Shown one piece after another: positions 1 through 64,000 of a stretch of 64,000 bases of DNA. The DNA is from Thermoanaerobaculia bacterium. Its GTDB lineage: Bacteria > Acidobacteriota > Thermoanaerobaculia > Multivoradales > JAHEKO01. Numbering within the stretch: position 1 is the first letter of the stretch; every line of letters starts with the position of its first letter. A program made the translations under genes and the position numbers. Below the pieces are notes generated by a model, which saw nothing but the letters and a program-made list of their open reading frames with translations, was not told the origin of the DNA and made no database searches. Location of the stretch: positions 1-64,000 of the forward strand of contig CALZIK010000143.1 in the NCBI GenBank assembly GCA_945787635.1, written 5' to 3'.

Positions 1-113
1 AGATCGCCGGTCAGCCAGAGCTGGTCGCGCCCGGTCTCGAAGGGCAGCCGCTCGAGCAGCCGAACAAGGGTTCGGAAGCAGCCGTGAACGTCGCCGAGGG
101 CGTAGATCGCCAC
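1..113 (-). CDS. apaH: ApaH-type symmetrical dinucleoside tetraphosphatase, N-terminal part (runs off the left edge)
   Basis: The reverse strand from a GTG at 113 encodes the first 37 residues of a calcineurin-fold phosphatase. It shows the family's opening beta strand and metal motif GDVHGC (residues 7-12), then DQLWLTGDL near residue 30, whose GD is the second metal-binding motif. This spacing and wording are characteristic of ApaH, which hydrolyses Ap4A to two ADP in the cytoplasm. The gene is cut by the window edge, so the remaining motifs cannot be checked. It begins 15 bp after the stop of the upstream SDR gene on the same strand, suggesting co-transcription. A related Ser/Thr-type phosphatase remains possible. 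Confidence 0.75.
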   Translation of the reverse strand, partial: MAIYALGDVHGCFRTLVRLLERLPFETGRDQLWLTGD

Positions 114-128
114 GTCGAGACCGCGTTC

Positions 129-896
129 TTACCGCGGCGCCATGCGCAACGCTCCGTCGAGACGAATCGTCTCGCCGTTGATCATCCGGTTCTCGAAAAC
201 GTGAACCACCAGAGCAGCGTACTCCTCGGACCGGCCCAGCCGAGAGGGAAACGGCACCTGTTCACCCAGAGAGATACGGGCCTTCTCGGGTAGGCCGGCC
301 ATGAGCGGGGTGTCGAACAGGCCGGGAGCGATCGTCACGACCCGAATTCCCTGGCGCGCCAGCTCGCGGGCGCTCGGCAGGGTCAGCCCGACAACTCCGC
401 CCTTGGAAGCCGCGTAGGCGACCTGACCGATCTGGCCTTCGAAAGCCGCTACCGATGCCGTGTTGATGATCGCTCCTCTCTCACCCTCGTCGTCGGTTTC
501 GCCACGGGCGATGGCTTCCGCGGCGAGGCGAAGAACGTTGAAGGTACCGATCAGGTTGACCTGGATCACCTTGGCGAAGGCTTCGAGAGAATGCGGCCCT
601 TGCTTGCCCAGGACTTTGCCGGGAGTACCGATCCCGGCGCAGCTGACCGCGCCATGCAGACCGCCGAAAGCTTCCACCGCAAGCTGGACCGCGGCGCCGA
701 CGGAATCGGCCTGTGTGACATCGGTGGGCGAGAACCGCACGTCCTCGCCCAGCTCTTGCGCCAGCGCCGCGCCGCGCCCCTGATTCAGATCCGCGATCAC
801 CACCCGGCCGCCCTCTTCGACCAATCCCCGGACGGTCGCCTCTCCGAGACCCGACGCGCCGCCGCTGACTAGAAACGCCTTACCGTGAAGTCTCAT
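129..896 (-). CDS. Short-chain dehydrogenase, 3-hydroxyacyl-CoA dehydrogenase type II-like
   Basis: This is a 255-aa classical SDR. The N-terminal cofactor loop is GGASGLG (residues 12-18), with an acidic residue at the end of the second strand (IADLN) pointing to NAD. The structural Asn lies in the CAG region, and the catalytic Ser-Tyr-Lys set is visible as NTAS, then YAASK. The C-terminal wording (PFPSRLG, then [13 protein letters not shown]) is typical of the HSD17B10/type II 3-hydroxyacyl-CoA dehydrogenase branch, which oxidises short-chain 3-hydroxyacyl-CoAs. The ATG at 896 is chosen because the fold starts directly after it. The gene is followed by the apaH-like gene and is divergent from the VOC gene with an 86-bp gap. 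Exact substrate is inferred. Confidence 0.88.
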
Positions 897-982
897 CCAT
901 TCGTCTCCCTTTTCCGACCGGCGAAAGATACCATCGGCCGAGACACCGTTCGAATCATCGCCACTTCTCGCGGAGACATTGT

Positions 983-1372
983 ATGAGCCAGGACGCCAAG
1001 CCCGAGGTCGGCTCGATCGGTTGGATCGACCTAACCGTGCCCGATGCCGAACCCCTGCGCGACTTCTATGCCTCGGTGACCGGCTGGAAGCCCGAGCCGG
1101 TCGACATGGGCGGCTACTCGGATTTCAACATGACCGCGCCGGCAAGCGGCGAGCCGAAGGCGGGAATCTGCCACGCCCGGGGCGGCAACCGCGGAATCCC
1201 GCAGGCCTGGATCATCTACATCGTGGTCGCCGACCTCGACGCGAGCGTGGCCGCCTGTCGCGAACGGGGCGGTGAGGTCGTCGGGGAGCCGCGCCCGATG
1301 GGGGCGATGGGACGCTACGCCTTTATTCGCGATCCCGCCGGCGCCGCCTGCGCACTGTTTGAGTCCGCCTGA
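983..1372 (+). CDS. VOC (glyoxalase/bleomycin-resistance fold) family protein
   Basis: A 129-aa single-domain protein with the paired beta-alpha-beta-beta-beta modules of the vicinal oxygen chelate superfamily. The first module opens with [16 protein letters not shown] and the second with [22 protein letters not shown]. It closes with [14 protein letters not shown], the usual C-terminal strand of the family. Members include small dioxygenases, isomerases and resistance proteins, and the reaction cannot be assigned here. ATG 983 follows a plausible ribosome site (GCGGAGA at about 970-976). The last 58 bp overlap the 3' end of the convergent M28 peptidase gene. Confidence 0.85.
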
Positions 1373-2553
1373 GGCCGAGCGACCTTCGCGAGGTGCAGAA
1401 TGATCGCTCGCGCCAGGACGGCCACATCTGCAAGCGCCCGAGGCTCGAGGTTCTCGCCGCGGTCGTGCCGCGAGTGCACCGCCAGCACCGCCGGGCTCAG
1501 GGACCCACTCGCGAGAGTCAAGCTTTCAATGCCGCGATGGGCGAACGGAATCGCATCGACTCCCATGCCCGGGGGCAGTAGCGCGCCGCGAACCTTCATA
1601 TCGAACTCCGCGGCGGCAGCGCGCGCGACCGCCGACATCCGCGCCGAGAATCGCCGACCGAGGCCGTAGCGCTCGAGTAGAACAACCGGTCCGGGGATGC
1701 CGGCACCATCGATGTTGACCGCGAAGACCGGCCGGCCGCGCAGCTCTCCTGCGTGCCGGTCCAGCCATCGCATGGCTCCGACCATGTGGTCCTCCTCGGC
1801 GCCCGGCGACAGAAAGAGCAGCTCGATCTCGTCGGAAACTTCAGCGGTCAGGTTCTTCGCCAGCTCGGCCAGAATCGCTACCGCACCGGCGTTGTCCACG
1901 CCACCGGGCGAGAGGTTCCCGCTGCGAAGCGTCGCGAGAAGAGCCAGCGCTGCGCAAGCCACAGAGGCGGGCACGAACAGCACAGCCGTGGACATCGCCG
2001 CGCCGAAAACCGCTGACAACTCGACTCCGGCGAGCACCAGAACCCCGAAAATCGCCGCAAGAGTCGCCCCGGCCCGCCACGGCAGCGTCAAGCTCTGGGA
2101 CTTGGAATCGTGGTGTGCCATCAGGATGAGAGTTGCCACTGGAGGGCTCGATCCAGGGGTCCGCGCACGGCGGGTCCCGACCACATTCACGGTCTGTGTT
2201 GGCCCGTCGAGCCGGTAGATGGTCTCCAACCACGGCACCCAAGAGAGAAAGACGCCGCCTCCCAGCACCGCCGCGGTGACCAGCGCGAGCGCCACTCCCG
2301 GCCGATCCGGAGCTGCCAGTGCGGACGCCGCGATCAGGGCGGCGCAACCGAGTAGTAGGACCCGCAAAGCCCGAAACGCCGGCCTGACATCGTAGGAAAA
2401 GCCCTCCTCGCGGACTTCGAGCTCTGCGGCCTCAAACCACGAGCGCACGATCTCGATCGCCCGCCGATCCCCAACGGTGCCCGGATACCGAGGAAAAGCG
2501 AGCTCCTGCGCGCGATCGTAGATGGACCGGCCGCTGATCGCCGGCGCTTTCAT
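1315..2553 (-). CDS. Membrane-associated M28-family zinc aminopeptidase
   Basis: A 412-aa protein with an M28 peptidase domain interrupted by hydrophobic helices. The zinc-site elements are visible in order: HHD in MAHHDSKSQS, the bridging Asp in GGVDNAGA, the catalytic and ligand acids in GAEEDH, an Asp in VNIDGAG, and the last His in HSRHDRGE. Two or three transmembrane stretches lie near residues 55-100 and 155-205. M28 enzymes remove N-terminal residues from peptides; a membrane anchoring with the active site outside is inferred. The start at ATG 2553 overlaps the stop of the upstream MBL gene as ATGA, which indicates translational coupling. An in-frame upstream extension inside the MBL gene was rejected. 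Confidence 0.88.
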   Translation of the reverse strand: MKAPAISGRSIYDRAQELAFPRYPGTVGDRRAIEIVRSWFEAAELEVREEGFSYDVRPAFRALRVLLLGCAALIAASALAAPDRPGVALALVTAAVLGGGVFLSWVPWLETIYRLDGPTQTVNVVGTRRARTPGSSPPVATLILMAHHDSKSQSLTLPWRAGATLAAIFGVLVLAGVELSAVFGAAMSTAVLFVPASVACAALALLATLRSGNLSPGGVDNAGAVAILAELAKNLTAEVSDEIELLFLSPGAEEDHMVGAMRWLDRHAGELRGRPVFAVNIDGAGIPGPVVLLERYGLGRRFSARMSAVARAAAAEFDMKVRGALLPPGMGVDAIPFAHRGIESLTLASGSLSPAVLAVHSRHDRGENLEPRALADVAVLARAIILHLAKVARPQADSNSAQAAPAGSRIKA

Positions 2554-3494
2554 CGACCCTCCTCGACCGTCAGCGTCTCGCCGATTGCCATTCGCGCCAA
2601 GCGCTTCCCGTCCTCGTGCCGCCTCGCGCGCCACCACGCCTCGACTCGTTCGATCGGCTCTGACAGGGTCTCGTCGGTCAGTCGGATCGAGCCCCAATGC
2701 ATGGGTACGAACGCTTCCGCGCCGGTGTCGAGGAAGGCTCGACAGGCTTGCTCGGGGTTGAGGTGGTTGTTTTCCATGAACCAGCCCGGCTCGTAGGCGC
2801 CCACCGGCAGCATGGCGACGTCCAGACCCGGGAACCGGCGGCCGATCTCGGCGAAGCCTCCGAACCAGGCGCTGTCACCGGCGTGGTAGACCGAGCTGCG
2901 GGACGCCTGAATGACAAAGCCTCCCCAGTGGGTCCGATTGACGTCCAGAACTCCGCGGCGCGACCAATGGCGCGACGGCACCATCGTGACCTCGACGTCT
3001 CCGATCCGGAAGCTATCCCACCATGCGAGCTCCACCACCGGCCTACGGTTCCACCGGTCGAACCAGCGCCCGAGTCCTTCAGGAACCAGGGCGGCAGCCT
3101 CCCGGGGCACCGATCGAAGCGCTTCGAGATCGAGATGATCGTAGTGGTTATGGCTGATCAGGACGGCGTCAATCGTCGGCCAGTCTCGGGGTTCGAGAGG
3201 CGCCGGCACATGGTTTCGATAGACGCGGGCGACCGACCGTGAGAGTACCGGGTCGATCAAGAGCCGCCGCCCACCGATCGCCAGCAGAAAGCCAGCGTGC
3301 CCGAGCCAGGTGAGACGGGTCCTGTCACCGGCTTCGTGAATCAAACCGCGGTCCGGCTCCACGCTCGGCGCCGGTTCTCCCGGCGGAGACCGTTTGCGCT
3401 TGCCGACCAGGGGCTCCCAGACGCCCCATCGAAACACCGCCGTCCCGGTGGCAGGGCGGTGATCGGGATCGAGGTTGCGGTAGCGCTTGGACAT
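2550..3494 (-). CDS. MBL-fold metal-dependent hydrolase (NAPE-PLD/UlaG-like)
   Basis: A 314-aa metallo-beta-lactamase-fold protein. The core begins with TWLGHAGFLL. The dinuclear metal motif appears as HNHYDHLD, followed by a His after SRHWS, an Asp in YHAGDSAW and a His in PMHWGS. This pattern is typical of the family that includes N-acyl-phosphatidylethanolamine phospholipase D and UlaG-like lactonases. The substrate cannot be deduced. It is transcribed with the downstream M28 peptidase gene by a 4-bp ATGA overlap. It is divergent from the DUF1499 gene with a 134-bp intergenic region. Confidence 0.9.
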   Translation of the reverse strand: MSKRYRNLDPDHRPATGTAVFRWGVWEPLVGKRKRSPPGEPAPSVEPDRGLIHEAGDRTRLTWLGHAGFLLAIGGRRLLIDPVLSRSVARVYRNHVPAPLEPRDWPTIDAVLISHNHYDHLDLEALRSVPREAAALVPEGLGRWFDRWNRRPVVELAWWDSFRIGDVEVTMVPSRHWSRRGVLDVNRTHWGGFVIQASRSSVYHAGDSAWFGGFAEIGRRFPGLDVAMLPVGAYEPGWFMENNHLNPEQACRAFLDTGAEAFVPMHWGSIRLTDETLSEPIERVEAWWRARRHEDGKRLARMAIGETLTVEEGR

Positions 3495-3628
3495 CGTCTT
3501 GGGCTCGGCCAGCGTCCAACCCGGGCGCGCGGACCTCGAACCGTACCAGGACCGAGCACCAGCCGACCGTCGAGGCCTCGGGAACCCGGCCGCAACCCGG
3601 ATACCATCGGCCGAGGAGGATTTGCTCT

Positions 3629-4084
3629 ATGCTGCGACTCGTTGGGGCGGCCGTCGCCCTCATCGCTCTTTTGATTGTCGGCCGCTTCGCCTACCTGAGC
3701 ATGACCGCCCGACCGCCTCAGAATCTCGGCCCCGCCGCCGAACGGCTCGCACCATGCCCGGACCGTCCGAATTGCGTCTCGAGCCAGGCCCGACGCGATA
3801 GCCAAAAGGTCGAGCCACTCGTGGTCGATGGTGATCCGGCAACTGCGCTCGCGCGGGCGGCGTCCGCGATCGAGAGCATGCCGCGAGCCCGGGTCGTCGC
3901 CTCCGGCGACGGTTACCTGCACGCCGAGTACCGAAGCGCAATCTTCCGTTTCGTCGACGACCTCGAGCTGCTGCACGATCCCGCCGTCCCCGGATTTCAG
4001 GTTCGCTCGGCATCGCGGGTGGGCCACTCCGACGTCGGCGCGAACCGCAAACGGGTCGAGGCCTTGCGCTCGCTGCTCGAGTAG
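3629..4084 (+). CDS. DUF1499 family membrane-anchored protein
   Basis: A 151-aa protein with one N-terminal transmembrane segment (about residues 4-24). The DUF1499 signature follows: CPDRPNCVSSQA at about 43-54 and a C-terminal region with FRFVDDLEL and GHSDVGANRKRVE. The function of DUF1499 is unknown; members are often lipoproteins or membrane proteins. The start at ATG 3629 is supported by the purine-rich GAGGAGGA at 3613-3620. It is convergent with the LTXXQ gene, 64 bp apart. Confidence 0.85.
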   Translation: MLRLVGAAVALIALLIVGRFAYLSMTARPPQNLGPAAERLAPCPDRPNCVSSQARRDSQKVEPLVVDGDPATALARAASAIESMPRARVVASGDGYLHAEYRSAIFRFVDDLELLHDPAVPGFQVRSASRVGHSDVGANRKRVEALRSLLE

Positions 4085-4148
4085 CAACCTGAAAACAACC
4101 CCCCGCACGGTCGGCGGGGATTGTGCGAAGCTCGGCCGTTGCGAACGG

Positions 4149-4784
4149 CTACCGCGCCGGGCGTCTTTTCTGCCGATGTCTCTCGAACGTCTCGCGCCGG
4201 TGCTCGCGCAGCGCTCCACGCAGCTCCTTCAGCCGGGCAAGCTCCTCGAGCTGCTCTGGCGTCAAGACCTCGCGCACGCGCCCGGCCTGCCGCGCTCGGA
4301 CCACCGCCAGTTCCACGTTCACGGCCGCTACCGCTTGCGCCTTGGCGCGAACCGATGCCTCGTCATGAGGATCACTTTCGATCTGGTCGCGCACCTGAGC
4401 GCCCAGAAGGCGCATCTCCTCGTGAAGGCTCACGACCTGCTCGCGCTCGCTCTCGATAATCCTCTTGATCTCGTCGCGCTGGCCGTCACTCAGGTCGAGC
4501 TGCTTCAACGCGAAGTGGATGCCGAATAGGCCCGGGCCACCACCGGGCCCACCGAGCGCCATCATCAGAGGGTCCATACCAGGACCCCGATGAGAACGAC
4601 CACCTCGATCCCCGCCCCTCCAGCCTCGCTCGACGAAGGGCGCGTCCCGGCCGGGCTCCGGCTCTTGAGCCAGGGCCGGCATCCCGAGCGATATCAGAGC
4701 CAGCAGAGCCACAAGGGCCAGCAGCGCGATCGTCGCAACGTTCAGAGGTGCGACCAGGGTGTTGTTTCTCGTTGTCATGTTCAT
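4149..4784 (-). CDS. Periplasmic LTXXQ (Spy/CpxP-like) stress protein, larger paralogue
   Basis: A 211-aa exported protein with a signal-like hydrophobic segment at about residues 14-38 ending near PALAQ. A Gly/Arg-rich linker follows, then a long helical region (LSDGQRDEIKRII, then EVLTPEQLEELARL) matching Spy/CpxP and periplasmic heavy-metal-sensor proteins. Known relatives are ATP-independent chaperones or negative regulators of envelope stress. ATG 4784 is preceded by GGGAG. It is the last gene of an ECF sigma operon, suggesting that it is either a target or a feedback component of that sigma factor. Which role applies cannot be read from sequence. Confidence 0.82.
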   Translation of the reverse strand: MNMTTRNNTLVAPLNVATIALLALVALLALISLGMPALAQEPEPGRDAPFVERGWRGGDRGGRSHRGPGMDPLMMALGGPGGGPGLFGIHFALKQLDLSDGQRDEIKRIIESEREQVVSLHEEMRLLGAQVRDQIESDPHDEASVRAKAQAVAAVNVELAVVRARQAGRVREVLTPEQLEELARLKELRGALREHRRETFERHRQKRRPAR

Positions 4785-4847
4785 CTCCCGTGTTCTCGAT
4801 CGGTTGGCTCGGTCACATCTAGATAGATGCGCTTCGCTCCTCGGCGG

Positions 4848-5279
4848 TTACGGTGTTCGTCGCGTTGCTGGCCCGCGCCGCCTGTCGGAAGGAGGCCCTT
4901 CGCCTCGAAAGCGTTCCCGGCGGCGCTCCTGTCGAGACATGAACTCCTGCAACCGAGCGCGCTGCCCAGGTGTCAGCACTTCAGAGATAGCTTCCATCGT
5001 TTCGGTGTTCATGGCACGAAGCCTCGGCCCGAAGTCGCGGCGTAGCGCTTCCGCCTCGCGTCGACTTCGTTCGAGAATCTCGCGCACCTCGTCGCGCTGG
5101 CGCTCGCTGAGCTCCAGATTGTGGGTCAGCCAGCGCTCGAACATCGGGCCTACCGGCATCGGCGGGGCGGTAGGCCTCTCAATGCGCTGGGAATAGACCA
5201 TGTGGGCCCCCAGAGCTCCAATCGCCAGCCCGCTCGCAAACAGCGCAGCCGCCGCAAGAATCGCAATGCCTTTGTTCAC
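4848..5279 (-). CDS. Periplasmic LTXXQ (Spy/CpxP-like) stress protein, smaller paralogue
   Basis: A 143-aa protein with an N-terminal membrane or signal helix (residues 4-25) and a helical domain carrying LSERQRDEVREIL and EVLTPGQRARLQEF, the repeated LTXXQ-type signature. It resembles CpxP/Spy and the periplasmic metal-sensor group. The start is taken as GTG 5279, because a strong GGAAGG lies just upstream and the membrane helix begins at once. A longer frame would overlap the anti-sigma gene. It sits 14 bp after the anti-sigma stop and 63 bp before the larger paralogue. Confidence 0.82.
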   Translation of the reverse strand: MNKGIAILAAAALFASGLAIGALGAHMVYSQRIERPTAPPMPVGPMFERWLTHNLELSERQRDEVREILERSRREAEALRRDFGPRLRAMNTETMEAISEVLTPGQRARLQEFMSRQERRRERFRGEGPPSDRRRGPATRRTP

Positions 5280-5293
5280 CTGCGCACGCCTTC

Positions 5294-5665
5294 CTATTCG
5301 CCGCTCAGAACCCAGATCAACACTTGGTCGTCTCCGGCCTCGGTCCAGAGTTCGACCGGTGAGGGTGTGGTGAGCCAGCACCATCCCAGGAGCGCCAGCG
5401 CAAGCGCCGTCGTCGCCGGCAGCAGCCGCAGGGCCGCCCAAGTCAACGGATTCTCCCGCTCCGGCAGGCCAGCAGCCACCCGGGCCGCGAAGTTCGACGG
5501 CGGCAGCGCATTTGCATTGGCCGGTCGGCCGAGAAGCTCACCGGCGGACACCATGCGCTCCGCGAAGCGTGCGCAGTCCGAACAGCGCTGTCGGTGCCGT
5601 TCGAGAGCGGAAAGCATTCCCTCGGCTTGCCTCGCCAGAGCCGTTTGAAAGTCGTGACAGTTCAT
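5294..5665 (-). CDS. Zinc-type membrane anti-sigma factor (ZAS / zf-HC2)
   Basis: A 123-aa protein. The N-terminal cytoplasmic part has the zinc-binding anti-sigma motif His-x3-Cys-x2-Cys (HRQRCSDC, about residues 23-30), with an upstream MNCHDF. One transmembrane helix lies near residues 80-102, followed by a short periplasmic tail. Proteins of this build hold a partner ECF sigma factor inactive. ATG 5665 overlaps the sigma gene stop as ATGA, the standard coupling for a sigma/anti-sigma pair. A longer upstream start inside the sigma gene was rejected. Confidence 0.88.
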   Translation of the reverse strand: MNCHDFQTALARQAEGMLSALERHRQRCSDCARFAERMVSAGELLGRPANANALPPSNFAARVAAGLPERENPLTWAALRLLPATTALALALLGWCWLTTPSPVELWTEAGDDQVLIWVLSGE

Positions 5666-6249
5666 TTTCCGGTCTCTCCATTCAACAGTTTCCGCAACCG
5701 ACGGCGCGCACGATGGGCCCGCACCTTGACCTTCGACCGGCTCCACCCGAGCTTGTCGGCGATCTCGGCGGACGTCCAGCCTTCTCCGTGCAGAAGCTGG
5801 AGGACAAATCGATCCTCGGGTTCGAGCTTTGCGAGCAGGCGCTCGGCGTCCAGCCGTTGCCCGGGTTTCGTCTCGGGCGCCGCGACGTCGAAATCGGTGA
5901 CGCCAGCATCCTCAGGCCGGCGTTTTCGAAGCCTCGCGTAGCAGCAGTTGAGGCAGACCCGGGTCAGCCAGTGCTCAAACGGTGCCTTGGCTCGATAGGT
6001 ACCGAGCTTGCGCCAGATCAGGAAAAAAGTCTCCTGGGCCACCTCTTCGATCTCCTCGGGCCGGCGAAAAAAGCGCCCCGCCAGGCGAAACACCCTGCGC
6101 TCGTGGCGCTTGACCAGAGCTTCGAACGCCCCCCGATCCCCGCGCCGGGCGGCCTCGATCCAGAGAGCCTCCTCCCGGTTCGCCGCGTCGGCGAAGCCCT
6201 CGCTCACCCCGGTGTTCCAGCAGATGTTCCAGTAAGTCTCAGCGGCCAT
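5662..6249 (-). CDS. ECF (RpoE-type) RNA polymerase sigma factor
   Basis: A 195-aa sigma-70 family protein. Region 2 spans roughly residues 40-105, with GAFEALVKRHERRVFRLAGR and EEVAQETFFLIWRKL. Region 4 spans 135-190, with the helix-turn-helix WTSAEIADKLGWSRSKVKVR. The absence of regions 1.1 and 3 identifies the extracytoplasmic-function group. It is the first gene of a four-gene unit with its anti-sigma factor and two LTXXQ periplasmic proteins, so an envelope-stress or metal-stress regulon is the natural reading. Autoregulation is likely for this class but no promoter was confirmed. Confidence 0.92.
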   Translation of the reverse strand: MAAETYWNICWNTGVSEGFADAANREEALWIEAARRGDRGAFEALVKRHERRVFRLAGRFFRRPEEIEEVAQETFFLIWRKLGTYRAKAPFEHWLTRVCLNCCYARLRKRRPEDAGVTDFDVAAPETKPGQRLDAERLLAKLEPEDRFVLQLLHGEGWTSAEIADKLGWSRSKVKVRAHRARRRLRKLLNGETGK

Positions 6250-6325
6250 GGCTCTCCCGCTAGGTTAGATGCTCGGGCCCGCGCCGCGGTTACAGAGCGC
6301 GCCGCCAGGGGTCCGGCGGGGCTGG

Positions 6326-9300
6326 TCATCCGGCGCGCCCGACGGTCTCGGGAGCATACCGACGCCTCAGCCTGAGAACGCTTCCCTCCCGGGTGGCCTG
6401 AAACAGCTTTCGAAATACCGGTTCGTACGAGCTGCCGGCGGCCGGCTTGCCGTTGACCTCGGTCAGGTCGATCGACTTGTTGGGCTCGCTCTGGCGAGTC
6501 AGGAGGTTCTTCATGAATCCGAAATAGCGTTCGAGCTCGGGATGGTCGGTCGCCGCATCGATCTCCAGACGACCGCCATGGCCGCGCGAAATCACCACCA
6601 GATGGGCGCCGTGAAAGACGAGATGGTTCGACGGCAAACGCGCCGGGAGCTTTCCCTTGAACTCCTCCAGGCCCAGCCCCGCCGGAGAGGCCGGATCCGC
6701 GGCGCTCATCCAGTAGATCGCATCCGTGGGCAGGCCGTCGCGGAGCTGGCGCACCGTGTCGTGGGCGGCAAACTGAAGGCCCGCGATGCCGTCGAAGAAC
6801 TGACCGGCCACGATCTCGCCGGAAAGCTCCATCAGGCGCAGCGTCCTGAAGAGGCTCGACCAGGAGAACGCCCCCGCCTCACGGCTGAGGAGCTCTCGGA
6901 ACACCACACCGTACCGGTCGAGCAGAAGTCGCACACGATCCTTGTTGGTCTCTTCGCGATCGAGCGCATCCTCCGACCGTCTCTCGGCCAGGCCTTCGAT
7001 CGCGAACCAGTCGCCCGGGTAGAAGACATTGGGCCGCCACCGATCCACGGAGCCGCGGCGCGACGGTCGCCGCACCCGAGGTGGCGCCGGTTCTCCCCTC
7101 GCGCCCGAGGCCGCGTCGAAGGCAAAGTGTGTGGCCAGACCCTGCCGGACCGCGGCGAAGCTGGTGTTCGACAGCTCGCCTCTCCACGCGGCTTGCCAGA
7201 GTCGATCGGCGGTTCCCGACAACGGCTCGCCTCGGTGGCGAGCGATCTCCTCGAACCGAAACCTCCCTCCCGGAATCGGTAGGAGCGGCGGCCGCGGGTC
7301 GGCAGACTCGGGCGGATCGACTTCGTTGGGCTCTTCCGAAACCTGTGCTTCGCCTCGCACCAAGGCGATCTCCTCGGGAAACACGAAACAGAGCTTCTCC
7401 CTGCCGCGGCCAAGCCAGAGAAGGTCGGTCTCCTGAAACACGCTGTCCAGCCAGGCGGTGTAGTACGGATCCAGGCGCGCTGGGAAGATCTCGGACTCCC
7501 AGAGCTTCGCCGGCGCGGCGTAGCCGATGAGGTGGTCGAGCGCGCGCTTGAGGTCCTGCCGATCGCCGCCGCGCCCGATGAGACGTTGACGCCGCGCAAA
7601 GAAGAGGGCAAGTTCCCCGAGCGGTCGCGCCTCGAGCCTGGGTCGGCTACGCGCGCGCTGAATTCTCAGGAGCCGTTCGAGGTTCTCGGCGTCGCAGAGC
7701 TCGACCTCGTCCCGATCATGGCGAAACCGATCAGCGATCACCACGCCCTGCTCTGTAAGATCCGCAATCGAGCCGTCGAGCCGTGCCCGCGACAAGCCGA
7801 GTACGGCCTGCGCTCTGGCTTCCGGTACGGGACCGTAAAAGCGGAGCCATTCGGCGAGGAGCTGTTCCGCGCTGCCCAAAAGCTCAGGGTCGTCGGCCGC
7901 GGCGCGTGGCAGGTCGGCATCGGAGCCGCCCGAAAGCGGCGTCACCGAGCGCGGCGAGCCCAGCGCGGCGATCAGCTCCGGCAGGCGCTCCCGCGCGCAA
8001 ACAACGGTAGCGTCCCAGCGCGCCACCACGAGCCTGGGGGAAGCGGCCTCGAGAACCGGCTGCAGTTCGCTCGAAGGCCCGCCCTCCGAAGAGCCGTCGC
8101 GCTCAATTGCCTCGATCAGCTCGCGCCACTCCTCTTCGGCGATCAGGGCGCGCTCCTTGACCCACTCGACCAGCTCGACAGCGTCGCGCGGCGCATACCC
8201 GGGGAAGGTCCGCTGGAGTTTGCGCTCGAACTCCTCGAGTATCGAGCCGCGAAACCGCGGTCGAAGCTCCGCCGAAAACACCACCTCGCGCAGCACGCTG
8301 TCCTTTAGCGCGCCGGTCTTTCGCGTCTCGGGAGCATCGTCTTCGTACATGAGACGGTTGGTCGTTCGCCACATGAGGTCGGCCGCAAACGGCGACGCCG
8401 CCGAGGTCGCCACCTCATCGATCCTGATCTCGCCGCGATCGAGCTTCTGAAGCGCTGTCTTGAGCGCCTCAAGTTCGAACTCGTCTTCGATGCAGGTCCG
8501 CCAGGTCTCCACCACGATCGGAAAGTCTCCGTAACGAGAGACCGACTCGAGGAGCTTTTTGCCGCGCTCGCGCTGCAGCCAGAGCGGCACCCGGCGCTTC
8601 AAGGTCGAGCGCGGCAGAAGCAGTGCCCGGCCGGCGTTCTCGCGAAAGCGGGCTCCAAAAAGACCCGTCGCATCGAGGCTCTTCTTGAGCAGGCTTGCGA
8701 GCGGCACGGTCGCGAGGTGGGTGACGAGATCGGCAATCGACAGATCTTCGGGCCCGGTCAGAAGGAGACAATCGTTGTTGGCGTCGCACTCCAGGCTCTC
8801 TCCGAAGAGCTCGCGACAGGCGATTGGCAAAATCAACGACAGCGGACGATTGAGACGCCCCCCCCAGCCGGAGTGGAGGATCCACGTCCGGCGCCCATTC
8901 GAGGCGTCGTCGGGCGGCAGCTTCTCGAGAAGCAACCGGTGGCGATGCGGCAAGAACCCGGTCGCCGCCCGCTGCCGTTCGAGCCATTCGATGAGCTCGC
9001 TTGCCGCGGCGTTCTCCATGGCGTGCTTTTTGACCAGCTCGTCGAAAAGCTCGGTCGCGCCCTCTCGGCTGGCCAGCGTCCGGTCGGCCCGCTCCAGAAA
9101 CGAGCCGATCCGCTCCGAAAGATGGAAGCTCCGATTGCGCTCCTCAGCTCGCCAGAACGGAGCAAAGGACGAACCCCGGCGCGACGGCGAAACCAGCACA
9201 TCGCTATGAGTGATCTTGCGGACTCGCCAGGATTGCGCGCCGAGGGTGAAGGTATCTCCAAGCGATCTCTCCCAAACGAACTCTTCGTCGAGCTCTCCGA

Positions 9301-10939
9301 GCTTGGCGAGGCTCTCGTGGTGACGAAGTTGAAAGTAGCCGCGGTCCGGGATCGTGCCGCCGGCCATGTAAAGGTAGCGCTCGACGCCACGACGCGCCCG
9401 CACGGTGCCGTCCAGGCGATCGAAGGCCAGCCGCGGTTCGAGCTCGCGCACACGGCTGTCGGCATATCGACCCGAGAGCATCTCCACGACCATGTCGAAC
9501 TGCCGTCGGGAGAGGTCTCGGTAGGGGTACGACACGCGAATCCGGTCGAACAGCTCGTCAATACCCCATGTCCGGTAAACCGTCATCGACAGGATCACCT
9601 GAGCCAGCACGTCCAGTGGGCAACGCACCGGAGCGACCTCCTCGATGTCGTGTTCGAGGACGCAACGCGCGGTCACCGCCGCCTGGACGAGATCCCGGCC
9701 CAGAAACGGGAAAAGCCTCGCCTTCGATATCTCGCCGACGCCGTGGCCGGAGCGACCCACTCGCTGCACCGCCGACGCGATCGACGGCGGCGTCTCGACC
9801 AAGAGCACCTCGTCGAGGGCGCCAATGTCGATACCCAGCTCGAGCGAATTGGTGGCCACGATAGCGCGCAAGCGACCCTGCTTCAGCCGTTCCTCGACCA
9901 CCGCGCGCAGCTCTCGTGACAGCGAGCCGTGATGCGAATAGGCGAGCTCACCGCCGCGCTCGACCTGCGCGCTTTCGTTCAGGAGCCGGGTGATTTTCTC
10001 CGTCTTGCGCCGACTGTTGGCAAACAGTAGCGTCGATCGGTTGGCTTCGATCACCTCGCGGAAGCTGGCGGTCAACGACTCCCAGAGATTGGCTGGAGAC
10101 TCTCCAGGAAGGGCGTTCTCGCCCGCCGCCGGGACCGCTTCGAGCCCGCTTGGGCGGCAAACGCGCAGATCATAGGCCTTCGCCGACGTCGTTCGCACGA
10201 CCGCCACCTGGCGCGCGCTGTAGACCGTCTCGCCTCCGGTCCGACTGGTCTGGTACCCGCCGACGAAGCGAGCCATCTCGGACAGTGGCTTGACCGTCGC
10301 CGACAGCGCGACGCGCTGAAACTCACCCGACAGCTCGGTCAGGCGATCGACGCCGGTGATCAGATGGGTTCCGCGCTTGGATCCCGCTACCGCGTGAATC
10401 TCATCGAGGATCACGGACTCGAGGCCGGAGAACAGCCTGCGCCCTCGTGGCGAGGTGAGGAGGATGTTCAGGCTTTCGGGTGTCGTGATCAGGACCTCGG
10501 GGGGACGTTGGAGCATCTTGCGGCGCTCCGACGCCGAGGTGTCGCCGCTGCGCACTCCGACTCGAACCGGTTCGGGCTCGCGGCCCGCTGCGGTGAAGGC
10601 CGCCTCGAGCTCGGCCAGCGGGCCGAGGAGGTTTCTCTCGATGTCGTTGTTGAGCGCCTTGAGCGGCGACAGGTAGAGCACCCGCACGCTACCGCCCTCC
10701 CTGGCGCCGGCCCAGGCGCCGGTCAGCAGGCGGTCCAGTGCCCACAAGAACGCGGTCAGGGTCTTGCCGCTGCCGGTGGGAGCGGTGACCAGGACATGCT
10801 CGCCGGCGGCGATCCGTGGCCACGCCAGCTCCTGGACTTCGGTCGGCTTCCGGAACCGCTTCTCGAACCAACCTGCGGTGACCGCGTCGAACGCAGCAAG
10901 AGCTTCGTTCGAGCGAGGACGTGCCGACTCAGCCGCCAT
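6326..10939 (-). CDS. lhr: Lhr-type superfamily 2 ATP-dependent helicase, full length
   Basis: A 1537-aa protein, the same size class as E. coli Lhr. Motif I APTGSGKT is at residues 53-60 and motif II DEIH at 179-182. The second RecA domain shows an HHGSLSRELR segment, then ATNSLELGIDIG and QRVGRSGHG. These are followed by the winged-helix and Lhr-specific core and a large C-terminal extension present only in long Lhr proteins. Family members translocate 3' to 5' on DNA and unwind RNA:DNA hybrids in DNA repair; the C-terminal part of long Lhr has been linked to base-excision activity. The start at ATG 10939 overlaps the 3' end of the upstream gene by 11 bp, suggesting coupling. Confidence 0.95.
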   Translation of the reverse strand: MAAESARPRSNEALAAFDAVTAGWFEKRFRKPTEVQELAWPRIAAGEHVLVTAPTGSGKTLTAFLWALDRLLTGAWAGAREGGSVRVLYLSPLKALNNDIERNLLGPLAELEAAFTAAGREPEPVRVGVRSGDTSASERRKMLQRPPEVLITTPESLNILLTSPRGRRLFSGLESVILDEIHAVAGSKRGTHLITGVDRLTELSGEFQRVALSATVKPLSEMARFVGGYQTSRTGGETVYSARQVAVVRTTSAKAYDLRVCRPSGLEAVPAAGENALPGESPANLWESLTASFREVIEANRSTLLFANSRRKTEKITRLLNESAQVERGGELAYSHHGSLSRELRAVVEERLKQGRLRAIVATNSLELGIDIGALDEVLLVETPPSIASAVQRVGRSGHGVGEISKARLFPFLGRDLVQAAVTARCVLEHDIEEVAPVRCPLDVLAQVILSMTVYRTWGIDELFDRIRVSYPYRDLSRRQFDMVVEMLSGRYADSRVRELEPRLAFDRLDGTVRARRGVERYLYMAGGTIPDRGYFQLRHHESLAKLGELDEEFVWERSLGDTFTLGAQSWRVRKITHSDVLVSPSRRGSSFAPFWRAEERNRSFHLSERIGSFLERADRTLASREGATELFDELVKKHAMENAAASELIEWLERQRAATGFLPHRHRLLLEKLPPDDASNGRRTWILHSGWGGRLNRPLSLILPIACRELFGESLECDANNDCLLLTGPEDLSIADLVTHLATVPLASLLKKSLDATGLFGARFRENAGRALLLPRSTLKRRVPLWLQRERGKKLLESVSRYGDFPIVVETWRTCIEDEFELEALKTALQKLDRGEIRIDEVATSAASPFAADLMWRTTNRLMYEDDAPETRKTGALKDSVLREVVFSAELRPRFRGSILEEFERKLQRTFPGYAPRDAVELVEWVKERALIAEEEWRELIEAIERDGSSEGGPSSELQPVLEAASPRLVVARWDATVVCARERLPELIAALGSPRSVTPLSGGSDADLPRAAADDPELLGSAEQLLAEWLRFYGPVPEARAQAVLGLSRARLDGSIADLTEQGVVIADRFRHDRDEVELCDAENLERLLRIQRARSRPRLEARPLGELALFFARRQRLIGRGGDRQDLKRALDHLIGYAAPAKLWESEIFPARLDPYYTAWLDSVFQETDLLWLGRGREKLCFVFPEEIALVRGEAQVSEEPNEVDPPESADPRPPLLPIPGGRFRFEEIARHRGEPLSGTADRLWQAAWRGELSNTSFAAVRQGLATHFAFDAASGARGEPAPPRVRRPSRRGSVDRWRPNVFYPGDWFAIEGLAERRSEDALDREETNKDRVRLLLDRYGVVFRELLSREAGAFSWSSLFRTLRLMELSGEIVAGQFFDGIAGLQFAAHDTVRQLRDGLPTDAIYWMSAADPASPAGLGLEEFKGKLPARLPSNHLVFHGAHLVVISRGHGGRLEIDAATDHPELERYFGFMKNLLTRQSEPNKSIDLTEVNGKPAAGSSYEPVFRKLFQATREGSVLRLRRRYAPETVGRAG

Positions 10940-13163
10940 GGGCGGAATCTATCGCGGGCTCGGCGAGATCGATGTAGATCGGGCTTCCGGTGAGCTCGAC
11001 TCGCCGTTTCGAGCTGAGCTCGCGCGCCTCGCCGTCTCTGGAGGTCAGGCGCTCGACGTCCCCGCCCAAGACAACCGACTCCGGACCCTCGACACTCCAA
11101 GCGGCCAGCCGGGTTCCTCCCCCGCGCTCGAAGCGAAGCACTCTCGAAGTCGGGCTCGGTCTTGTCGCGCCGACGAACCTGGCGCCCTCGAGGCTCGATT
11201 CGAGGGTCGCCAGCGCCTCGAAACTCGGTCGCCGGCGCAGGGACGGACCCGAGGGATCACACAGGCCGTAGCCGCGGGCGGCCAGTTGCCACCAGTACAC
11301 TCGCTCGACGAAGCCTGAGGTGAGCGCGAGCAAGTAGTAGCGAGCGAGGTAGTCGGCCTGGGTCTCTTCATCCACCGAGACGGTCCGGCCGGCGGGCGAG
11401 TGGGGCCCCTCCCAAAGCGGCCAGTTGACCTCGGTGATCCAGCACTCGTCGCCCGAGTTTCTCGACGTCTCGGCGATGGCCTTGAGCAGCGCGCACTTGG
11501 CGATCGTGTCGAAACCCAGCTGGGTATTCTCCGGCGCTCCACGGCGATCGACGTAGAGAAGAGCCGATACCGCGTCGAAGTGAGCCTCTGTCTTCATGTT
11601 GAGCACCGCAGCGGTGGCCTGGAACTCGAAATCGATGATCGCCGGGCCCAGCAAGCGCGTGCCCGGAAACTCCGAAAGGATCTCGCCGGCCGCCGCCGCC
11701 AGCTCAAGGTATTCGCGATAGTTCCAGACCCCCCACTTCGACCGATTGATCGCCTGCCCGATCTGGAAGCTCGCGCCCATCGGGCGAAACCGCTCGGCGA
11801 GCTCGCGAACTGCGGCCCGCCAGCGTTCCGGATCGCGGACCAGCTCACGATTCTGGGGCAGCGCAAAGGCCAGGTCATAGCCTCGGGCATGAAGCTCGCG
11901 CGCCAGAGCCTCTTCATCCGAATGATCCGACTGCCACGGATGAAGCCGCAGGAGGACATTGCGAACCCCCAAGCGCTCGACGGACTCGAGCAGCTCGGCC
12001 TCCTTACTCGGCAAGGGACGCAGCGCGACACCCGCCCCCCGCCAGATGGTCGGGCGGGTCTGGCTCGTGGACAGAAGCTCTCGATAACGCGCCCAGACCT
12101 TGGGCGCCGCCCTGCCGGCGGCGAGCAGAGCCGCGGCGTGCGCGGAGGTGTCGGCGAGCCGGATCGCGGTCCGTTCGCCTCGGCTCGCGTGCTGGTGCGG
12201 CTGGTCCGAGAGATGGTCCCAGACCGCCTTGTCCCTGGCGGGGGCATTCCTGGGCGCCTCGGGAATGTGTGCATAGGCCTTGCGCTGAACGAGCCGGCCC
12301 CGGATCGCTCGAAGCGGAGCCCGCAAACGGGGCTTCCAGCGATTTTTGGCCAAAAAACCCTGCTGCAAACACCGATAGGTGATCCCTCGGAGTGACCCGA
12401 GCGGTAGGTCTCGCCCCCAGTAGGCTCGCCAGAAGGCGACCCTATCCGCGGTCTCGAGGATCGGCAGACGGCAGATATCGCGCAGGCGGGTGAGCGCGCC
12501 GAGCCGCAGCTCGAGCCGCGCGCGGTCGAGATCGATCAGCTGAATCGCCAGCCCGGAGCCTCTTAGGCCGCGCTGCACCAGCAGATTGCCGATCGACAGA
12601 TCTCGATGCCAGACGCCGGCCGCGTGGAGCCGGGCGAAAGTCTTCCCGATGGCGATCATCAGCGCCGCGCGATCGATCCACGGAAACTCTGATGCCACGG
12701 TGCCCTTGGCAATCGCCCGAAAGATGTAGCGGCTCTCTACGAAGTCGTCGACCCTGCGGGTCACGAAAAGCGAGGGCCCTTCGGCCCGTTCGGATTCGAT
12801 CAACAGAACCGGTTCCGGGGTCAGGACGCCGGCTCCCAAGACCACTTCGGCGGCACGCCAGCTTCGGCGGGCCTTGCTGCCCCGGAACTTCCGCTTCCAC
12901 CGCGCCCGCCAACCGGCGCCCGAGAACTGCTTGACCACCACCTCCCGGTCGCCGGTCGCGCTTTCGCCCTTGGGCTGTCCTGCCGGCAGCTCGATCGGGA
13001 GCTCGGTGATGTAGAGATAGTCTCGGCCCCAGTGAAGGGTCTCCTTGGCCTGCCCCGGATCGGCGAGAAGCCGCACCGCCTCCTGCAACAGATCCTCCGG
13101 AATCAGGCCGTCCTTGACCTCCCCGGTCCAGCCCGGGAAGCGAAATGACCGGCTGCCTGGCAT
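10929..13163 (-). CDS. LPS-kinase (InaA/WaaP-like) domain fused to a clan GH-A-like domain
   Basis: A 744-aa two-domain protein. Residues about 40-290 resemble lipopolysaccharide kinases, with VVVKQF (Lys78), a catalytic-loop HRD (186-188) with Asn193, and DLD (211-213). Residues about 370-690 look like a TIM-barrel glycoside hydrolase of clan A. There, LLRLHPWQSD, the beta-4 region with Asn473-Arg474, WITEVNW with Glu578 as candidate nucleophile, and the VYWWQL strand can be seen. The position after Asn473, normally the acid/base Glu, is Arg, so hydrolase activity is uncertain. ATG 13163 is preferred; an in-frame TTG at 13271 would add 36 low-complexity residues. The domain assignment is from motifs only. 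Confidence 0.75.
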   Translation of the reverse strand: MPGSRSFRFPGWTGEVKDGLIPEDLLQEAVRLLADPGQAKETLHWGRDYLYITELPIELPAGQPKGESATGDREVVVKQFSGAGWRARWKRKFRGSKARRSWRAAEVVLGAGVLTPEPVLLIESERAEGPSLFVTRRVDDFVESRYIFRAIAKGTVASEFPWIDRAALMIAIGKTFARLHAAGVWHRDLSIGNLLVQRGLRGSGLAIQLIDLDRARLELRLGALTRLRDICRLPILETADRVAFWRAYWGRDLPLGSLRGITYRCLQQGFLAKNRWKPRLRAPLRAIRGRLVQRKAYAHIPEAPRNAPARDKAVWDHLSDQPHQHASRGERTAIRLADTSAHAAALLAAGRAAPKVWARYRELLSTSQTRPTIWRGAGVALRPLPSKEAELLESVERLGVRNVLLRLHPWQSDHSDEEALARELHARGYDLAFALPQNRELVRDPERWRAAVRELAERFRPMGASFQIGQAINRSKWGVWNYREYLELAAAAGEILSEFPGTRLLGPAIIDFEFQATAAVLNMKTEAHFDAVSALLYVDRRGAPENTQLGFDTIAKCALLKAIAETSRNSGDECWITEVNWPLWEGPHSPAGRTVSVDEETQADYLARYYLLALTSGFVERVYWWQLAARGYGLCDPSGPSLRRRPSFEALATLESSLEGARFVGATRPSPTSRVLRFERGGGTRLAAWSVEGPESVVLGGDVERLTSRDGEARELSSKRRVELTGSPIYIDLAEPAIDSAHGG

Positions 13164-13277
13164 CGGACTCAGAGTATCGGAGGCGTCAGCCGACCGGTAG
13201 GTCGCTTCCCGGTAACGGTCCTCCCTTCGGGCTTGGACCCTGCCGGCGAGCCGAAATCCGCCGCTGCGCAAGGCTTC

Positions 13278-14798
13278 TTACGCCTCCGCGATGTGGTATT
13301 CCTCGTGATGAAGCGTGGCGTCCGCCCTGAAGGCCAACTGCTCGCCAAGAGCCTCGCGCAACTCGTCGAGAATCTCGCTCTGCTCGCTCTCGAGCGAGCT
13401 CAGCACCTCGGTGTGCACGTTCACCACCAGCCGCCTATCGCCGAGATGGTTCGCTCGCGCCAGAATCTCGCGGCGCAACCGCAGGCATATCGTGGACAGC
13501 GAGCGGATCCGACCGCTGCCTGCACAGGTCGGACACGGCCGGGTCAACAGGCGGCTGAGGTTTTCCCTGCTGCGCTTGCGGGTGATCTCGACCAGGCCGA
13601 ACTCCGACAGACTCAGCACCTGGTGCTTGGCGCGGTCCTTCTTGAGCTCGCGCTGCAGCGCGGCGAACACCACTTCCCGATTCTCGACTTCCGCCATGTC
13701 GATCAGGTCCACCACGATGATCCCGCTCAAGTCTCGCAGCCGGATCTGGCGCACAATCTCTTCGACGGCCTCCAGATTCGTCTGCAGCACCGTCGATTCG
13801 AGATCCTTGCGTCCTACGAACCGCCCCGTGTTGACGTCGATCGCCACCAACGCCTCCGTCGGGTTGATCACGATGTAGCCGCCCGATCGCAGCCAGACCT
13901 TGCTACGCAGCGCGCCGTCGATCTCGCGCTCGATCCCCAGCTCTTCGAACAGCGTGCCCTCCTCCTCCCAGAGTCGTACCCGCTCGGTCAAGTGAGGTGA
14001 CAGCCCCCGGGTAAACGACACGATCTCGTCGTAGGCCTCAGTGCCATCGACCAGCACCTCCTCGATCTCGGCGGTGAACCGGTCGCGGACGAATCGCAAA
14101 GCCAGGCCCTCTTCACCGTGAAGCTGGCTCGGAGCCGACGCAACCTGGGCGCGCTCCTGGATCTCTTTCCACTTGCCTCTGAGGATCTCGAGATCCTGCA
14201 CGAAGTCCTCGCGCTCTTTTCCTTCGCCGGCGGTGCGAACGATCATGCCGCCGTCGTCAACTTCGAGCTCCTCGAGAACGGTGCGCAGCCGTTCGCGCTC
14301 CGTGGCGTCTTGCAACCGCCTCGAGATTCCGTTGCTGCGCACCGTGGGAACAAATACCAGATAGCGCCCGGGAATGGTGATCTCCGTCGTAATCCGAGCG
14401 CCCTTGTTCGGAAGTGGGGCCTTGACCACCTGAACCACCAACTCCTGACCCGCGGTCAAGACATCTTCGATCGGAGGAACCGAGACCGGCGGAAACTCTT
14501 TTGTCTGGGGGTCTGCGTCGGAAAGGTCGTCGATCGCCGCCAGCGCTTCTCGCACGTCTCCGGCAAACAAGAAGGCGTCGCGAACGAGGCCGATGTCCAC
14601 AAAAGCGGCCTGCATTCCAGGGAGGATTCTCGACACTCGGCCCTTGAAGACGTTGCCCACAACGCTGCGGCTCTTCTTGCGCTCCAGGTGGATCTCGGTG
14701 AGCCGCCCCTCCTCCAGAACCGCGACTCGCGTCTGGTGGCGGTCGCTCTCGACCAACAGCCGGCGGGTGGGCTCCTGTGATCGCTCAGCGATTGACAT
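13278..14798 (-). CDS. rng: Ribonuclease G/E family endoribonuclease
   Basis: A 506-aa RNase G-size enzyme. The N-terminal S1 domain contains GNVFKGRVSRILPGMQAAFVDIG (about residues 43-65). The catalytic DNase I-like subdomain shows AIDVNTGR and GIIVVDLIDM, which supply the two metal-binding aspartates. A CPTC zinc-link motif follows (RPCPTCAGSG). RNase G matures 5S/16S rRNA ends and cleaves mRNA in the cytoplasm. ATG 14798 lies 14 bp inside the end of rodA. Longer in-frame starts deep in rodA were rejected. Placement after mreBCD-mrdA-rodA is a common arrangement for rng. Confidence 0.93.
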   Translation of the reverse strand: MSIAERSQEPTRRLLVESDRHQTRVAVLEEGRLTEIHLERKKSRSVVGNVFKGRVSRILPGMQAAFVDIGLVRDAFLFAGDVREALAAIDDLSDADPQTKEFPPVSVPPIEDVLTAGQELVVQVVKAPLPNKGARITTEITIPGRYLVFVPTVRSNGISRRLQDATERERLRTVLEELEVDDGGMIVRTAGEGKEREDFVQDLEILRGKWKEIQERAQVASAPSQLHGEEGLALRFVRDRFTAEIEEVLVDGTEAYDEIVSFTRGLSPHLTERVRLWEEEGTLFEELGIEREIDGALRSKVWLRSGGYIVINPTEALVAIDVNTGRFVGRKDLESTVLQTNLEAVEEIVRQIRLRDLSGIIVVDLIDMAEVENREVVFAALQRELKKDRAKHQVLSLSEFGLVEITRKRSRENLSRLLTRPCPTCAGSGRIRSLSTICLRLRREILARANHLGDRRLVVNVHTEVLSSLESEQSEILDELREALGEQLAFRADATLHHEEYHIAEA

Positions 14799-15873
14799 AG
14801 CGGCGAAAGTCGATTCCCAGAATCGTTCCGGCGGCAAAGAAATTCGCGACGATGAATGATCCTCCATACGAGAGGAAGGGAAGTGGAATACCCGTGATCG
14901 GTACCAGACCGACCACCATGGCGGTGTTGTAGAGAACGTGAAACGAGAACAGCGACAGGAAACCTACGACCAGGAGTATGGCAGTGCGGTCTCGCGCCCT
15001 CAGCGCTACGGCGAAACCGTTCATGGCATAGCTCGAGAACAGAGCCAGAACCGTCAGAACACCGACAAACCCCCACTCCTCCGCCAGCACAGCAAAGATG
15101 AAGTCGGTATGCCGCGCGGGCAGAAATCGCAGCTGGCTCTGAGTTCCCTGCATGTAACCCCTGCCGATCAGCATCCCCGAGCCGACGGCAATCTTGCTCT
15201 GCTGCAGCTGATAACCGGTGTTGAGTGGATCACTGCCGGGCGAAAGAAATGTCTTCACCCGCGTGCGCTGGTAGTCGAGCATGGCGAAGTTCCAGAGCAG
15301 AGCGCCCGCGAGCAACAACACCAGGGCACCGGCGACCAGTACTCGCCATTTCACTCCGCTGACGAGCAACATGCCCGCCAGGATCGGCACGAACATGGCC
15401 GCGCCGCCGAGATCCCGCTCGAGTGCCACCAGCAAAACCGGCAAGCCGATGATGCCGCAGGCGGTGAGGATCTGCGGAACCCGAACGAATCTTCGGTTGA
15501 TACCCGCCAGGTAGCGTGCGAGAAGCAAAATCGTTGCGATCTTGGCGAGATCGGAGGGCTGGAGTTGCGCCGCGCCGACGCGTAGCCAGCTGCGCGCACC
15601 GCCGGCCTCGGCGCCGATCATCAGAACCGCGATCAGTAGCAGCATCGCGCCGGCGTAGATTGGCGCTGCGAACTTGGTCAGCACCTGATAATCGAGGCTG
15701 AATGCCACGGCGCACGCCACCAGCCCCAAAATGATCCGCAAGGCCTGACGCGGCAGGTAGTCGAGCGCCAACTCGGAGCTGGCGCTGTGGATCGTCGCCA
15801 AGCCCACCACGGCGAGCAGCAGGGCCGACGCGAGCAGACCCCACCTGACTCCGGCGAGGTGCCGTACGGTCAC
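14785..15873 (-). CDS. rodA: RodA peptidoglycan glycosyltransferase (SEDS family)
   Basis: A 362-aa polytopic membrane protein with about ten hydrophobic segments. It shows SEDS signatures such as ARSWLRVG and QLQPSDLAKI in the middle, GRGYMQGTQSQLRFLPARHTD for the large periplasmic loop with its catalytic Asp, and GIPLPFLSYGGS near the end. RodA polymerises lipid II for side-wall growth with PBP2 and the Mre complex. GTG 15873 is chosen, 8 bp past the mrdA stop, because the first membrane helix begins within a dozen residues. An ATG at 15927 inside mrdA is possible. Confidence 0.94.
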   Translation of the reverse strand: MTVRHLAGVRWGLLASALLLAVVGLATIHSASSELALDYLPRQALRIILGLVACAVAFSLDYQVLTKFAAPIYAGAMLLLIAVLMIGAEAGGARSWLRVGAAQLQPSDLAKIATILLLARYLAGINRRFVRVPQILTACGIIGLPVLLVALERDLGGAAMFVPILAGMLLVSGVKWRVLVAGALVLLLAGALLWNFAMLDYQRTRVKTFLSPGSDPLNTGYQLQQSKIAVGSGMLIGRGYMQGTQSQLRFLPARHTDFIFAVLAEEWGFVGVLTVLALFSSYAMNGFAVALRARDRTAILLVVGFLSLFSFHVLYNTAMVVGLVPITGIPLPFLSYGGSFIVANFFAAGTILGIDFRRYVNR

Positions 15874-15880
15874 CTGCTCG

Positions 15881-17671
15881 TCAGGAGAGGTCGCGAGTGT
15901 CGTTAGCTTTGCTGAAGTACTTCTCATAGAGAATCCGCGCCAGCGGCGCGGCCTGCTCCGAACCCTTGCCACCATGCTCCACAAAAACCACGACCACCAG
16001 CTCGGCGGCGTCGGAGGGCGCGTACGAACCAAACCAGGCGTGGTCGCGCTGCTCAAGGGGCAGCTCACCGCTGTCGATCCATGTCTTCTGTTCCACCACT
16101 TGCACCGTACCGGTCTTGCCTGCGATATCGACACCTTCGAGCCGCGCGACCGCTCCGGTGCCGCGATCGTTGACTACCGCCCAAAGGGCCTTGCGCACGA
16201 CCTCCAAAGAGGCGAGGTCGGTCGCTACCGGCTCGTGCCGCGGCGGGGAATCGCCTCGCACGAGGTGCGGCTGCACGCGGTAACCACCGTTCGCCACGGT
16301 TGCCATCAGGGAGGCGAGTTGCAGCGGGGTTACCAGAAGCGGCCCCTGGCCGATCGCGACCGAGATGGTCTCTCCGGGGTACCACGGTGTCCTTCGCGTG
16401 TTGAGACTCCAGTCGAGGTCCGGGACCAGGCCCCGCTTCTCGCCGGCCAGATCGATCCCGGTAGCGCTTTCGAGACCTAACCTGCGCGCGTACTCGGCGA
16501 TCTTCTCGATTCCGAGCTTCTGTCCCAGATGGTAAAAATAGACATCGCAGGATTTCTGGATTGCCTGATGCAGGTTCACGGAGCCGTGACCCCGGGAGTT
16601 CCAGCAGCGGAATCTGCGGTTGTAGATACGGGTCGCACCAGTGCAGAACAGCCGATCATTCTGGTCGACAATTCCCTCCTCGAGGCCGGCTATCGCCACC
16701 ACGATCTTGAAGACCGAGCCCGGCGAGTACACGCTCTGAATAACCCGATTCTGTAGCGGGTTGTGGGGCGCGTTGACGATCTCACCCCATTCCCCTCGCT
16801 CCAGGCGGCGCGCGAAGGCATTCGGGTTGTAGGAGGGGGCCGAAACGAAGGCCAGAATCTCACCGGTGTTCGGGTTCAACACCACCGCCGCGCCGACCCG
16901 GTCGGCAAAATAGCGCGCCGCCTCTTGCTGCAGATCGAGGTCGAGCGTCAGCCGGACGTCGCGCCCGGACGACGAGAGCCGGTTGCCGTGCTCCTCTCTC
17001 AACCGGCCCCGACTATCGACCACCACCACCCGTTCTCCGTCGCGTCCGCGCAGAATCGCATCATGACTCTGCTCGACGCCGCGCCGGCCGACGAGATCGC
17101 CCGCCGCCAGGGAGCCTTCGGCCTGTCGAAGCTCACGCTCCGAGGCTTCACCGAGGTAGCCGAGCACATGCGCGGTCAGCGGGCCGTGGCGGTAAAGCCG
17201 CAGGTGCTCGACATCGATCTCGAACTCCGGATGCTCGAGTGCTTCGACCGAAAAACGTGCAACTTCGGCCAGCGACAAGTTCTCCGCCAAAAGCACCGGC
17301 TTGAATCGGGACGAGCCTTTCGGCCCTGCCAGCGCCCGCTCGAGATCCTCGCTCCGACGGCCCAGGATAGCTGCGGCAAACTCCACGCTGCCGGCCACAT
17401 CGGCGCTCAGGCTGCGGTTGATCAACAGCCGGTAGCTCGGAACGTTCTCGACCAAAGGTCGGTCCTCGCGATCGTAGATCAACCCGCGCGGCGCCTTGAT
17501 GGGCGCCTTGCGCAAGCGGTTGTTCTCAGCGCGCTCCCGGTAGTAGGTGCCGTGAACCACCTGCACGAACCAGTAGCACGAAGCCACCAAGACCACGACG
17601 ATTAGAAAGCTCAACCGCAGCGCCGGCAGTCGGCGCACCAGGTCCTCTCGGTGCTCACGCACTTCCATCAT
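15881..17671 (-). CDS. mrdA: Penicillin-binding protein 2 (class B transpeptidase)
   Basis: A 596-aa bitopic protein. One transmembrane helix lies near residues 20-42, followed by the PBP dimerisation domain. The transpeptidase domain has the active-site SxxK in SPGSVFK, the second motif region as KSCD (Asp replacing the usual Asn of SxN), and KTGT near the C-terminus. PBP2 cross-links side-wall peptidoglycan with RodA. The start is the first of two adjacent ATGs (17671 and 17668), 22 bp after mreD. It is followed by rodA after 7 bp. An upstream extension into mreD was rejected as it is low-complexity. Confidence 0.93.
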   Translation of the reverse strand: MMEVREHREDLVRRLPALRLSFLIVVVLVASCYWFVQVVHGTYYRERAENNRLRKAPIKAPRGLIYDREDRPLVENVPSYRLLINRSLSADVAGSVEFAAAILGRRSEDLERALAGPKGSSRFKPVLLAENLSLAEVARFSVEALEHPEFEIDVEHLRLYRHGPLTAHVLGYLGEASERELRQAEGSLAAGDLVGRRGVEQSHDAILRGRDGERVVVVDSRGRLREEHGNRLSSSGRDVRLTLDLDLQQEAARYFADRVGAAVVLNPNTGEILAFVSAPSYNPNAFARRLERGEWGEIVNAPHNPLQNRVIQSVYSPGSVFKIVVAIAGLEEGIVDQNDRLFCTGATRIYNRRFRCWNSRGHGSVNLHQAIQKSCDVYFYHLGQKLGIEKIAEYARRLGLESATGIDLAGEKRGLVPDLDWSLNTRRTPWYPGETISVAIGQGPLLVTPLQLASLMATVANGGYRVQPHLVRGDSPPRHEPVATDLASLEVVRKALWAVVNDRGTGAVARLEGVDIAGKTGTVQVVEQKTWIDSGELPLEQRDHAWFGSYAPSDAAELVVVVFVEHGGKGSEQAAPLARILYEKYFSKANDTRDLS

Positions 17672-17693
17672 CGACCCGGCCTCGCTGCTGCTC

Positions 17694-18203
17694 TCATCGG
17701 AGCCTCGCCGTGCGGGAGCGCCGCCACCGCGCACGCCACCTTCGAAAGCGATTGCGCATCAGGTGCCCAGCCAGACCGGTCGCCCCCACGGCCAAGAACA
17801 AGACCAGCAGCCAGATCAGCTCGGGCGTCGCCGCGCCCGGTCGCAGCAGCCTGCCGAGCGCGACAAGCAGAAGCTGCTGTGCCGCAGCTCCAAGCGAGAA
17901 CAACAAGAAGACGTTGGTCGGCTTGTGTATGACGAGCCGCTGCGCCGCAACCGCGGCGCCGTAGCCGACCACCGTGTTGCAGAAGCCGTAGGAGCCGTAG
18001 AGCCCTCCGGTCATGACGTCCGCCACCCATCCTGTTGCCAGGCCGCCGAGCAGCCCCGCGATAGGGCTGCCACCGAGAGCGTTGAAAAGCGCCACGACAA
18101 GAAACACGTCCATGAATGAAGTGAAGTCATCGAACAGGCGCACGCCGATGAAGTGGACCACGACGGCCACCAGAAGGCCGGCGATGAATCTAGCGGCGCG
18201 CAT
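17694..18203 (-). CDS. mreD: Rod shape-determining protein MreD
   Basis: A 169-aa integral membrane protein with about five to six hydrophobic helices and a basic C-terminal tail (FRRWRARWRRSRTAR). The GGLLGGLATGWVADV-like glycine-rich segment and length fit MreD, a component of the elongasome of uncertain biochemical role. It overlaps the end of mreC by 14 bp and precedes mrdA by 22 bp. Sequence conservation in MreD is low, so position between mreC and mrdA is the main support. Confidence 0.88.
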   Translation of the reverse strand: MRAARFIAGLLVAVVVHFIGVRLFDDFTSFMDVFLVVALFNALGGSPIAGLLGGLATGWVADVMTGGLYGSYGFCNTVVGYGAAVAAQRLVIHKPTNVFLLFSLGAAAQQLLLVALGRLLRPGAATPELIWLLVLFLAVGATGLAGHLMRNRFRRWRARWRRSRTARLR

Positions 18204-19032
18204 CTTCCTCGTTCACCAGCTCGGTGGGCACCGGATCCGGGTTCAACAGAAACACCTGATCCAGCTGGCCGAGCACCACTTCCGGCACCAGTCGGATCTC
18301 GTGGAAGAGCTCGTTGCCGGGGGTCACCGAAACCACCGTCCCGATCGGAATGCCGCGCGGGTAGACGCCGTCGATGCCCGCGGTCAGCACCCGATCCCCG
18401 ACGCGGACTTCCTCCTGTAGGGGAACGAAATCCAGTTCCAGGAAACCCTGCTTGCCACCACGCACCACGCCCTGCCGGCGAGTCCGCTCGATCATCGCGC
18501 CGACGCTCGCGGAACGATCGGTGATCATCTGGACCTTGGCGTAGCGCCCGGCGGGAACCACCACGCGACCGACGAGGCCGGCATCGGTGACCACCGGCTG
18601 CTGCCGCCGAACGCTCCGGTCTCCAACGTAGAGCACCAGGGTTTGCTGCCAAGTACCGTAATCGAGAAGCACCACATCGGCCACGCGCGGCATGGAACCG
18701 CTGGCCCCCGCATAGTCCGCGGTTTTCGACAGCAGTTCCAGACGTTGCTCGAGCCCGAAGGCCTCGACTCTCTTCTGGCGGAGCTCCTTCACCTCCTCGC
18801 GTAGTGCTTCGTTGTCGGCCCTCAACCGGCGGCGCGTCTCGAAGCCGGCCCGCAGCCGAGAGAGGCCGGCCGCGGTGCCGTCGATGACACTCGCGACAGG
18901 CGCCACCAAGCGAAGCATCGAAGCTTCGAGCACGCTGTAGCCGCGGTCTTCGGTCCGCACCTGTGCGCTCAGCAGGATCAACTGCGCCAGCAAGACGGCG
19001 ACCAGCAACCAGCGAATGCGCTTCTCGGACAC
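18190..19032 (-). CDS. mreC: Rod shape-determining protein MreC
   Basis: A 280-aa bitopic protein. The N-terminal transmembrane helix spans residues 6-24. A coiled-coil follows (about 60-95, RLRADNEALREEVKELRQKR), then the beta-rich periplasmic MreC domain with GLVGRVV, ITDRSASVGAMI and GDRVLTAGIDGVYPRGIPIGTV. MreC links MreB with PBP2 and RodA. The start codon is GTG 19032 with GAAGG upstream. It is 55 bp from mreB and overlaps mreD by 14 bp. Confidence 0.93.
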   Translation of the reverse strand: MSEKRIRWLLVAVLLAQLILLSAQVRTEDRGYSVLEASMLRLVAPVASVIDGTAAGLSRLRAGFETRRRLRADNEALREEVKELRQKRVEAFGLEQRLELLSKTADYAGASGSMPRVADVVLLDYGTWQQTLVLYVGDRSVRRQQPVVTDAGLVGRVVVPAGRYAKVQMITDRSASVGAMIERTRRQGVVRGGKQGFLELDFVPLQEEVRVGDRVLTAGIDGVYPRGIPIGTVVSVTPGNELFHEIRLVPEVVLGQLDQVFLLNPDPVPTELVNEEDARR

Positions 19033-19087
19033 CCTTCACCTTAGCGCGAGCGAGTCGGTAAGAGCGGGCACATGAAGACTCCATCCT

Positions 19088-20113
<1,026 letters not shown>

Positions 20114-20121
20114 GCGTGTCT

Positions 20122-21348
20122 CTATCCTTCCTCTTGGCCGCCAGTATCGGCGCTCGGGTCCACCATCGAGCCAGAGCTCTGCTTCGAGGCCAGAACTCGA
20201 AACCGATGAATCGGGCTCCAAGGCCCGCGTTCGCCCTCGTCGTCGAACGCCGCGACCCTCCAAACAAACGTCCCCTCACCGCGCAGGCCGAGCGTCGCTT
20301 CGGTCTTGCGCCGATTCTCTATGTCAATCACATTATCGACGAATAGACGATTCCCGGATACCTGAAGCGCGTACCGCTGGGCTCCGTTGACCGATCGCCA
20401 GCTAAGAGCGAGCTCTCGGGTGGCGTCCAGGTAGAGCTCCAGGTTGTCGTTCGGGCTCACGAGTTCGGGAGGATCCGGCACTCGCCGAGGAGCCGACAGG
20501 CCGCCAGCGCGCTGCACGACCTGCTCGAGCTCTCCGATTTCGCGAACCGGCCCGCCGTCTTTGGCGACCACCCGAACTCCACCGCGGAACGCCGTGAACC
20601 TGCCCTCGCCCTTCTCTTCGTCGTAGGACACGACGGCCTCCGAACGCTGCCGCACCTCGGCTTCGGCCTTGGGCGTCGTCACCCGGCTGGCAGCTTCGGC
20701 GGTGCTCAAGTTGACCCACCCGGACTCGAGCGCTATCGTGCGGCCGCCTCGACCCGAACCGTTGGCCTGAGAACGGCTGACCAGAACGACGGTTCCCGGT
20801 CGCACGGTAAACAGCGTTCCGTCCACCATCATCACCTCGGCGGATCCGTTCCCCGAGGTCTTGATGTAGTCGCCGCCATGAACCACCATCCTGCCGCGCG
20901 CCGGACGCCACTCACCCCGCTCGCCGCGTCGCACCTCGACCCCGCCCCGCGTGGTGATGAACTGAGCATCGCCGGAGGGGCTGCGGTTGCGAAGAGAGTC
21001 GACGATCGAGGAAAACAACGAGCGGCTTCGCTCCGCCAGGCGCAGGGCCTCCGGCATTTCCTTCTTCTGGTAGTGGGTCCTCGCTCTCGCGAGCTCGCTC
21101 TGTGCAGTCTGAAACTTTTCCCGATAGCCGACGATACCGCTCTCTTTTTGGAGGCGCTTCGCCAACGCGTCGGCCTCTTCGAGAGCCAGCGACACCTCGC
21201 GATCGAGGAGGTGGTTCGACAGGAGGCGATAGCCCACGAACCCGCCTCCCACGATCGTCAGGAGAAGCAGCAACGAGGTCCAGGTCCGGACCGCGTCCAC
21301 CGATACTTTGTACCAGTAGCGCTTGTTGTTGCTGTCTCCTGAAGCCAA
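20122..21348 (-). CDS. FecR-domain membrane protein with C-terminal Ig/FN3-like part
   Basis: A 408-aa protein. A transmembrane helix lies at about residues 22-42, then a coiled-coil or TPR-like helical region (50-110), then a FecR-type beta domain (about 125-290) with [20 protein letters not shown] and [14 protein letters not shown] region with [16 protein letters not shown] and [12 protein letters not shown] follows, resembling fibronectin-III or carbohydrate-binding repeats. FecR domains typically sit in the periplasm. It is not next to a sigma factor but starts the mreB operon 8 bp before mreB, so an envelope or cell-wall role is inferred. Confidence 0.8.
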
Positions 21349-21647
21349 GGTTTATCCGCCCTTCGGAAGCGGCTGAATATAGCACAAAGCCAATGTTCAC
21401 CGTAGTTTGCGCGAACTGTCCTCAGCCGAAAAAGACCAGCCGGGCAAGTGCTTCGAGGCCACCCGGTGGCCGCTCGCGACGCCTGGCGACCCGGTCTCGC
21501 GGGCGCCTCTCACCGAGCGTCAAGAAACCGCCGCCAGCCCCTAAACTACCCAACCGCTGGAGTTGCGGCGCGTTGGGCAGCCAAGGACCGCCCGTGGCTG
21601 CTAGAGTACGGCCCCTGCTCCGGTTTCCGGGGCCCCGGAGGTTCATC
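21349..21647. other. Divergent intergenic region between the FecR gene and the ppiD-like gene
   Basis: This 299-bp region separates two divergent operons and should hold both promoters. A TATATT box reading leftward (about 21374-21379) is a possible -10 for the FecR-mre operon, without a convincing -35. Rightward, TAGAGT near 21602-21607 could serve ppiD, but the nearest TTGGGC is too far upstream for a good pair. GGAGG at 21637-21641 is the ppiD ribosome site. No small gene or RNA was recognised. Confidence 0.4.
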
Positions 21648-23576
21648 ATGCTCAAAGTGTTACGCGACAACCTGAAGTACCTGAGCTGGGTGCTCTGGCT
21701 CGTCATCGCAGTCTTCATTCTGTTCGTCTTCGTCGACTTCGGGAGCACCGTGCCGACCAACACCGCCTCGGCCGATGTCGCGGCCAAGGTGGGCGGTCAG
21801 ACCGTTTCCTACGGTGAGTTCGAGAACGCCTACCGGCGCATGGAGAACTTCTACCGTCAGACCTACGGCAACAGTTTCAACGCCGACTTTGCGCGCCAAA
21901 TCGGCCTGCACCAGCAGGTCCTCGACACCCTGGTTGCGGACCGGATCCTGCTGCTCGAGGCCGAAAGGCTCGGTCTACGGATTACCAACGACGAGCTACA
22001 ACGGGAGATCCTCACTCTGCCCGTCTTCCAGCGCGACGAAGGCGGTTTCATCGGCACCGACGAGTATGAGCGCATCCTGCGACAGAACAACTACACGGTC
22101 GAAGACTTCGAAGCCGGTATGCGCCAGGACCTTCTCCTCGCCAAGGTTCGCGCGATGGTCAGCAGGAATCTCTACGTCGCCGATTCGGAAGTTGAAGACG
22201 AGTACCGGCGTCAGGTCGAGCGGGCCAAGATCCGGTTCTTCCGCGCTCCCTACGAAGGGTTTGCCGAAGAGGTGGCCCTCGACGACGGCGCGGTCGAGGC
22301 CTACTACAACGAGTACGCGGAGTCTTTCGAGACCCCCGAGCGCCGGGTCGTCGACTACTTGGTCGTGGACCTCGAACAGGTTCGTAGCTCGCTCACCATC
22401 GAACCCGAGGCGCTGCGCGCCTACTACGACGAAAACCAGGACGAGTTCAGTCAGCCCGAGCAGGTGCGCGCTCGCCACATCCTCTTGCAGGTCAACGGCG
22501 ACCGCACAGCCGAAGAAGCTCGCTCTCAGCTAGAGCAAGCCAAGGCGAGGATATCCGGCGGCGAGGATTTCGGCGCGGTCGCGGCAGAACTCTCCGAGGA
22601 CCCCGGCAGCAAGGCCAAGGGCGGCGACCTCGGCTTCTTCGGACGCGGAGCCATGGTCGAGGGCTTCGAGAACGCGGCGTTTTCGACCCCGGTGGGCCAG
22701 ATCACCGAACCGGTTCAGACGGATTTCGGATATCACCTGATCGAGGTTCTCGAGCGCAACGACGGTGGCCTGCGTCCGTTCGAGGAGGTTGAAGCCGGCA
22801 TCAAGCAGCGTCTCCTGGCCGAGCGGGCCGCGCAAGCAGCCGAAGAGAAAGCCAACGAGCTCGCCCAACTCGTGACGGCATCACAGGCCGGGCTCGCCGA
22901 GCTCGCCGAAACCGAGAGCGCAGTCACCTTCCAGACCGCGCCGGCTTTCGCGATGGACGAGAACGTGCCTTCGATCGGCAGATCCGCCCCGTTCGCCAAC
23001 GCAGCTTTCGAACTCGAAGTCGGAGAGGTCTCCGAGCCTGTGCGGGTCGCTCGAGGCTGGGCGATTCTCGCGCTCAAGGAAGTACAAGAGCCCAGGGTAC
23101 CCGCACTCGACCAGGTGCGCGCCGACGTCGAGGCCGCGCTCAAAGCCGAAACCCAAAAGAGCGCCGCGCTCGCGCGCCTGACCGCGCAACGAGAGCAGGG
23201 CGTCGACGCCCTCGCCGCGATTGCCAACGTCGATGTCGAAGAGACCGACAGTTTCGCGCGCGACGGGTCGGCGGGATCTCTGGGCAACAACGCCGAGATC
23301 CTCGCAGCGGCGTTCAGCGTGGACGACGGCGCCGTCGGCGGACCGATCGCGACCGACCTGGGGGTGGTCATGTTCGAGCTCGTCGAACGACAGCTGATGG
23401 ATCCGGTGGAGTTCGAAAGCCAGAAGTTGGCAACCCGGGCGTCGATCGAGAGTCAGCGCGCGGCCCAATTGATGGCCGCTCTCGTGGCAGAAAGGCGACG
23501 GGAGCTGAAGGTCTCCTTCGATCCTCAGCTGCTCGCCAACTTCGGTGTCGATCAAGCCGGCCCGGCTTCCGGCTAA
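21648..23576 (+). CDS. PpiD/SurA-type membrane-anchored peptidyl-prolyl isomerase
   Basis: A 642-aa protein. The N-terminal transmembrane anchor is at about residues 12-33, followed by a SurA_N-like helical region (40-200). A parvulin domain lies at about 265-365 ([38 protein letters not shown]), and a C-terminal region resembles a second degenerate parvulin. PpiD-type proteins are periplasmic foldases at the Sec translocon. ATG 21648 has an ideal GGAGG ribosome site. A 182-residue longer frame is upstream but lies in low-complexity noncoding sequence. ruvA follows after 8 bp. Confidence 0.9.
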
Positions 23577-23584
23577 GGGAAGCG

Positions 23585-24178
23585 ATGATCGGGTATCTGC
23601 GCGGCAAGCTCCTCGACGCCGGCCCCGAACGGATCCTGCTCGACGTCGGTGGCGTGGGCTACGCGCTCGCCATACCCCTTTCCACCTATGCCGAGCTCGA
23701 TCGGTCGGACAAGGCCGACAGCCTCGGCCTCTTCGTTCACACGCACGTTCGGGCCGACGCTATCGAGCTCTTCGGCTTCTGGACCGAGCGCGAGCGGGAT
23801 CTGTTTGAAAGCTTGATCGGCGTATCCGGAATCGGACCGCGGCTGGCACGAGTGATTCTCTCCGGAATGTCCACCGACGACCTGGTTCGCTCGATCGCGG
23901 GCGAAAACTCGACCCGCCTCGCGACCATCCCGGGCATCGGCAAGAAGACCGCTCAACGCATGGTGGTGGAGCTTAGGGACAAGATGAGAGAGCTCGGCGG
24001 CGGCGCCGGCGGACCGGAAGCCGTGTTGCCCGCGGATGACCTGCTGGCCGCCCTGGTCAACCTGGGCTACCGCGCCGGTGACGCCGAGAAGGCGCTGGCG
24101 CGCGCGCGCGCGGAGCTTCCCGAGGGCGACTTCGAAGATCTCCTGCGCACCAGTTTGAGGTTTCTGTCCCGCGCCTGA
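23585..24178 (+). CDS. ruvA: Holliday junction DNA helicase subunit RuvA
   Basis: A 197-aa protein of normal RuvA length. The N-terminal OB fold begins [26 protein letters not shown]. Two helix-hairpin-helix motifs are visible as [16 protein letters not shown] and [16 protein letters not shown]. The C-terminal domain III is [16 protein letters not shown]. RuvA tetramers bind four-way junctions and load RuvB for branch migration. It is followed by ruvB, 56 bp downstream. Confidence 0.96.
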
Positions 24179-24234
24179 GGAGCGCGGCCTTGCGACCCCG
24201 CCGGCCGCCCCGACCGGCCGTTACAATAGCCGTG

Positions 24235-25260
24235 ATGCCTTCCAAGCCAGAGCTCATGTCGGGGGCACCGGATTCCGAGGATCTCGGCGTCGAGGTTTCA
24301 CTCAGGCCGAGGGTTCTATCCGAGTACATCGGCCAGAAGCGCATCGTCGACAAGTTGAGCGTCTTCATCGAGGCCGCACGCGGGCGGCGTGAGTCTCTGG
24401 ACCACGTTCTGCTGTTCGGGCCGCCCGGACTGGGCAAGACCACTCTCGCGCACATCATCGCTCGCGAAATGGACACCTCGATTCGAACCACTTCGGGTCC
24501 GGTGCTCGAGAGGGCCGGCGACCTCGCGGCGATTCTGACCAACCTCCAGCCCGGGGAGGTGCTCTTCATCGACGAGATCCACCGCCTCGGCCCCACCGTC
24601 GAGGAGATCCTCTACCCGGCGCTGGAGGACTACTCGCTCGATCTGGTGATCGGCCAGGGGCCGGCGGCGCGCACGATGCGGATCGATCTGCCGCCGTTCA
24701 CTCTGGTCGGCGCCACCACCCGCGCCGGCTTGATCACCGCGCCGCTGCGCGCACGGTTCGGCATCGTTCACCGGCTCGACTTCTACCAGCCCCCCGAGCT
24801 TGCAACCATCATTCGACGCTCGGGTCAGCTGCTCGACATCGCAATCGACGACGACGGCGCCAAGGAGCTGGCCCGCCGCAGCCGCGGCACACCGCGCATC
24901 GCCAACCGGCTCCTGCGTCGGGTTCGCGACTACGCCCAGGTGCACGGCGACGGCACGATCAGCGCCGGGTCGGCGACCCGAGCGCTCGAGCTGCTCGAAG
25001 TGGACGAGTTCGGTTTCGACGAGCTCGATCGCAAGATCCTGGCCACCTTGATCGAGCAGTACCGCGGCGGGCCAGCGGGCATTCAGGCAATCGCGGCGGC
25101 GGTTGGCGAAGACCGGGGAACGCTCGAGGATCTCTATGAGCCCTACCTGATCCAGGAGGGGTTCCTTCAAAGGACGCCCCGCGGACGGATAGCGACCCGC
25201 CGCGCCTATAACCATCTCGGCATTGAGCCGCCGACCGGCAGCGTCGGCTCGCTGTTCTAG
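24235..25260 (+). CDS. ruvB: Holliday junction branch migration ATPase RuvB
   Basis: A 341-aa AAA+ motor. Walker A is GPPGLGKTT, Walker B is LFIDEIHRL, and sensor 1 is GATTRAG. The C-terminal winged helix contains [22 protein letters not shown], a classic RuvB ending. RuvB hexamers drive branch migration of Holliday junctions with RuvA. ATG 24235 is chosen; GTG 24232 directly before it is an equally possible start. The TAG stop abuts the GTG start of the next gene. Confidence 0.97.
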
Positions 25261-26145
25261 GTGCGCTCGGCCGCCGTCGTCTTCAACCCCGCAGCCGGCC
25301 GGGGAGGCGCGCCCGCCCGCCTTGCGCGTGTTCTCGAAGCTCTCGAGGGCGCTGGCTTCAACGCCGGGCCGCTGCCGACACGTGCCCCTGGAGACGCCAC
25401 CAACCGCGCCCGCGAAGCCGTTGACCACGGCGCCGAAGTCGTCTTTTCCTTGGGCGGTGACGGTACCCTGCGCGAATGCGCCGCCGGCCTCCTCGGGTCC
25501 AAGGTGCCCCTCGCCTTCCTGCCCACCGGCACCATCAACGTCATGGCTCTCGAACTCGGCGTGCCCTCGCGCCCGGTTGCCGCGGCGCGATCCTATGCCC
25601 GCGCTGAGCCGCGCCGGTTCGGCGTCGGTATGGCCGGAGAGACGCCCTTCCTGATGCAGGCCTCGGCCGGAGTGGACGCGTTTCTCATCGCCAGCATGAG
25701 GTCGAAGGAAAAGAAGCTCCTCGGCAGGCTCTCGCCGATTCCAGCACTCCTGCGCACGCTCGCGCGGTACCGGTTTCCGGTCTTCACGGTTTCTACATCC
25801 GCGGGCTCGCGCGCGGTTACGCTCGCGGTGGCGTCCAACGTCAAGCGCTACGGCGGCCCCTGGAAGCTCACCCCAGAGGCGCGCTCGGACGGCGAGACTC
25901 TCGAGCTGTTCAGCTTCGCCGGGCGTGGGCGAGCCGCGGCCATAGGTCTTGCTCTCTCGGTCATCGTCGGCCGCCAGCTCAAGCTCGCGGGCAGTCGCTC
26001 GGAGCGCGTCACTCGGGCGACCTTGCAGCCGGTCCCGCGGCTTCCGTTTCAGGTCGACGGCGACGTTTTCGAAGCGAGTCGCGACCGGTCCTTCGAGATC
26101 CAGCCGTCGGACCCCGGGATCCACATCCTGGTGCCGACCGGGTGA
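25261..26145 (+). CDS. Diacylglycerol kinase / sphingosine-kinase-fold lipid kinase (YegS-like)
   Basis: A 294-aa protein of the DAGK catalytic family. The N-terminal strand is VVFNPAAGRGG, the nucleotide-binding motif is SLGGDGTLREC (about residues 63-73), and FLPTGTINVMA follows. The C-terminal beta-sandwich ends with PFQVDGDVFE. These enzymes phosphorylate diacylglycerol or related lipids at the membrane; the exact lipid is unknown. The start is a GTG immediately after the ruvB stop with no gap, so translation is probably coupled. The fpg-like gene follows after 3 bp. Confidence 0.87.
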   Translation: MRSAAVVFNPAAGRGGAPARLARVLEALEGAGFNAGPLPTRAPGDATNRAREAVDHGAEVVFSLGGDGTLRECAAGLLGSKVPLAFLPTGTINVMALELGVPSRPVAAARSYARAEPRRFGVGMAGETPFLMQASAGVDAFLIASMRSKEKKLLGRLSPIPALLRTLARYRFPVFTVSTSAGSRAVTLAVASNVKRYGGPWKLTPEARSDGETLELFSFAGRGRAAAIGLALSVIVGRQLKLAGSRSERVTRATLQPVPRLPFQVDGDVFEASRDRSFEIQPSDPGIHILVPTG

Positions 26146-26148
26146 TCG

Positions 26149-27063
26149 ATGCCCGAGCTTCCCGACATCGAAGCCTACCTCGCCGCCCTCGAGCCCAAGG
26201 TCGTCGGCCACCGGCTCGAGGACGTGCGCCTGTCGAGCCCTTTTCTCCTGCGTTCGGTCGATCCTCCTCTCACAAGCGTTTCGGGGCGGTCGCTGTTGGC
26301 CCTCTCCCGGCTCGGCAAGAGACTCGTCTTCGGCCTCGAAGGAGACCTCTTCCTGGTTCTCCATTTGATGATCGCCGGAAGGCTGCGCTGGAGAGCGCCC
26401 GGAACCAAGATCCCAGGCCGGCTCGGCCTGGCGACGTTCGACTTCGAGACCGGCACCCTGGTTCTGACCGAGGCCGGCTCCAAGAAGCGCGCCTCTCTCT
26501 ATCTGGTTCGCGGGCGAGAAGCTCTCGCCCAACACGATCCTGGAGGGCTCGAGGTGCTCGGCGCGGATCTCGAGAGCTTCATATCGGTTCTCGGGCACCG
26601 CAATCACACCTTGAAGCGAGCGCTCACCGATCCGCGCGTCCTCTCGGGCATCGGCAACGCTTACTCCGACGAGATTCTCCACCGCGCACGCCTCTCACCG
26701 TTCAAGCGAACCGCCGACTTGGGCGCCGAAGACCTCGCGGCGCTCTTTGAAGCCACCCGCGCCGTTCTCACCGAGTGGACATCGCGACTGACGGCAAGAG
26801 CCGCCCGAGCTCGAGACGGCTTCCCCGGCAAGGTCACCGCGTTTCGACCGGAAATGGCGGTCCATGGCAAGTACGGCGCACCGTGTCCGGCGTGCGGCGC
26901 GCCGGTTCAGCGCATCATCTATGCGGCCAAGGAGGCGAACTACTGCCCCCGATGCCAGACCGGCGGCAAGATTCTCGCCGACCGGGTGTTGTCGAAGCTG
27001 CTCAGAGACGACTGGCCCAGAACACTCGAGGAACTGGAGGAAAAACGCCGCGCCACCGAGTAG
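26149..27063 (+). CDS. mutM: Fpg/Nei-family DNA glycosylase
   Basis: A 304-aa base-excision enzyme. The N-terminal Pro-Glu nucleophile pair is present in MPELPDIEAY, with Asp-Ile where most Fpg proteins have Glu-Val. The H2TH region reads VLSGIGNAYSDEILHRA, and the C-terminal zinc finger has CPAC and CPRC pairs at about residues 246-276. These proteins excise oxidised bases such as 8-oxoguanine and cut at abasic sites. The PELPDIE variant means a distinct Fpg/Nei subgroup, so substrate preference is not certain. It is tightly packed with the lipid kinase gene. Confidence 0.88.
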   Translation: MPELPDIEAYLAALEPKVVGHRLEDVRLSSPFLLRSVDPPLTSVSGRSLLALSRLGKRLVFGLEGDLFLVLHLMIAGRLRWRAPGTKIPGRLGLATFDFETGTLVLTEAGSKKRASLYLVRGREALAQHDPGGLEVLGADLESFISVLGHRNHTLKRALTDPRVLSGIGNAYSDEILHRARLSPFKRTADLGAEDLAALFEATRAVLTEWTSRLTARAARARDGFPGKVTAFRPEMAVHGKYGAPCPACGAPVQRIIYAAKEANYCPRCQTGGKILADRVLSKLLRDDWPRTLEELEEKRRATE

Positions 27064-27114
27064 AAACCTCCGGCGCCGATCTCGAGCCCCGCCTTTTCGC
27101 TAAGATGTCAGCCG

Positions 27115-27372
27115 ATGCCGAAAGCTTCCAACCAGATCGGAAGAAACCTCTTGACCCGATGGTTTTCGCGACTTCGGTTTCCGCAACTCTTTACCTTCAC
27201 GGCGATTCTCTTTCTGGTCGATTTCTTGGTGCCGGACATGATTCCTTTCCTCGATGAGATCCTCCTCGCCGCGGCGACGCTGCTGCTCGCCAACATGAAA
27301 GGCTCGTCTCCGAGCGACAAGATCGACACGGTTGACAAGCCGCCAGAAAAAGACGTCACCCCGCAGGAGTGA
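27115..27372 (+). CDS. Small membrane protein, DUF6116-like
   Basis: An 85-aa protein. The N-terminal segment has LTRWFSRLRFPQLF, then a strong hydrophobic stretch with two half-helices (about residues 27-60, LFTFTAILFLVDFLVPDMIPFLDEI) and a charged, disordered tail. The wording resembles the DUF6116 family of short inner-membrane proteins of unknown function. It is 51 bp after the glycosylase gene on the same strand. Conserved topology supports a real gene, but no role can be given. Confidence 0.68.
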   Translation: MPKASNQIGRNLLTRWFSRLRFPQLFTFTAILFLVDFLVPDMIPFLDEILLAAATLLLANMKGSSPSDKIDTVDKPPEKDVTPQE

Positions 27373-27460
27373 GACCGGGCAGTTCGGGGCGCGGGCAGCG
27401 CCCGCGCTTCGACCGTTCCAGGCCCGGCGCGCGCGAAGTTGCGGCGCGGCGGCGATCGGG

Positions 27461-29056
27461 TCAACCGGCGCGCAGAAACTGCCAGCGCAGACGCTCTCCG
27501 GCGGGATTCCGCCGGAAGACCTCGGGTTCGATTCGCTCGCGAAACTCGCGCAGAAGACGTGCCACGCCGGCTCCCTCGGCAGCTAGCTCCAGCACATCCG
27601 CCGCATCCGTCCCCGCCTTGGTGATGTAGGCCTGCCACACCGCCTCGCGCACCGGCATCGTACTGATCGAGACATTGGGAATTCGCCGTGCACCCTTGCG
27701 CAGAATCCGCAGCCGCGCCTCGAGAATCTCCGGATCCTCGACCGAGTCCCTTTGATAGCCAGTGAAGGGCTTCGGAATCAAGATATTGACACCGAGATGG
27801 ATGTTGCCGATGACCCCGGTCGGCGCCAGCTCCTCGAGCATGATCGCGCGGCACTGACGCGCCAACTCGAGAATCTCCTCGACGTCTCGATCGGTCTCCC
27901 CGGGAAGACCGACGATGAAATAGAGCTTGAGCTGGGTGAACCGCGCGCGAAAGATCAGACGAACCTTTTCGAGTAACAAGCTGTTGGGCACCGGTTTGTT
28001 GAGCTTGACTCGAAGCTCGTCACTGCCTGTCTCGGGTGCCAGCGTGATGGACCGGTCTCCCGAGGCCGCCAGCGCGGCCAGCACTCCCTCAGTCACCGCC
28101 GGAATCCGCACCGAGGAGACCGACGTTCTAAAGCCCATCTGGTTGGCGCTCTCCAAGATCGTCTCGAGCTCCGGATGGTCGCCTACGGCGGTCGCCACGA
28201 AGCCGAGCTGATCGGTCACCGGTCGCGCTCGATCGAGAGCCCCGAGAATGAACTCGGTAGGGTGCCAACGAAAGCGACCCATGCCGAAGGTCGCCCAGCA
28301 GTATCTGCATTTCTCCGGGCAGCCGCGCGACATCTCGAGCAGGAACTTGTCGGAAAACTCGGTGTGCGGCGTCACGATCGCCGTGGTCGGCAGGTGCCCG
28401 GGCTCGCGCATTTGGGCCTCGCTGAGCTCTAGCTTGGCGAGCTTCTTAAAAAACCCGCCCCGCTCTCGGACGCTCTCCGGGTGGTGGTGAGCCGGCACGA
28501 AAAAGCCCGGTCGCGACGCCAGCCGCTCGAGCACCGCCGATCGGCTCGACTCTCCGGAGAGCGCAGAGAGCAGGTCCGGAAGCACATTCTCTGCGGCCCC
28601 CAGGGTGAAGACATCGATAAACTCGGCCATCGGCAGCGGGTTGATCGCCGCACAGGCGCCGCCCATGATTACCAGCGGATCACCATCCGCCCGCCCGCGC
28701 CGGCGCCGCGGAATTCCGGACCGGTTCAGCATCTCGAGCAGGTTGACGTAGTCCCCCTCGAACGAAACCGAGAACGCGATCGCACCAAAGGCCGAGAGCG
28801 GCGTTTCGAGCTCTACCGACACCGGCTCGCCCGCACCGTCGGCGAAGAATCGCTCCGCGGACCAACCGCCTTCGGCGTGAACCAGCGCGTAGACGCGTTG
28901 CAGCGCCAGAGACGACATCCCGACGTGGTAGCTGTTGGCATAGGCCAGAGCCAGGGTGTAGCTTCCGTGCGGCGAAAACGGCTCCACCGGCCGCTCGGCG
29001 GCCCTGTGGCCGGACCAGCTCTGTCTCGTTCGGACGGGTTTTCGGGGAGATTTCAT
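27461..29056 (-). CDS. Radical SAM protein with N-terminal B12-binding-like domain
   Basis: A 531-aa protein. The first 230 residues resemble the Rossmann-type domain found before radical SAM cores (ALAYANSYHVGMSSLALQ, PLVIMGGACAAINPLPMAEF). A clear cobalamin-binding Asp-x-His motif is not visible. The SAM cluster motif is Cys246-x3-Cys250-x2-Cys253 (RGCPEKCRYC). Later elements include ITLAPETGSDELR and KLYFIVGLPGETDRDVEE, typical of SAM binding. The family is widespread but uncharacterised. ATG 29056 is chosen over longer frames that run into the divergent intergenic region. It is divergent from the ArsM-like operon. Confidence 0.83.
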   Translation of the reverse strand: MKSPRKPVRTRQSWSGHRAAERPVEPFSPHGSYTLALAYANSYHVGMSSLALQRVYALVHAEGGWSAERFFADGAGEPVSVELETPLSAFGAIAFSVSFEGDYVNLLEMLNRSGIPRRRRGRADGDPLVIMGGACAAINPLPMAEFIDVFTLGAAENVLPDLLSALSGESSRSAVLERLASRPGFFVPAHHHPESVRERGGFFKKLAKLELSEAQMREPGHLPTTAIVTPHTEFSDKFLLEMSRGCPEKCRYCWATFGMGRFRWHPTEFILGALDRARPVTDQLGFVATAVGDHPELETILESANQMGFRTSVSSVRIPAVTEGVLAALAASGDRSITLAPETGSDELRVKLNKPVPNSLLLEKVRLIFRARFTQLKLYFIVGLPGETDRDVEEILELARQCRAIMLEELAPTGVIGNIHLGVNILIPKPFTGYQRDSVEDPEILEARLRILRKGARRIPNVSISTMPVREAVWQAYITKAGTDAADVLELAAEGAGVARLLREFRERIEPEVFRRNPAGERLRWQFLRAG

Positions 29057-29249
29057 GATCTTGCGAAACCGAGAAGCCGCCTTCATTCTAGCTGGGCTCG
29101 CGTTTGGGTCCGATAAACTGATGGTTTGCGCCGGTCGGACAGGGAACCGCCGCCCCGCGGCCCGCGTATACCGTAGCTGCAACCATGATTCGCCAGCCCA
29201 CAACATTCGATACCGCGTTCCGGTTCATTCAGATTCCACAGGAGTGAGC

Positions 29250-30407
29250 ATGGCTCTCACCAACGTCGAAGAAGTCGTCAAAGATCGCTATGCCGAAGGC
29301 GCTCGCAACCAGGTCGTGGAGCTGTGCTGCCCGGTCGACTACGACCCGAGGTTCCTCGAGGTCATTCCCAAGGAAGTGCTCGAGCGCGACTACGGCTGCG
29401 GCGACCCGAGTCGCCATCTGCGAGCCGGCGAAACAGTCCTCGACCTGGGCAGCGGAACCGGGAAGATCTGCTTCATCGCCGCCCAGGTCGTCGGCCCGGC
29501 CGGCCGGGTCATCGGCGTCGACATGACTGCCGAGATGCTCGAAGTCGCGCGCAAGGCGGCTCCGGTCGTGGCCGAGCGCCTGGGCTACGCCAACGTCGAG
29601 TTCCGCCGCGGTCGAATCCAGGATCTGGCGCTCGACTGGGATCTCTTGGAGCGCGAGATCGCGACCCACCCGATCGATAGTGCCGAGGCCCTGTTCGCCG
29701 CCGAGCACCGCGCCGACGAACTGCGCCGGGAGAGGCCCCTGGTCGCCGACCACAGTGTCGACGCGGTGGTCTCGAACTGCGTTCTCAATCTCGTCGAGAA
29801 CGGCAAGAAGGAGCAGCTCTTCGGTGAGATCTATCGGGTCCTCCGAAACGGCGGCCGAGCCGTGATCTCGGACATCGTGAGCGACGAACCGGTGCCGGAC
29901 ACCATGCAGCGGGATCCCGAGCTCTGGAGCGGATGCGTGTCCGGTGCCTTTACCGAGCACGGCTTTCTCGAAGCCTTCGAACACGCCGGCTTCCATGGCA
30001 TTCGCGTCCTCGAACGCGACCGCGATCCCTGGCGAATCGTCGAGGGGCTCGAGTTTCGATCGCTCACGGTCGAGGCGTTCAAGGGCAAGAAGGGTCCCTG
30101 CCTCGAACGCAATCAGGCCGTGGTCTACAAGGGCCCGTTCAAAGAGGTGCTCGACGACGACGACCATCGCATGGAGCGCGGCAGGCGCTACGCGGTCTGC
30201 GACAAGACCTATCGACTCTACTCCAGCGAGCCCTACGCCGACCTGTTCGATTTCGTAGATCCGCTCGAAGAGGTCCCCCTCGCCAACGCCGAGCCCTTCG
30301 ACTGCTCGCGCACGGCCTTGCGGCACCCCAGCGAGACCAAGGGTGAGGACTACGAGGTGACGACCGATCCCGTTCCGTGCTGCGAACCGGGCGACGGCTG
30401 TTGTTGA
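29250..30407 (+). CDS. ArsM-like cysteine-rich SAM-dependent methyltransferase
   Basis: A 385-aa class I methyltransferase. The SAM-binding loop is VLDLGSGTGK (residues 63-72), followed by GVDMTAEML. Three cysteines lie where arsenite methyltransferases bind As(III): Cys50 in DYGCGDP, Cys177 in SNCVLNLV and Cys229 in SGCVSGAF. Further Cys pairs are at 26-27, 377-378 and 384-385, with the C-terminus ending CCEPGDGCC. ArsM enzymes methylate arsenite in the cytoplasm; the extra C-terminal domain (about 265-385) is unusual for short ArsM. ATG 29250 has AGGAGTG upstream. It overlaps the radical SAM gene as TGATG, implying coupled expression. Substrate is inferred, not shown. Confidence 0.82.
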   Translation: MALTNVEEVVKDRYAEGARNQVVELCCPVDYDPRFLEVIPKEVLERDYGCGDPSRHLRAGETVLDLGSGTGKICFIAAQVVGPAGRVIGVDMTAEMLEVARKAAPVVAERLGYANVEFRRGRIQDLALDWDLLEREIATHPIDSAEALFAAEHRADELRRERPLVADHSVDAVVSNCVLNLVENGKKEQLFGEIYRVLRNGGRAVISDIVSDEPVPDTMQRDPELWSGCVSGAFTEHGFLEAFEHAGFHGIRVLERDRDPWRIVEGLEFRSLTVEAFKGKKGPCLERNQAVVYKGPFKEVLDDDDHRMERGRRYAVCDKTYRLYSSEPYADLFDFVDPLEEVPLANAEPFDCSRTALRHPSETKGEDYEVTTDPVPCCEPGDGCC

Positions 30408-31306
30408 TGGCCGAGCCGACCCACTCCAATGCGCCACCGGCGCCGAGCGCTTCGGTACCGGTCGTCGAGCTGGGTTCGCTCGACACGCTTTGGTTCCAGG
30501 TCTCGGGAACGGTGTGCAACCTCGCCTGCTCGCACTGTTTCGTGTCGAGCTCACCGACCAACCACACGCACGAGGCGCTCTCGCTCGCCGAGATCGAGCC
30601 TTTCTTGATCGAGGGAGCCGCGCTCGGCGTCAGGGAGTACTACTTCACCGGCGGCGAACCGTTCTTGAATCCCGATCTGGAGGCGATTCTGGCGCGCACC
30701 CTCGCTTTTGGACCGGCCACGGTTCTAACCAACGGCCTGCTGCTCCCGCCCGATCGCTGTCGGCGGCTGGCCGCGATTGCCGAAGCATCCAGCTATTCCC
30801 TCGACTTTCGGGTCTCGATGGACGGCTACTCGGCCGAGACCAACGATCCGATCCGTGGCGACGGTACGTTCGATCGCATTCTCGGGGGCATCACCAATCT
30901 TTCCGCCGCCGGCCTCAACCCGGTGATCACCGTCACCGAGGTGCACGACGACAACGGTACCGTTCAAGGCAAACAGCGATTCTTCAGGCTTCTCGAGCGA
31001 CTCGGCATCGACAAGCCGCGTCTCAAAATCTTGCCGGTGTTTCGGATCGGGGCCGAGGCCGAACGGACCGGCGCCTACGAGAGCTGGCAGCGGCTGCGCG
31101 AGAGCGACAGCCCCGGTAGCTGGGAGCATCTGCAGTGCTCGAGCTGCCGGATGGTCACCGACCAGGGCGTGTGGGTCTGCCCGATCCTGGTCAACGAGCC
31201 CGAAGGCAAGATGGGCGAAACCCTGGCCGACACCCTGACCGGGTTCGCCATGACCCACTCGGCATGCTGGACCTGCCACGTCCACGGCGTCAGCTGCCGA
31301 ACCTGA
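30407..31306 (+). CDS. Radical SAM protein with SPASM-like C-terminal cysteines
   Basis: A 299-aa protein. The radical SAM cluster motif is Cys37-x3-Cys41-x2-Cys44 (CNLACSHC), followed by YYFTGGEPFLNPDLE, the SAM-binding GGEP motif, and DFRVSMDGYS. The C-terminus has six more cysteines (244, 247, 258, 287, 290, 297), suggesting one or more auxiliary iron-sulfur clusters as in SPASM or twitch proteins. It is not recognisably the arsenosugar enzyme ArsS. The start is ATG 30407, overlapping the methyltransferase stop (TGATG); a longer frame inside the upstream gene was rejected. Its reaction is unknown, but coupling to an ArsM-like enzyme suggests the same substrate pathway. Confidence 0.82.
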   Translation: MAEPTHSNAPPAPSASVPVVELGSLDTLWFQVSGTVCNLACSHCFVSSSPTNHTHEALSLAEIEPFLIEGAALGVREYYFTGGEPFLNPDLEAILARTLAFGPATVLTNGLLLPPDRCRRLAAIAEASSYSLDFRVSMDGYSAETNDPIRGDGTFDRILGGITNLSAAGLNPVITVTEVHDDNGTVQGKQRFFRLLERLGIDKPRLKILPVFRIGAEAERTGAYESWQRLRESDSPGSWEHLQCSSCRMVTDQGVWVCPILVNEPEGKMGETLADTLTGFAMTHSACWTCHVHGVSCRT

Positions 31307-31318
31307 AGGCTGACGGCG

Positions 31319-32326
31319 ATGGGCCAGCGGATACCAGAGGACCCGGCGGTTCACAAAGACCGCTCGACCGATAAGCTCACCGTCCACCGCGGCTTGGCCA
31401 CCTGGGGCGAAAAGCTCGTGCCGCTCGACCGATTTCGCGAGGCCGCCCGCCAAGCGGGGCGGCAACTCTCGGCAAGCGAGCGCTCTCGCGAGCTCGAGAG
31501 CTTCACCGAGCGCCGAGCCGACCCGACCCCGGTCGAGGGACCATTCTCCAAGATCGTCGTTTTCGGTGGCGTCTACAGCAATCACTTCGCTCTCGAAGCC
31601 CTGCTCGAGGCCTCTCACCGCGAGGGCGCCGAGGCGATCTACTGCCTGGGCGACCTGGGCGGCTTCGGCCCGAAACCCGACAAGGTGCGGCCACTGCTTG
31701 ACGAGGGCCGGGTGCTCGCCATCCAGGGCAACTATGAGCAATCGCTGGCCTCGGGACAGGAGGACTGCAACTGCGGCTACACCGACCCGCGCGACAACCA
31801 CTTCGCGGAGATTTCCTACGGCTACACCGATCGCAACACCTCGGCCGACTTCAAGCGCTGGATGGGCACTTTGCCCGAGCGCCGGCGGGTGCGCCTCGGC
31901 GCCCGTGAGCTCCTGTTGGTGCACGGCTCTCCGCGGAGGGTCAACGAGTTCCTGTTCGCCTCGACGACGCCCGCGGCGTTTCTCGAAGTCCTTCTGGAGC
32001 AAGAGGGAGCCGACGGCCTGCTGTGCACACACACCGGGCTTCACTGGCATCGCAAGCTCCCATCGGGACGCGACGCCGTCAACGTAGGCGCCATCGGAAG
32101 GCCCGCCAATGACGGCAGCACGTCGGTCTGGTATACCGTGTTGGAGGACTACGGGCCGGAGCTTTCCGTCGCCCACAGACCTCTCGCCTACGATCATGCG
32201 GGCCTTGCCCACGAAATGCGCGCCGAGGAGCTTCCCGAGGAGTTCGTCGAGACCATCACGACCGGTTGGTGGACCACCTGCCTCGAGATCCTGCCCGCCA
32301 AGGAGCGGGCCCGGTCCCGGTTCTGA
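31319..32326 (+). CDS. Metallophosphoesterase-fold protein with altered metal-site residues
   Basis: A 335-aa protein with the calcineurin-like fold from about residue 78. Recognisable blocks are IYCLGDLGGFGPKP (Asp112), IQGNYEQ (Asn138), LLVHGSP (His202) and LLCTHTGLHW (His238). Compared with the usual set, the first Asp-x-His is Gly84-x-Tyr86, the His of the GNHD block is Tyr139, and the last His of GHTH is Gly240. About 70 charged residues precede the fold. Several metal ligands are therefore missing, so it may bind metal differently or act without phosphatase chemistry. It lies 12 bp after the radical SAM gene and 12 bp before the flavoprotein gene. Confidence 0.78.
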   Translation: MGQRIPEDPAVHKDRSTDKLTVHRGLATWGEKLVPLDRFREAARQAGRQLSASERSRELESFTERRADPTPVEGPFSKIVVFGGVYSNHFALEALLEASHREGAEAIYCLGDLGGFGPKPDKVRPLLDEGRVLAIQGNYEQSLASGQEDCNCGYTDPRDNHFAEISYGYTDRNTSADFKRWMGTLPERRRVRLGARELLLVHGSPRRVNEFLFASTTPAAFLEVLLEQEGADGLLCTHTGLHWHRKLPSGRDAVNVGAIGRPANDGSTSVWYTVLEDYGPELSVAHRPLAYDHAGLAHEMRAEELPEEFVETITTGWWTTCLEILPAKERARSRF

Positions 32327-32338
32327 GGCGTTCGAAGC

Positions 32339-33589
32339 GTGAGCCGACCCAAGCCCTGTCTCGCGATTCTCGGTGCCGGACCAACCGGGCTCGAAGCCGC
32401 TCTGGCGGCCGTTGAGAACGGTTTCGCCTTCACTCTCTACGAGGCATCCGAGAGGGTCGCGGGACACGTTCTGGACTGGAGCCATGTCGAGCTCTTCTCG
32501 CCTTGGGGCTACGATGTCTCTCCGCGCGCCAGGAGGGCACTTGCGGCGGCCGGTGTCGAGCTTCCGGCGCAGGACGATCCCACCTGCCCATCCGGCAAAG
32601 AGCTGGTCCGGCGGGTCCTCGAGCCGATCGCCCGGCTGCCCGCCATCAGGGCCGGTCTGCGCACCGGAATCCGGGTCGTCAGCGTAGGGCGCGAAGGCCT
32701 TCTCAAGCACGAGGAAATCGCATCGGCCCGGCGCGGAGCTCTACCCTTCCGTCTCCTGCTTGCCGACGCCAGCGGGCGAGAGTGGACCGAAAGCGCCGAT
32801 GTCGTTCTCGACTGCACCGGTTCCTACAGCCGGCCGAACGCCCTCGGAGACGGCGGCATCCGAGCCCCCGGCGAATCAGAGCTCGACTCCGAGATCCGGC
32901 GCAGGATTCCCAATCTGGAGGAGGAGCCGGCGGACTGGGCCGGCAAGACCATCCTCGTGGTCGGCGCCGGACACTCGGCCCTGACCGCGGTCGCGAGTCT
33001 CGCCGAGCTGGCAATGAGCGAGCCCGAGACCTCGGTCATCTGGGCGCTGCGCCGGGAGAATCCGAGCTGGTACTTCGACCCGGCCGATCCGCTTCCGGGG
33101 CGTTCGGCTCTCGCGGTGCGCGGGCGGGAGCTCTTTGACGGCGCCTCGCCCTCGGTGCACGCGATCAGAGGCGTGGTGGTCGACTCGCTGAGCCGAGCCG
33201 GATCGCGCTACGCAGTCAGCCTGCGGCACACGGACGGTCGGGTCGAAAGCGTGCATGTCGATCGGATACTCTCGCTGACCGGAGCGGTCGGTAACCATGA
33301 TCTCTATCGCCAGCTTCAGATCCACGAGTGCTACGCCACCCTCGGACCGATGAAGCTCTCGGCGGCGCTGCTCGGCTCGGCGAGCGCCGACTGCCTCGCG
33401 CAGGACAGCCAGGGTGCCGAGGCGCTGCTCAACCCCGAGCCCAATTTCTTCATCCTTGGCGCCAAGTCCTACGGGCGCAACTCGTCGTTTCTGATGCGTC
33501 TTGGCTGGCGGCAGGTGGACGAGGTGTTCGAGCTTCTGCGCGCCCCGTGCAACGAATCGGCCGGCGAAGCTCCCCAGCGGACCAACTGA
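32339..33589 (+). CDS. FAD-dependent oxidoreductase with two Rossmann folds
   Basis: A 416-aa flavoprotein. The FAD-binding GAGPTG is at residues 12-17 with LYEASERVAGH after it. A second dinucleotide loop, VVGAGHSALTA, near residue 205 should bind NAD(P)H. DVVLDCTGSYSRPNALGD marks the linker typical of flavin monooxygenase and thioredoxin-reductase-like enzymes. NFFILGAKSYGRNSSFL near the C-terminus resembles the family's final FAD-contact strand. The GTG start at 32339 follows the metallophosphoesterase gene by 12 bp. It is the last gene of the operon and probably oxidises or reduces the operon's product; the substrate is unknown. Confidence 0.82.
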   Translation: MSRPKPCLAILGAGPTGLEAALAAVENGFAFTLYEASERVAGHVLDWSHVELFSPWGYDVSPRARRALAAAGVELPAQDDPTCPSGKELVRRVLEPIARLPAIRAGLRTGIRVVSVGREGLLKHEEIASARRGALPFRLLLADASGREWTESADVVLDCTGSYSRPNALGDGGIRAPGESELDSEIRRRIPNLEEEPADWAGKTILVVGAGHSALTAVASLAELAMSEPETSVIWALRRENPSWYFDPADPLPGRSALAVRGRELFDGASPSVHAIRGVVVDSLSRAGSRYAVSLRHTDGRVESVHVDRILSLTGAVGNHDLYRQLQIHECYATLGPMKLSAALLGSASADCLAQDSQGAEALLNPEPNFFILGAKSYGRNSSFLMRLGWRQVDEVFELLRAPCNESAGEAPQRTN

Positions 33590-33624
33590 GTGCAGCCCGG
33601 CCGGGCAGGCCGTCGCCCGGACAC

Positions 33625-34302
33625 TCAGGCGCTGAACTGGGACTCTAGCCACGCAGGCAGGGCCGTCACCCGTTCGAGACACTCGAGCGGGCCGTTTGCC
33701 ATCAGAACCTCTCGCGCGGTCGTCCCGCTGGTAACGCCGAGCCCATCGACGCAGGCGTTTCGCGCCATCTGGAGATCGTGAACCGAGTCGCCGATCATCA
33801 GAGCACGGTCGCGCCCGACGCCCAGCTCGTCGAGGATTCCCAGCAGCATCTCCGGGTTCGGCTTGCTCGGCGCTTCATCGACGGTGCGGCTGGCGTAAAA
33901 GAAACCTCCCAGCCCGGTCCGCTCGAAGTCCGCGGCGAGTCCTCGCCGGCTCTTCGCGGTCGCTACCGCCAGGAGGCGGCCCTCTTCCTTCAGCTCTTCG
34001 AGTAGCCGAGTCACTCCCTCGAACAGAACCGACGTCGCCGAAAAGTGCCCAAACCAGAGATCCCGATAGACCTCGACGATGCTCGCGAATCTTTCCTCGT
34101 CGCAGCCGGGACAAAACGACTCGACGGTTTCCCGAATCCCGAGTCCGATCGCGGCTTGAATGCTGCCGTCTGCGGCGGGGGGAAGGCCGAGCCTGGCGAG
34201 CGTAGCCTGGGTGCAGGCCACGATCGCGCCGATCGAATCGATCAGCGTGCCATCCCAATCAAAGACCAGGAGTTGATAGGGGCGGCTATTCCAGAGGTCC
34301 AT
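33625..34302 (-). CDS. HAD-superfamily phosphatase (phosphoglycolate phosphatase-like)
   Basis: A 225-aa HAD subfamily IA hydrolase. Motif I is VFDWDGTLIDS with the nucleophile Asp. Motif II is ATAKS, the motif III Lys is near SKPNPEML, and motif IV is MIGDSVHDLQMA. An alpha-helical cap sits after motif I. The order resembles Gph-type phosphoglycolate phosphatases. The start is taken as ATG 34302, overlapping the nucleotidyltransferase gene by 17 bp; an upstream ATG at 34335 would overlap more. It closes a four- or five-gene minus-strand unit. Confidence 0.88.
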   Translation of the reverse strand: MDLWNSRPYQLLVFDWDGTLIDSIGAIVACTQATLARLGLPPAADGSIQAAIGLGIRETVESFCPGCDEERFASIVEVYRDLWFGHFSATSVLFEGVTRLLEELKEEGRLLAVATAKSRRGLAADFERTGLGGFFYASRTVDEAPSKPNPEMLLGILDELGVGRDRALMIGDSVHDLQMARNACVDGLGVTSGTTAREVLMANGPLECLERVTALPAWLESQFSA

Positions 34303-35362
34303 AGACGAGTCCGCCAACCACCGACGCCCGGTCATCCGGAGGCGTGTCCGCTCGCGCCTCGGTGATCAACCGGTTCTCGACGACCGTGCCGGCGGGCAGG
34401 CGCACCGAGGGTCCGATGATTGACCTGACAACCCTGCCGCCGGTGCCGATCGAAGCGCCGGTCATGATCAGCGCACGGCGCACCTTGGCGCCCTCTCCGA
34501 CTTGAACACCCGCCTCCAGGACGGACTTCTTGACCGACGCGCTCTTGGCCACGTCGACTTCCGAGTTCCACCAGCCCCCTCGGTGGCCGGGTCGGCGCCA
34601 GCCGCTCTTTCCGGCCCATTCAACGGCCGCTTCGAGATAGCGCTTCGGCGTTCCGATATCGAACCACGGCACCGAGCTTTCCAGGGTTCGAATGCGCTCG
34701 CCGGACTCCACCAGAGGCTGGTAGAGATCTCGAACGAAATCGGCCGGCGGATCCGGGAGCTCCTCGAGCAGCTCCCGCGAAAAGACGTGGGCTCCGGCAA
34801 AGACCCGCCGTCGGTCCTCTCTGGGCGCTTCGTCGGGCTCCGCGTCGTTCGTATCCGGCGTGACATTGCGAGCCGGAAAAAAGCTCACCACTTGACCCTC
34901 GCGGTCGACGGCGATGCCGCCACCGTAGGCGCTGACCGCGGCCCTCTTGGTCACCATGAGCGTCGCCCGAGGGCGCTGCTCCTCATGGAGCCTCAGCAGT
35001 TTTGCCAACGGCCAGCGCGCCAGACTGTCGCCATTGATGACCACCGTATGCTCGGCCTCTGCAAGGAAGTCTCGCAGAGGCGCCAACGCTCCCAGCGTGC
35101 CCAGAATGTCTTCCTCCCGCGAGTATCGGATCGGCATACCGTCGAAGTCGGAACCGAAGCGCGCAGCAATCTTCTCGCCGAGATGGTGAAGATTGATTGC
35201 GACGGCTTCGCAGCCACTCTTGCGAAGAGCTTCGAGCGTATGGCCGAGCACCGGCGTTCCTGCGACCGGCAAGAGCGGCTTGGGCTGTGACAGTGTCAGC
35301 GGACGGAGCCTGGTGCCGAATCCGGCAGCGAGAACGACGGCTCGAAACCGCGGCTCCGTCAA
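34286..35362 (-). CDS. Sugar-phosphate nucleotidyltransferase (NDP-sugar pyrophosphorylase-like)
   Basis: A 358-aa protein. The N-terminal nucleotidyltransferase signature is VVLAAGFGTRLRPLT with the PKPLLPV Lys region. INGDSLA corresponds to the metal-binding Asp. FAGAHVFSRELLE and VPWFDIGTPKRYLEAA follow, then a left-handed beta-helix tail of hexapeptide-like repeats (VGEGAKVRRALIMTGASIG). Enzymes of this group make GDP-mannose or related NDP-sugars. A TTG at 35362 is chosen as start because it overlaps the CYTH gene stop as TTGA and the fold begins five residues later; the upstream part of the frame is not protein-like. Confidence 0.87.
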   Translation of the reverse strand: MTEPRFRAVVLAAGFGTRLRPLTLSQPKPLLPVAGTPVLGHTLEALRKSGCEAVAINLHHLGEKIAARFGSDFDGMPIRYSREEDILGTLGALAPLRDFLAEAEHTVVINGDSLARWPLAKLLRLHEEQRPRATLMVTKRAAVSAYGGGIAVDREGQVVSFFPARNVTPDTNDAEPDEAPREDRRRVFAGAHVFSRELLEELPDPPADFVRDLYQPLVESGERIRTLESSVPWFDIGTPKRYLEAAVEWAGKSGWRRPGHRGGWWNSEVDVAKSASVKKSVLEAGVQVGEGAKVRRALIMTGASIGTGGRVVRSIIGPSVRLPAGTVVENRLITEARADTPPDDRASVVGGLVYGPLE

Positions 35363-35919
35363 GGAAATACCATGTCCTCGGGTGACTCCGGGTGGCCGCG
35401 CCGATACTCGGCATAGAGTTCGAGGTAGTTGCGGCGCTCCGCGTTTGCCGGGGCAAACCGAAAACGCGTGGCGACTTGGTCCGCACTGGACCCCTCGAAC
35501 TCGATGAAGTCTCCAATCGGGGTGTGGTCCAGGCAAACCAGCACTCCGCCGAGCCGCCAGGTCTCGCGGAATTTTTCGTAGCGCCGGCGCACCTCGTAGC
35601 CGAGTGCCCGGAGGATCGCCAGGACCGTCTCGTGATCGTCGACTTCCACCTCGAGCTCGGCCCGGATCTTGGTGCCCTCTTCGAAACGGGCCGGGCCCTT
35701 GAACGTGAAGGTGGCTCCGCCAGGCTGCGCGCGAACCCGCAGAAGCTGGCCTTGGCGCTCGAGCTCGGCGTCGCGATCCAGAACGAAATTGACCTCCTTG
35801 GCCGAGGCGGACACGCGTTCCGCCTCCGCCTGCAAGAGGCGCTCGCGCAGCTCGCTCATGTCTTCGCAGCGAAACTTGAGCTCGCGCTCTTCCGCCCCTT
35901 CGCTCTTCGTGGTGGTCAC
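35359..35919 (-). CDS. CYTH-domain protein (class IV adenylate cyclase/triphosphatase-like)
   Basis: A 186-aa CYTH protein. The ExExK motif appears as ERELKF near residues 11-16. Basic and acidic tunnel residues follow in LRVRAQPGGATFTFKGP and AELEVEVDDHETV, and the C-terminal acidic patch is in FIEFEGSSAD. The family includes class IV adenylate cyclases and inorganic or thiamine triphosphatases; sequence alone does not choose between them. It is downstream of the M20 peptidase gene by 6 bp and overlaps the start of the nucleotidyltransferase gene by 4 bp. Confidence 0.87.
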   Translation of the reverse strand: MTTTKSEGAEERELKFRCEDMSELRERLLQAEAERVSASAKEVNFVLDRDAELERQGQLLRVRAQPGGATFTFKGPARFEEGTKIRAELEVEVDDHETVLAILRALGYEVRRRYEKFRETWRLGGVLVCLDHTPIGDFIEFEGSSADQVATRFRFAPANAERRNYLELYAEYRRGHPESPEDMVFP

Positions 35920-35925
35920 GATTTC

Positions 35926-37308
35926 CTAGGCGTCCGCAGCCCGATCCAGCAAACGCACTGTGGTCCGAATGCCGTTGTAGAAATGGCTGATATTGAACTT
36001 CTCATTCGGTGAGTGGAGGCGGTCGTCGCTCAAGCCGAAACCCATGAGCAGAATCGGGACGCTCAAGACCTCGGCAAAGGTGCCCACGATGGGAATCGAG
36101 CCACCCTCCCGAATCAGCACCGGCCGCTTGCCCCAGACGTCTTCCTGCGCCGCCATCGCGGCCTCGACGATCGGTCCCTTGGCGTCGACCAGGACTGCCG
36201 CCGCTCCGTGGTTGGGCTTGACGGTCACCCGCACTCCGGGTGGGGCGACCGCCTGAACATGCTCGGTAAACAGCCGGGCGACGGTCTCAGGGTCCTGGTT
36301 CGGTACCAGCCGCATCGACACCTTGGCCCCTGCCCACGCCGGTAGCACCGTTTTGGCGCCCTCTCCCTGGTAGCCGCCGAAGATCCCGTTGACGTCACAA
36401 GTAGGGCGAGCCCAGGCCCTTTCCAGGGTCGAGTAGCCGTCCTCCCCGAAGGTCTGTTCGAGCCCCAGCTCCGCGCAGTAGGCCTTTTCGTCATGCGGCA
36501 ACTGGGCAAAGGCCTTCCGCTCCCAGTCCTCGAGCTCGACGACCGCGTCGTAGAAGCCCGGGATCATGACCTTGCCGGTTTCGGAATCCAGCAATCGCGA
36601 CACGATATGCGCCAAGGCATTGGCCGGATTCGCTACCGCGCCTCCAAAGGTGCCCGAATGGAGGTCGCGGTTGGGACCATCGACCCTCAGTTCCATGTAG
36701 GCCAGGCCTTTGAGACCGTACAGAAGCGACGGCTGTCCGGGCGCGTACATCGAAGAATCCGACACCACAACGGCGTCACACGCCAGCTTGCCGCCACCGT
36801 CGCTGCGCACAAATGTCTCGATCGACTCGCCGCCGGATTCCTCCTCACCTTCGATCAGGAACTTGACGTTGACCGGAAGCTCGCCCCGTTCCGCCAGAAT
36901 CGCGGCCACCGCCTTGATGTGCGCGAACGATTGCCCTTTGTCGTCGGTCGCGCCCCGGGCCACGAGCAGGTCGCCTTCCACCGTGGGCTCGAATGGCGGA
37001 TTGCGCCACTCCTCCAGAGGGTCGGGCGGTTGCACGTCGTAGTGGCCGTAGAACAGGAGCGTCGGCTTGCCCTCGGCTCCCAGCCACTCCGCGTACACCA
37101 GCGGATAGCGATCCGTGTCGAGAAGCTCCGCGGCGAGCCCGGCTCCTGCGAGCTTCTCGTTGACGAACTGCGCGCATCTTCCGACCTCGTCGGCGTAGCC
37201 CGGGTCCGTCGAAATCGATGGAATCCGGAGATAGTCTTTGAGCTCCTCCAAATAGTCCGCTTGTTCGTTTTCGACGCGCGTCAGGACGTCGCCGGAATCG
37301 GTTGCCAT
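35926..37308 (-). CDS. M20-family dipeptidase
   Basis: A 460-aa zinc peptidase. Metal-binding and catalytic elements are YGHYDVQPPDP, ARGATDDKGQ (bridging Asp), IEGEEESGGE (catalytic and ligand Glu), VSDSSMY, and a C-terminal His in DDRLHSPNE. A lid domain lies in the middle (RDLHSGTFGG). This is the pattern of M20 dipeptidases such as the carnosinase/CPG2-like group that hydrolyse small peptides in the cytoplasm. ATG 37308 is preferred for its GAGG ribosome site; a GTG 12 bp upstream is possible. Confidence 0.92.
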   Translation of the reverse strand: MATDSGDVLTRVENEQADYLEELKDYLRIPSISTDPGYADEVGRCAQFVNEKLAGAGLAAELLDTDRYPLVYAEWLGAEGKPTLLFYGHYDVQPPDPLEEWRNPPFEPTVEGDLLVARGATDDKGQSFAHIKAVAAILAERGELPVNVKFLIEGEEESGGESIETFVRSDGGGKLACDAVVVSDSSMYAPGQPSLLYGLKGLAYMELRVDGPNRDLHSGTFGGAVANPANALAHIVSRLLDSETGKVMIPGFYDAVVELEDWERKAFAQLPHDEKAYCAELGLEQTFGEDGYSTLERAWARPTCDVNGIFGGYQGEGAKTVLPAWAGAKVSMRLVPNQDPETVARLFTEHVQAVAPPGVRVTVKPNHGAAAVLVDAKGPIVEAAMAAQEDVWGKRPVLIREGGSIPIVGTFAEVLSVPILLMGFGLSDDRLHSPNEKFNISHFYNGIRTTVRLLDRAADA

Positions 37309-37351
37309 CAGTTGCCTCACCTTCTCGAAAGGGCGGTCAGTCTAGCAGAGG

Positions 37352-37936
37352 CTAGGCGCCCTCCCGGATCGAACCCTGCACGGACCTTCGCATGCGCGAC
37401 AGACCCACAAGGTTGACCACGACGTGGGCCACCACGGGCGCCAGCAGCGTTCCCCGCCAGAGCGTGAGCCCCGCAAAGAGGGCTCCCGCGACAAGCGCAA
37501 AGAGGGTCCACAAACGAAACTCCCGTCCCGGCCCCATGTGGAGCAGGCCGAAGAGAACCGTGGCCGGCACCGGTCCCCACTGAGACTGAACCGCTCCCCG
37601 AAAGAACAACTCCTCCGCAAAACCGGAGAGCAGCGCGAGAACCACGATGTCTCCTGCGCCTGGGCTGCCGAGAGTCTCGCCGACCAATTCCTCCAGACGT
37701 CTCGCTGCGGGCAAGAGCTTCACGCCGAGCTGCCACGTCCCCAGCATCAGCGCCGCCGTGCCGAGGCCCAGGCCGAGGTCCTGCAGCCAGCTCTCGGGCT
37801 TTAGAAAGAGCGACAGTGAGATCGCGCCATCTCGAAGTCCCAGCCACAAGATCGCGGCGATGGCGAGCCCGAGGTAGAGCCAAGACCCCCAGCGCAGGAG
37901 ACCGGATTGCCCGGACGATTGCGGTTTTCCGCCCAC
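37352..37936 (-). CDS. CPBP-family intramembrane glutamic protease
   Basis: A 194-aa membrane protein with four to six helices. The CPBP (Rce1-like) motifs are in order: EELFFRG (about residues 109-115), FGLLHM with the first His, and VVAHVVVN with the last His. Such proteases cleave within or near membranes; bacterial substrates are mostly unknown. It starts 6 bp after the gyrA stop and is likely read through from the gyrase operon. Confidence 0.87.
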   Translation of the reverse strand: MGGKPQSSGQSGLLRWGSWLYLGLAIAAILWLGLRDGAISLSLFLKPESWLQDLGLGLGTAALMLGTWQLGVKLLPAARRLEELVGETLGSPGAGDIVVLALLSGFAEELFFRGAVQSQWGPVPATVLFGLLHMGPGREFRLWTLFALVAGALFAGLTLWRGTLLAPVVAHVVVNLVGLSRMRRSVQGSIREGA

Positions 37937-37942
37937 GCCGAA

Positions 37943-40486
<2,544 letters not shown>

Positions 40487-40537
40487 ATTCCTCGCTTACC
40501 TGTGGTTTGCAATCAAGAGTCGCCGCGGCTTGGGCCC

Positions 40538-43096
<2,559 letters not shown>

Positions 43097-43122
43097 CTAT
43101 GAGCGCCTTGCGCCCGACCGAA

Positions 43123-43150
43123 ACTATACCACCGAAAGGGCCTTTTTCAA
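43123..43150 (-). promoter_or_regulatory. Sigma-70-type promoter of gyrB
   Basis: Reading leftward there is a -35 TTGAAA (43150-43145), a 16-bp spacer and a -10 TATAGT (43128-43123). Transcription would start near 43116 and leave a leader of about 165 nt before the gyrB TTG. The spacer contains an 11-bp inverted repeat AAAGGGCCTTT (43135-43145) that touches the -35, a possible operator. Gyrase promoters are often supercoiling-sensitive; that is not tested here. Confidence 0.65.
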
Positions 43151-43221
43151 AGATATAAGCCCTTCATTTTCAGTTACTTAAAGGCGGATAAGAGGACTTG
43201 TCCCGGCAAGCTGCGGATTTG

Positions 43222-44328
43222 CTACAACGGCTCGATTCCCGAGCCGTGCATATGCCACCGCGAGACGCCCCTAATACGCCCTCCGGTACCCGGGTCGGCC
43301 GACGTCATGAGGACCTGCGGGGCCGATTCGAAGAGCCGCCAAACGGACTCGAGACGGTCTTGATCGAGGGCCGCATCGAGATCATCGAGCAGCAGAATAG
43401 GCTCTCGACCAGCCGCCAACAGCACCCTTCGGCGCGCCGCGGTCAGCACCAGGCCGAAGAGCTTTCGCTCTCCCGCCGACGCCGAGCGAGCGATGTCCGC
43501 GCCACCCCACCGGATCTCCAGACGATCCAGGTGCGGACCGACCAGGGCCCGCTTCTGAGCCAACTCTCGCTCGCCGGCCAACGCCAGCTCCCGCCGAAAG
43601 CTTTCCACCGATTCGACTCCCTTCTCGGGGTTCGGACGATATCTGAATTCGACCGGGCGAGCTTCTATTCCGCTCTCCCGAAGAACCTGGTCAAACGCGG
43701 CGCCGAGCTCGGCTACGTGCTCGGCGCGCAGGCGGACCAGGGCGTGCCCGGCTTCGGCCAAGAGCTCGTTCCACGACTCCAGACTGTCTACGGCCGCGTT
43801 GCCGGCCTTCGAGAGCAGGCGCCGCTTGGCGGTCAGCACCCGTCGATATCGTGTGAGCAGGCCCACCTCGAGCGGCTTCTTGGCGAACACACCCTGATCC
43901 AAGAGGCGGCGCCTCGACGCCGGATCTCCGTCGATCAGCCGATCATCCTTAGCCGACCAGGAGAGAGCCGAGACCCGGCCCAGATACTCGCCGAAGGTCG
44001 CGCTCTTGCCATTCAACTGGCGTGCGGTTCCCCCAGTTTTCCAGGAAGCCAGCAGTTCGGCCCCTCGTTCCCCAACGAGTTGGCCTCGCACCCAGAATTC
44101 CCTTTGCCGCCAGCGGAGGCAGTCCGCCAAGCTGGCGGTTCTGAAGCTCTTGGTAGTCGCCAGAAAGTAGACGGCCTCGAGCACCGAGGTCTTGCCGACA
44201 CCGTTGCTGCCTACGAGAACATGCTGTCCCGGTCCCGGCGACCAACTCAGGCCTTCGAGACAGCGAAAGTCCTGGATGGTGAGGCTCTGGAGCAGAGAAC
44301 TCGAGGAATCGCTGCGCAGCCCGATCAA
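43222..44328 (-). CDS. recF: DNA replication and repair protein RecF
   Basis: A 368-aa SMC-like ATPase. Walker A is GSNGVGKTS (about residues 39-47), the ABC-type signature is SAGERKLFGL, and Walker B is ILLLDDLDAALD. RecF acts with RecO and RecR at single-strand gaps. The start is uncertain: a TTG at 44328, five bases past the dnaN stop, is the only conventional codon before the conserved strand LTIQDFRCLEGL. The dnaN-recF-gyrB order matches classical origin operons. Confidence 0.95.
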   Translation of the reverse strand: MIGLRSDSSSSLLQSLTIQDFRCLEGLSWSPGPGQHVLVGSNGVGKTSVLEAVYFLATTKSFRTASLADCLRWRQREFWVRGQLVGERGAELLASWKTGGTARQLNGKSATFGEYLGRVSALSWSAKDDRLIDGDPASRRRLLDQGVFAKKPLEVGLLTRYRRVLTAKRRLLSKAGNAAVDSLESWNELLAEAGHALVRLRAEHVAELGAAFDQVLRESGIEARPVEFRYRPNPEKGVESVESFRRELALAGERELAQKRALVGPHLDRLEIRWGGADIARSASAGERKLFGLVLTAARRRVLLAAGREPILLLDDLDAALDQDRLESVWRLFESAPQVLMTSADPGTGGRIRGVSRWHMHGSGIEPL

Positions 44329-44332
44329 GCGC

Positions 44333-45430
44333 TCATATGCGCATCGGCATGATCACGCAAAGATAGCGTGTATCGCTTCCATCGACGGGATAGCCGATGC
44401 ATTGCGTGTTCTCGTCTTTGAGATCGAGCCGGATGTTCTCGGTATCCACGGCAGACAGAAAATGAACCAGGTAGTCCGGATTCATTCCGATCTTGAGCTC
44501 GTCACCCTCGTACTCGCAGGGCAGCTGTTCGGTCGCCTCTCCCAGGTCGGGATTCGCGGCAGTAATCACGAGGTTTCCAGAGGTCAACTCCAGGCGGACG
44601 GCGCGCGCGCGATCACCGGTCAGCAAAGCCGCTCTCTGCACGGCCTGAGACAGGGCCTGCTTGTCGAAAACGGCCTGCTTATCGTTTTCCTTGGAGATGA
44701 CCCGCTCATAGTCTGGAAAGGTTCCCTCCAGGATCCGACAAACCAACTCTCGGCTTCCCAGCCGGAATGAGAGATGGTGCTCGCTCTTCCTGAATCGCAG
44801 ATCACCGTCGTCCTCGAAGCGTTGAAGTTCTTGAAGCGCTTTTCTGGGAACCAACACACCGTCCGACGCGGTCGCGCCCGATAGGTCATTTTCCACCAGC
44901 GCCAGCCGATGCCCATCCGTCGCCACCAACTCCAGTCCGCCGTCCTTCAGCTTGAGCAACGCCCCGTTCAGTTGAAACCTGGACTCTTCGGTCGAGACCG
45001 CAAAAATGATCCGCCCTATGGCTTGCTTCAGCAGTGCGAAAGGAATCGACAACTCCCCGTCCTCGGGTACTTCCGGAAGCGTCGGAAAGTCCTCGGAGGC
45101 GAGCCCGTTGATCTTGAAATCCGATTGCCCGGCCTCGATCCTCAGCCGCCCTTCTTCCTTCAACTCGAGGTGCACCTCTTCGGCGCCTACCGCGCGAATG
45201 ATCTCGAGAAACTTGCGCGCCTGAACCGCGATCGACCCCTGACTGGCCACCTCGGCGTCACACGAAGATGTCAACGAAACGTCGAGATCCGTCGAAGCGA
45301 AATGGAGCCTGTCGTTTTCGGCTCTCAACAAAATATGCGAGAGCACCGGAATTGTCGTGCGCCGCTCGACGATGCCCTGCATGGGAATCAACTCGCTGAG
45401 CAGGTTGGAGCGTTTTACGCGAACTTCCAT
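44333..45430 (-). CDS. dnaN: DNA polymerase III sliding clamp (beta subunit)
   Basis: A 365-aa protein with the three repeated clamp domains. It opens MEVRVKRSNLLSEL and ends in VIMPMRI, the canonical C-terminal clamp sequence that lines the protein-binding pocket. The third domain includes YLVHFLSAVDTENIRLDL. The dimeric ring tethers polymerase III and other partners to DNA. ATG 45430 is chosen, with AGAGGT in the purine-rich stretch upstream. It lies downstream of dnaA with a 232-bp spacer that appears to hold origin elements. Confidence 0.97.
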   Translation of the reverse strand: MEVRVKRSNLLSELIPMQGIVERRTTIPVLSHILLRAENDRLHFASTDLDVSLTSSCDAEVASQGSIAVQARKFLEIIRAVGAEEVHLELKEEGRLRIEAGQSDFKINGLASEDFPTLPEVPEDGELSIPFALLKQAIGRIIFAVSTEESRFQLNGALLKLKDGGLELVATDGHRLALVENDLSGATASDGVLVPRKALQELQRFEDDGDLRFRKSEHHLSFRLGSRELVCRILEGTFPDYERVISKENDKQAVFDKQALSQAVQRAALLTGDRARAVRLELTSGNLVITAANPDLGEATEQLPCEYEGDELKIGMNPDYLVHFLSAVDTENIRLDLKDENTQCIGYPVDGSDTRYLCVIMPMRI

Positions 45431-45662
45431 TTTCTTCTACCTCTTCTTCTACTCAGTAGGAAGGAAAAATAACATAGTAATAGTAGTAGGGCCTGAGGAA
45501 CACGCGGAGGAGACGCCAAGGCGCCTAGGGGATTCGAGGTAGCGACGTCGCCGCCGGTGGAAAGATCTGTCGAAAAGTTGTGGGGTAATGTGCAAGGACG
45601 CACCCGTTCAAGTCTGTCCGCAGGTTTTCCTCAGATTATAGGTTGGGCGAAATCGCCTGGTC
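45431..45662. other. dnaA-dnaN spacer with DnaA-trio element: probable oriC unwinding site
   Basis: On the + strand at 45475-45489 there are five consecutive triplets, TAG-TAA-TAG-TAG-TAG. Read 3' to 5' these are the DnaA-trio pattern (A/G-A-T) bound by single-strand DnaA filaments. A GC block GGCC (45490-45493) lies on the dnaA side and an A/T-rich stretch (about 45465-45474) on the dnaN side. This is the known order boxes, GC cluster, trios, unwinding region. Candidate DnaA boxes toward dnaA are weak; the best is a 7-of-9 match TTTTCGACA on the minus strand near 45569-45577. Confidence 0.6.
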
Positions 45663-46952
45663 TCAGGAAAACTGCCGAATCAGATGGTCGAGGGTGCGTC
45701 CAAGTTCTCGGTCTTCGGCACGTAGACGCTCGATCTTCTCGACCGAGTACATAACGGTCGAATGATGTTTGTTGTTGAAATGCTTGCCGATCTCGGGGTA
45801 CGACAACTCCGTGATGCGCTTGCACAGATACATTGCGACCTGACGGGGAAAGACAATCTGCTGGGTGTTCTTGCGGCTCTTGATCTCTCCGACCTTGAGC
45901 CCATAGTGGTGAGCGACAGTCTTGATGATGTCGGCGGCGCTGACCTTGGCGTCCTCCGGCAATATGTCTTTGAGGGTTTCCTTGGCGACATCGAGAGAGA
46001 GCGAGCGGCCGGTAAGGGAAGCAAAGGCGAGGACCCGGTTTAGCATTCCCTCGAGTTCACGGATGTTGGATCGCACCTGGTGTGCGATGAAGTTGGCGAC
46101 TTCGTCGGGAAGAAAGAGTTGTTCAACGTCCGCCTTCTTGCGGAGAATGGCGATCTTGGTTTCGAGATCGGGTGGTTGAATGTCCGCGATCAGGCCCCAC
46201 TCGAAGCGGCTACGAAGGCGCTCTTCGAGATCTGGAATGTTGCGCGGCGGAGCGTCGGACGAGAGGATGATCTGCTTTTGTCCCGTGTAGAGCGTGTTGA
46301 AGGTGTGGAAGAACTCCTCTTGAGTCCTCTCCTTGTTCGCCAGAAACTGGATGTCGTCGACCAGTAGCACGTCGATGTTGCGGTAACGCTCGCGGAAAGA
46401 CGGCATCCGATTGAAACGCAAGGAACTGATGAGATCGTTGACGAACTGCTCAGCGGCGAGATACATGACCAGGAGTTCGGGGTGTTCCGCCTGGATGCGG
46501 TGGCCGATTGCGTTCAGAAGATGGGTTTTTCCAAGACCTACACCACCATATAAGAAGAGGGGGTTGTAGCTTCGGAACGGGGATTCAGCCACCGCCCGTG
46601 CCGCGGCATGAGCGAACTGATTCGAGTTGCCGACGACGAAGGAATCGAAGACATAGCGCGGATTGAAAGACTGCCGGTTCGACTCTCGCGCCGGGGAGGC
46701 TTTGACGGCGCCGTCATCCACCGAGAAAAGGACTTCGCAAGCGCCGTCGTCGAGACCCACGATAGCCCGATCGACGGCGGGGCGATAACTGGCTTCGAGG
46801 GTGTGAAGAAACCGCTGGTTTGGAGCCAGCAGGACGAGCCGGCCGGTTTCTTCGCGTCCCAGCCGTAACGGCTGAAACCAGGTCGAGAACTCCTCCGGAT
46901 CAAGGTCGCGTTGGAGTTGGTTACGAAGGCGAAACCAGAGGGAATCGGACAT
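45663..46952 (-). CDS. dnaA: Chromosomal replication initiator DnaA
   Basis: A 429-aa AAA+ initiator, compact because domain II is short (about residues 83-95). Domain III has Walker A GGVGLGKT (136-143), Walker B LLVDDIQFL and the arginine-finger region RLRSRFEWGL. Domain IV carries the DNA-binding signature HHSTVMYSVEKIE near the C-terminus. It opens oriC and loads the replicative helicase. ATG 46952 is chosen. A DnaA-box inverted pair lies between the likely promoter and the start codon, consistent with autorepression. Confidence 0.98.
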   Translation of the reverse strand: MSDSLWFRLRNQLQRDLDPEEFSTWFQPLRLGREETGRLVLLAPNQRFLHTLEASYRPAVDRAIVGLDDGACEVLFSVDDGAVKASPARESNRQSFNPRYVFDSFVVGNSNQFAHAAARAVAESPFRSYNPLFLYGGVGLGKTHLLNAIGHRIQAEHPELLVMYLAAEQFVNDLISSLRFNRMPSFRERYRNIDVLLVDDIQFLANKERTQEEFFHTFNTLYTGQKQIILSSDAPPRNIPDLEERLRSRFEWGLIADIQPPDLETKIAILRKKADVEQLFLPDEVANFIAHQVRSNIRELEGMLNRVLAFASLTGRSLSLDVAKETLKDILPEDAKVSAADIIKTVAHHYGLKVGEIKSRKNTQQIVFPRQVAMYLCKRITELSYPEIGKHFNNKHHSTVMYSVEKIERLRAEDRELGRTLDHLIRQFS

Positions 46953-46970
46953 GGGATCTCCCTAGCCGAG

Positions 46971-46991
46971 TTTTCCACAGCCTGTGGAACA
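46971..46991. promoter_or_regulatory. Inverted DnaA-box-like pair upstream of dnaA
   Basis: TTTTCCACA (46971-46979) and TGTGGAACA (46983-46991) face each other; each departs from TTATCCACA by one or two bases. Within them an 8-bp inverted repeat, TTCCACAG and CTGTGGAA (46973-46980 and 46982-46989), is perfect with a single central base. The pair lies 19 bp upstream of the dnaA ATG, within its leader, suiting both origin function and autorepression of dnaA. Confidence 0.55.
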
Positions 46992-47052
46992 ATTGCGGAA
47001 AATCTGCGACAGATCAGCGCCGCTTTTGGCTCTGCCGAACGGGGCGCGCGCG

Positions 47053-47061
47053 ATAGTAGCA
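47053..47061 (-). promoter_or_regulatory. Extended -10 promoter element for dnaA
   Basis: Reading leftward, TGC followed by TACTAT (47061-47053) matches an extended -10 (TGnTATAAT-type). No good -35 is seen at the proper distance, as is usual for extended -10 promoters. Transcription would begin near 47046, giving a leader of about 95 nt that contains the DnaA-box pair. Confidence 0.4.
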
Positions 47062-47415
47062 CAGCCTGAAACAGGTCTTCGAGACAGGCGAAAAGTCGGT
47101 TATTGGACGTGATTTAACCGATCTACCAACAGTTGGCATGAAAACTGCTGTATAGTAAAGGCAGTTGTTTTTAGTGGTTATTGGGGAGGTTCACCCGCAA
47201 ACTCATATCCCACCCACAAACAAGAGCGAGTCTCTTACCCACCTCTAGCGACCCGCCAAATTCCCCTTATTACACAGGGGTAGAACCAACAACACCCACC
47301 TAGATCGAACCTCCCCCGGTAACCCCTTTCGAGACCTCGCGACCGACAAAGACAAATCGACACGGAGGCACCCACGCGGTATTGCCGCCCCGGGTATGCC
47401 ATATTGACGGCGCTG

Positions 47416-48498
47416 ATGACAGCATCGAGCGGCGTTCACGAAACAGCAGCGGTCCGCTCCGAGGACCCTGCCCGGCGGCTCCTGACCTGGTACGACCGGG
47501 TCAAGAGAGCCTTACCCTGGCGAGGCGATCGAGACCCCTACAAGGTATGGCTCTCGGAGATCATGCTCCAGCAGACCCGGGTCGAGACGGTGATTCCCTA
47601 CTACGGTCGGTTCCTCGAAGCGTTTCCAACCGTGGAAGCCTTGGCGACCGCGACCGAAGACGAGGTGCGCGCGCAGTGGTCCGGGCTCGGCTACTACCGC
47701 CGGGCGCGCTCGCTCCTGCAAGCGGCGCGACAAGTCTCCGCGACCGGGACATTTCCAGCCACGCTTGAGGGCTGGCTCGAATTGCCCGGCGTCGGGCGAT
47801 ACACGGCGGCGGCGATCGTCAGCATCGTCCATGGATTGAAAGTGGCGGCGATCGACGGCAACCTCGAGCGGGTTTTGTCACGGATCGAGGCCTTCGACAA
47901 GGACCCGAAGACGGCCGCCGGACGACTGTTCATGGAACAAGCGGCCGAGATTTGGATGGATCTCGAGCGCCCGGGCGACAGCAATCAGGCCCTCATGGAG
48001 TTGGGGGCGACGATTTGCCGGCCGAAGCGCCCGCTTTGCCGAGACTGCCCGCTTGTCGATGACTGTGCGGCCTTTCAACGTGGTGAACCGGAAGAGTTTC
48101 CGCTGCGACGTTCGCGCAGGCGGGTCGTCGAGCGCGAGCTGCTCGCCATCGCCATCCGGCAAGAGGATCGTTTTCTGTTGTTTCGCCGCTGCGCCGAGTC
48201 CGAGATTCTTGGCGGCACCTGGGAAATGCCCTGGGTCGATGCAACCGAGTCGAGTCCCGCGAGAGCCCTTGGGAGGCGCTACGGCGGCGATTGGAAGCTC
48301 GGCGAGCCGCGCGGAGCGGTGCGACATTCGATAACCCACAGGCTTTTGAAGGTGACCGTGACCGAAGGCGAACTGTTGGGCGGTGGGCAGTTGGCGGAAG
48401 GTCCGGAGGCCCGGTGGGCGGACCTTGCCGAGCTCGATCGGTTGCCGCACTCGTCCTTGGTTCGCAAGGCGATGCTGGTGGCTCTCCCGGCGCGCTAG
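47416..48498 (+). CDS. mutY: Adenine DNA glycosylase MutY
   Basis: A 360-aa base-excision enzyme. The catalytic Glu lies in LSEIMLQQTRVETV. The helix-hairpin-helix with its catalytic Asp is LPGVGRYTAAAIVSI followed by AAIDGNLERVLSR. The 4Fe-4S cluster spacing Cys-x6-Cys-x2-Cys-x5-Cys is exact (ICRPKRPLCRDCPLVDDC). The C-terminal NUDIX-like domain (about residues 225-355) recognises 8-oxoguanine opposite adenine. ATG 47416 is preferred over a TTG at 47404. It is divergent from dnaA and convergent with the next gene (31-bp gap). Confidence 0.95.
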   Translation: MTASSGVHETAAVRSEDPARRLLTWYDRVKRALPWRGDRDPYKVWLSEIMLQQTRVETVIPYYGRFLEAFPTVEALATATEDEVRAQWSGLGYYRRARSLLQAARQVSATGTFPATLEGWLELPGVGRYTAAAIVSIVHGLKVAAIDGNLERVLSRIEAFDKDPKTAAGRLFMEQAAEIWMDLERPGDSNQALMELGATICRPKRPLCRDCPLVDDCAAFQRGEPEEFPLRRSRRRVVERELLAIAIRQEDRFLLFRRCAESEILGGTWEMPWVDATESSPARALGRRYGGDWKLGEPRGAVRHSITHRLLKVTVTEGELLGGGQLAEGPEARWADLAELDRLPHSSLVRKAMLVALPAR

Positions 48499-48529
48499 GC
48501 GGCCTTAGTCGGATTCGCCCGCTGCCGCT

Positions 48530-49537
48530 TCACGGGGTCCTAGACGGAGGCGCCGAGAGGTCGATGTCGCCGCCCGCCAGCAGGAACCATCCGACCAGCT
48601 TGTCCTGAATCGAGCGAGTTCGCTTCGCCGCGAGCGATGTCAAGATCTTGAGGAGCCGGACGGAGGAGACCTTCTCGATGTTGAGGAGTCCTTCCACAAC
48701 CGCCCTTGGCAGCGCCAGGACGGTCGCTCCTTTTTCGGGATGGGCTCGGGCGTCGGCCGAGCGCGGGGTCTGGTCGATGAGCGCCATCTCGCCGAAGTAG
48801 TCGCCGCGGTCGAGAAACGCCAGCGCCTCTTCGCCGACGCCGGCGATCGATTTGCTGATCATCACGGTGCCGTCGGCGACGATGTACATCTTCTCGCCGC
48901 TTTCCCCTTCGCGGAAGACCACCTGGCCGGGTGCGAAAATCTCTTCGCGCGAGAGCGAGGCGAGGAAATTGATCTCCATGGCTGAAAGACGCTGCTCCCG
49001 GAACAGACCCACCTTGTGCTCCATGTCGAGATGCGCCTGACCGCCCGCCGACTGTGCCGTTCTGGGCGGCAGGCTCGGGAGAGGTGAGTCACTCGCGAAA
49101 ATCTGCGTGAGCCTGTCGTTGGCGAGACGCAGCTTTCTCGACAACCCCTTCCAGAGCGACCAGTGGAGGGCTAGCTCGAAGCGCGAGTCCCGTTCCGACG
49201 CGGCGGCCAGCGATCGTGCATTCAGCACCAGCAGGGAGGTCTCACTCAGAACGTCGGCGTTTCCCTCTCGTGGTACGCCAGTCAAGAAGCTGTCTTCGCC
49301 GAAGAGGTCCCCGTGGGCGGGTTGAAAGATCTGGAACTCGCCGAACGGAGTCATCTTTCGCACCATCACCTTGCCCTTCTCGAGAAGGTGAAGATCGCCG
49401 GCAGGATCACCCTCGGCGAAGACCACATCGCCCGCCGCGAGCCGCTGTTCGGATGCGCTTTCTGAAAGCAGAGTCAACTCTCGCGGTCCGAAGTGCGAGA
49501 ACTGATCGAGATCGTGAAGACGTTCGGGATTATTCAA
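48530..49537 (-). CDS. Protein with two cyclic nucleotide-binding domains
   Basis: A 335-aa protein with tandem CNB/Crp-type beta-barrels and no DNA-binding helix-turn-helix recognised. The first barrel (about residues 10-125) has DVVFAEGDPAGDLHLLEKGKV and GDLFGEDSFLTGVPREGNA. The second (about 185-305) has FREGESGEKMYIVADGTV and GDYFGEMALIDQTPRSADA. The second phosphate-binding cassette looks more canonical. The protein is likely a cytoplasmic ligand sensor of unknown output. A TTG at 49537 is chosen as the only start codon near the first barrel after the upstream stop, 7 bp away. Confidence 0.82.
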   Translation of the reverse strand: MNNPERLHDLDQFSHFGPRELTLLSESASEQRLAAGDVVFAEGDPAGDLHLLEKGKVMVRKMTPFGEFQIFQPAHGDLFGEDSFLTGVPREGNADVLSETSLLVLNARSLAAASERDSRFELALHWSLWKGLSRKLRLANDRLTQIFASDSPLPSLPPRTAQSAGGQAHLDMEHKVGLFREQRLSAMEINFLASLSREEIFAPGQVVFREGESGEKMYIVADGTVMISKSIAGVGEEALAFLDRGDYFGEMALIDQTPRSADARAHPEKGATVLALPRAVVEGLLNIEKVSSVRLLKILTSLAAKRTRSIQDKLVGWFLLAGGDIDLSAPPSRTP

Positions 49538-49544
49538 AACAGGC

Positions 49545-50096
49545 CTATTGTAGCTCTCGCAGCACGACCGATTCGACCTCATCCAGCCAGGAGGCCCGAT
49601 TCTCGGCGGCAAGACAGAGACGGTCCAGCGCCCGGGCGTCGAGTTCCTCTTGCAGCCGGAGATCGACGGCTCGTTGAAAGGAAGGATCCGTAGCGCGGAC
49701 ACCGTCCGGAGAGGGGGTTTCGACCACCGGCACGTAGACGAGAAGATCGTAGGACTTCATCCAGGTGCCCACCAGGGGCTCGAGAGTCTCCTGGGCTCCG
49801 GCGGCCAGGAGCAGGTACACGTAGTTGTCGAGAAGACTTCGATCGCAGATGACCGCCGGATAGCGCGAGACGGCGGACAGCTCTTCGGCCATCTGGGTGT
49901 GGAGGATCCAGGACTGAGCCTCGACGTTGGTGTCCCGGTTGATCGGCAGGGGGCAGCGCCGGGCGACCTCGTGCACGACCTCGAGGGGAACATCGCTGGC
50001 CTTGAGGCGGGCGGCGAGGCCGTAGCACAGCGTGGTTTTGCCGACGCCGTGACTTCCGATGAAAGCGACCTTGAATGGGCGGGCCGGTTGCTTCAT
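49545..50096 (-). CDS. P-loop ATPase/kinase of the AAA_28 (NadR-like) type
   Basis: A 183-aa protein. Walker A is GSHGVGKTT (about residues 14-22). Then EVVHEVARRCPLPINRD, ICDRSLLDNYVY (a DRS motif as in nucleoside kinases) and a C-terminal helix follow. It resembles the AAA_28 group and the kinase domain of NadR, which phosphorylates ribosylnicotinamide; the substrate here is unknown. It is 7 bp upstream of the CNB gene. It is divergent from the HEXXH gene with only 12 bp between start codons. Confidence 0.78.
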   Translation of the reverse strand: MKQPARPFKVAFIGSHGVGKTTLCYGLAARLKASDVPLEVVHEVARRCPLPINRDTNVEAQSWILHTQMAEELSAVSRYPAVICDRSLLDNYVYLLLAAGAQETLEPLVGTWMKSYDLLVYVPVVETPSPDGVRATDPSFQRAVDLRLQEELDARALDRLCLAAENRASWLDEVESVVLRELQ

Positions 50097-50108
50097 CCTG
50101 GTGATTGT

Positions 50109-50573
50109 ATGCGGCGCGCTTCGAGAGTCCGGATTCGGCCGGATCGCGCCGGAGGCGAGTTGGCGGATTGGCTCGCCGTAATGGCCCGGATCTTGGGAAC
50201 GCCACGAGACCGAATCACCCTGTGGGCTACGATGCCGGCACGTTTGATCGCATGGCTGTGCTCGGCGGAAGCGGTGACTTTGGGTCGATCCGTCCTATTT
50301 TCCTCTCGAGGTTGGCGCTTGCTCGAGAGCGGCAGCGGCGCCGGTTTGGCCCTGCTGGCGCACGAGGCCGCTCACGCCGCCCAGTACCAAAGGCTCGGTA
50401 CCGCGGCCTTCCTGCTGGCCTACCTTCGGGAGTACCTGAGCGGTCGGTCGCGAGGCCTGTCGCACCGGCAGGCCTATCGCGAAATCTCGTTCGAGCGCGA
50501 GGCGAGGCGGGTCGAACGGACGGCGCGCCGACTGCTCGAGGCCGGAGCCCTGCTCCGGGGCAACGTCGACTGA
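50109..50573 (+). CDS. DUF4157-like protein with an HEXXH zinc-peptidase motif
   Basis: A 154-aa protein whose centre has a transmembrane-like or amphipathic stretch (LIAWLCSAEAVTLGRSVLF) and the motif HEAAHAAQYQRLG (about residues 86-98), matching HEXXH of metallopeptidases. The LLAHE-H-QY-x-G and FLLAYLREYLSG wording is typical of DUF4157-like proteins. A distal Glu that could be the third ligand is in SFEREA. ATG 50109 is possible, but downstream starts near 50183 or 50232 would still keep the motif. Function is unknown. Confidence 0.68.
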   Translation: MRRASRVRIRPDRAGGELADWLAVMARILGTPRDRITLWATMPARLIAWLCSAEAVTLGRSVLFSSRGWRLLESGSGAGLALLAHEAAHAAQYQRLGTAAFLLAYLREYLSGRSRGLSHRQAYREISFEREARRVERTARRLLEAGALLRGNVD

Positions 50574-50684
50574 GAGCGGGCCTGGTGTCCCGTTGGGCAA
50601 GCTCCTCGACATTCGAGAGCTCTTCGCGCCTTGCCGGGCAGGCCACTAGCCTCGGTGTGACAAGCAACCTGCCGCAGCGGGACG

Positions 50685-51272
50685 CTAGACGTTGCGACGG
50701 CCGACCAGCGATCTCGCAAGAGTCACTTCGTCGGTGTACTCGATGTCGCCACCGACCGGCATTCCGAACGCGAGCCGTGACACGGGAATGGTCCGGGCCT
50801 TCAGAAGCCGTCCGAGGTAGAGCGCGGTCGCCTCTCCCTCGACGTCGGGATTGGTCGCCAGGATCACCTCCTTGACGCCCTCGAGACGATCCATCAACGC
50901 GGCGATCTTGAGCTGCTCCGGACCGACGCCATGCTGCGGCGAAAGGACCCCCATCAGCACGTGGTAAAGACCGCGATACTCGCCGGTGCGTTCCAGGGGC
51001 TGAATGTTGAACGGCTGCTCGACGACGCAGATCAGCGAGTGGTCGCGCTCGGGGTCGGAACAGATCGAGCAGGGATCGACCTCGGTCAGCGAGTAGCAGG
51101 TCGAGCACGGTCGCAGCTTGTCCTTGACTTCGACGATCGCCGCGGCGAGTGCCTCGGCTCCGGAGCGCTCGGCCTTGGCCACATGTTGGGCGAGCCGGGT
51201 GGCTGTCTTGGGGCCGATGCCCGGCAGGCGGGAGAGCTCCGCAACCAGACGAGAAAAAGGATCGTTGGCCAC
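50685..51272 (-). CDS. recR: Recombination mediator RecR
   Basis: A 195-aa protein. The N-terminal helix-hairpin-helix is LSRLPGIGPKTATRLAQH. The four-cysteine zinc finger is CSTC with CSIC. The Toprim domain includes ICVVEQP and ATNPDVEGEATALYL, and the C-terminal Walker-B-like end is LARSLVGRR. RecR acts with RecF and RecO in gap repair. GTG 51272 is the start and shares one base with the ybaB stop. This is the usual dnaX-ybaB-recR order. Confidence 0.96.
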   Translation of the reverse strand: MANDPFSRLVAELSRLPGIGPKTATRLAQHVAKAERSGAEALAAAIVEVKDKLRPCSTCYSLTEVDPCSICSDPERDHSLICVVEQPFNIQPLERTGEYRGLYHVLMGVLSPQHGVGPEQLKIAALMDRLEGVKEVILATNPDVEGEATALYLGRLLKARTIPVSRLAFGMPVGGDIEYTDEVTLARSLVGRRNV

Positions 51273-51565
51273 TAAAACAAGCCGCTGAGACCGGCGCCCA
51301 GATCTCCCATGCTGCTCTGAACCGCTTCGTCCACCTGGCGCATGGCGTCGTTGACCGCCGCGACCACCAGGTCGGCGACCATGTCGGACTCCTCCGGTGA
51401 CAGCACTTCAGGATCGATCTGAACCGAAAGCAGTTCCTTCTTGCCGTTCATCTTGACGGCCACCATGCCGCCGCCCGCGCTGGCCTCGACGATGAGACTG
51501 GAAAGGTCCTTCTCCAGGCGCGCTTGCATCTCCTGCGCTTGCTTCATCAGTTTCTGGATCTTCAT
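51272..51565 (-). CDS. ybaB: YbaB/EbfC nucleoid-associated protein
   Basis: A 97-aa protein with the YbaB pattern. It begins MKIQKLMKQAQEMQARLEKD, continues with the central strand VAVKMNGKKELLSVQIDPEVL, and has a helical tail ending LGAGLSGLF. Family dimers bind DNA non-specifically and compact it. The start at ATG 51565 has GGAG upstream; the longer frame overlaps dnaX. It lies 11 bp after dnaX. Confidence 0.94.
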   Translation of the reverse strand: MKIQKLMKQAQEMQARLEKDLSSLIVEASAGGGMVAVKMNGKKELLSVQIDPEVLSPEESDMVADLVVAAVNDAMRQVDEAVQSSMGDLGAGLSGLF

Positions 51566-51576
51566 GTCGTCTCCGT

Positions 51577-53256
51577 TTAGTGTTCCTTGGCCGGTTTGAC
51601 CGATTCCACCGAGCCGCCGAAGATCTCCAGCACGGATTGCACGCGTGGATCTTCCAGAGCTTTCTGGGCGGCTTCGTCCTTGGGACTCGTTTCCTCGGCG
51701 GCCACCGTTGCCTCTTGTTCGACGATCTTCCACTTCGCGCGTTTGCCCCAGATCGCCGCCAGGGCGTCTTCGAGGGTGTCGCGGTTCGAGTCCCGGGCGA
51801 GCCGGTCCCTGAGCCAGGCATCGCCGGGTGGAACCGAGATTCTGAGCAGGCCATCGGCGAACGTGAGCGAGTTGGCTCCCGAAAGATGAGCGGCCAGGGC
51901 CTGGCGCTTGCGGCCGATGGCGGTCAAAAAGGAAGCAACGGGATCCGCCGGCTCCGACTCCTGAGGCGAGGCCTGGATGGTGGGAGGGGGCTTCTTTTCG
52001 GATTTCCGGCTTCCAGCCGTCTTACGCTTGGGCGCGGGCTTCTTGGAGCGAGCTGCCGGAGCAGTGGGCGCAGAGCGAGCCACAGCAGGTGCGACCTTCC
52101 CAGAGCGCGCGGCCTTCGGATCGGAGCCCGAAGCCGCCGCTCCGGCCAGGAGGTCCTCGATCGCCACCAGTCGAGGCAACTCGGCGGCCCGTAGCCAGGC
52201 CACCTCGAGAGCGAGTGCCGCGCTCTCGCTGCGCCGAACGTTGTCCTCGCTTTGGAGTAACAGGTTGAGTGCGCGGAGGATCTGGGCGTAGCCGATTTCT
52301 CTGGCCAGGCCGGCCAGGGCCTGCGCCTCTTCGCGGGTCGTCTCGAGACGTTCGGGCTCGGCTCCCAGGCACAGATGAAGCGCCATGCGGCAGTAGGACA
52401 GAAACTCGCCGAACACGAACCGCGGATCCCATCCCTCGTCTTCGATTCGCGCGGTGATCTCGGCGATGACCGCGGAGTCGCCGCGCCCGATGGCGCTCAG
52501 CACGTCGCGGAAGACGCCCTGGTCGAGCCCGCCCAGGAGCCGGGCGGCGTCGCCATCATCGATGGCGCCGGAACCGAAGGTGGCGAGCTGATCGAGAAGG
52601 GCGACAGAATCGCGCACGGACCCGTCGCCGGCTCGAGCGATGATCCGTAGCGCGGAAGCCCCGACCGCGATCTTTTCTGCGGCGGCCACTTTTTCCAGGT
52701 AGCTTGCGAGGGCGTCGAGCGGCACTCGTCGAAACCGGAACTCCTGGCATCGCGAGAGAATCGTGGCCGGCACCGCTTCCGCCTCGGTGGTCGCGAAGAT
52801 AAAGACCAGGTGGTCCGGAGGCTCCTCGACGATCTTCAAGAGCGCGTCGAAGGCCTGGCGCGACAGGCGATGGATCTCGTCGAGAATGACGATCTTGAAG
52901 CGCCCGTGCGCCGGACCGTACTTCAGGCTTTCGGTGAGCTCGCGAACTTGCTCGACCTTGGAATAGGTAGCGGCATCGTGCTCGATGACGTCGAAATCGG
53001 CACCGGCGGTGATCTCGCGGCAGGTATCGCAGTCGTTGCACGGCTCGGCCGCGGGACCGTTCTCGCAGTTGAGCCCTTTGGCGAGTATCCGGGCGACCGA
53101 GGTCTTGCCGACTCCTCTGATTCCCGAGAACAGATAGGCGTGGGCGATTCGGTCACCGGAGACCGCGTTCTGCAGAGCGGTCACCACGGCCTCCTGGCCG
53201 ATGACTTCAGAGAAGTCTTGCGGGCGCCACTTGCGAGCGAGAACCTGATAACCCAT
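51577..53256 (-). CDS. dnaX: DNA polymerase III subunit tau/gamma
   Basis: A 559-aa clamp-loader ATPase. Walker A is GIRGVGKTS, a zinc module follows (CENGPAAEPCNDCDTC), and the DEIHRLSRQAF Walker B and sensor regions come next. An Ala/Pro/Lys-rich linker (about residues 390-450) leads to a C-terminal tau-like domain. No slippery A-run for programmed frameshifting is visible. ATG 53256 lies only 12 bp after the SRP RNA stem, without a recognisable ribosome site; an upstream ATG at 53307 is inside the RNA gene and was rejected. Confidence 0.95.
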   Translation of the reverse strand: MGYQVLARKWRPQDFSEVIGQEAVVTALQNAVSGDRIAHAYLFSGIRGVGKTSVARILAKGLNCENGPAAEPCNDCDTCREITAGADFDVIEHDAATYSKVEQVRELTESLKYGPAHGRFKIVILDEIHRLSRQAFDALLKIVEEPPDHLVFIFATTEAEAVPATILSRCQEFRFRRVPLDALASYLEKVAAAEKIAVGASALRIIARAGDGSVRDSVALLDQLATFGSGAIDDGDAARLLGGLDQGVFRDVLSAIGRGDSAVIAEITARIEDEGWDPRFVFGEFLSYCRMALHLCLGAEPERLETTREEAQALAGLAREIGYAQILRALNLLLQSEDNVRRSESAALALEVAWLRAAELPRLVAIEDLLAGAAASGSDPKAARSGKVAPAVARSAPTAPAARSKKPAPKRKTAGSRKSEKKPPPTIQASPQESEPADPVASFLTAIGRKRQALAAHLSGANSLTFADGLLRISVPPGDAWLRDRLARDSNRDTLEDALAAIWGKRAKWKIVEQEATVAAEETSPKDEAAQKALEDPRVQSVLEIFGGSVESVKPAKEH

Positions 53257-53268
53257 GGGCAGGAAAAG

Positions 53269-53400
53269 GGCAGAAGGCGACGAAGGGTTCCGGTGATTCT
53301 GCGGCACCCGACCAGATGCCTTATCGCTGCTCCCTTCCGGGCCTGACGAGGTTCGACAACGGCCGCTGCACAGGGCCCGAACCCTTCGTCGCCTTCTGCC
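53269..53400 (-). ncRNA. ffs: Signal recognition particle RNA, small bacterial (4.5S) type
   Basis: On the minus strand the apical SRP domain is plain: GTCAGGCCCGGAAGGGAGCAGC (split here as GTCAGGCCCGG and AAGGGAGCAGC), which binds the Ffh M domain. The ends form a perfect 22-bp helix between 53269-53290 and 53379-53400. About 132 nt matches the short SRP RNA. A promoter sits directly upstream (53407-53435). The 3' helix is followed by CTTTTCC, which could help termination. dnaX begins 12 bp downstream, a linkage seen in other bacteria. Confidence 0.9.
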
Positions 53401-53406
53401 TCTCGC

Positions 53407-53435
53407 ATGCTACGCACCGATGGCCGTGAAGTAAA
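53407..53435 (-). promoter_or_regulatory. Promoter of the SRP RNA gene
   Basis: Reading leftward, -35 TTTACT (53435-53430), a 17-bp spacer and -10 TAGCAT (53412-53407) lie so that the base after a 6-nt gap is 53400, exactly the first base of the RNA's closing helix. Both hexamers match consensus at four of six positions. Confidence 0.55.
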
Positions 53436-53557
53436 GCGAGCGAGGTTCCCCGCACGGCGAGGTTTCGCTACACTACGCCCCCGTGCCGGCGGCGCGGCTT
53501 CGGCCGCGGTCGTCCGGTGAGGGACCGTCGAGAGCGTGCCTGAAATGCGGACGAGAG

Positions 53558-54019
53558 GTGAGACCGGAAGAAGAAATTCACTGGATGGGCCAAGCGCTAA
53601 TCCAGGCTCGCAAAGCCCAAGCGTTGGGCGAGGTTCCGGTCGGAGCCGTGATCGTTCGCGAGGGACGCAAACTGGGTGAGGGGTCGAACCTGCGGGAGAC
53701 CAAGGGCGATGCGCTCGCGCACGCCGAGATCGAAGCGATCGCGGACGCGCGGGATAAGGTCGACGGTTGGCGTTTCGAGGGTTGTGAGATGGTCGTGACC
53801 CTCGAGCCCTGCGCGATGTGCGCGGGGGCGCTGGTCAACGGGAGGTTCGCGGGGTTGGTGTTCGGCGCAGCCGATCCGAAGGCTGGTTTTTGCGGCAGCG
53901 TGGGCGACTTGGTTCGCGAGCCGCGCCTGAATCACCGACTCGACGTTCGCGGCGGGGTCCTGGAAGAGGAATGTGGCCTGCTACTGCGCGAATTCTTCGC
54001 GGATCTGCGCCGCAAGTAG
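53558..54019 (+). CDS. tadA: tRNA-specific adenosine deaminase TadA
   Basis: A 153-aa zinc deaminase. The catalytic HAEIEAI and the zinc motif PCAMCAGA are intact, with VPVGAVIV before them and the C-terminal helix LLREFFADLRRK. TadA converts the wobble adenosine of tRNA-Arg(ACG) to inosine. GTG 53558 gives the usual length; an ATG at 53585 is also possible, and the longer upstream frame adds atypical residues. Two tRNA-Ser genes follow directly. Confidence 0.93.
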   Translation: MRPEEEIHWMGQALIQARKAQALGEVPVGAVIVREGRKLGEGSNLRETKGDALAHAEIEAIADARDKVDGWRFEGCEMVVTLEPCAMCAGALVNGRFAGLVFGAADPKAGFCGSVGDLVREPRLNHRLDVRGGVLEEECGLLLREFFADLRRK

Positions 54020-54070
54020 AGGTTCTTTGCCAGAGTCTGAAGAAGCGTGGTGGATTCCCGCCACGCGGCC

Positions 54071-54161
<91 letters not shown>

Positions 54162-54184
54162 GTTTTTCCGAAGATGATCCATTA

Positions 54185-54274
54185 GGAGAGGTGCCGGAGT
54201 GGTCGAACGGGGCGGTCTCGAAAACCGTTGACCGTGCAAGCGGTCCGAGGGTTCGAATCCCTCCCTCTCCGCCA
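54185..54274 (+). tRNA. tRNA-Ser (anticodon CGA)
   Basis: The acceptor stem GGAGAGG (54185-54191) pairs with CCTCTCC (54264-54270), then G and CCA. The anticodon loop CTCGAAA places CGA at 54219-54221. The variable arm is long (class II). The acceptor and T arms are identical to the tRNA-Ser(GGA) 23 bp upstream, so the two look like a tandem duplication that diverged in the anticodon. Confidence 0.95.
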
Positions 54275-54310
54275 AATCTCTTCGGAGAGGGTTCAGCGCC
54301 CCGGGGGGTA

Positions 54311-54341
54311 TTGACCTCGTGGGCATGAATCTATTAGATTC
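54311..54341 (+). promoter_or_regulatory. Promoter region of the rpmH operon with a 15-bp palindrome
   Basis: TTGACC (54311-54316) and TAGATT (54335-54340) form a -35/-10 pair with an 18-bp spacer. The -10 is embedded in a perfect palindrome GAATCTA-T-TAGATTC (54327-54341). About 95 nt of leader precede rpmH. An alternative -10 TATTAG would leave 15 bp. The palindrome could be an operator. Confidence 0.45.
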
Positions 54342-54439
54342 TAAAGTTCGTCCGCCGTCGACCCGGCCCCCGTAGGGGTCGTTAGAACATTCCGGGGTCG
54401 CCGCGCGGGGCTCGATTTCCAGACCGACGGGATACGACC

Positions 54440-54574
54440 GTGAAACGCACATACCAGCCAAAGAACCGGCGCCGCAAGAAGAAGCACGGCTTTCGGTCGC
54501 GCATGCAAACCCGCCAGGGGCGGGCTGTCTTGTCGCGGCGCCGTCGCAAGGGCCGATCTCGCCTGGCCGTTTAG
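54440..54574 (+). CDS. rpmH: 50S ribosomal protein L34
   Basis: A 44-aa basic protein starting at GTG 54440: [18 protein letters not shown], then [17 protein letters not shown] and the end GRSRLAV. This matches L34 over its whole length. The first gene of the rpmH-rnpA-yidD-yidC-jag operon, it ends 4 bp before rnpA. Confidence 0.98.
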
Positions 54575-54578
54575 GGCG

Positions 54579-54983
54579 ATGTCGGGCGGGCGCGCAACGC
54601 CTCGCCAGGGAGAGTCCTTGTCCCGGCATGAGCGGCTCCGGCGGCGCGTGGACTATCAGCGCTGCTACCGTCAGGGCTCTCGGAAGTTCGGAAGATTCTT
54701 AACGCTTTTTTTCGTTGAAAACCGACTCGAGCACCCCCGCCTCGGCATGACCGTGAGCCGCAAGGTTGGAGGTGCGGTGACTCGGGTGAGACTCAAGAGA
54801 CGGTTCCGAGAGATCTACAGGCGATGGCCACAACGCAAAGATCTTCCGGCCTTGGATCTGGTCATCCATGCGCAGCCCTCCGCTGGACCGGCGCGCTTTT
54901 CCCAGATCGAACGAGATCTGACCAAGCAACTTCAGCGGGTGAGGTCAGCGGTGAACGCAACCCCGCAGTCAGATTCGCGCTAG
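54579..54983 (+). CDS. rnpA: Ribonuclease P protein component
   Basis: A 134-aa basic protein. The RNase P signature RVRLKRRFREIYR (about residues 69-81) and RLGMTVSRKVGGAVTR before it are clear. It binds the RNase P RNA and helps 5' maturation of tRNA. It starts 4 bp after rpmH and overlaps the yidD frame. Confidence 0.96.
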   Translation: MSGGRATPRQGESLSRHERLRRRVDYQRCYRQGSRKFGRFLTLFFVENRLEHPRLGMTVSRKVGGAVTRVRLKRRFREIYRRWPQRKDLPALDLVIHAQPSAGPARFSQIERDLTKQLQRVRSAVNATPQSDSR

Positions 54984-55171
54984 GCGTTGTATCTCTTTAC
55001 AAGCGCTTTCTGTCACCGTTTCTGCCTCGGGCCTGCCGGTTCTCACCCACCTGTTCTGAATATGCGCGACTCGCAATTCTCAAGTATGGAGCGTGGGGCG
55101 GTAGTTGGCGCGCTTTGGGCCGGCTCCTGCGCTGCCATCCGTTCCATCCCGGAGGCGTCGACCTGCCCTGA
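54824..55171 (+). CDS. yidD: Membrane protein insertion efficiency factor YidD
   Basis: The conserved part is unmistakable: LYKRFLSPFLPRACRFSPTCSEYARLAI and a C-terminal CHPFHPGG. YidD assists YidC-dependent membrane insertion. The start is uncertain: the only ATG/GTG/TTG in frame before the conserved domain is ATG 54824, which overlaps rnpA by 160 bp and gives a 115-aa protein with a non-conserved N-terminus. Translation from a rarer start codon nearer 54940 is possible. yidC follows 31 bp downstream. Confidence 0.82.
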   Translation: MATTQRSSGLGSGHPCAALRWTGALFPDRTRSDQATSAGEVSGERNPAVRFALGVVSLYKRFLSPFLPRACRFSPTCSEYARLAILKYGAWGGSWRALGRLLRCHPFHPGGVDLP

Positions 55172-55202
55172 GGGGCCCGGGTAGTGCAAAAAAAGGAAAC
55201 CC

Positions 55203-56975
55203 GTGGATAACAAACGTCTTTTTATGGCCGCTCTGCTTTCAGTGGCGGTTCTTCTTTTATGGCAGACGATTTTTCCCGCCGCGCCTCCGCCTGAAGATCT
55301 CGAAGCGGGTCGCGAAGCGGCTGCGCCGAGTGCTGTAGCCGATCGCCAGACGAGCGCTCCGCAAGCTCGGTCCTCGAGCGAAGTCGCGGAGCGGGAGCTC
55401 GATGCCCCGGTTGGGTCCCCGACTGGGGCCGAGTCCTCTCTCGAGGCCGAAGCGGCTGCTGAGATCGTCGGCTCGATCGAGGAAGAGGTGGTGCTCGAGA
55501 GCGACCGCTTTCGCGCGACCTTCAGTAGCCGCGGAGCCCAACTGGTTTCGTTCGTTTCGAAACGGCACGCCACGGGCCTGGGCAACGGTGTCGATCTGAT
55601 CCGGCGGCGCACCGGGCAGCCCTATCTGTTTGGCATCGTGGACGGTGCTGGCGTCGGCGACCCGCTCAACGAGGCGCTGTTCGCGGTTTCCCGAGAGGGC
55701 GGCGAGCAGGCGGGGCTTCGGTTCGAGTACGCCGGACCGCTGGGTCGTGCGGAGAAGGAGTTCTGGCTACGCCCCGACGGCCTTCTCGGAGTCAGAGTCA
55801 CGATTCCGGCGAGAACCGATTGGGCGGCCCTGCTCGGGCCGGGGGTTCGCAACCCGAGCGCGGAAGAGCTCGACAACCGGTTCGAGCGCCGGGCGGTCGT
55901 GTACCGGAAGGGCACCGAAGTCGAGCGCGAGAACGCGCAGAAGGCCGACGAGCCCATCCGGGTTTCTGGAGACGAGCTCGGCTGGATCGGACTCGAGGAC
56001 AACTATTTCCTCGCAACGTGGGTCGTGACCGATGAGCCTCTGGCGTACGCCACGGCAGTTCCCGTCAGGGGTCGGATGGAGGGTGCCGAGGAAACAGGGA
56101 GCACCTTCGTTCTCACCGATCGCGCCGACGAGGAGGACGGTGTCATTCACGAGTTCGAGTTGCTCCTGGTGCCGGCGGGCGATCGGCTCGACGGGGCGGC
56201 ATATCTCGGTGCCAAGGAATACGAACGGCTGGCGCGGCTTCCCAACCGGCTCAACGAAGCGGTGAATCTCGGGTTCTTCGCGATCCTGGCCAAGCCGATT
56301 CTGTTCGGTTTGCGCTGGCTGCACGACAACGTCACCGCCAACTGGGGCTGGGCGATCATCCTGATGACCGTCTTCATTCGCCTGCTGCTCTTTCCGCTGA
56401 CCCACAAGAGCTTCGTCTCGATGCAGAAGATGCAAGAGGTCAACCCCAAGGTCCAGGGGATCAAGAACAAGTACCGGGGCAAGCTCAAAGACAAGCAGGG
56501 CCGGGCGAACACCGAGATGCAGCGCAAGATGAACGAAGAGGTGATGGCTCTCTACAAGAAAGAGGGTGTCAACCCCGCCGGCGGCTGCCTGCCGATGCTG
56601 CTCCAGATCCCCGTGCTGTTCGCGTTCTACAACCTGCTCTCGGCGGCGGTGGAGCTGCGCCATGCGCCGTGGGTCCTGTGGATCCAGGATCTTTCGGCGC
56701 CCGATCCGTACTACGCGCTACCCATCATCATGGGTGCGAGCCAGTTCGTGCAGCAGAAGCTGACGCCGTCCGCGGCGGACCCGATGCAGCGGCGAATGTT
56801 CATGCTCATGCCGTTCTTTTTCACGATTCTCTTCCTGGGTTTTCCGAGCGGCATGGTTCTCTACTGGCTGACCAACAACATCCTGGGCATCGTCCAGCAA
56901 GCCACCTACAAACGATTCAAAGAGCGCAAGGCCGCGGCGGATGACGCCAAAGCGGCCGGCAAGAATCGCGGGTAG
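55203..56975 (+). CDS. yidC: Membrane protein insertase YidC
   Basis: A 590-aa Gram-negative-type YidC (Oxa1 family). The first membrane helix is at residues 6-24, followed by a large periplasmic domain (about 90-350). The conserved five-helix core starts near 365 (WGWAIILMTVFIRLLLFPLT) and includes KKEGVNPAGGCLPMLLQIPVLFAFY, with a basic tail. It inserts membrane proteins alone or with Sec. The start is GTG 55203 with AAGGAA upstream. jag follows after 18 bp. Confidence 0.96.
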   Translation: MDNKRLFMAALLSVAVLLLWQTIFPAAPPPEDLEAGREAAAPSAVADRQTSAPQARSSSEVAERELDAPVGSPTGAESSLEAEAAAEIVGSIEEEVVLESDRFRATFSSRGAQLVSFVSKRHATGLGNGVDLIRRRTGQPYLFGIVDGAGVGDPLNEALFAVSREGGEQAGLRFEYAGPLGRAEKEFWLRPDGLLGVRVTIPARTDWAALLGPGVRNPSAEELDNRFERRAVVYRKGTEVERENAQKADEPIRVSGDELGWIGLEDNYFLATWVVTDEPLAYATAVPVRGRMEGAEETGSTFVLTDRADEEDGVIHEFELLLVPAGDRLDGAAYLGAKEYERLARLPNRLNEAVNLGFFAILAKPILFGLRWLHDNVTANWGWAIILMTVFIRLLLFPLTHKSFVSMQKMQEVNPKVQGIKNKYRGKLKDKQGRANTEMQRKMNEEVMALYKKEGVNPAGGCLPMLLQIPVLFAFYNLLSAAVELRHAPWVLWIQDLSAPDPYYALPIIMGASQFVQQKLTPSAADPMQRRMFMLMPFFFTILFLGFPSGMVLYWLTNNILGIVQQATYKRFKERKAAADDAKAAGKNRG

Positions 56976-56993
56976 ATGAAGGAAGGAATAGCT

Positions 56994-57887
56994 ATGAGCC
57001 GTGCTAAGAAGTTCTTCTCCGGTAACACCCTGGAACAGGCGGTGCTACAAGCCGCCCGCCATTTTCAGCTCGACCCCGAGCTGGTGGCTTTCGAGCAGGT
57101 CGAGAGGCGTCACGGGTTCTTGAAAGTTCGGCGTCGCGTAGTGATCGGTGTCGATCCGGATGCGCCTGGGCGCAGCGAGGTGCCACCATCGGCCGCTCGA
57201 CCCGACGTGGCCCAGCAGCCGAGCGGGATGAAGGTCGCCAAGCCCGCCTGGGTCGATCCGCCGGCGTCGGGTCCGGAGCCGAGAGTTCCGGGCGAGACCG
57301 CCGCAGGCTCCCGACGGGAGGTCCCGAGCGAAGAGCCCAAGCCGAGAGTGGCAGTCGAGAACGCCGAACTGGAGCGGTCTCGCGATGACGCCTGGGATGA
57401 CATCACCCCGGCCGATGCGGTCGAGGCGGCGCAGGAGACCCTGCGGCGCGTGCTCAAGCTCGGAGGGCTCGACCTCGAGGCGAAGATCGAGACCGGCGAT
57501 GGGGGGCTCGAGGTGGAGCTTCGCGGCTCGGACGAAGATAAACTCTTCGAAGATCGAGGTCGCCTCCTGCTGGCGGTTCAGCACCTCTTGCCGAGGATGA
57601 TTCGGGGGCTCACCGGCGGCTCGGTGGCCTGCCGTGTGGACTCGGACAACTTCCACGAGGTGCGCGCCGAGCAGTTGCGAGTGATGGCTCAGGAGGCGGC
57701 CGCCGAGGTGCGCCGCGACCGCCGAATGCAGAGCCTGGAGCCGATGTCACCGGACGAGCGACGGATCGTCCACCTGACCCTGGCGGATGATCCGGCGGTG
57801 GAGACCGAGAGCCACGGCACCGGCCTTTTCAAGCGTGTCGCCATCCGACCGGTTCGGCGAACCCCCCACGCTTCGTCGGAACGCTAG
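56994..57887 (+). CDS. jag: Jag (KhpB/EloR-type) RNA-binding protein
   Basis: A 297-aa protein. The Jag-N domain is at about residues 1-50 (KKFFSGNTLEQAVLQAARHF). A Pro/Glu-rich linker follows (55-140), then a KH domain (about 150-215) and an R3H domain with DERRIVHLTL (about 253-262). Such proteins bind RNA and influence cell-wall growth. ATG 56994 is preferred because GAAGGAA lies just upstream; an ATG immediately after the yidC stop is possible. Its stop shares the bases CTAG with the stop of the convergent endonuclease gene. Confidence 0.92.
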   Translation: MSRAKKFFSGNTLEQAVLQAARHFQLDPELVAFEQVERRHGFLKVRRRVVIGVDPDAPGRSEVPPSAARPDVAQQPSGMKVAKPAWVDPPASGPEPRVPGETAAGSRREVPSEEPKPRVAVENAELERSRDDAWDDITPADAVEAAQETLRRVLKLGGLDLEAKIETGDGGLEVELRGSDEDKLFEDRGRLLLAVQHLLPRMIRGLTGGSVACRVDSDNFHEVRAEQLRVMAQEAAAEVRRDRRMQSLEPMSPDERRIVHLTLADDPAVETESHGTGLFKRVAIRPVRRTPHASSER

Positions 57888-58213
57888 AGCCGATAGCGCT
57901 GCTTCATCGCGGCGAATCGATCGTAGCTCTTCCGGTCGAGTTCCGGCGACAGGGAGGTTTCCAGGAGGGGCACGAGCGTCTCGCGGAGGAAGGCGCCTCG
58001 TGCCATCCATTGAAAATAGCTCCTGCCGCCGTGGTGGTAGGGACCGTACAGCTTGCCCCCCGGAAAAACCGTTTCGATCCAGCGAAACAGCGTCTCGTGG
58101 TCGGTATGCATCCGAAGGGTAACTTGGGGCTGGCGGCCGTCGCCGCCGAAGTGACCTTCGCCCACCAGGATCCCCATGAGAAAGCCGACCTCGAATTGAG
58201 AGGGTTGTTTCAC
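57884..58213 (-). CDS. Single-motif LAGLIDADG homing endonuclease-like protein
   Basis: A 109-aa protein from GTG 58213. One LAGLIDADG-type helix, FLMGILVGEGHFGG, carries the acidic residue in GEGHF. The rest (LRMHTDHETLFRWIETVFPGGKLYGPY and SYFQWMARGAF) follows the single-motif endonuclease fold, so it would act as a dimer. No intron or intein around it is evident; it is freestanding between jag and rsmG. A longer frame up to 58291 would cover both parS-like repeats and is less likely. It may be a mobile endonuclease or a domesticated DNA-binding protein. Confidence 0.75.
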   Translation of the reverse strand: MKQPSQFEVGFLMGILVGEGHFGGDGRQPQVTLRMHTDHETLFRWIETVFPGGKLYGPYHHGGRSYFQWMARGAFLRETLVPLLETSLSPELDRKSYDRFAAMKQRYRL

Positions 58214-58234
58214 CGTCAGGTTTCCCGTGAAACA
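58203..58234. repeat. parS-like repeat unit 1
   Basis: GGTTTCCCGTGAAACA (58219-58234) matches the parS consensus TGTTTCACGTGAAACA at 14 of 16 positions. It is preceded by a perfect parS half-site TGTTTCAC (58206-58213), so the outer arms TGTTTCAC/GTGAAACA form an 8-bp inverted repeat with a 13-bp centre. The parAB genes lie about 0.8 kb away. Confidence 0.7.
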
Positions 58235-58255
58235 CCGGAGCTCTGTTGAACACCC

Positions 58256-58287
58256 GGTTGTTTCACCGTCAAGTTTCCCGTGAAACA
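58256..58287. repeat. parS-like repeat unit 2
   Basis: A 32-bp direct copy of unit 1 with one mismatch, 53 bp downstream. AGTTTCCCGTGAAACA (58272-58287) again matches the parS consensus at 14 of 16, with TGTTTCAC at 58259-58266. Two sites in tandem would nucleate ParB strongly. Confidence 0.7.
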
Positions 58288-58338
58288 TCATTGTCGGTCA
58301 AGAGGGTGCTTCGCGGGCCGGCGCACTAGAATCTACCG

Positions 58339-59013
58339 GTGCCGACCCACCTTGCCGAGATGTCCGCAGGGCAATTCCGCGATGGCCTCGAGTCGACTCT
58401 GGGCGCGCCTCCCTCCCAGCTGCTGGTGGAACGTCTCTTTTCTCACTATCAAGAGCTCAGGCGCTGGGCCGCTCGAACCGCCTTGATCGGTGCCTCGGAG
58501 GCCGACAGGATGGTCGAGAGGCACTACGCGGAGAGTCTCCTGGCGCTGGGCTTGATCGGAGAGGCCACCCGGATTCTCGACCTCGGATCGGGAGCCGGTT
58601 TTCCGGGCTGGGTGCTCGCCGCGGCGCTCGAGAAGGCGACGGTCTGGCTGGTGGAATCACGGAAGCGAAAGGTCGCGTTCCTGCGCTCAGCGGCTACCCG
58701 CGCGGAATTGTCGTGCCGAATCGTAGGTGCTAGAGTCTCGCGACACCAGCCGCTCACCTCGCTGCTCGACGCAGACGGTCGAAGCGTAGGCTCGATAGAC
58801 CTGGTGACGATTCGCGCCGTGAAGATCACCGACGACATCTGGGCGGGCTTGCGTCCCGGGTTGGCAACCGGTGCCCGAGTCCTTCGCTGGGAGGGATCCG
58901 AAGCGGTGGCTCCGCTGCCGGGCGCGGAGAGAGGGCGGGCGCTGCCCCTACCCGGACGCCAGGGCACCATCCAGGAGTGGTGTCTCACCGAGAAGCGGGC
59001 GGTCCTTGCTTGA
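58339..59013 (+). CDS. rsmG: 16S rRNA (guanine527-N7) methyltransferase RsmG (GidB)
   Basis: A 224-aa class I methyltransferase. RHYAESLLAL precedes the SAM loop ILDLGSGAGFPGWVLA; VESRKRKVAFL follows, and LVTIRAV corresponds to the catalytic region. RsmG modifies G527 in the 530 loop. GTG 58339 is taken as the start, but ATG 58360 is equally plausible. It is the usual neighbour of parA in origin regions. Confidence 0.93.
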   Translation: MPTHLAEMSAGQFRDGLESTLGAPPSQLLVERLFSHYQELRRWAARTALIGASEADRMVERHYAESLLALGLIGEATRILDLGSGAGFPGWVLAAALEKATVWLVESRKRKVAFLRSAATRAELSCRIVGARVSRHQPLTSLLDADGRSVGSIDLVTIRAVKITDDIWAGLRPGLATGARVLRWEGSEAVAPLPGAERGRALPLPGRQGTIQEWCLTEKRAVLA

Positions 59014-59049
59014 GGCCTTGGAGCCTCCACCGAAGACGAGTGGCATGAG

Positions 59050-59808
59050 ATGGTGAGAACGATCGCGATCGCGAACCAGAAGGGAGGTGTGGGCAAAACC
59101 ACCACCGCCATCAACCTGGGAGCGGCACTGGCGGCGCTCGAACGGAGAGTGCTGCTGGTCGATTGCGACGCTCAGGGCAACGCGGCACGCGGATTGGGGA
59201 TCGACCCGGAGCCCCCGACTCTGTACGAGGTTCTTATCGGTGAGGCGACCCTGAACCAGGCGGTCCGACCGACCCTGATGGCCTGTTTGGAGATTGTCCC
59301 GTCGAGCCGGACGCTGGTCGGGGCCGAAGTCGAGTTCGTCGGTCTGGACGGCTGGCAGAGGCGGCTTCGGTCCGCGCTCGAGCACGTCGCCGGTCGTTAT
59401 GACACGATTCTTTTGGACTGTCCGCCGTCCTTGGGGCACCTGACGGTCAACGCGCTCGCCGCAGCCGACGGAGTTCTCGTCCCGCTGCAGTGCGAGTATT
59501 TCGCTCTCGAAGGGATCAAGGAATTGCTGCAGACGATACAACGAGTACAACAGAACCTGAATCCGGAGCTACACGTCACCGGAATCCTTTTGACCATGTA
59601 CGACGAGCGCACCAACCTGGCGCGCGACGTCGCGCGGGAGGTGCGAACCCACTTTTCCGGCCAGGTCTACGACACGATCGTGCCCCGCAACGTCCGACTT
59701 GCCGAGGCGCCGAGCCACGGCCTTCCGGTTCTCAACTACGACATCCGAAGCCGTGGCGCACAGGCGTATCTGGCGCTGGCCCGAGAGATGCTCGCGGGAG
59801 CGGTCTGA
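59050..59808 (+). CDS. parA: Chromosome partitioning ATPase ParA (Soj)
   Basis: A 252-aa ATPase. The deviant Walker A is NQKGGVGKTTTAINL (residues 9-23), and Walker B includes TILLDCPPSL. ParA dimers bind nucleoid DNA and pull ParB-parS complexes. ATG 59050 is the start. The stop overlaps parB as TGATG. Confidence 0.96.
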   Translation: MVRTIAIANQKGGVGKTTTAINLGAALAALERRVLLVDCDAQGNAARGLGIDPEPPTLYEVLIGEATLNQAVRPTLMACLEIVPSSRTLVGAEVEFVGLDGWQRRLRSALEHVAGRYDTILLDCPPSLGHLTVNALAAADGVLVPLQCEYFALEGIKELLQTIQRVQQNLNPELHVTGILLTMYDERTNLARDVAREVRTHFSGQVYDTIVPRNVRLAEAPSHGLPVLNYDIRSRGAQAYLALAREMLAGAV

Positions 59809-60665
59809 TGGTGGCCAAGCGAGGTCTGGGACGAGGGTTGGACGCCCTTTTTGCCGACGGAGCGGGCGCGGTTTCCACCGGTCCGACGGAGCTGGCCTTG
59901 GACGAGCTGACCCCGAATCGTTATCAGCCCCGGGTCGATTTCGACGCGGCCGAGCTGGCCGAGCTGGCGGCTTCGATCCGGGCGCAGGGATTGATTCAAC
60001 CGATTCTAGTCGTGCGAAGAGCCGAGGGCGGCTACGCGATCGTCGCGGGAGAACGCCGTTGGCGAGCGGCGCGCGAGGCGGGGCTCGCTCGCGTACCGGT
60101 TGTGGTTCGCGAGAAGCTCTCCGAGCGCGAGTTTCTGGAAGCGGCTCTGGTGGAGAACCTCCAGAGGGCCGACCTCAACGCCATTGAGGAGGCCGAGGCC
60201 TTCGAGCGGATGCATCGAGAATTCGGGCTGTCGCATCAGGAGATTGGCGAGCGGATCGGCAAGAGCCGCTCAGCTGTATCGAACCGGCTTCGGCTCCTGG
60301 GTTTGCCCGAGGAGGTTCGGTCGATGATCCGGCAGCGGCGGTTGAGTGCCGGGCAGGCGCGTCCCCTGCTGGGACTCGCGAGCGATCGAGAGAGAGTACG
60401 GATGGCGAGGCGAGCGGTCGAGGAGGGGCTCAACGCGCGACAGTTGGAAGCTGCGACTCGGCCCAGCGGGTCGGTAAAGAAGAAGAGTCTGCGAAGGCTC
60501 GATCCGGACACCGTAGCGGCAGCTGAAAGATTGACTAAACATTTACAAACAAAAGTTGAAATTCACAGGCGTGGCAAGAGCGGCTCTCTCGTCCTCGCGT
60601 TCCACTCCGAAGACGAGCTCATTCGGCTGTATGACATGCTCATGGGCACGAGGAGTCGATCATGA
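59808..60665 (+). CDS. parB: Chromosome partitioning protein ParB (Spo0J)
   Basis: A 285-aa protein. Its CTP-binding N-terminus has QPRVDFDAAELAELA and GERRWRAAREA (box II). ENLQRADLNAIEEA follows (box III), then the helix-turn-helix with SRSAVSNRLRLLGLP and a C-terminal dimer domain. ParB loads at parS and spreads as a clamp. ATG 59808 is the start; a much longer frame inside parA was rejected. The stop overlaps the bactofilin start as ATGA. Confidence 0.95.
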   Translation: MVAKRGLGRGLDALFADGAGAVSTGPTELALDELTPNRYQPRVDFDAAELAELAASIRAQGLIQPILVVRRAEGGYAIVAGERRWRAAREAGLARVPVVVREKLSEREFLEAALVENLQRADLNAIEEAEAFERMHREFGLSHQEIGERIGKSRSAVSNRLRLLGLPEEVRSMIRQRRLSAGQARPLLGLASDRERVRMARRAVEEGLNARQLEAATRPSGSVKKKSLRRLDPDTVAAAERLTKHLQTKVEIHRRGKSGSLVLAFHSEDELIRLYDMLMGTRSRS

Positions 60666-61084
60666 AGAAAACAGGTTCCACCGGCGATCTAAACGGCTTT
60701 CTGGATGCGGGGAGCTTTATCGAGGGCTCGCTGCACTTTGAAGACACCTTTCGTCTCGACGGACGTTTGAAGGGTCGCGTCGTTTCGCGGGGCGATCTCG
60801 TCGTCGGTGAGCGCGGCAACGTCGACGCCGAGGTCGAGGTCGGCCGGCTCTTCGTGTCCGGCACCGTCAAGGGCCGGGTCGTCGCTCAGCGTCGGGTGGA
60901 GATCGCCGCGGGCGGCAAGGTTCTGGCGGATCTCGAGACACCGAGCCTGGTGGTCGAGGACGGTGCGGTCCTCCATGGACTGTGCAACATGTCCGGCGAC
61001 GCGGCGGCAGCCGCCAGCCCCGCGATCAAGGGTCTGGGATCGGGGGAGAAGATCGCTCGGTTGCCTTTGTCGAAGAAAGGCTAG
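60662..61084 (+). CDS. Bactofilin (polymer-forming cytoskeletal protein)
   Basis: A 140-aa protein with a central right-handed beta-helix (about residues 18-110) built of short repeated turns such as IEGSLHFEDTFRLDGRLKGRVVSRGDLVVGE. Unstructured ends flank it, as in bactofilins, which form nucleotide-independent filaments. Coupling to parB by an ATGA overlap suggests a role in chromosome or polar organisation, as bactofilins do in Myxococcus. The last 59 bp overlap the convergent membrane protein gene. Confidence 0.9.
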   Translation: MKKTGSTGDLNGFLDAGSFIEGSLHFEDTFRLDGRLKGRVVSRGDLVVGERGNVDAEVEVGRLFVSGTVKGRVVAQRRVEIAAGGKVLADLETPSLVVEDGAVLHGLCNMSGDAAAAASPAIKGLGSGEKIARLPLSKKG

Positions 61085-62846
61085 CTTCCTCTTCGAGCAT
61101 CGCGGGAGGCTCGCCCACCAGCGTCTCGTACGACGGGACGAAGATGAACGGAGTCTGGGCTAGAAATGCGCCGGAGAACGCATCGGCGAGAACCTGGCCA
61201 TCAAGCTCCCTGCTGATCGGCAGCTTGGTCGCGTACAGCAGAGTCGGCATGATGTCGACGAGCTCGGCGCGCGCGAGGAATTGACCGCTCTTGATGCCGT
61301 CGCCGATCAGGAAGACGACGCCATCGTCGGCAGGGCTGACCGTGCCTTCGTCCGATCTGCCGGTCGTGGATCGCCAAACTCGCCGCCAACCCTCGGGACT
61401 CTGCACGCCGTAGGGCGAGACCACCGCCAAGAGCTTGGACCCCTGCTCGCGCGACCAGAGCGCCGCCAGATAGCTGTCGAGATGGCGGTAGTACGCGGTG
61501 ACGAGCTGCGCGGCCCGCCGACGGCGCTCGTTGCGAACGCCTTCGAGCTCGAATGCCGAGAAGCCTCCCAGGTAGCGTCGCGAAACTTCACCCAGGCCGG
61601 GGAGAAGGATGAACATGCGTCTCAGGTCTCGTCGCTGCTCGAGTAGGAACTGAGACAGCGATTCACGCCAGACGTCGCCGGCGAGGGTACCCAGGACCTC
61701 GGGAGGAGCCTGGTCGAACTCGCCGGCCGTCTCCGGGCCGAGCTCGTTTTGCCCCACCTGAAACAGGATTCCCCGCTCGGCGAGCTCGGGAGGGAGGGCC
61801 GCAAGCGCCGAGAAGTTGCCCGCGAAGTAGCGCTCGGAGAATGTGAATGCCGAAGTCTCGGTGACCGGATAGAGCGACGGCCAGGAGATGACGCCGGTGG
61901 GGATGTCGAGCCGAGAGTAGATCTCCCAGAGCGCGAGACTGCGGCGCACGGTGGCATCGGGCCGAACCCGGCTGAATCCCGGCAGGAACTTGTCCGGGAA
62001 AGGGAGGCCCCAAGGCAGGAGCGTCAGGTGCGGGTCGCCGGAGACAAAGTCCATTCGCACGGCGGTCTCCGAAAGCACGCCGTGCTTGTAGGGGAACTTT
62101 CCGGTGGCCAGAGACGTCCACAGCGCCGTGCGCAGCGTCGGCGAGAGCGGCTCCAGCCGAGCGTGCACTCCCTGCTCGATCATCTGTCCGAAGAACGGTA
62201 GCTGGCCCTTCTGGACCAGCGGCAAGATCGCGTCGAGGGTGGCGCCTTCGAGCCCGACGACGAACAACGTAGGACCTTCTTCCAGCTCGACGAAGGAGGG
62301 CAGAGGCGCGGACTCGAGCCGGGGTCGGTAGGCCTCGCGCCGCTCGCCGAGCGCGTAAACGGACGCCAGCGAGAGTCCCAGAAAGAGGATGACCGAGCGC
62401 CGGCCGTAGCGTTTCGGCGGATAGCTGTGCAGAAGGGCCGTATAGAAAAGAACCACGGCTGCGATGCTCAATAGAACAGCCGCCTTGATCAGGCGGACGT
62501 TGATGCCGGGCGGCGTGTAGAAAGCCAGAAACGAAGCTTGAAGCCAATCGATGAGGGCAGCGGTCGCGAGGATCGCGGTAATCGCCCAGGGCAGGATTCG
62601 ACCAGCGCGCACTCCGGTTCGCCAGGTGTAGAGAGTCAGCACGAAGGTGCCCGCGATACCCAGAACAACCCCCAGTACTGCGGAGGCCTTGAAAAAGTCG
62701 AGCCAGGCGAAGGGAACGTCGGGGTTCAAGAACAGCAGTAGGCCCGCCAGCTGCGCTCCGCCGAGGAAGCCGGGCAGTAGGTTGACGGCGATGTCCTGTG
62801 CCAGCCGCCTGGAGCCCGGTGACCGGCTGGGTGCGGCTACGGGCAT
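61026..62846 (-). CDS. Membrane protein of the alkaline phosphatase/nucleotide pyrophosphatase superfamily, likely inactive
   Basis: A 606-aa protein with five hydrophobic segments in residues 20-165 and a phosphodiesterase-type domain from about 193. Fold landmarks are clear: FVVGLEGATLDAI, LSPTLRTALWTSLATGKFPYKHGV, and VDIMPTLLY near the end. However, the first metal Asp is Glu200, the usual SDHG is SPYG (Pro478, Tyr479), and the later His before the gpgik-like strand is absent. Phosphatase activity is therefore doubtful; a sensor, scaffold or lipid-binding role is possible. ATG 62846 gives the first membrane helix early. Confidence 0.76.
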   Translation of the reverse strand: MPVAAPSRSPGSRRLAQDIAVNLLPGFLGGAQLAGLLLFLNPDVPFAWLDFFKASAVLGVVLGIAGTFVLTLYTWRTGVRAGRILPWAITAILATAALIDWLQASFLAFYTPPGINVRLIKAAVLLSIAAVVLFYTALLHSYPPKRYGRRSVILFLGLSLASVYALGERREAYRPRLESAPLPSFVELEEGPTLFVVGLEGATLDAILPLVQKGQLPFFGQMIEQGVHARLEPLSPTLRTALWTSLATGKFPYKHGVLSETAVRMDFVSGDPHLTLLPWGLPFPDKFLPGFSRVRPDATVRRSLALWEIYSRLDIPTGVISWPSLYPVTETSAFTFSERYFAGNFSALAALPPELAERGILFQVGQNELGPETAGEFDQAPPEVLGTLAGDVWRESLSQFLLEQRRDLRRMFILLPGLGEVSRRYLGGFSAFELEGVRNERRRRAAQLVTAYYRHLDSYLAALWSREQGSKLLAVVSPYGVQSPEGWRRVWRSTTGRSDEGTVSPADDGVVFLIGDGIKSGQFLARAELVDIMPTLLYATKLPISRELDGQVLADAFSGAFLAQTPFIFVPSYETLVGEPPAMLEEEASLSSTKATERSSPPIPDP

Positions 62847-62891
62847 CGAACACTCCGGCTTTGCTAGATTGGCGCGACTCAAGAGGTGCCG

Positions 62892-64000
62892 TTGAAAGAT
62901 CAGGATAGCAGAGGAACAAGAGATTCCAGTTCGAAGCTCGCCTGGCCTCACCGACTGCTCATGGCACTGCCCGCGGAGACCGCGCATTCGGTGGTGGTGT
63001 CGGCCTTGAGAATCGTCCAGGCGACGCCGGTGCGGCGATGGCTCGAGCGCGGCTACCGGGTCGCGGACTCGGGCAGCCTCTCGCAGGAAGTTCTCGGGCA
63101 CACCTTCGCCAACCCCGTGGGCCTCGCGGCCGGATTCGACAAGGATGGGCTGGTAGTGCCGGGAATGGCGGCGCTCGGCTTCGGCTGGCTCGAGGTCGGG
63201 GCGGTCACGCCCCGGCCGCAACGGGGCAATCCGCGCCCGCGGCTGTTTCGCTACCGGAAGGCCGAAAGCCTGGAAAACGCGATGGGGTTCAACAACCGTG
63301 GCGGCGACGCGCTCTCTCGGCAGCTCGCCCGCCGACACCCGGCAGCAGCGCCGTTGTTCGTCAACCTGGGAAAGAACCGGACCACCGCCAACGAGCGGGC
63401 CGTTGACGACTATCTCTTTTTGATCGAAAGGCTCTCGGATCGCTGTGACGGCTTTGTGCTGAATGTCTCCTCACCCAACACCCCGGGTTTGCGCGATCTT
63501 CAGCAGGACCGCACTCTCGGCGAGCTGGTCAAGCGCGCGACGGCGGCGACGGCGGTTCCGCTTCTGGTCAAGTTGTCACCAGACCTGGCAATCGATCGGG
63601 CGCGAACCATAGCCGCCCGCTGCGTCGAGGCGGGCGCGGCGGGTTTGATCCTCGCCAACACCACCACCGACTACAGCCTCCTGCCGGAGTCCCGGAGGAT
63701 GGGTGGCTTGAGCGGCCGGGTCCTGCGGGAGCGAAGCGTCGAGCTGCTTCGCGGCCTCGCCGGCGATCTCTTCGGTCGTTGTCTTCTGGTCAGCGTCGGA
63801 GGAATCTCATCGGGCCGCGACGCCTATGCGCGAATCCGCGCCGGCGCTCATCTCGTGCAGCTCTACACCGCGCTGGTCTTCCAAGGACCGGGACTGGTCA
63901 AACGGATCGGTCGGGAGCTTGCGCAGCTGCTTTCCAACGATGGTTTTGCCTCGATCGGCGAGGCTGCCGGCGCCGACGTGGCGGGACGTGCCGGCAAAGG
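62892..64000 (+). CDS. pyrD: Quinone-dependent dihydroorotate dehydrogenase (class 2), runs to the window edge
   Basis: 369 residues are visible with no stop. The N-terminal membrane-associated helices include MALPAETAH. NPVGLAAGFDKDG begins the barrel. The catalytic-loop NVSSPNTPGLRDL identifies class 2 with Ser as base. ANTTTDY and SVGGISSGRDAYARIRAGAHLVQLYT bind FMN phosphate. The enzyme oxidises dihydroorotate in pyrimidine synthesis at the inner membrane. TTG 62892 with GAGGTG upstream is chosen as start; ATG 62961 would cut into the conserved helix. The gene looks nearly complete at the edge. Confidence 0.93.
   Translation, partial: MKDQDSRGTRDSSSKLAWPHRLLMALPAETAHSVVVSALRIVQATPVRRWLERGYRVADSGSLSQEVLGHTFANPVGLAAGFDKDGLVVPGMAALGFGWLEVGAVTPRPQRGNPRPRLFRYRKAESLENAMGFNNRGGDALSRQLARRHPAAAPLFVNLGKNRTTANERAVDDYLFLIERLSDRCDGFVLNVSSPNTPGLRDLQQDRTLGELVKRATAATAVPLLVKLSPDLAIDRARTIAARCVEAGAAGLILANTTTDYSLLPESRRMGGLSGRVLRERSVELLRGLAGDLFGRCLLVSVGGISSGRDAYARIRAGAHLVQLYTALVFQGPGLVKRIGRELAQLLSNDGFASIGEAAGADVAGRAGK

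Follow-up and report, generated by a model that had tools for sequence, protein, structure and literature searches.

The 64,000-nucleotide stretch analysed here (hereafter the window) contains the chromosome replication origin of a member of the Acidobacteriota (class Thermoanaerobaculia), and the spacer between its dnaN and dnaA genes very probably carries the basal unwinding element (BUS) of this origin, formed by DnaA-trios, a GGCC block and DnaA-boxes. We put the probability of this reading at about 0.88, strand opening at the element being deduced from work on Bacillus subtilis. A previous sequence-only reading had located a probable, B. subtilis-like strand-opening site at the same place, and our analysis supports it, with opening itself again taken from the analogy. 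The spacer (45431-45662) and its surroundings comprise the following features:

44333-45430, minus strand: dnaN, sliding clamp (TIGR00663)
45459-45489, no strand assigned: A/T-rich unstable stretch, probable strand-opening region (lowest nearest-neighbour stability in 64 kb)
45466-45474, minus strand: likely extended -10 of dnaN, TGTTATTTT, abutting the trios (from conservation)
45475-45489, plus strand: five DnaA-trios, TAG-TAA-TAG-TAG-TAG (from sequence, uniqueness in the genome and conservation in relatives)
45490-45493, plus strand: GGCC between the trios and the proximal DnaA-box (from sequence; 4-bp G/C spacer across the order, GGCC in other families of the phylum)
45494-45502, minus strand: proximal DnaA-box TGAGGAACA (2 mismatches to TTTTCCACA in reverse, 3 to TTATCCACA)
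45503-45511, minus strand: putative second, degenerate DnaA-box CGCGGAGGA, 13 bp from the trios, at the place of NGCGGAAAA in relatives
45568-45576, minus strand: DnaA-box-like site TGTCGAAAA (1 mismatch to the lineage box; seen in genus members too)
45625-45633, plus strand: DnaA-box-like site TTTTCCTCA (1 mismatch to the lineage box; present in both genus members too)
45663-46952, minus strand: dnaA, initiator (TIGR00362, 527.8 bits; aligned to 8btg)
46971-47002, no strand assigned: second DnaA-box cluster, upstream of dnaA (box matches, similar clusters in relatives), with TTTTCCACA at 46971-46979 (plus), TGTGGAACA at 46983-46991 (minus) and TGCGGAAAA at 46994-47002 (minus)

The trios are read on the plus strand, which is antisense to both dnaA and dnaN, as TAG (45475-77), TAA (45478-80), TAG (45481-83), TAG (45484-86) and TAG (45487-89), and GGCC directly follows the last of them. 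These are the letters that had been reported for the dnaA-dnaN spacer, and they are confirmed at 45475-45493. A BUS is expected to carry at least three contiguous trios with a middle A on the 3'-GAT-5' strand, and five are found here. The run TARTARTARTARTAR, i.e. (TAR)5, has a single match on both strands of the 4.36-Mb assembly, at 45475-45489, and the reversed control pattern has none in the same assembly. Likewise, when the dnaN-side portion of the spacer was dinucleotide-shuffled 5000 times, five consecutive trios never arose.

Skew and DNA stability both point to the same place. The source genome is a draft of 203 contigs, so its own skew was computed over the 64-kb window and a one-contig relative was sampled in addition. 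Within the window, cumulative GC skew reaches its global minimum at 45454, 21 bp from the trios, and the best change point lies at 45450; the skew changes sign from dnaN to dnaA, despite their shared coding strand. In the relative (G056, a member of the order with a single 4.63-Mb contig), sampled skew changes from negative to positive at dnaA-dnaN (2.727 Mb) and changes back roughly half a chromosome away, in the interval from 0.26 to 0.48 Mb. The skew inflection that had been proposed as a check is thus observed twice, and the minimum expected of an oriC lies at this locus. Third-position skew of gyrA and gyrB departs from the strand pattern, and single-gene skew was therefore given no weight. 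The DNA at the trios is also unstable, as expected of a BUS: the least stable 30 bp of the 64 kb are 45459-45489 by nearest-neighbour stability, and the least stable 60- and 100-bp stretches cover the trios as well. The A/T-rich sequence that had been noted on the far side of the trios is borne out by 32% G+C in 45431-45489, versus 64% for the window.

Conservation of the triplets in relatives, also suggested as a check, holds in the genus, the family and much of the order, and further families of the phylum show this layout too. In relatives, an A/T block is followed by trios, about 4 bp of G/C and two co-oriented DnaA-boxes, for example TAG-TAG-GAG-AAG GGCC TGTTGAAAG TGCGGAAAA at one locus (L057). 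Each of the three genus members has at least four TAG/TAA trios, with weak boxes that differ between members. We applied the published rule (trios at most 16 bp from a box, PMC8287927), with lineage boxes, to 49 spacers (48 from the order and one outgroup). Of these, 24 conform to it; the corresponding numbers are 4.6 for shuffled sequences and 2 for the reversed strand. At least three TAG are present in 17 of the spacers, versus 0. About half of the order falls outside the strict trio rule, chiefly genus g11 of family f3 and family f9. As only about TAG-AAG is left at the G/C block in genus g11 (L058, L054, L055, L056 and L062), opening there may depend on other sequence.

Beyond the order, a scan of 396 genomes of the phylum for TAGTAGTAG-N3-5-TGNGGA returned 23 matches, a number not above that of the reversed-pattern control; the informative part is their location, as 15 of the 20 matches fetched (window counted) lie just downstream of dnaA. 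Several of these dnaA-side matches carry the exact letters TAGTAGTAGGGCCTGTGGA. Among 60 spacers from outside the order, 18 contain three T?G triplets in a row, followed in 11 cases by box-like sequence. One genus of the order has lost the adjacency of dnaA and dnaN (L028 and L120 in G037, L121 in G030). In G037, dnaA has been relocated and inverted, and trio- and box-like sequence is still found upstream of dnaN. The G011 assembly has two dnaA-dnaN pairs (L006 and L110, on contigs 210 and 8) with a trio element at each, for which contamination and a second replicon are candidate explanations.

The DnaA-box of this lineage was derived in the present analysis, without recourse to DoriC, and its consensus is TTTTCC(A/G)CA. 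With at most one mismatch, TTTTCCACA occurs 100 times in the spacers of relatives (2.5 expected) and TTATCCACA 34 times (1.8 expected). A BUS calls for a box with at most 2 mismatches no further than 16 bp from the trios, and TGAGGAACA lies 4 bp off with 2 mismatches to the lineage box TTTTCCACA. When the E. coli box TTATCCACA is used in the same rule, the window (3 mismatches in TGAGGAACA) and most relatives fail, and this strict version was dropped in favour of the lineage box. The next nine positions, CGCGGAGGA, occupy the conserved place of the second box and show 3 mismatches to TGCGGAAAA and, counted by eye, 4 to TGTGGAAAA; a tandem co-oriented second box is present in 57% of published BUS cases. 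We also scanned the spacer with a tandem-box profile from which the window's genus and the trios had been left out; its highest score falls at 45494, 4 bp past the last trio. At that fixed place the score has a P of 2e-4; with position ignored, 6.5% of shuffled spacers (0.065) reach a maximum equal to the window's. Free alignment of the box profile without trios mis-anchored about one third of the spacers, which diluted column counts, and it was set aside as a main argument.

As judged from their letters, the predicted trio-side boxes of the window are weak, yet at the right place, and those of two other genus members are likewise weak or displaced. The BUS likeness described earlier stands, with an amendment: the DnaA-boxes that it requires had been left unnamed, and those found here at 45494-45511 are degenerate. 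Clusters resembling 46971-47002 are found upstream of dnaA in nine relatives, and the window's cluster is a candidate for a second origin sub-region or a site of dnaA autoregulation.

The trios of relatives vary at their middle base, TCG being frequent. We counted runs of three or more T?G triplets, leaving the middle base unconstrained, in the first 110 bp of 61 spacers of the order. Such runs occur in 25 of the 61 (1.15 expected) and never on the other strand. Their middle base is A in 69 cases, C in 25, T in 3 and G in 2, i.e. A or C in 94 of 99. Relative to T?G triplets at other positions of these spacers, A and C together are enriched (p = 6e-24), and so is C alone versus G and T (p = 5e-6), both values being optimistic because the species are related. 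Outside the order the A/C trend is alike, with C too rare for significance. In B. subtilis trios, A and C are the two middle bases tolerated in a 2023 study, and C is the best substitute for A, which was ascribed to the amino group common to both (PMC10721633). We lean towards the view that trios across the order are T(A/C)G, G and T being barred as only A and C would offer the amino group read by the Asn187 equivalent.

The names of dnaA and dnaN are given by NCBIfam matches above cut-off. When DnaA is aligned with its B. subtilis counterpart (8btg), 9 of 10 trio-contacting or oligomer residues are identical (E183, N187, I190, N196, R202, K222, E223, E228 and R264 in B. subtilis numbering), and I193 is replaced by L. 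The ISM and arginine finger are present as N172, I175, L178, R187, K207, E213 and R249, which match B. subtilis N187, I190, I193, R202, K222, E228 and R264, respectively; the roles of the B. subtilis residues in binding trio bases or backbone and in joining subunits are documented (PMC10721633). In that species, K222 and E223 contact the two bases box-side of the first trio, G G (PMC10721633), and the same two bases are found here. The domain IV motif is KHHSTV in all order members with a readable motif, in contrast to RDHTTV in B. subtilis. The motif difference goes along with the change of box from TTATCCACA to TTTTCC(A/G)CA and might be the reason for that change.

By analogy with B. subtilis, DnaA bound to the tandem boxes (45494-45511) would pass further DnaA subunits over GGCC onto the plus strand, where each subunit pair would take G and A from a single TAG triplet. 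The oligomer would then extend leftwards over the trios into A/T-rich 45459-45489, and would keep the strands separated for helicase loading. Binding order, nucleobase capture and strand opening are in this scheme transposed from B. subtilis work; the trios, their spacing, the predicted boxes at their conserved place, the unstable DNA, the skew minimum and the DnaA residues form its sequence-based part.

The A/T-rich flank is likely to be the extended -10 of dnaN as well, a role that the sequence-only reading, correct in its description of this side, had not included. The motif AnnATAnCA on the plus strand (TGnTATnnT on the minus strand) adjoins the trios in 31 of the 61 spacers, versus 1.5 in shuffles, and an TGCTATNAT-like block is also present upstream of dnaA in relatives. 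A sigma-70 promoter scan gave no full match, and the -10 assignment rests on conservation. The opening element and the dnaN promoter thus probably overlap, which could link initiation to dnaN expression. On the minus strand at 45424-45453, TAGAAGAAGAGGTAGAAG precedes dnaN; it has a trio-like look and covers the ribosome-binding site, and in relatives it is mainly GGAGAAG.

This promoter could account for the whole conserved block, an extended -10 with its upstream sequence, leaving the trios as mere promoter spacer with no role in opening. The frequency of AnnATAnCA beside the trios and the like element upstream of dnaA would fit. We nevertheless find this very improbable, as no trio run adjoins the -10 upstream of dnaA, the scan yielded no complete sigma-70 promoter, and the 3-bp periodicity, the A/C middle base, the fixed 4/13-bp box spacing and the skew minimum would be left unexplained. 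It is also improbable, if not quite to the same degree, that the trios are real and opening mainly takes place elsewhere, for example at the 46971-47002 cluster, the downstream element being secondary. The boxes of that cluster are exact or have 1 mismatch, better than the trio-side boxes, and the cluster is conserved; moreover, B. subtilis and Helicobacter pylori have bipartite origins, in which a box cluster lies on each side of dnaA. Against this, no trio run borders the cluster, and the skew minimum and the least stable DNA are at 45454-45489. Finally, slippage can produce short tandem triplets, and the trios might be a chance or functionless repeat of this kind. This is hardly credible for a (TAR)5 run that is unique in the genome, and it is contradicted by conservation: place, strand and spacing are constant in many genera, with copies that vary in sequence.

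We thus retain a BUS, and consider the element a well-supported further example of the known type, not a new type. It shares with the B. subtilis BUS (incC; DnaA-box 6/7, G/C block and DnaA-trios; PMC6669920, PMC10721633) its dnaA-dnaN position, the strand and polarity of the trios, the G/C spacer, the co-oriented boxes (the second a candidate), the A/T-rich far side and the trio-contacting DnaA residues. It differs in its boxes, which are weak and of the TTTTCC(A/G)CA type, in the likely extended -10 of dnaN adjoining the trios and in the domain IV motif of DnaA. A BUS has been predicted in 1755 of 2070 bacterial origins (PMC8287927). Like members of that set, the element has at least three NAN trios at most 16 bp from a box and a spacer of about 13 bp to a box, the commonest published value; unlike them, the source species would be missed if the E. 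coli box were used alone, and the TCG trios of relatives are not counted by the NAN rule. Among the papers searched in full text, none names both DnaA-trio and Acidobacteria.

These results locate the replication origin in an Acidobacteriota lineage with a precision of tens of bases. Two points may concern specialists, namely the weak boxes of the window's genus and the A/C pattern at the middle base. In the latter, natural trio variation among relatives provides independent agreement with the structural and mutational result from B. subtilis, and it suggests that the published search rule should admit C at the middle base. If trios are indeed T(A/C)G, a search rule based on a middle A would be too narrow in G+C-rich lineages, and genuine origins would be missed.
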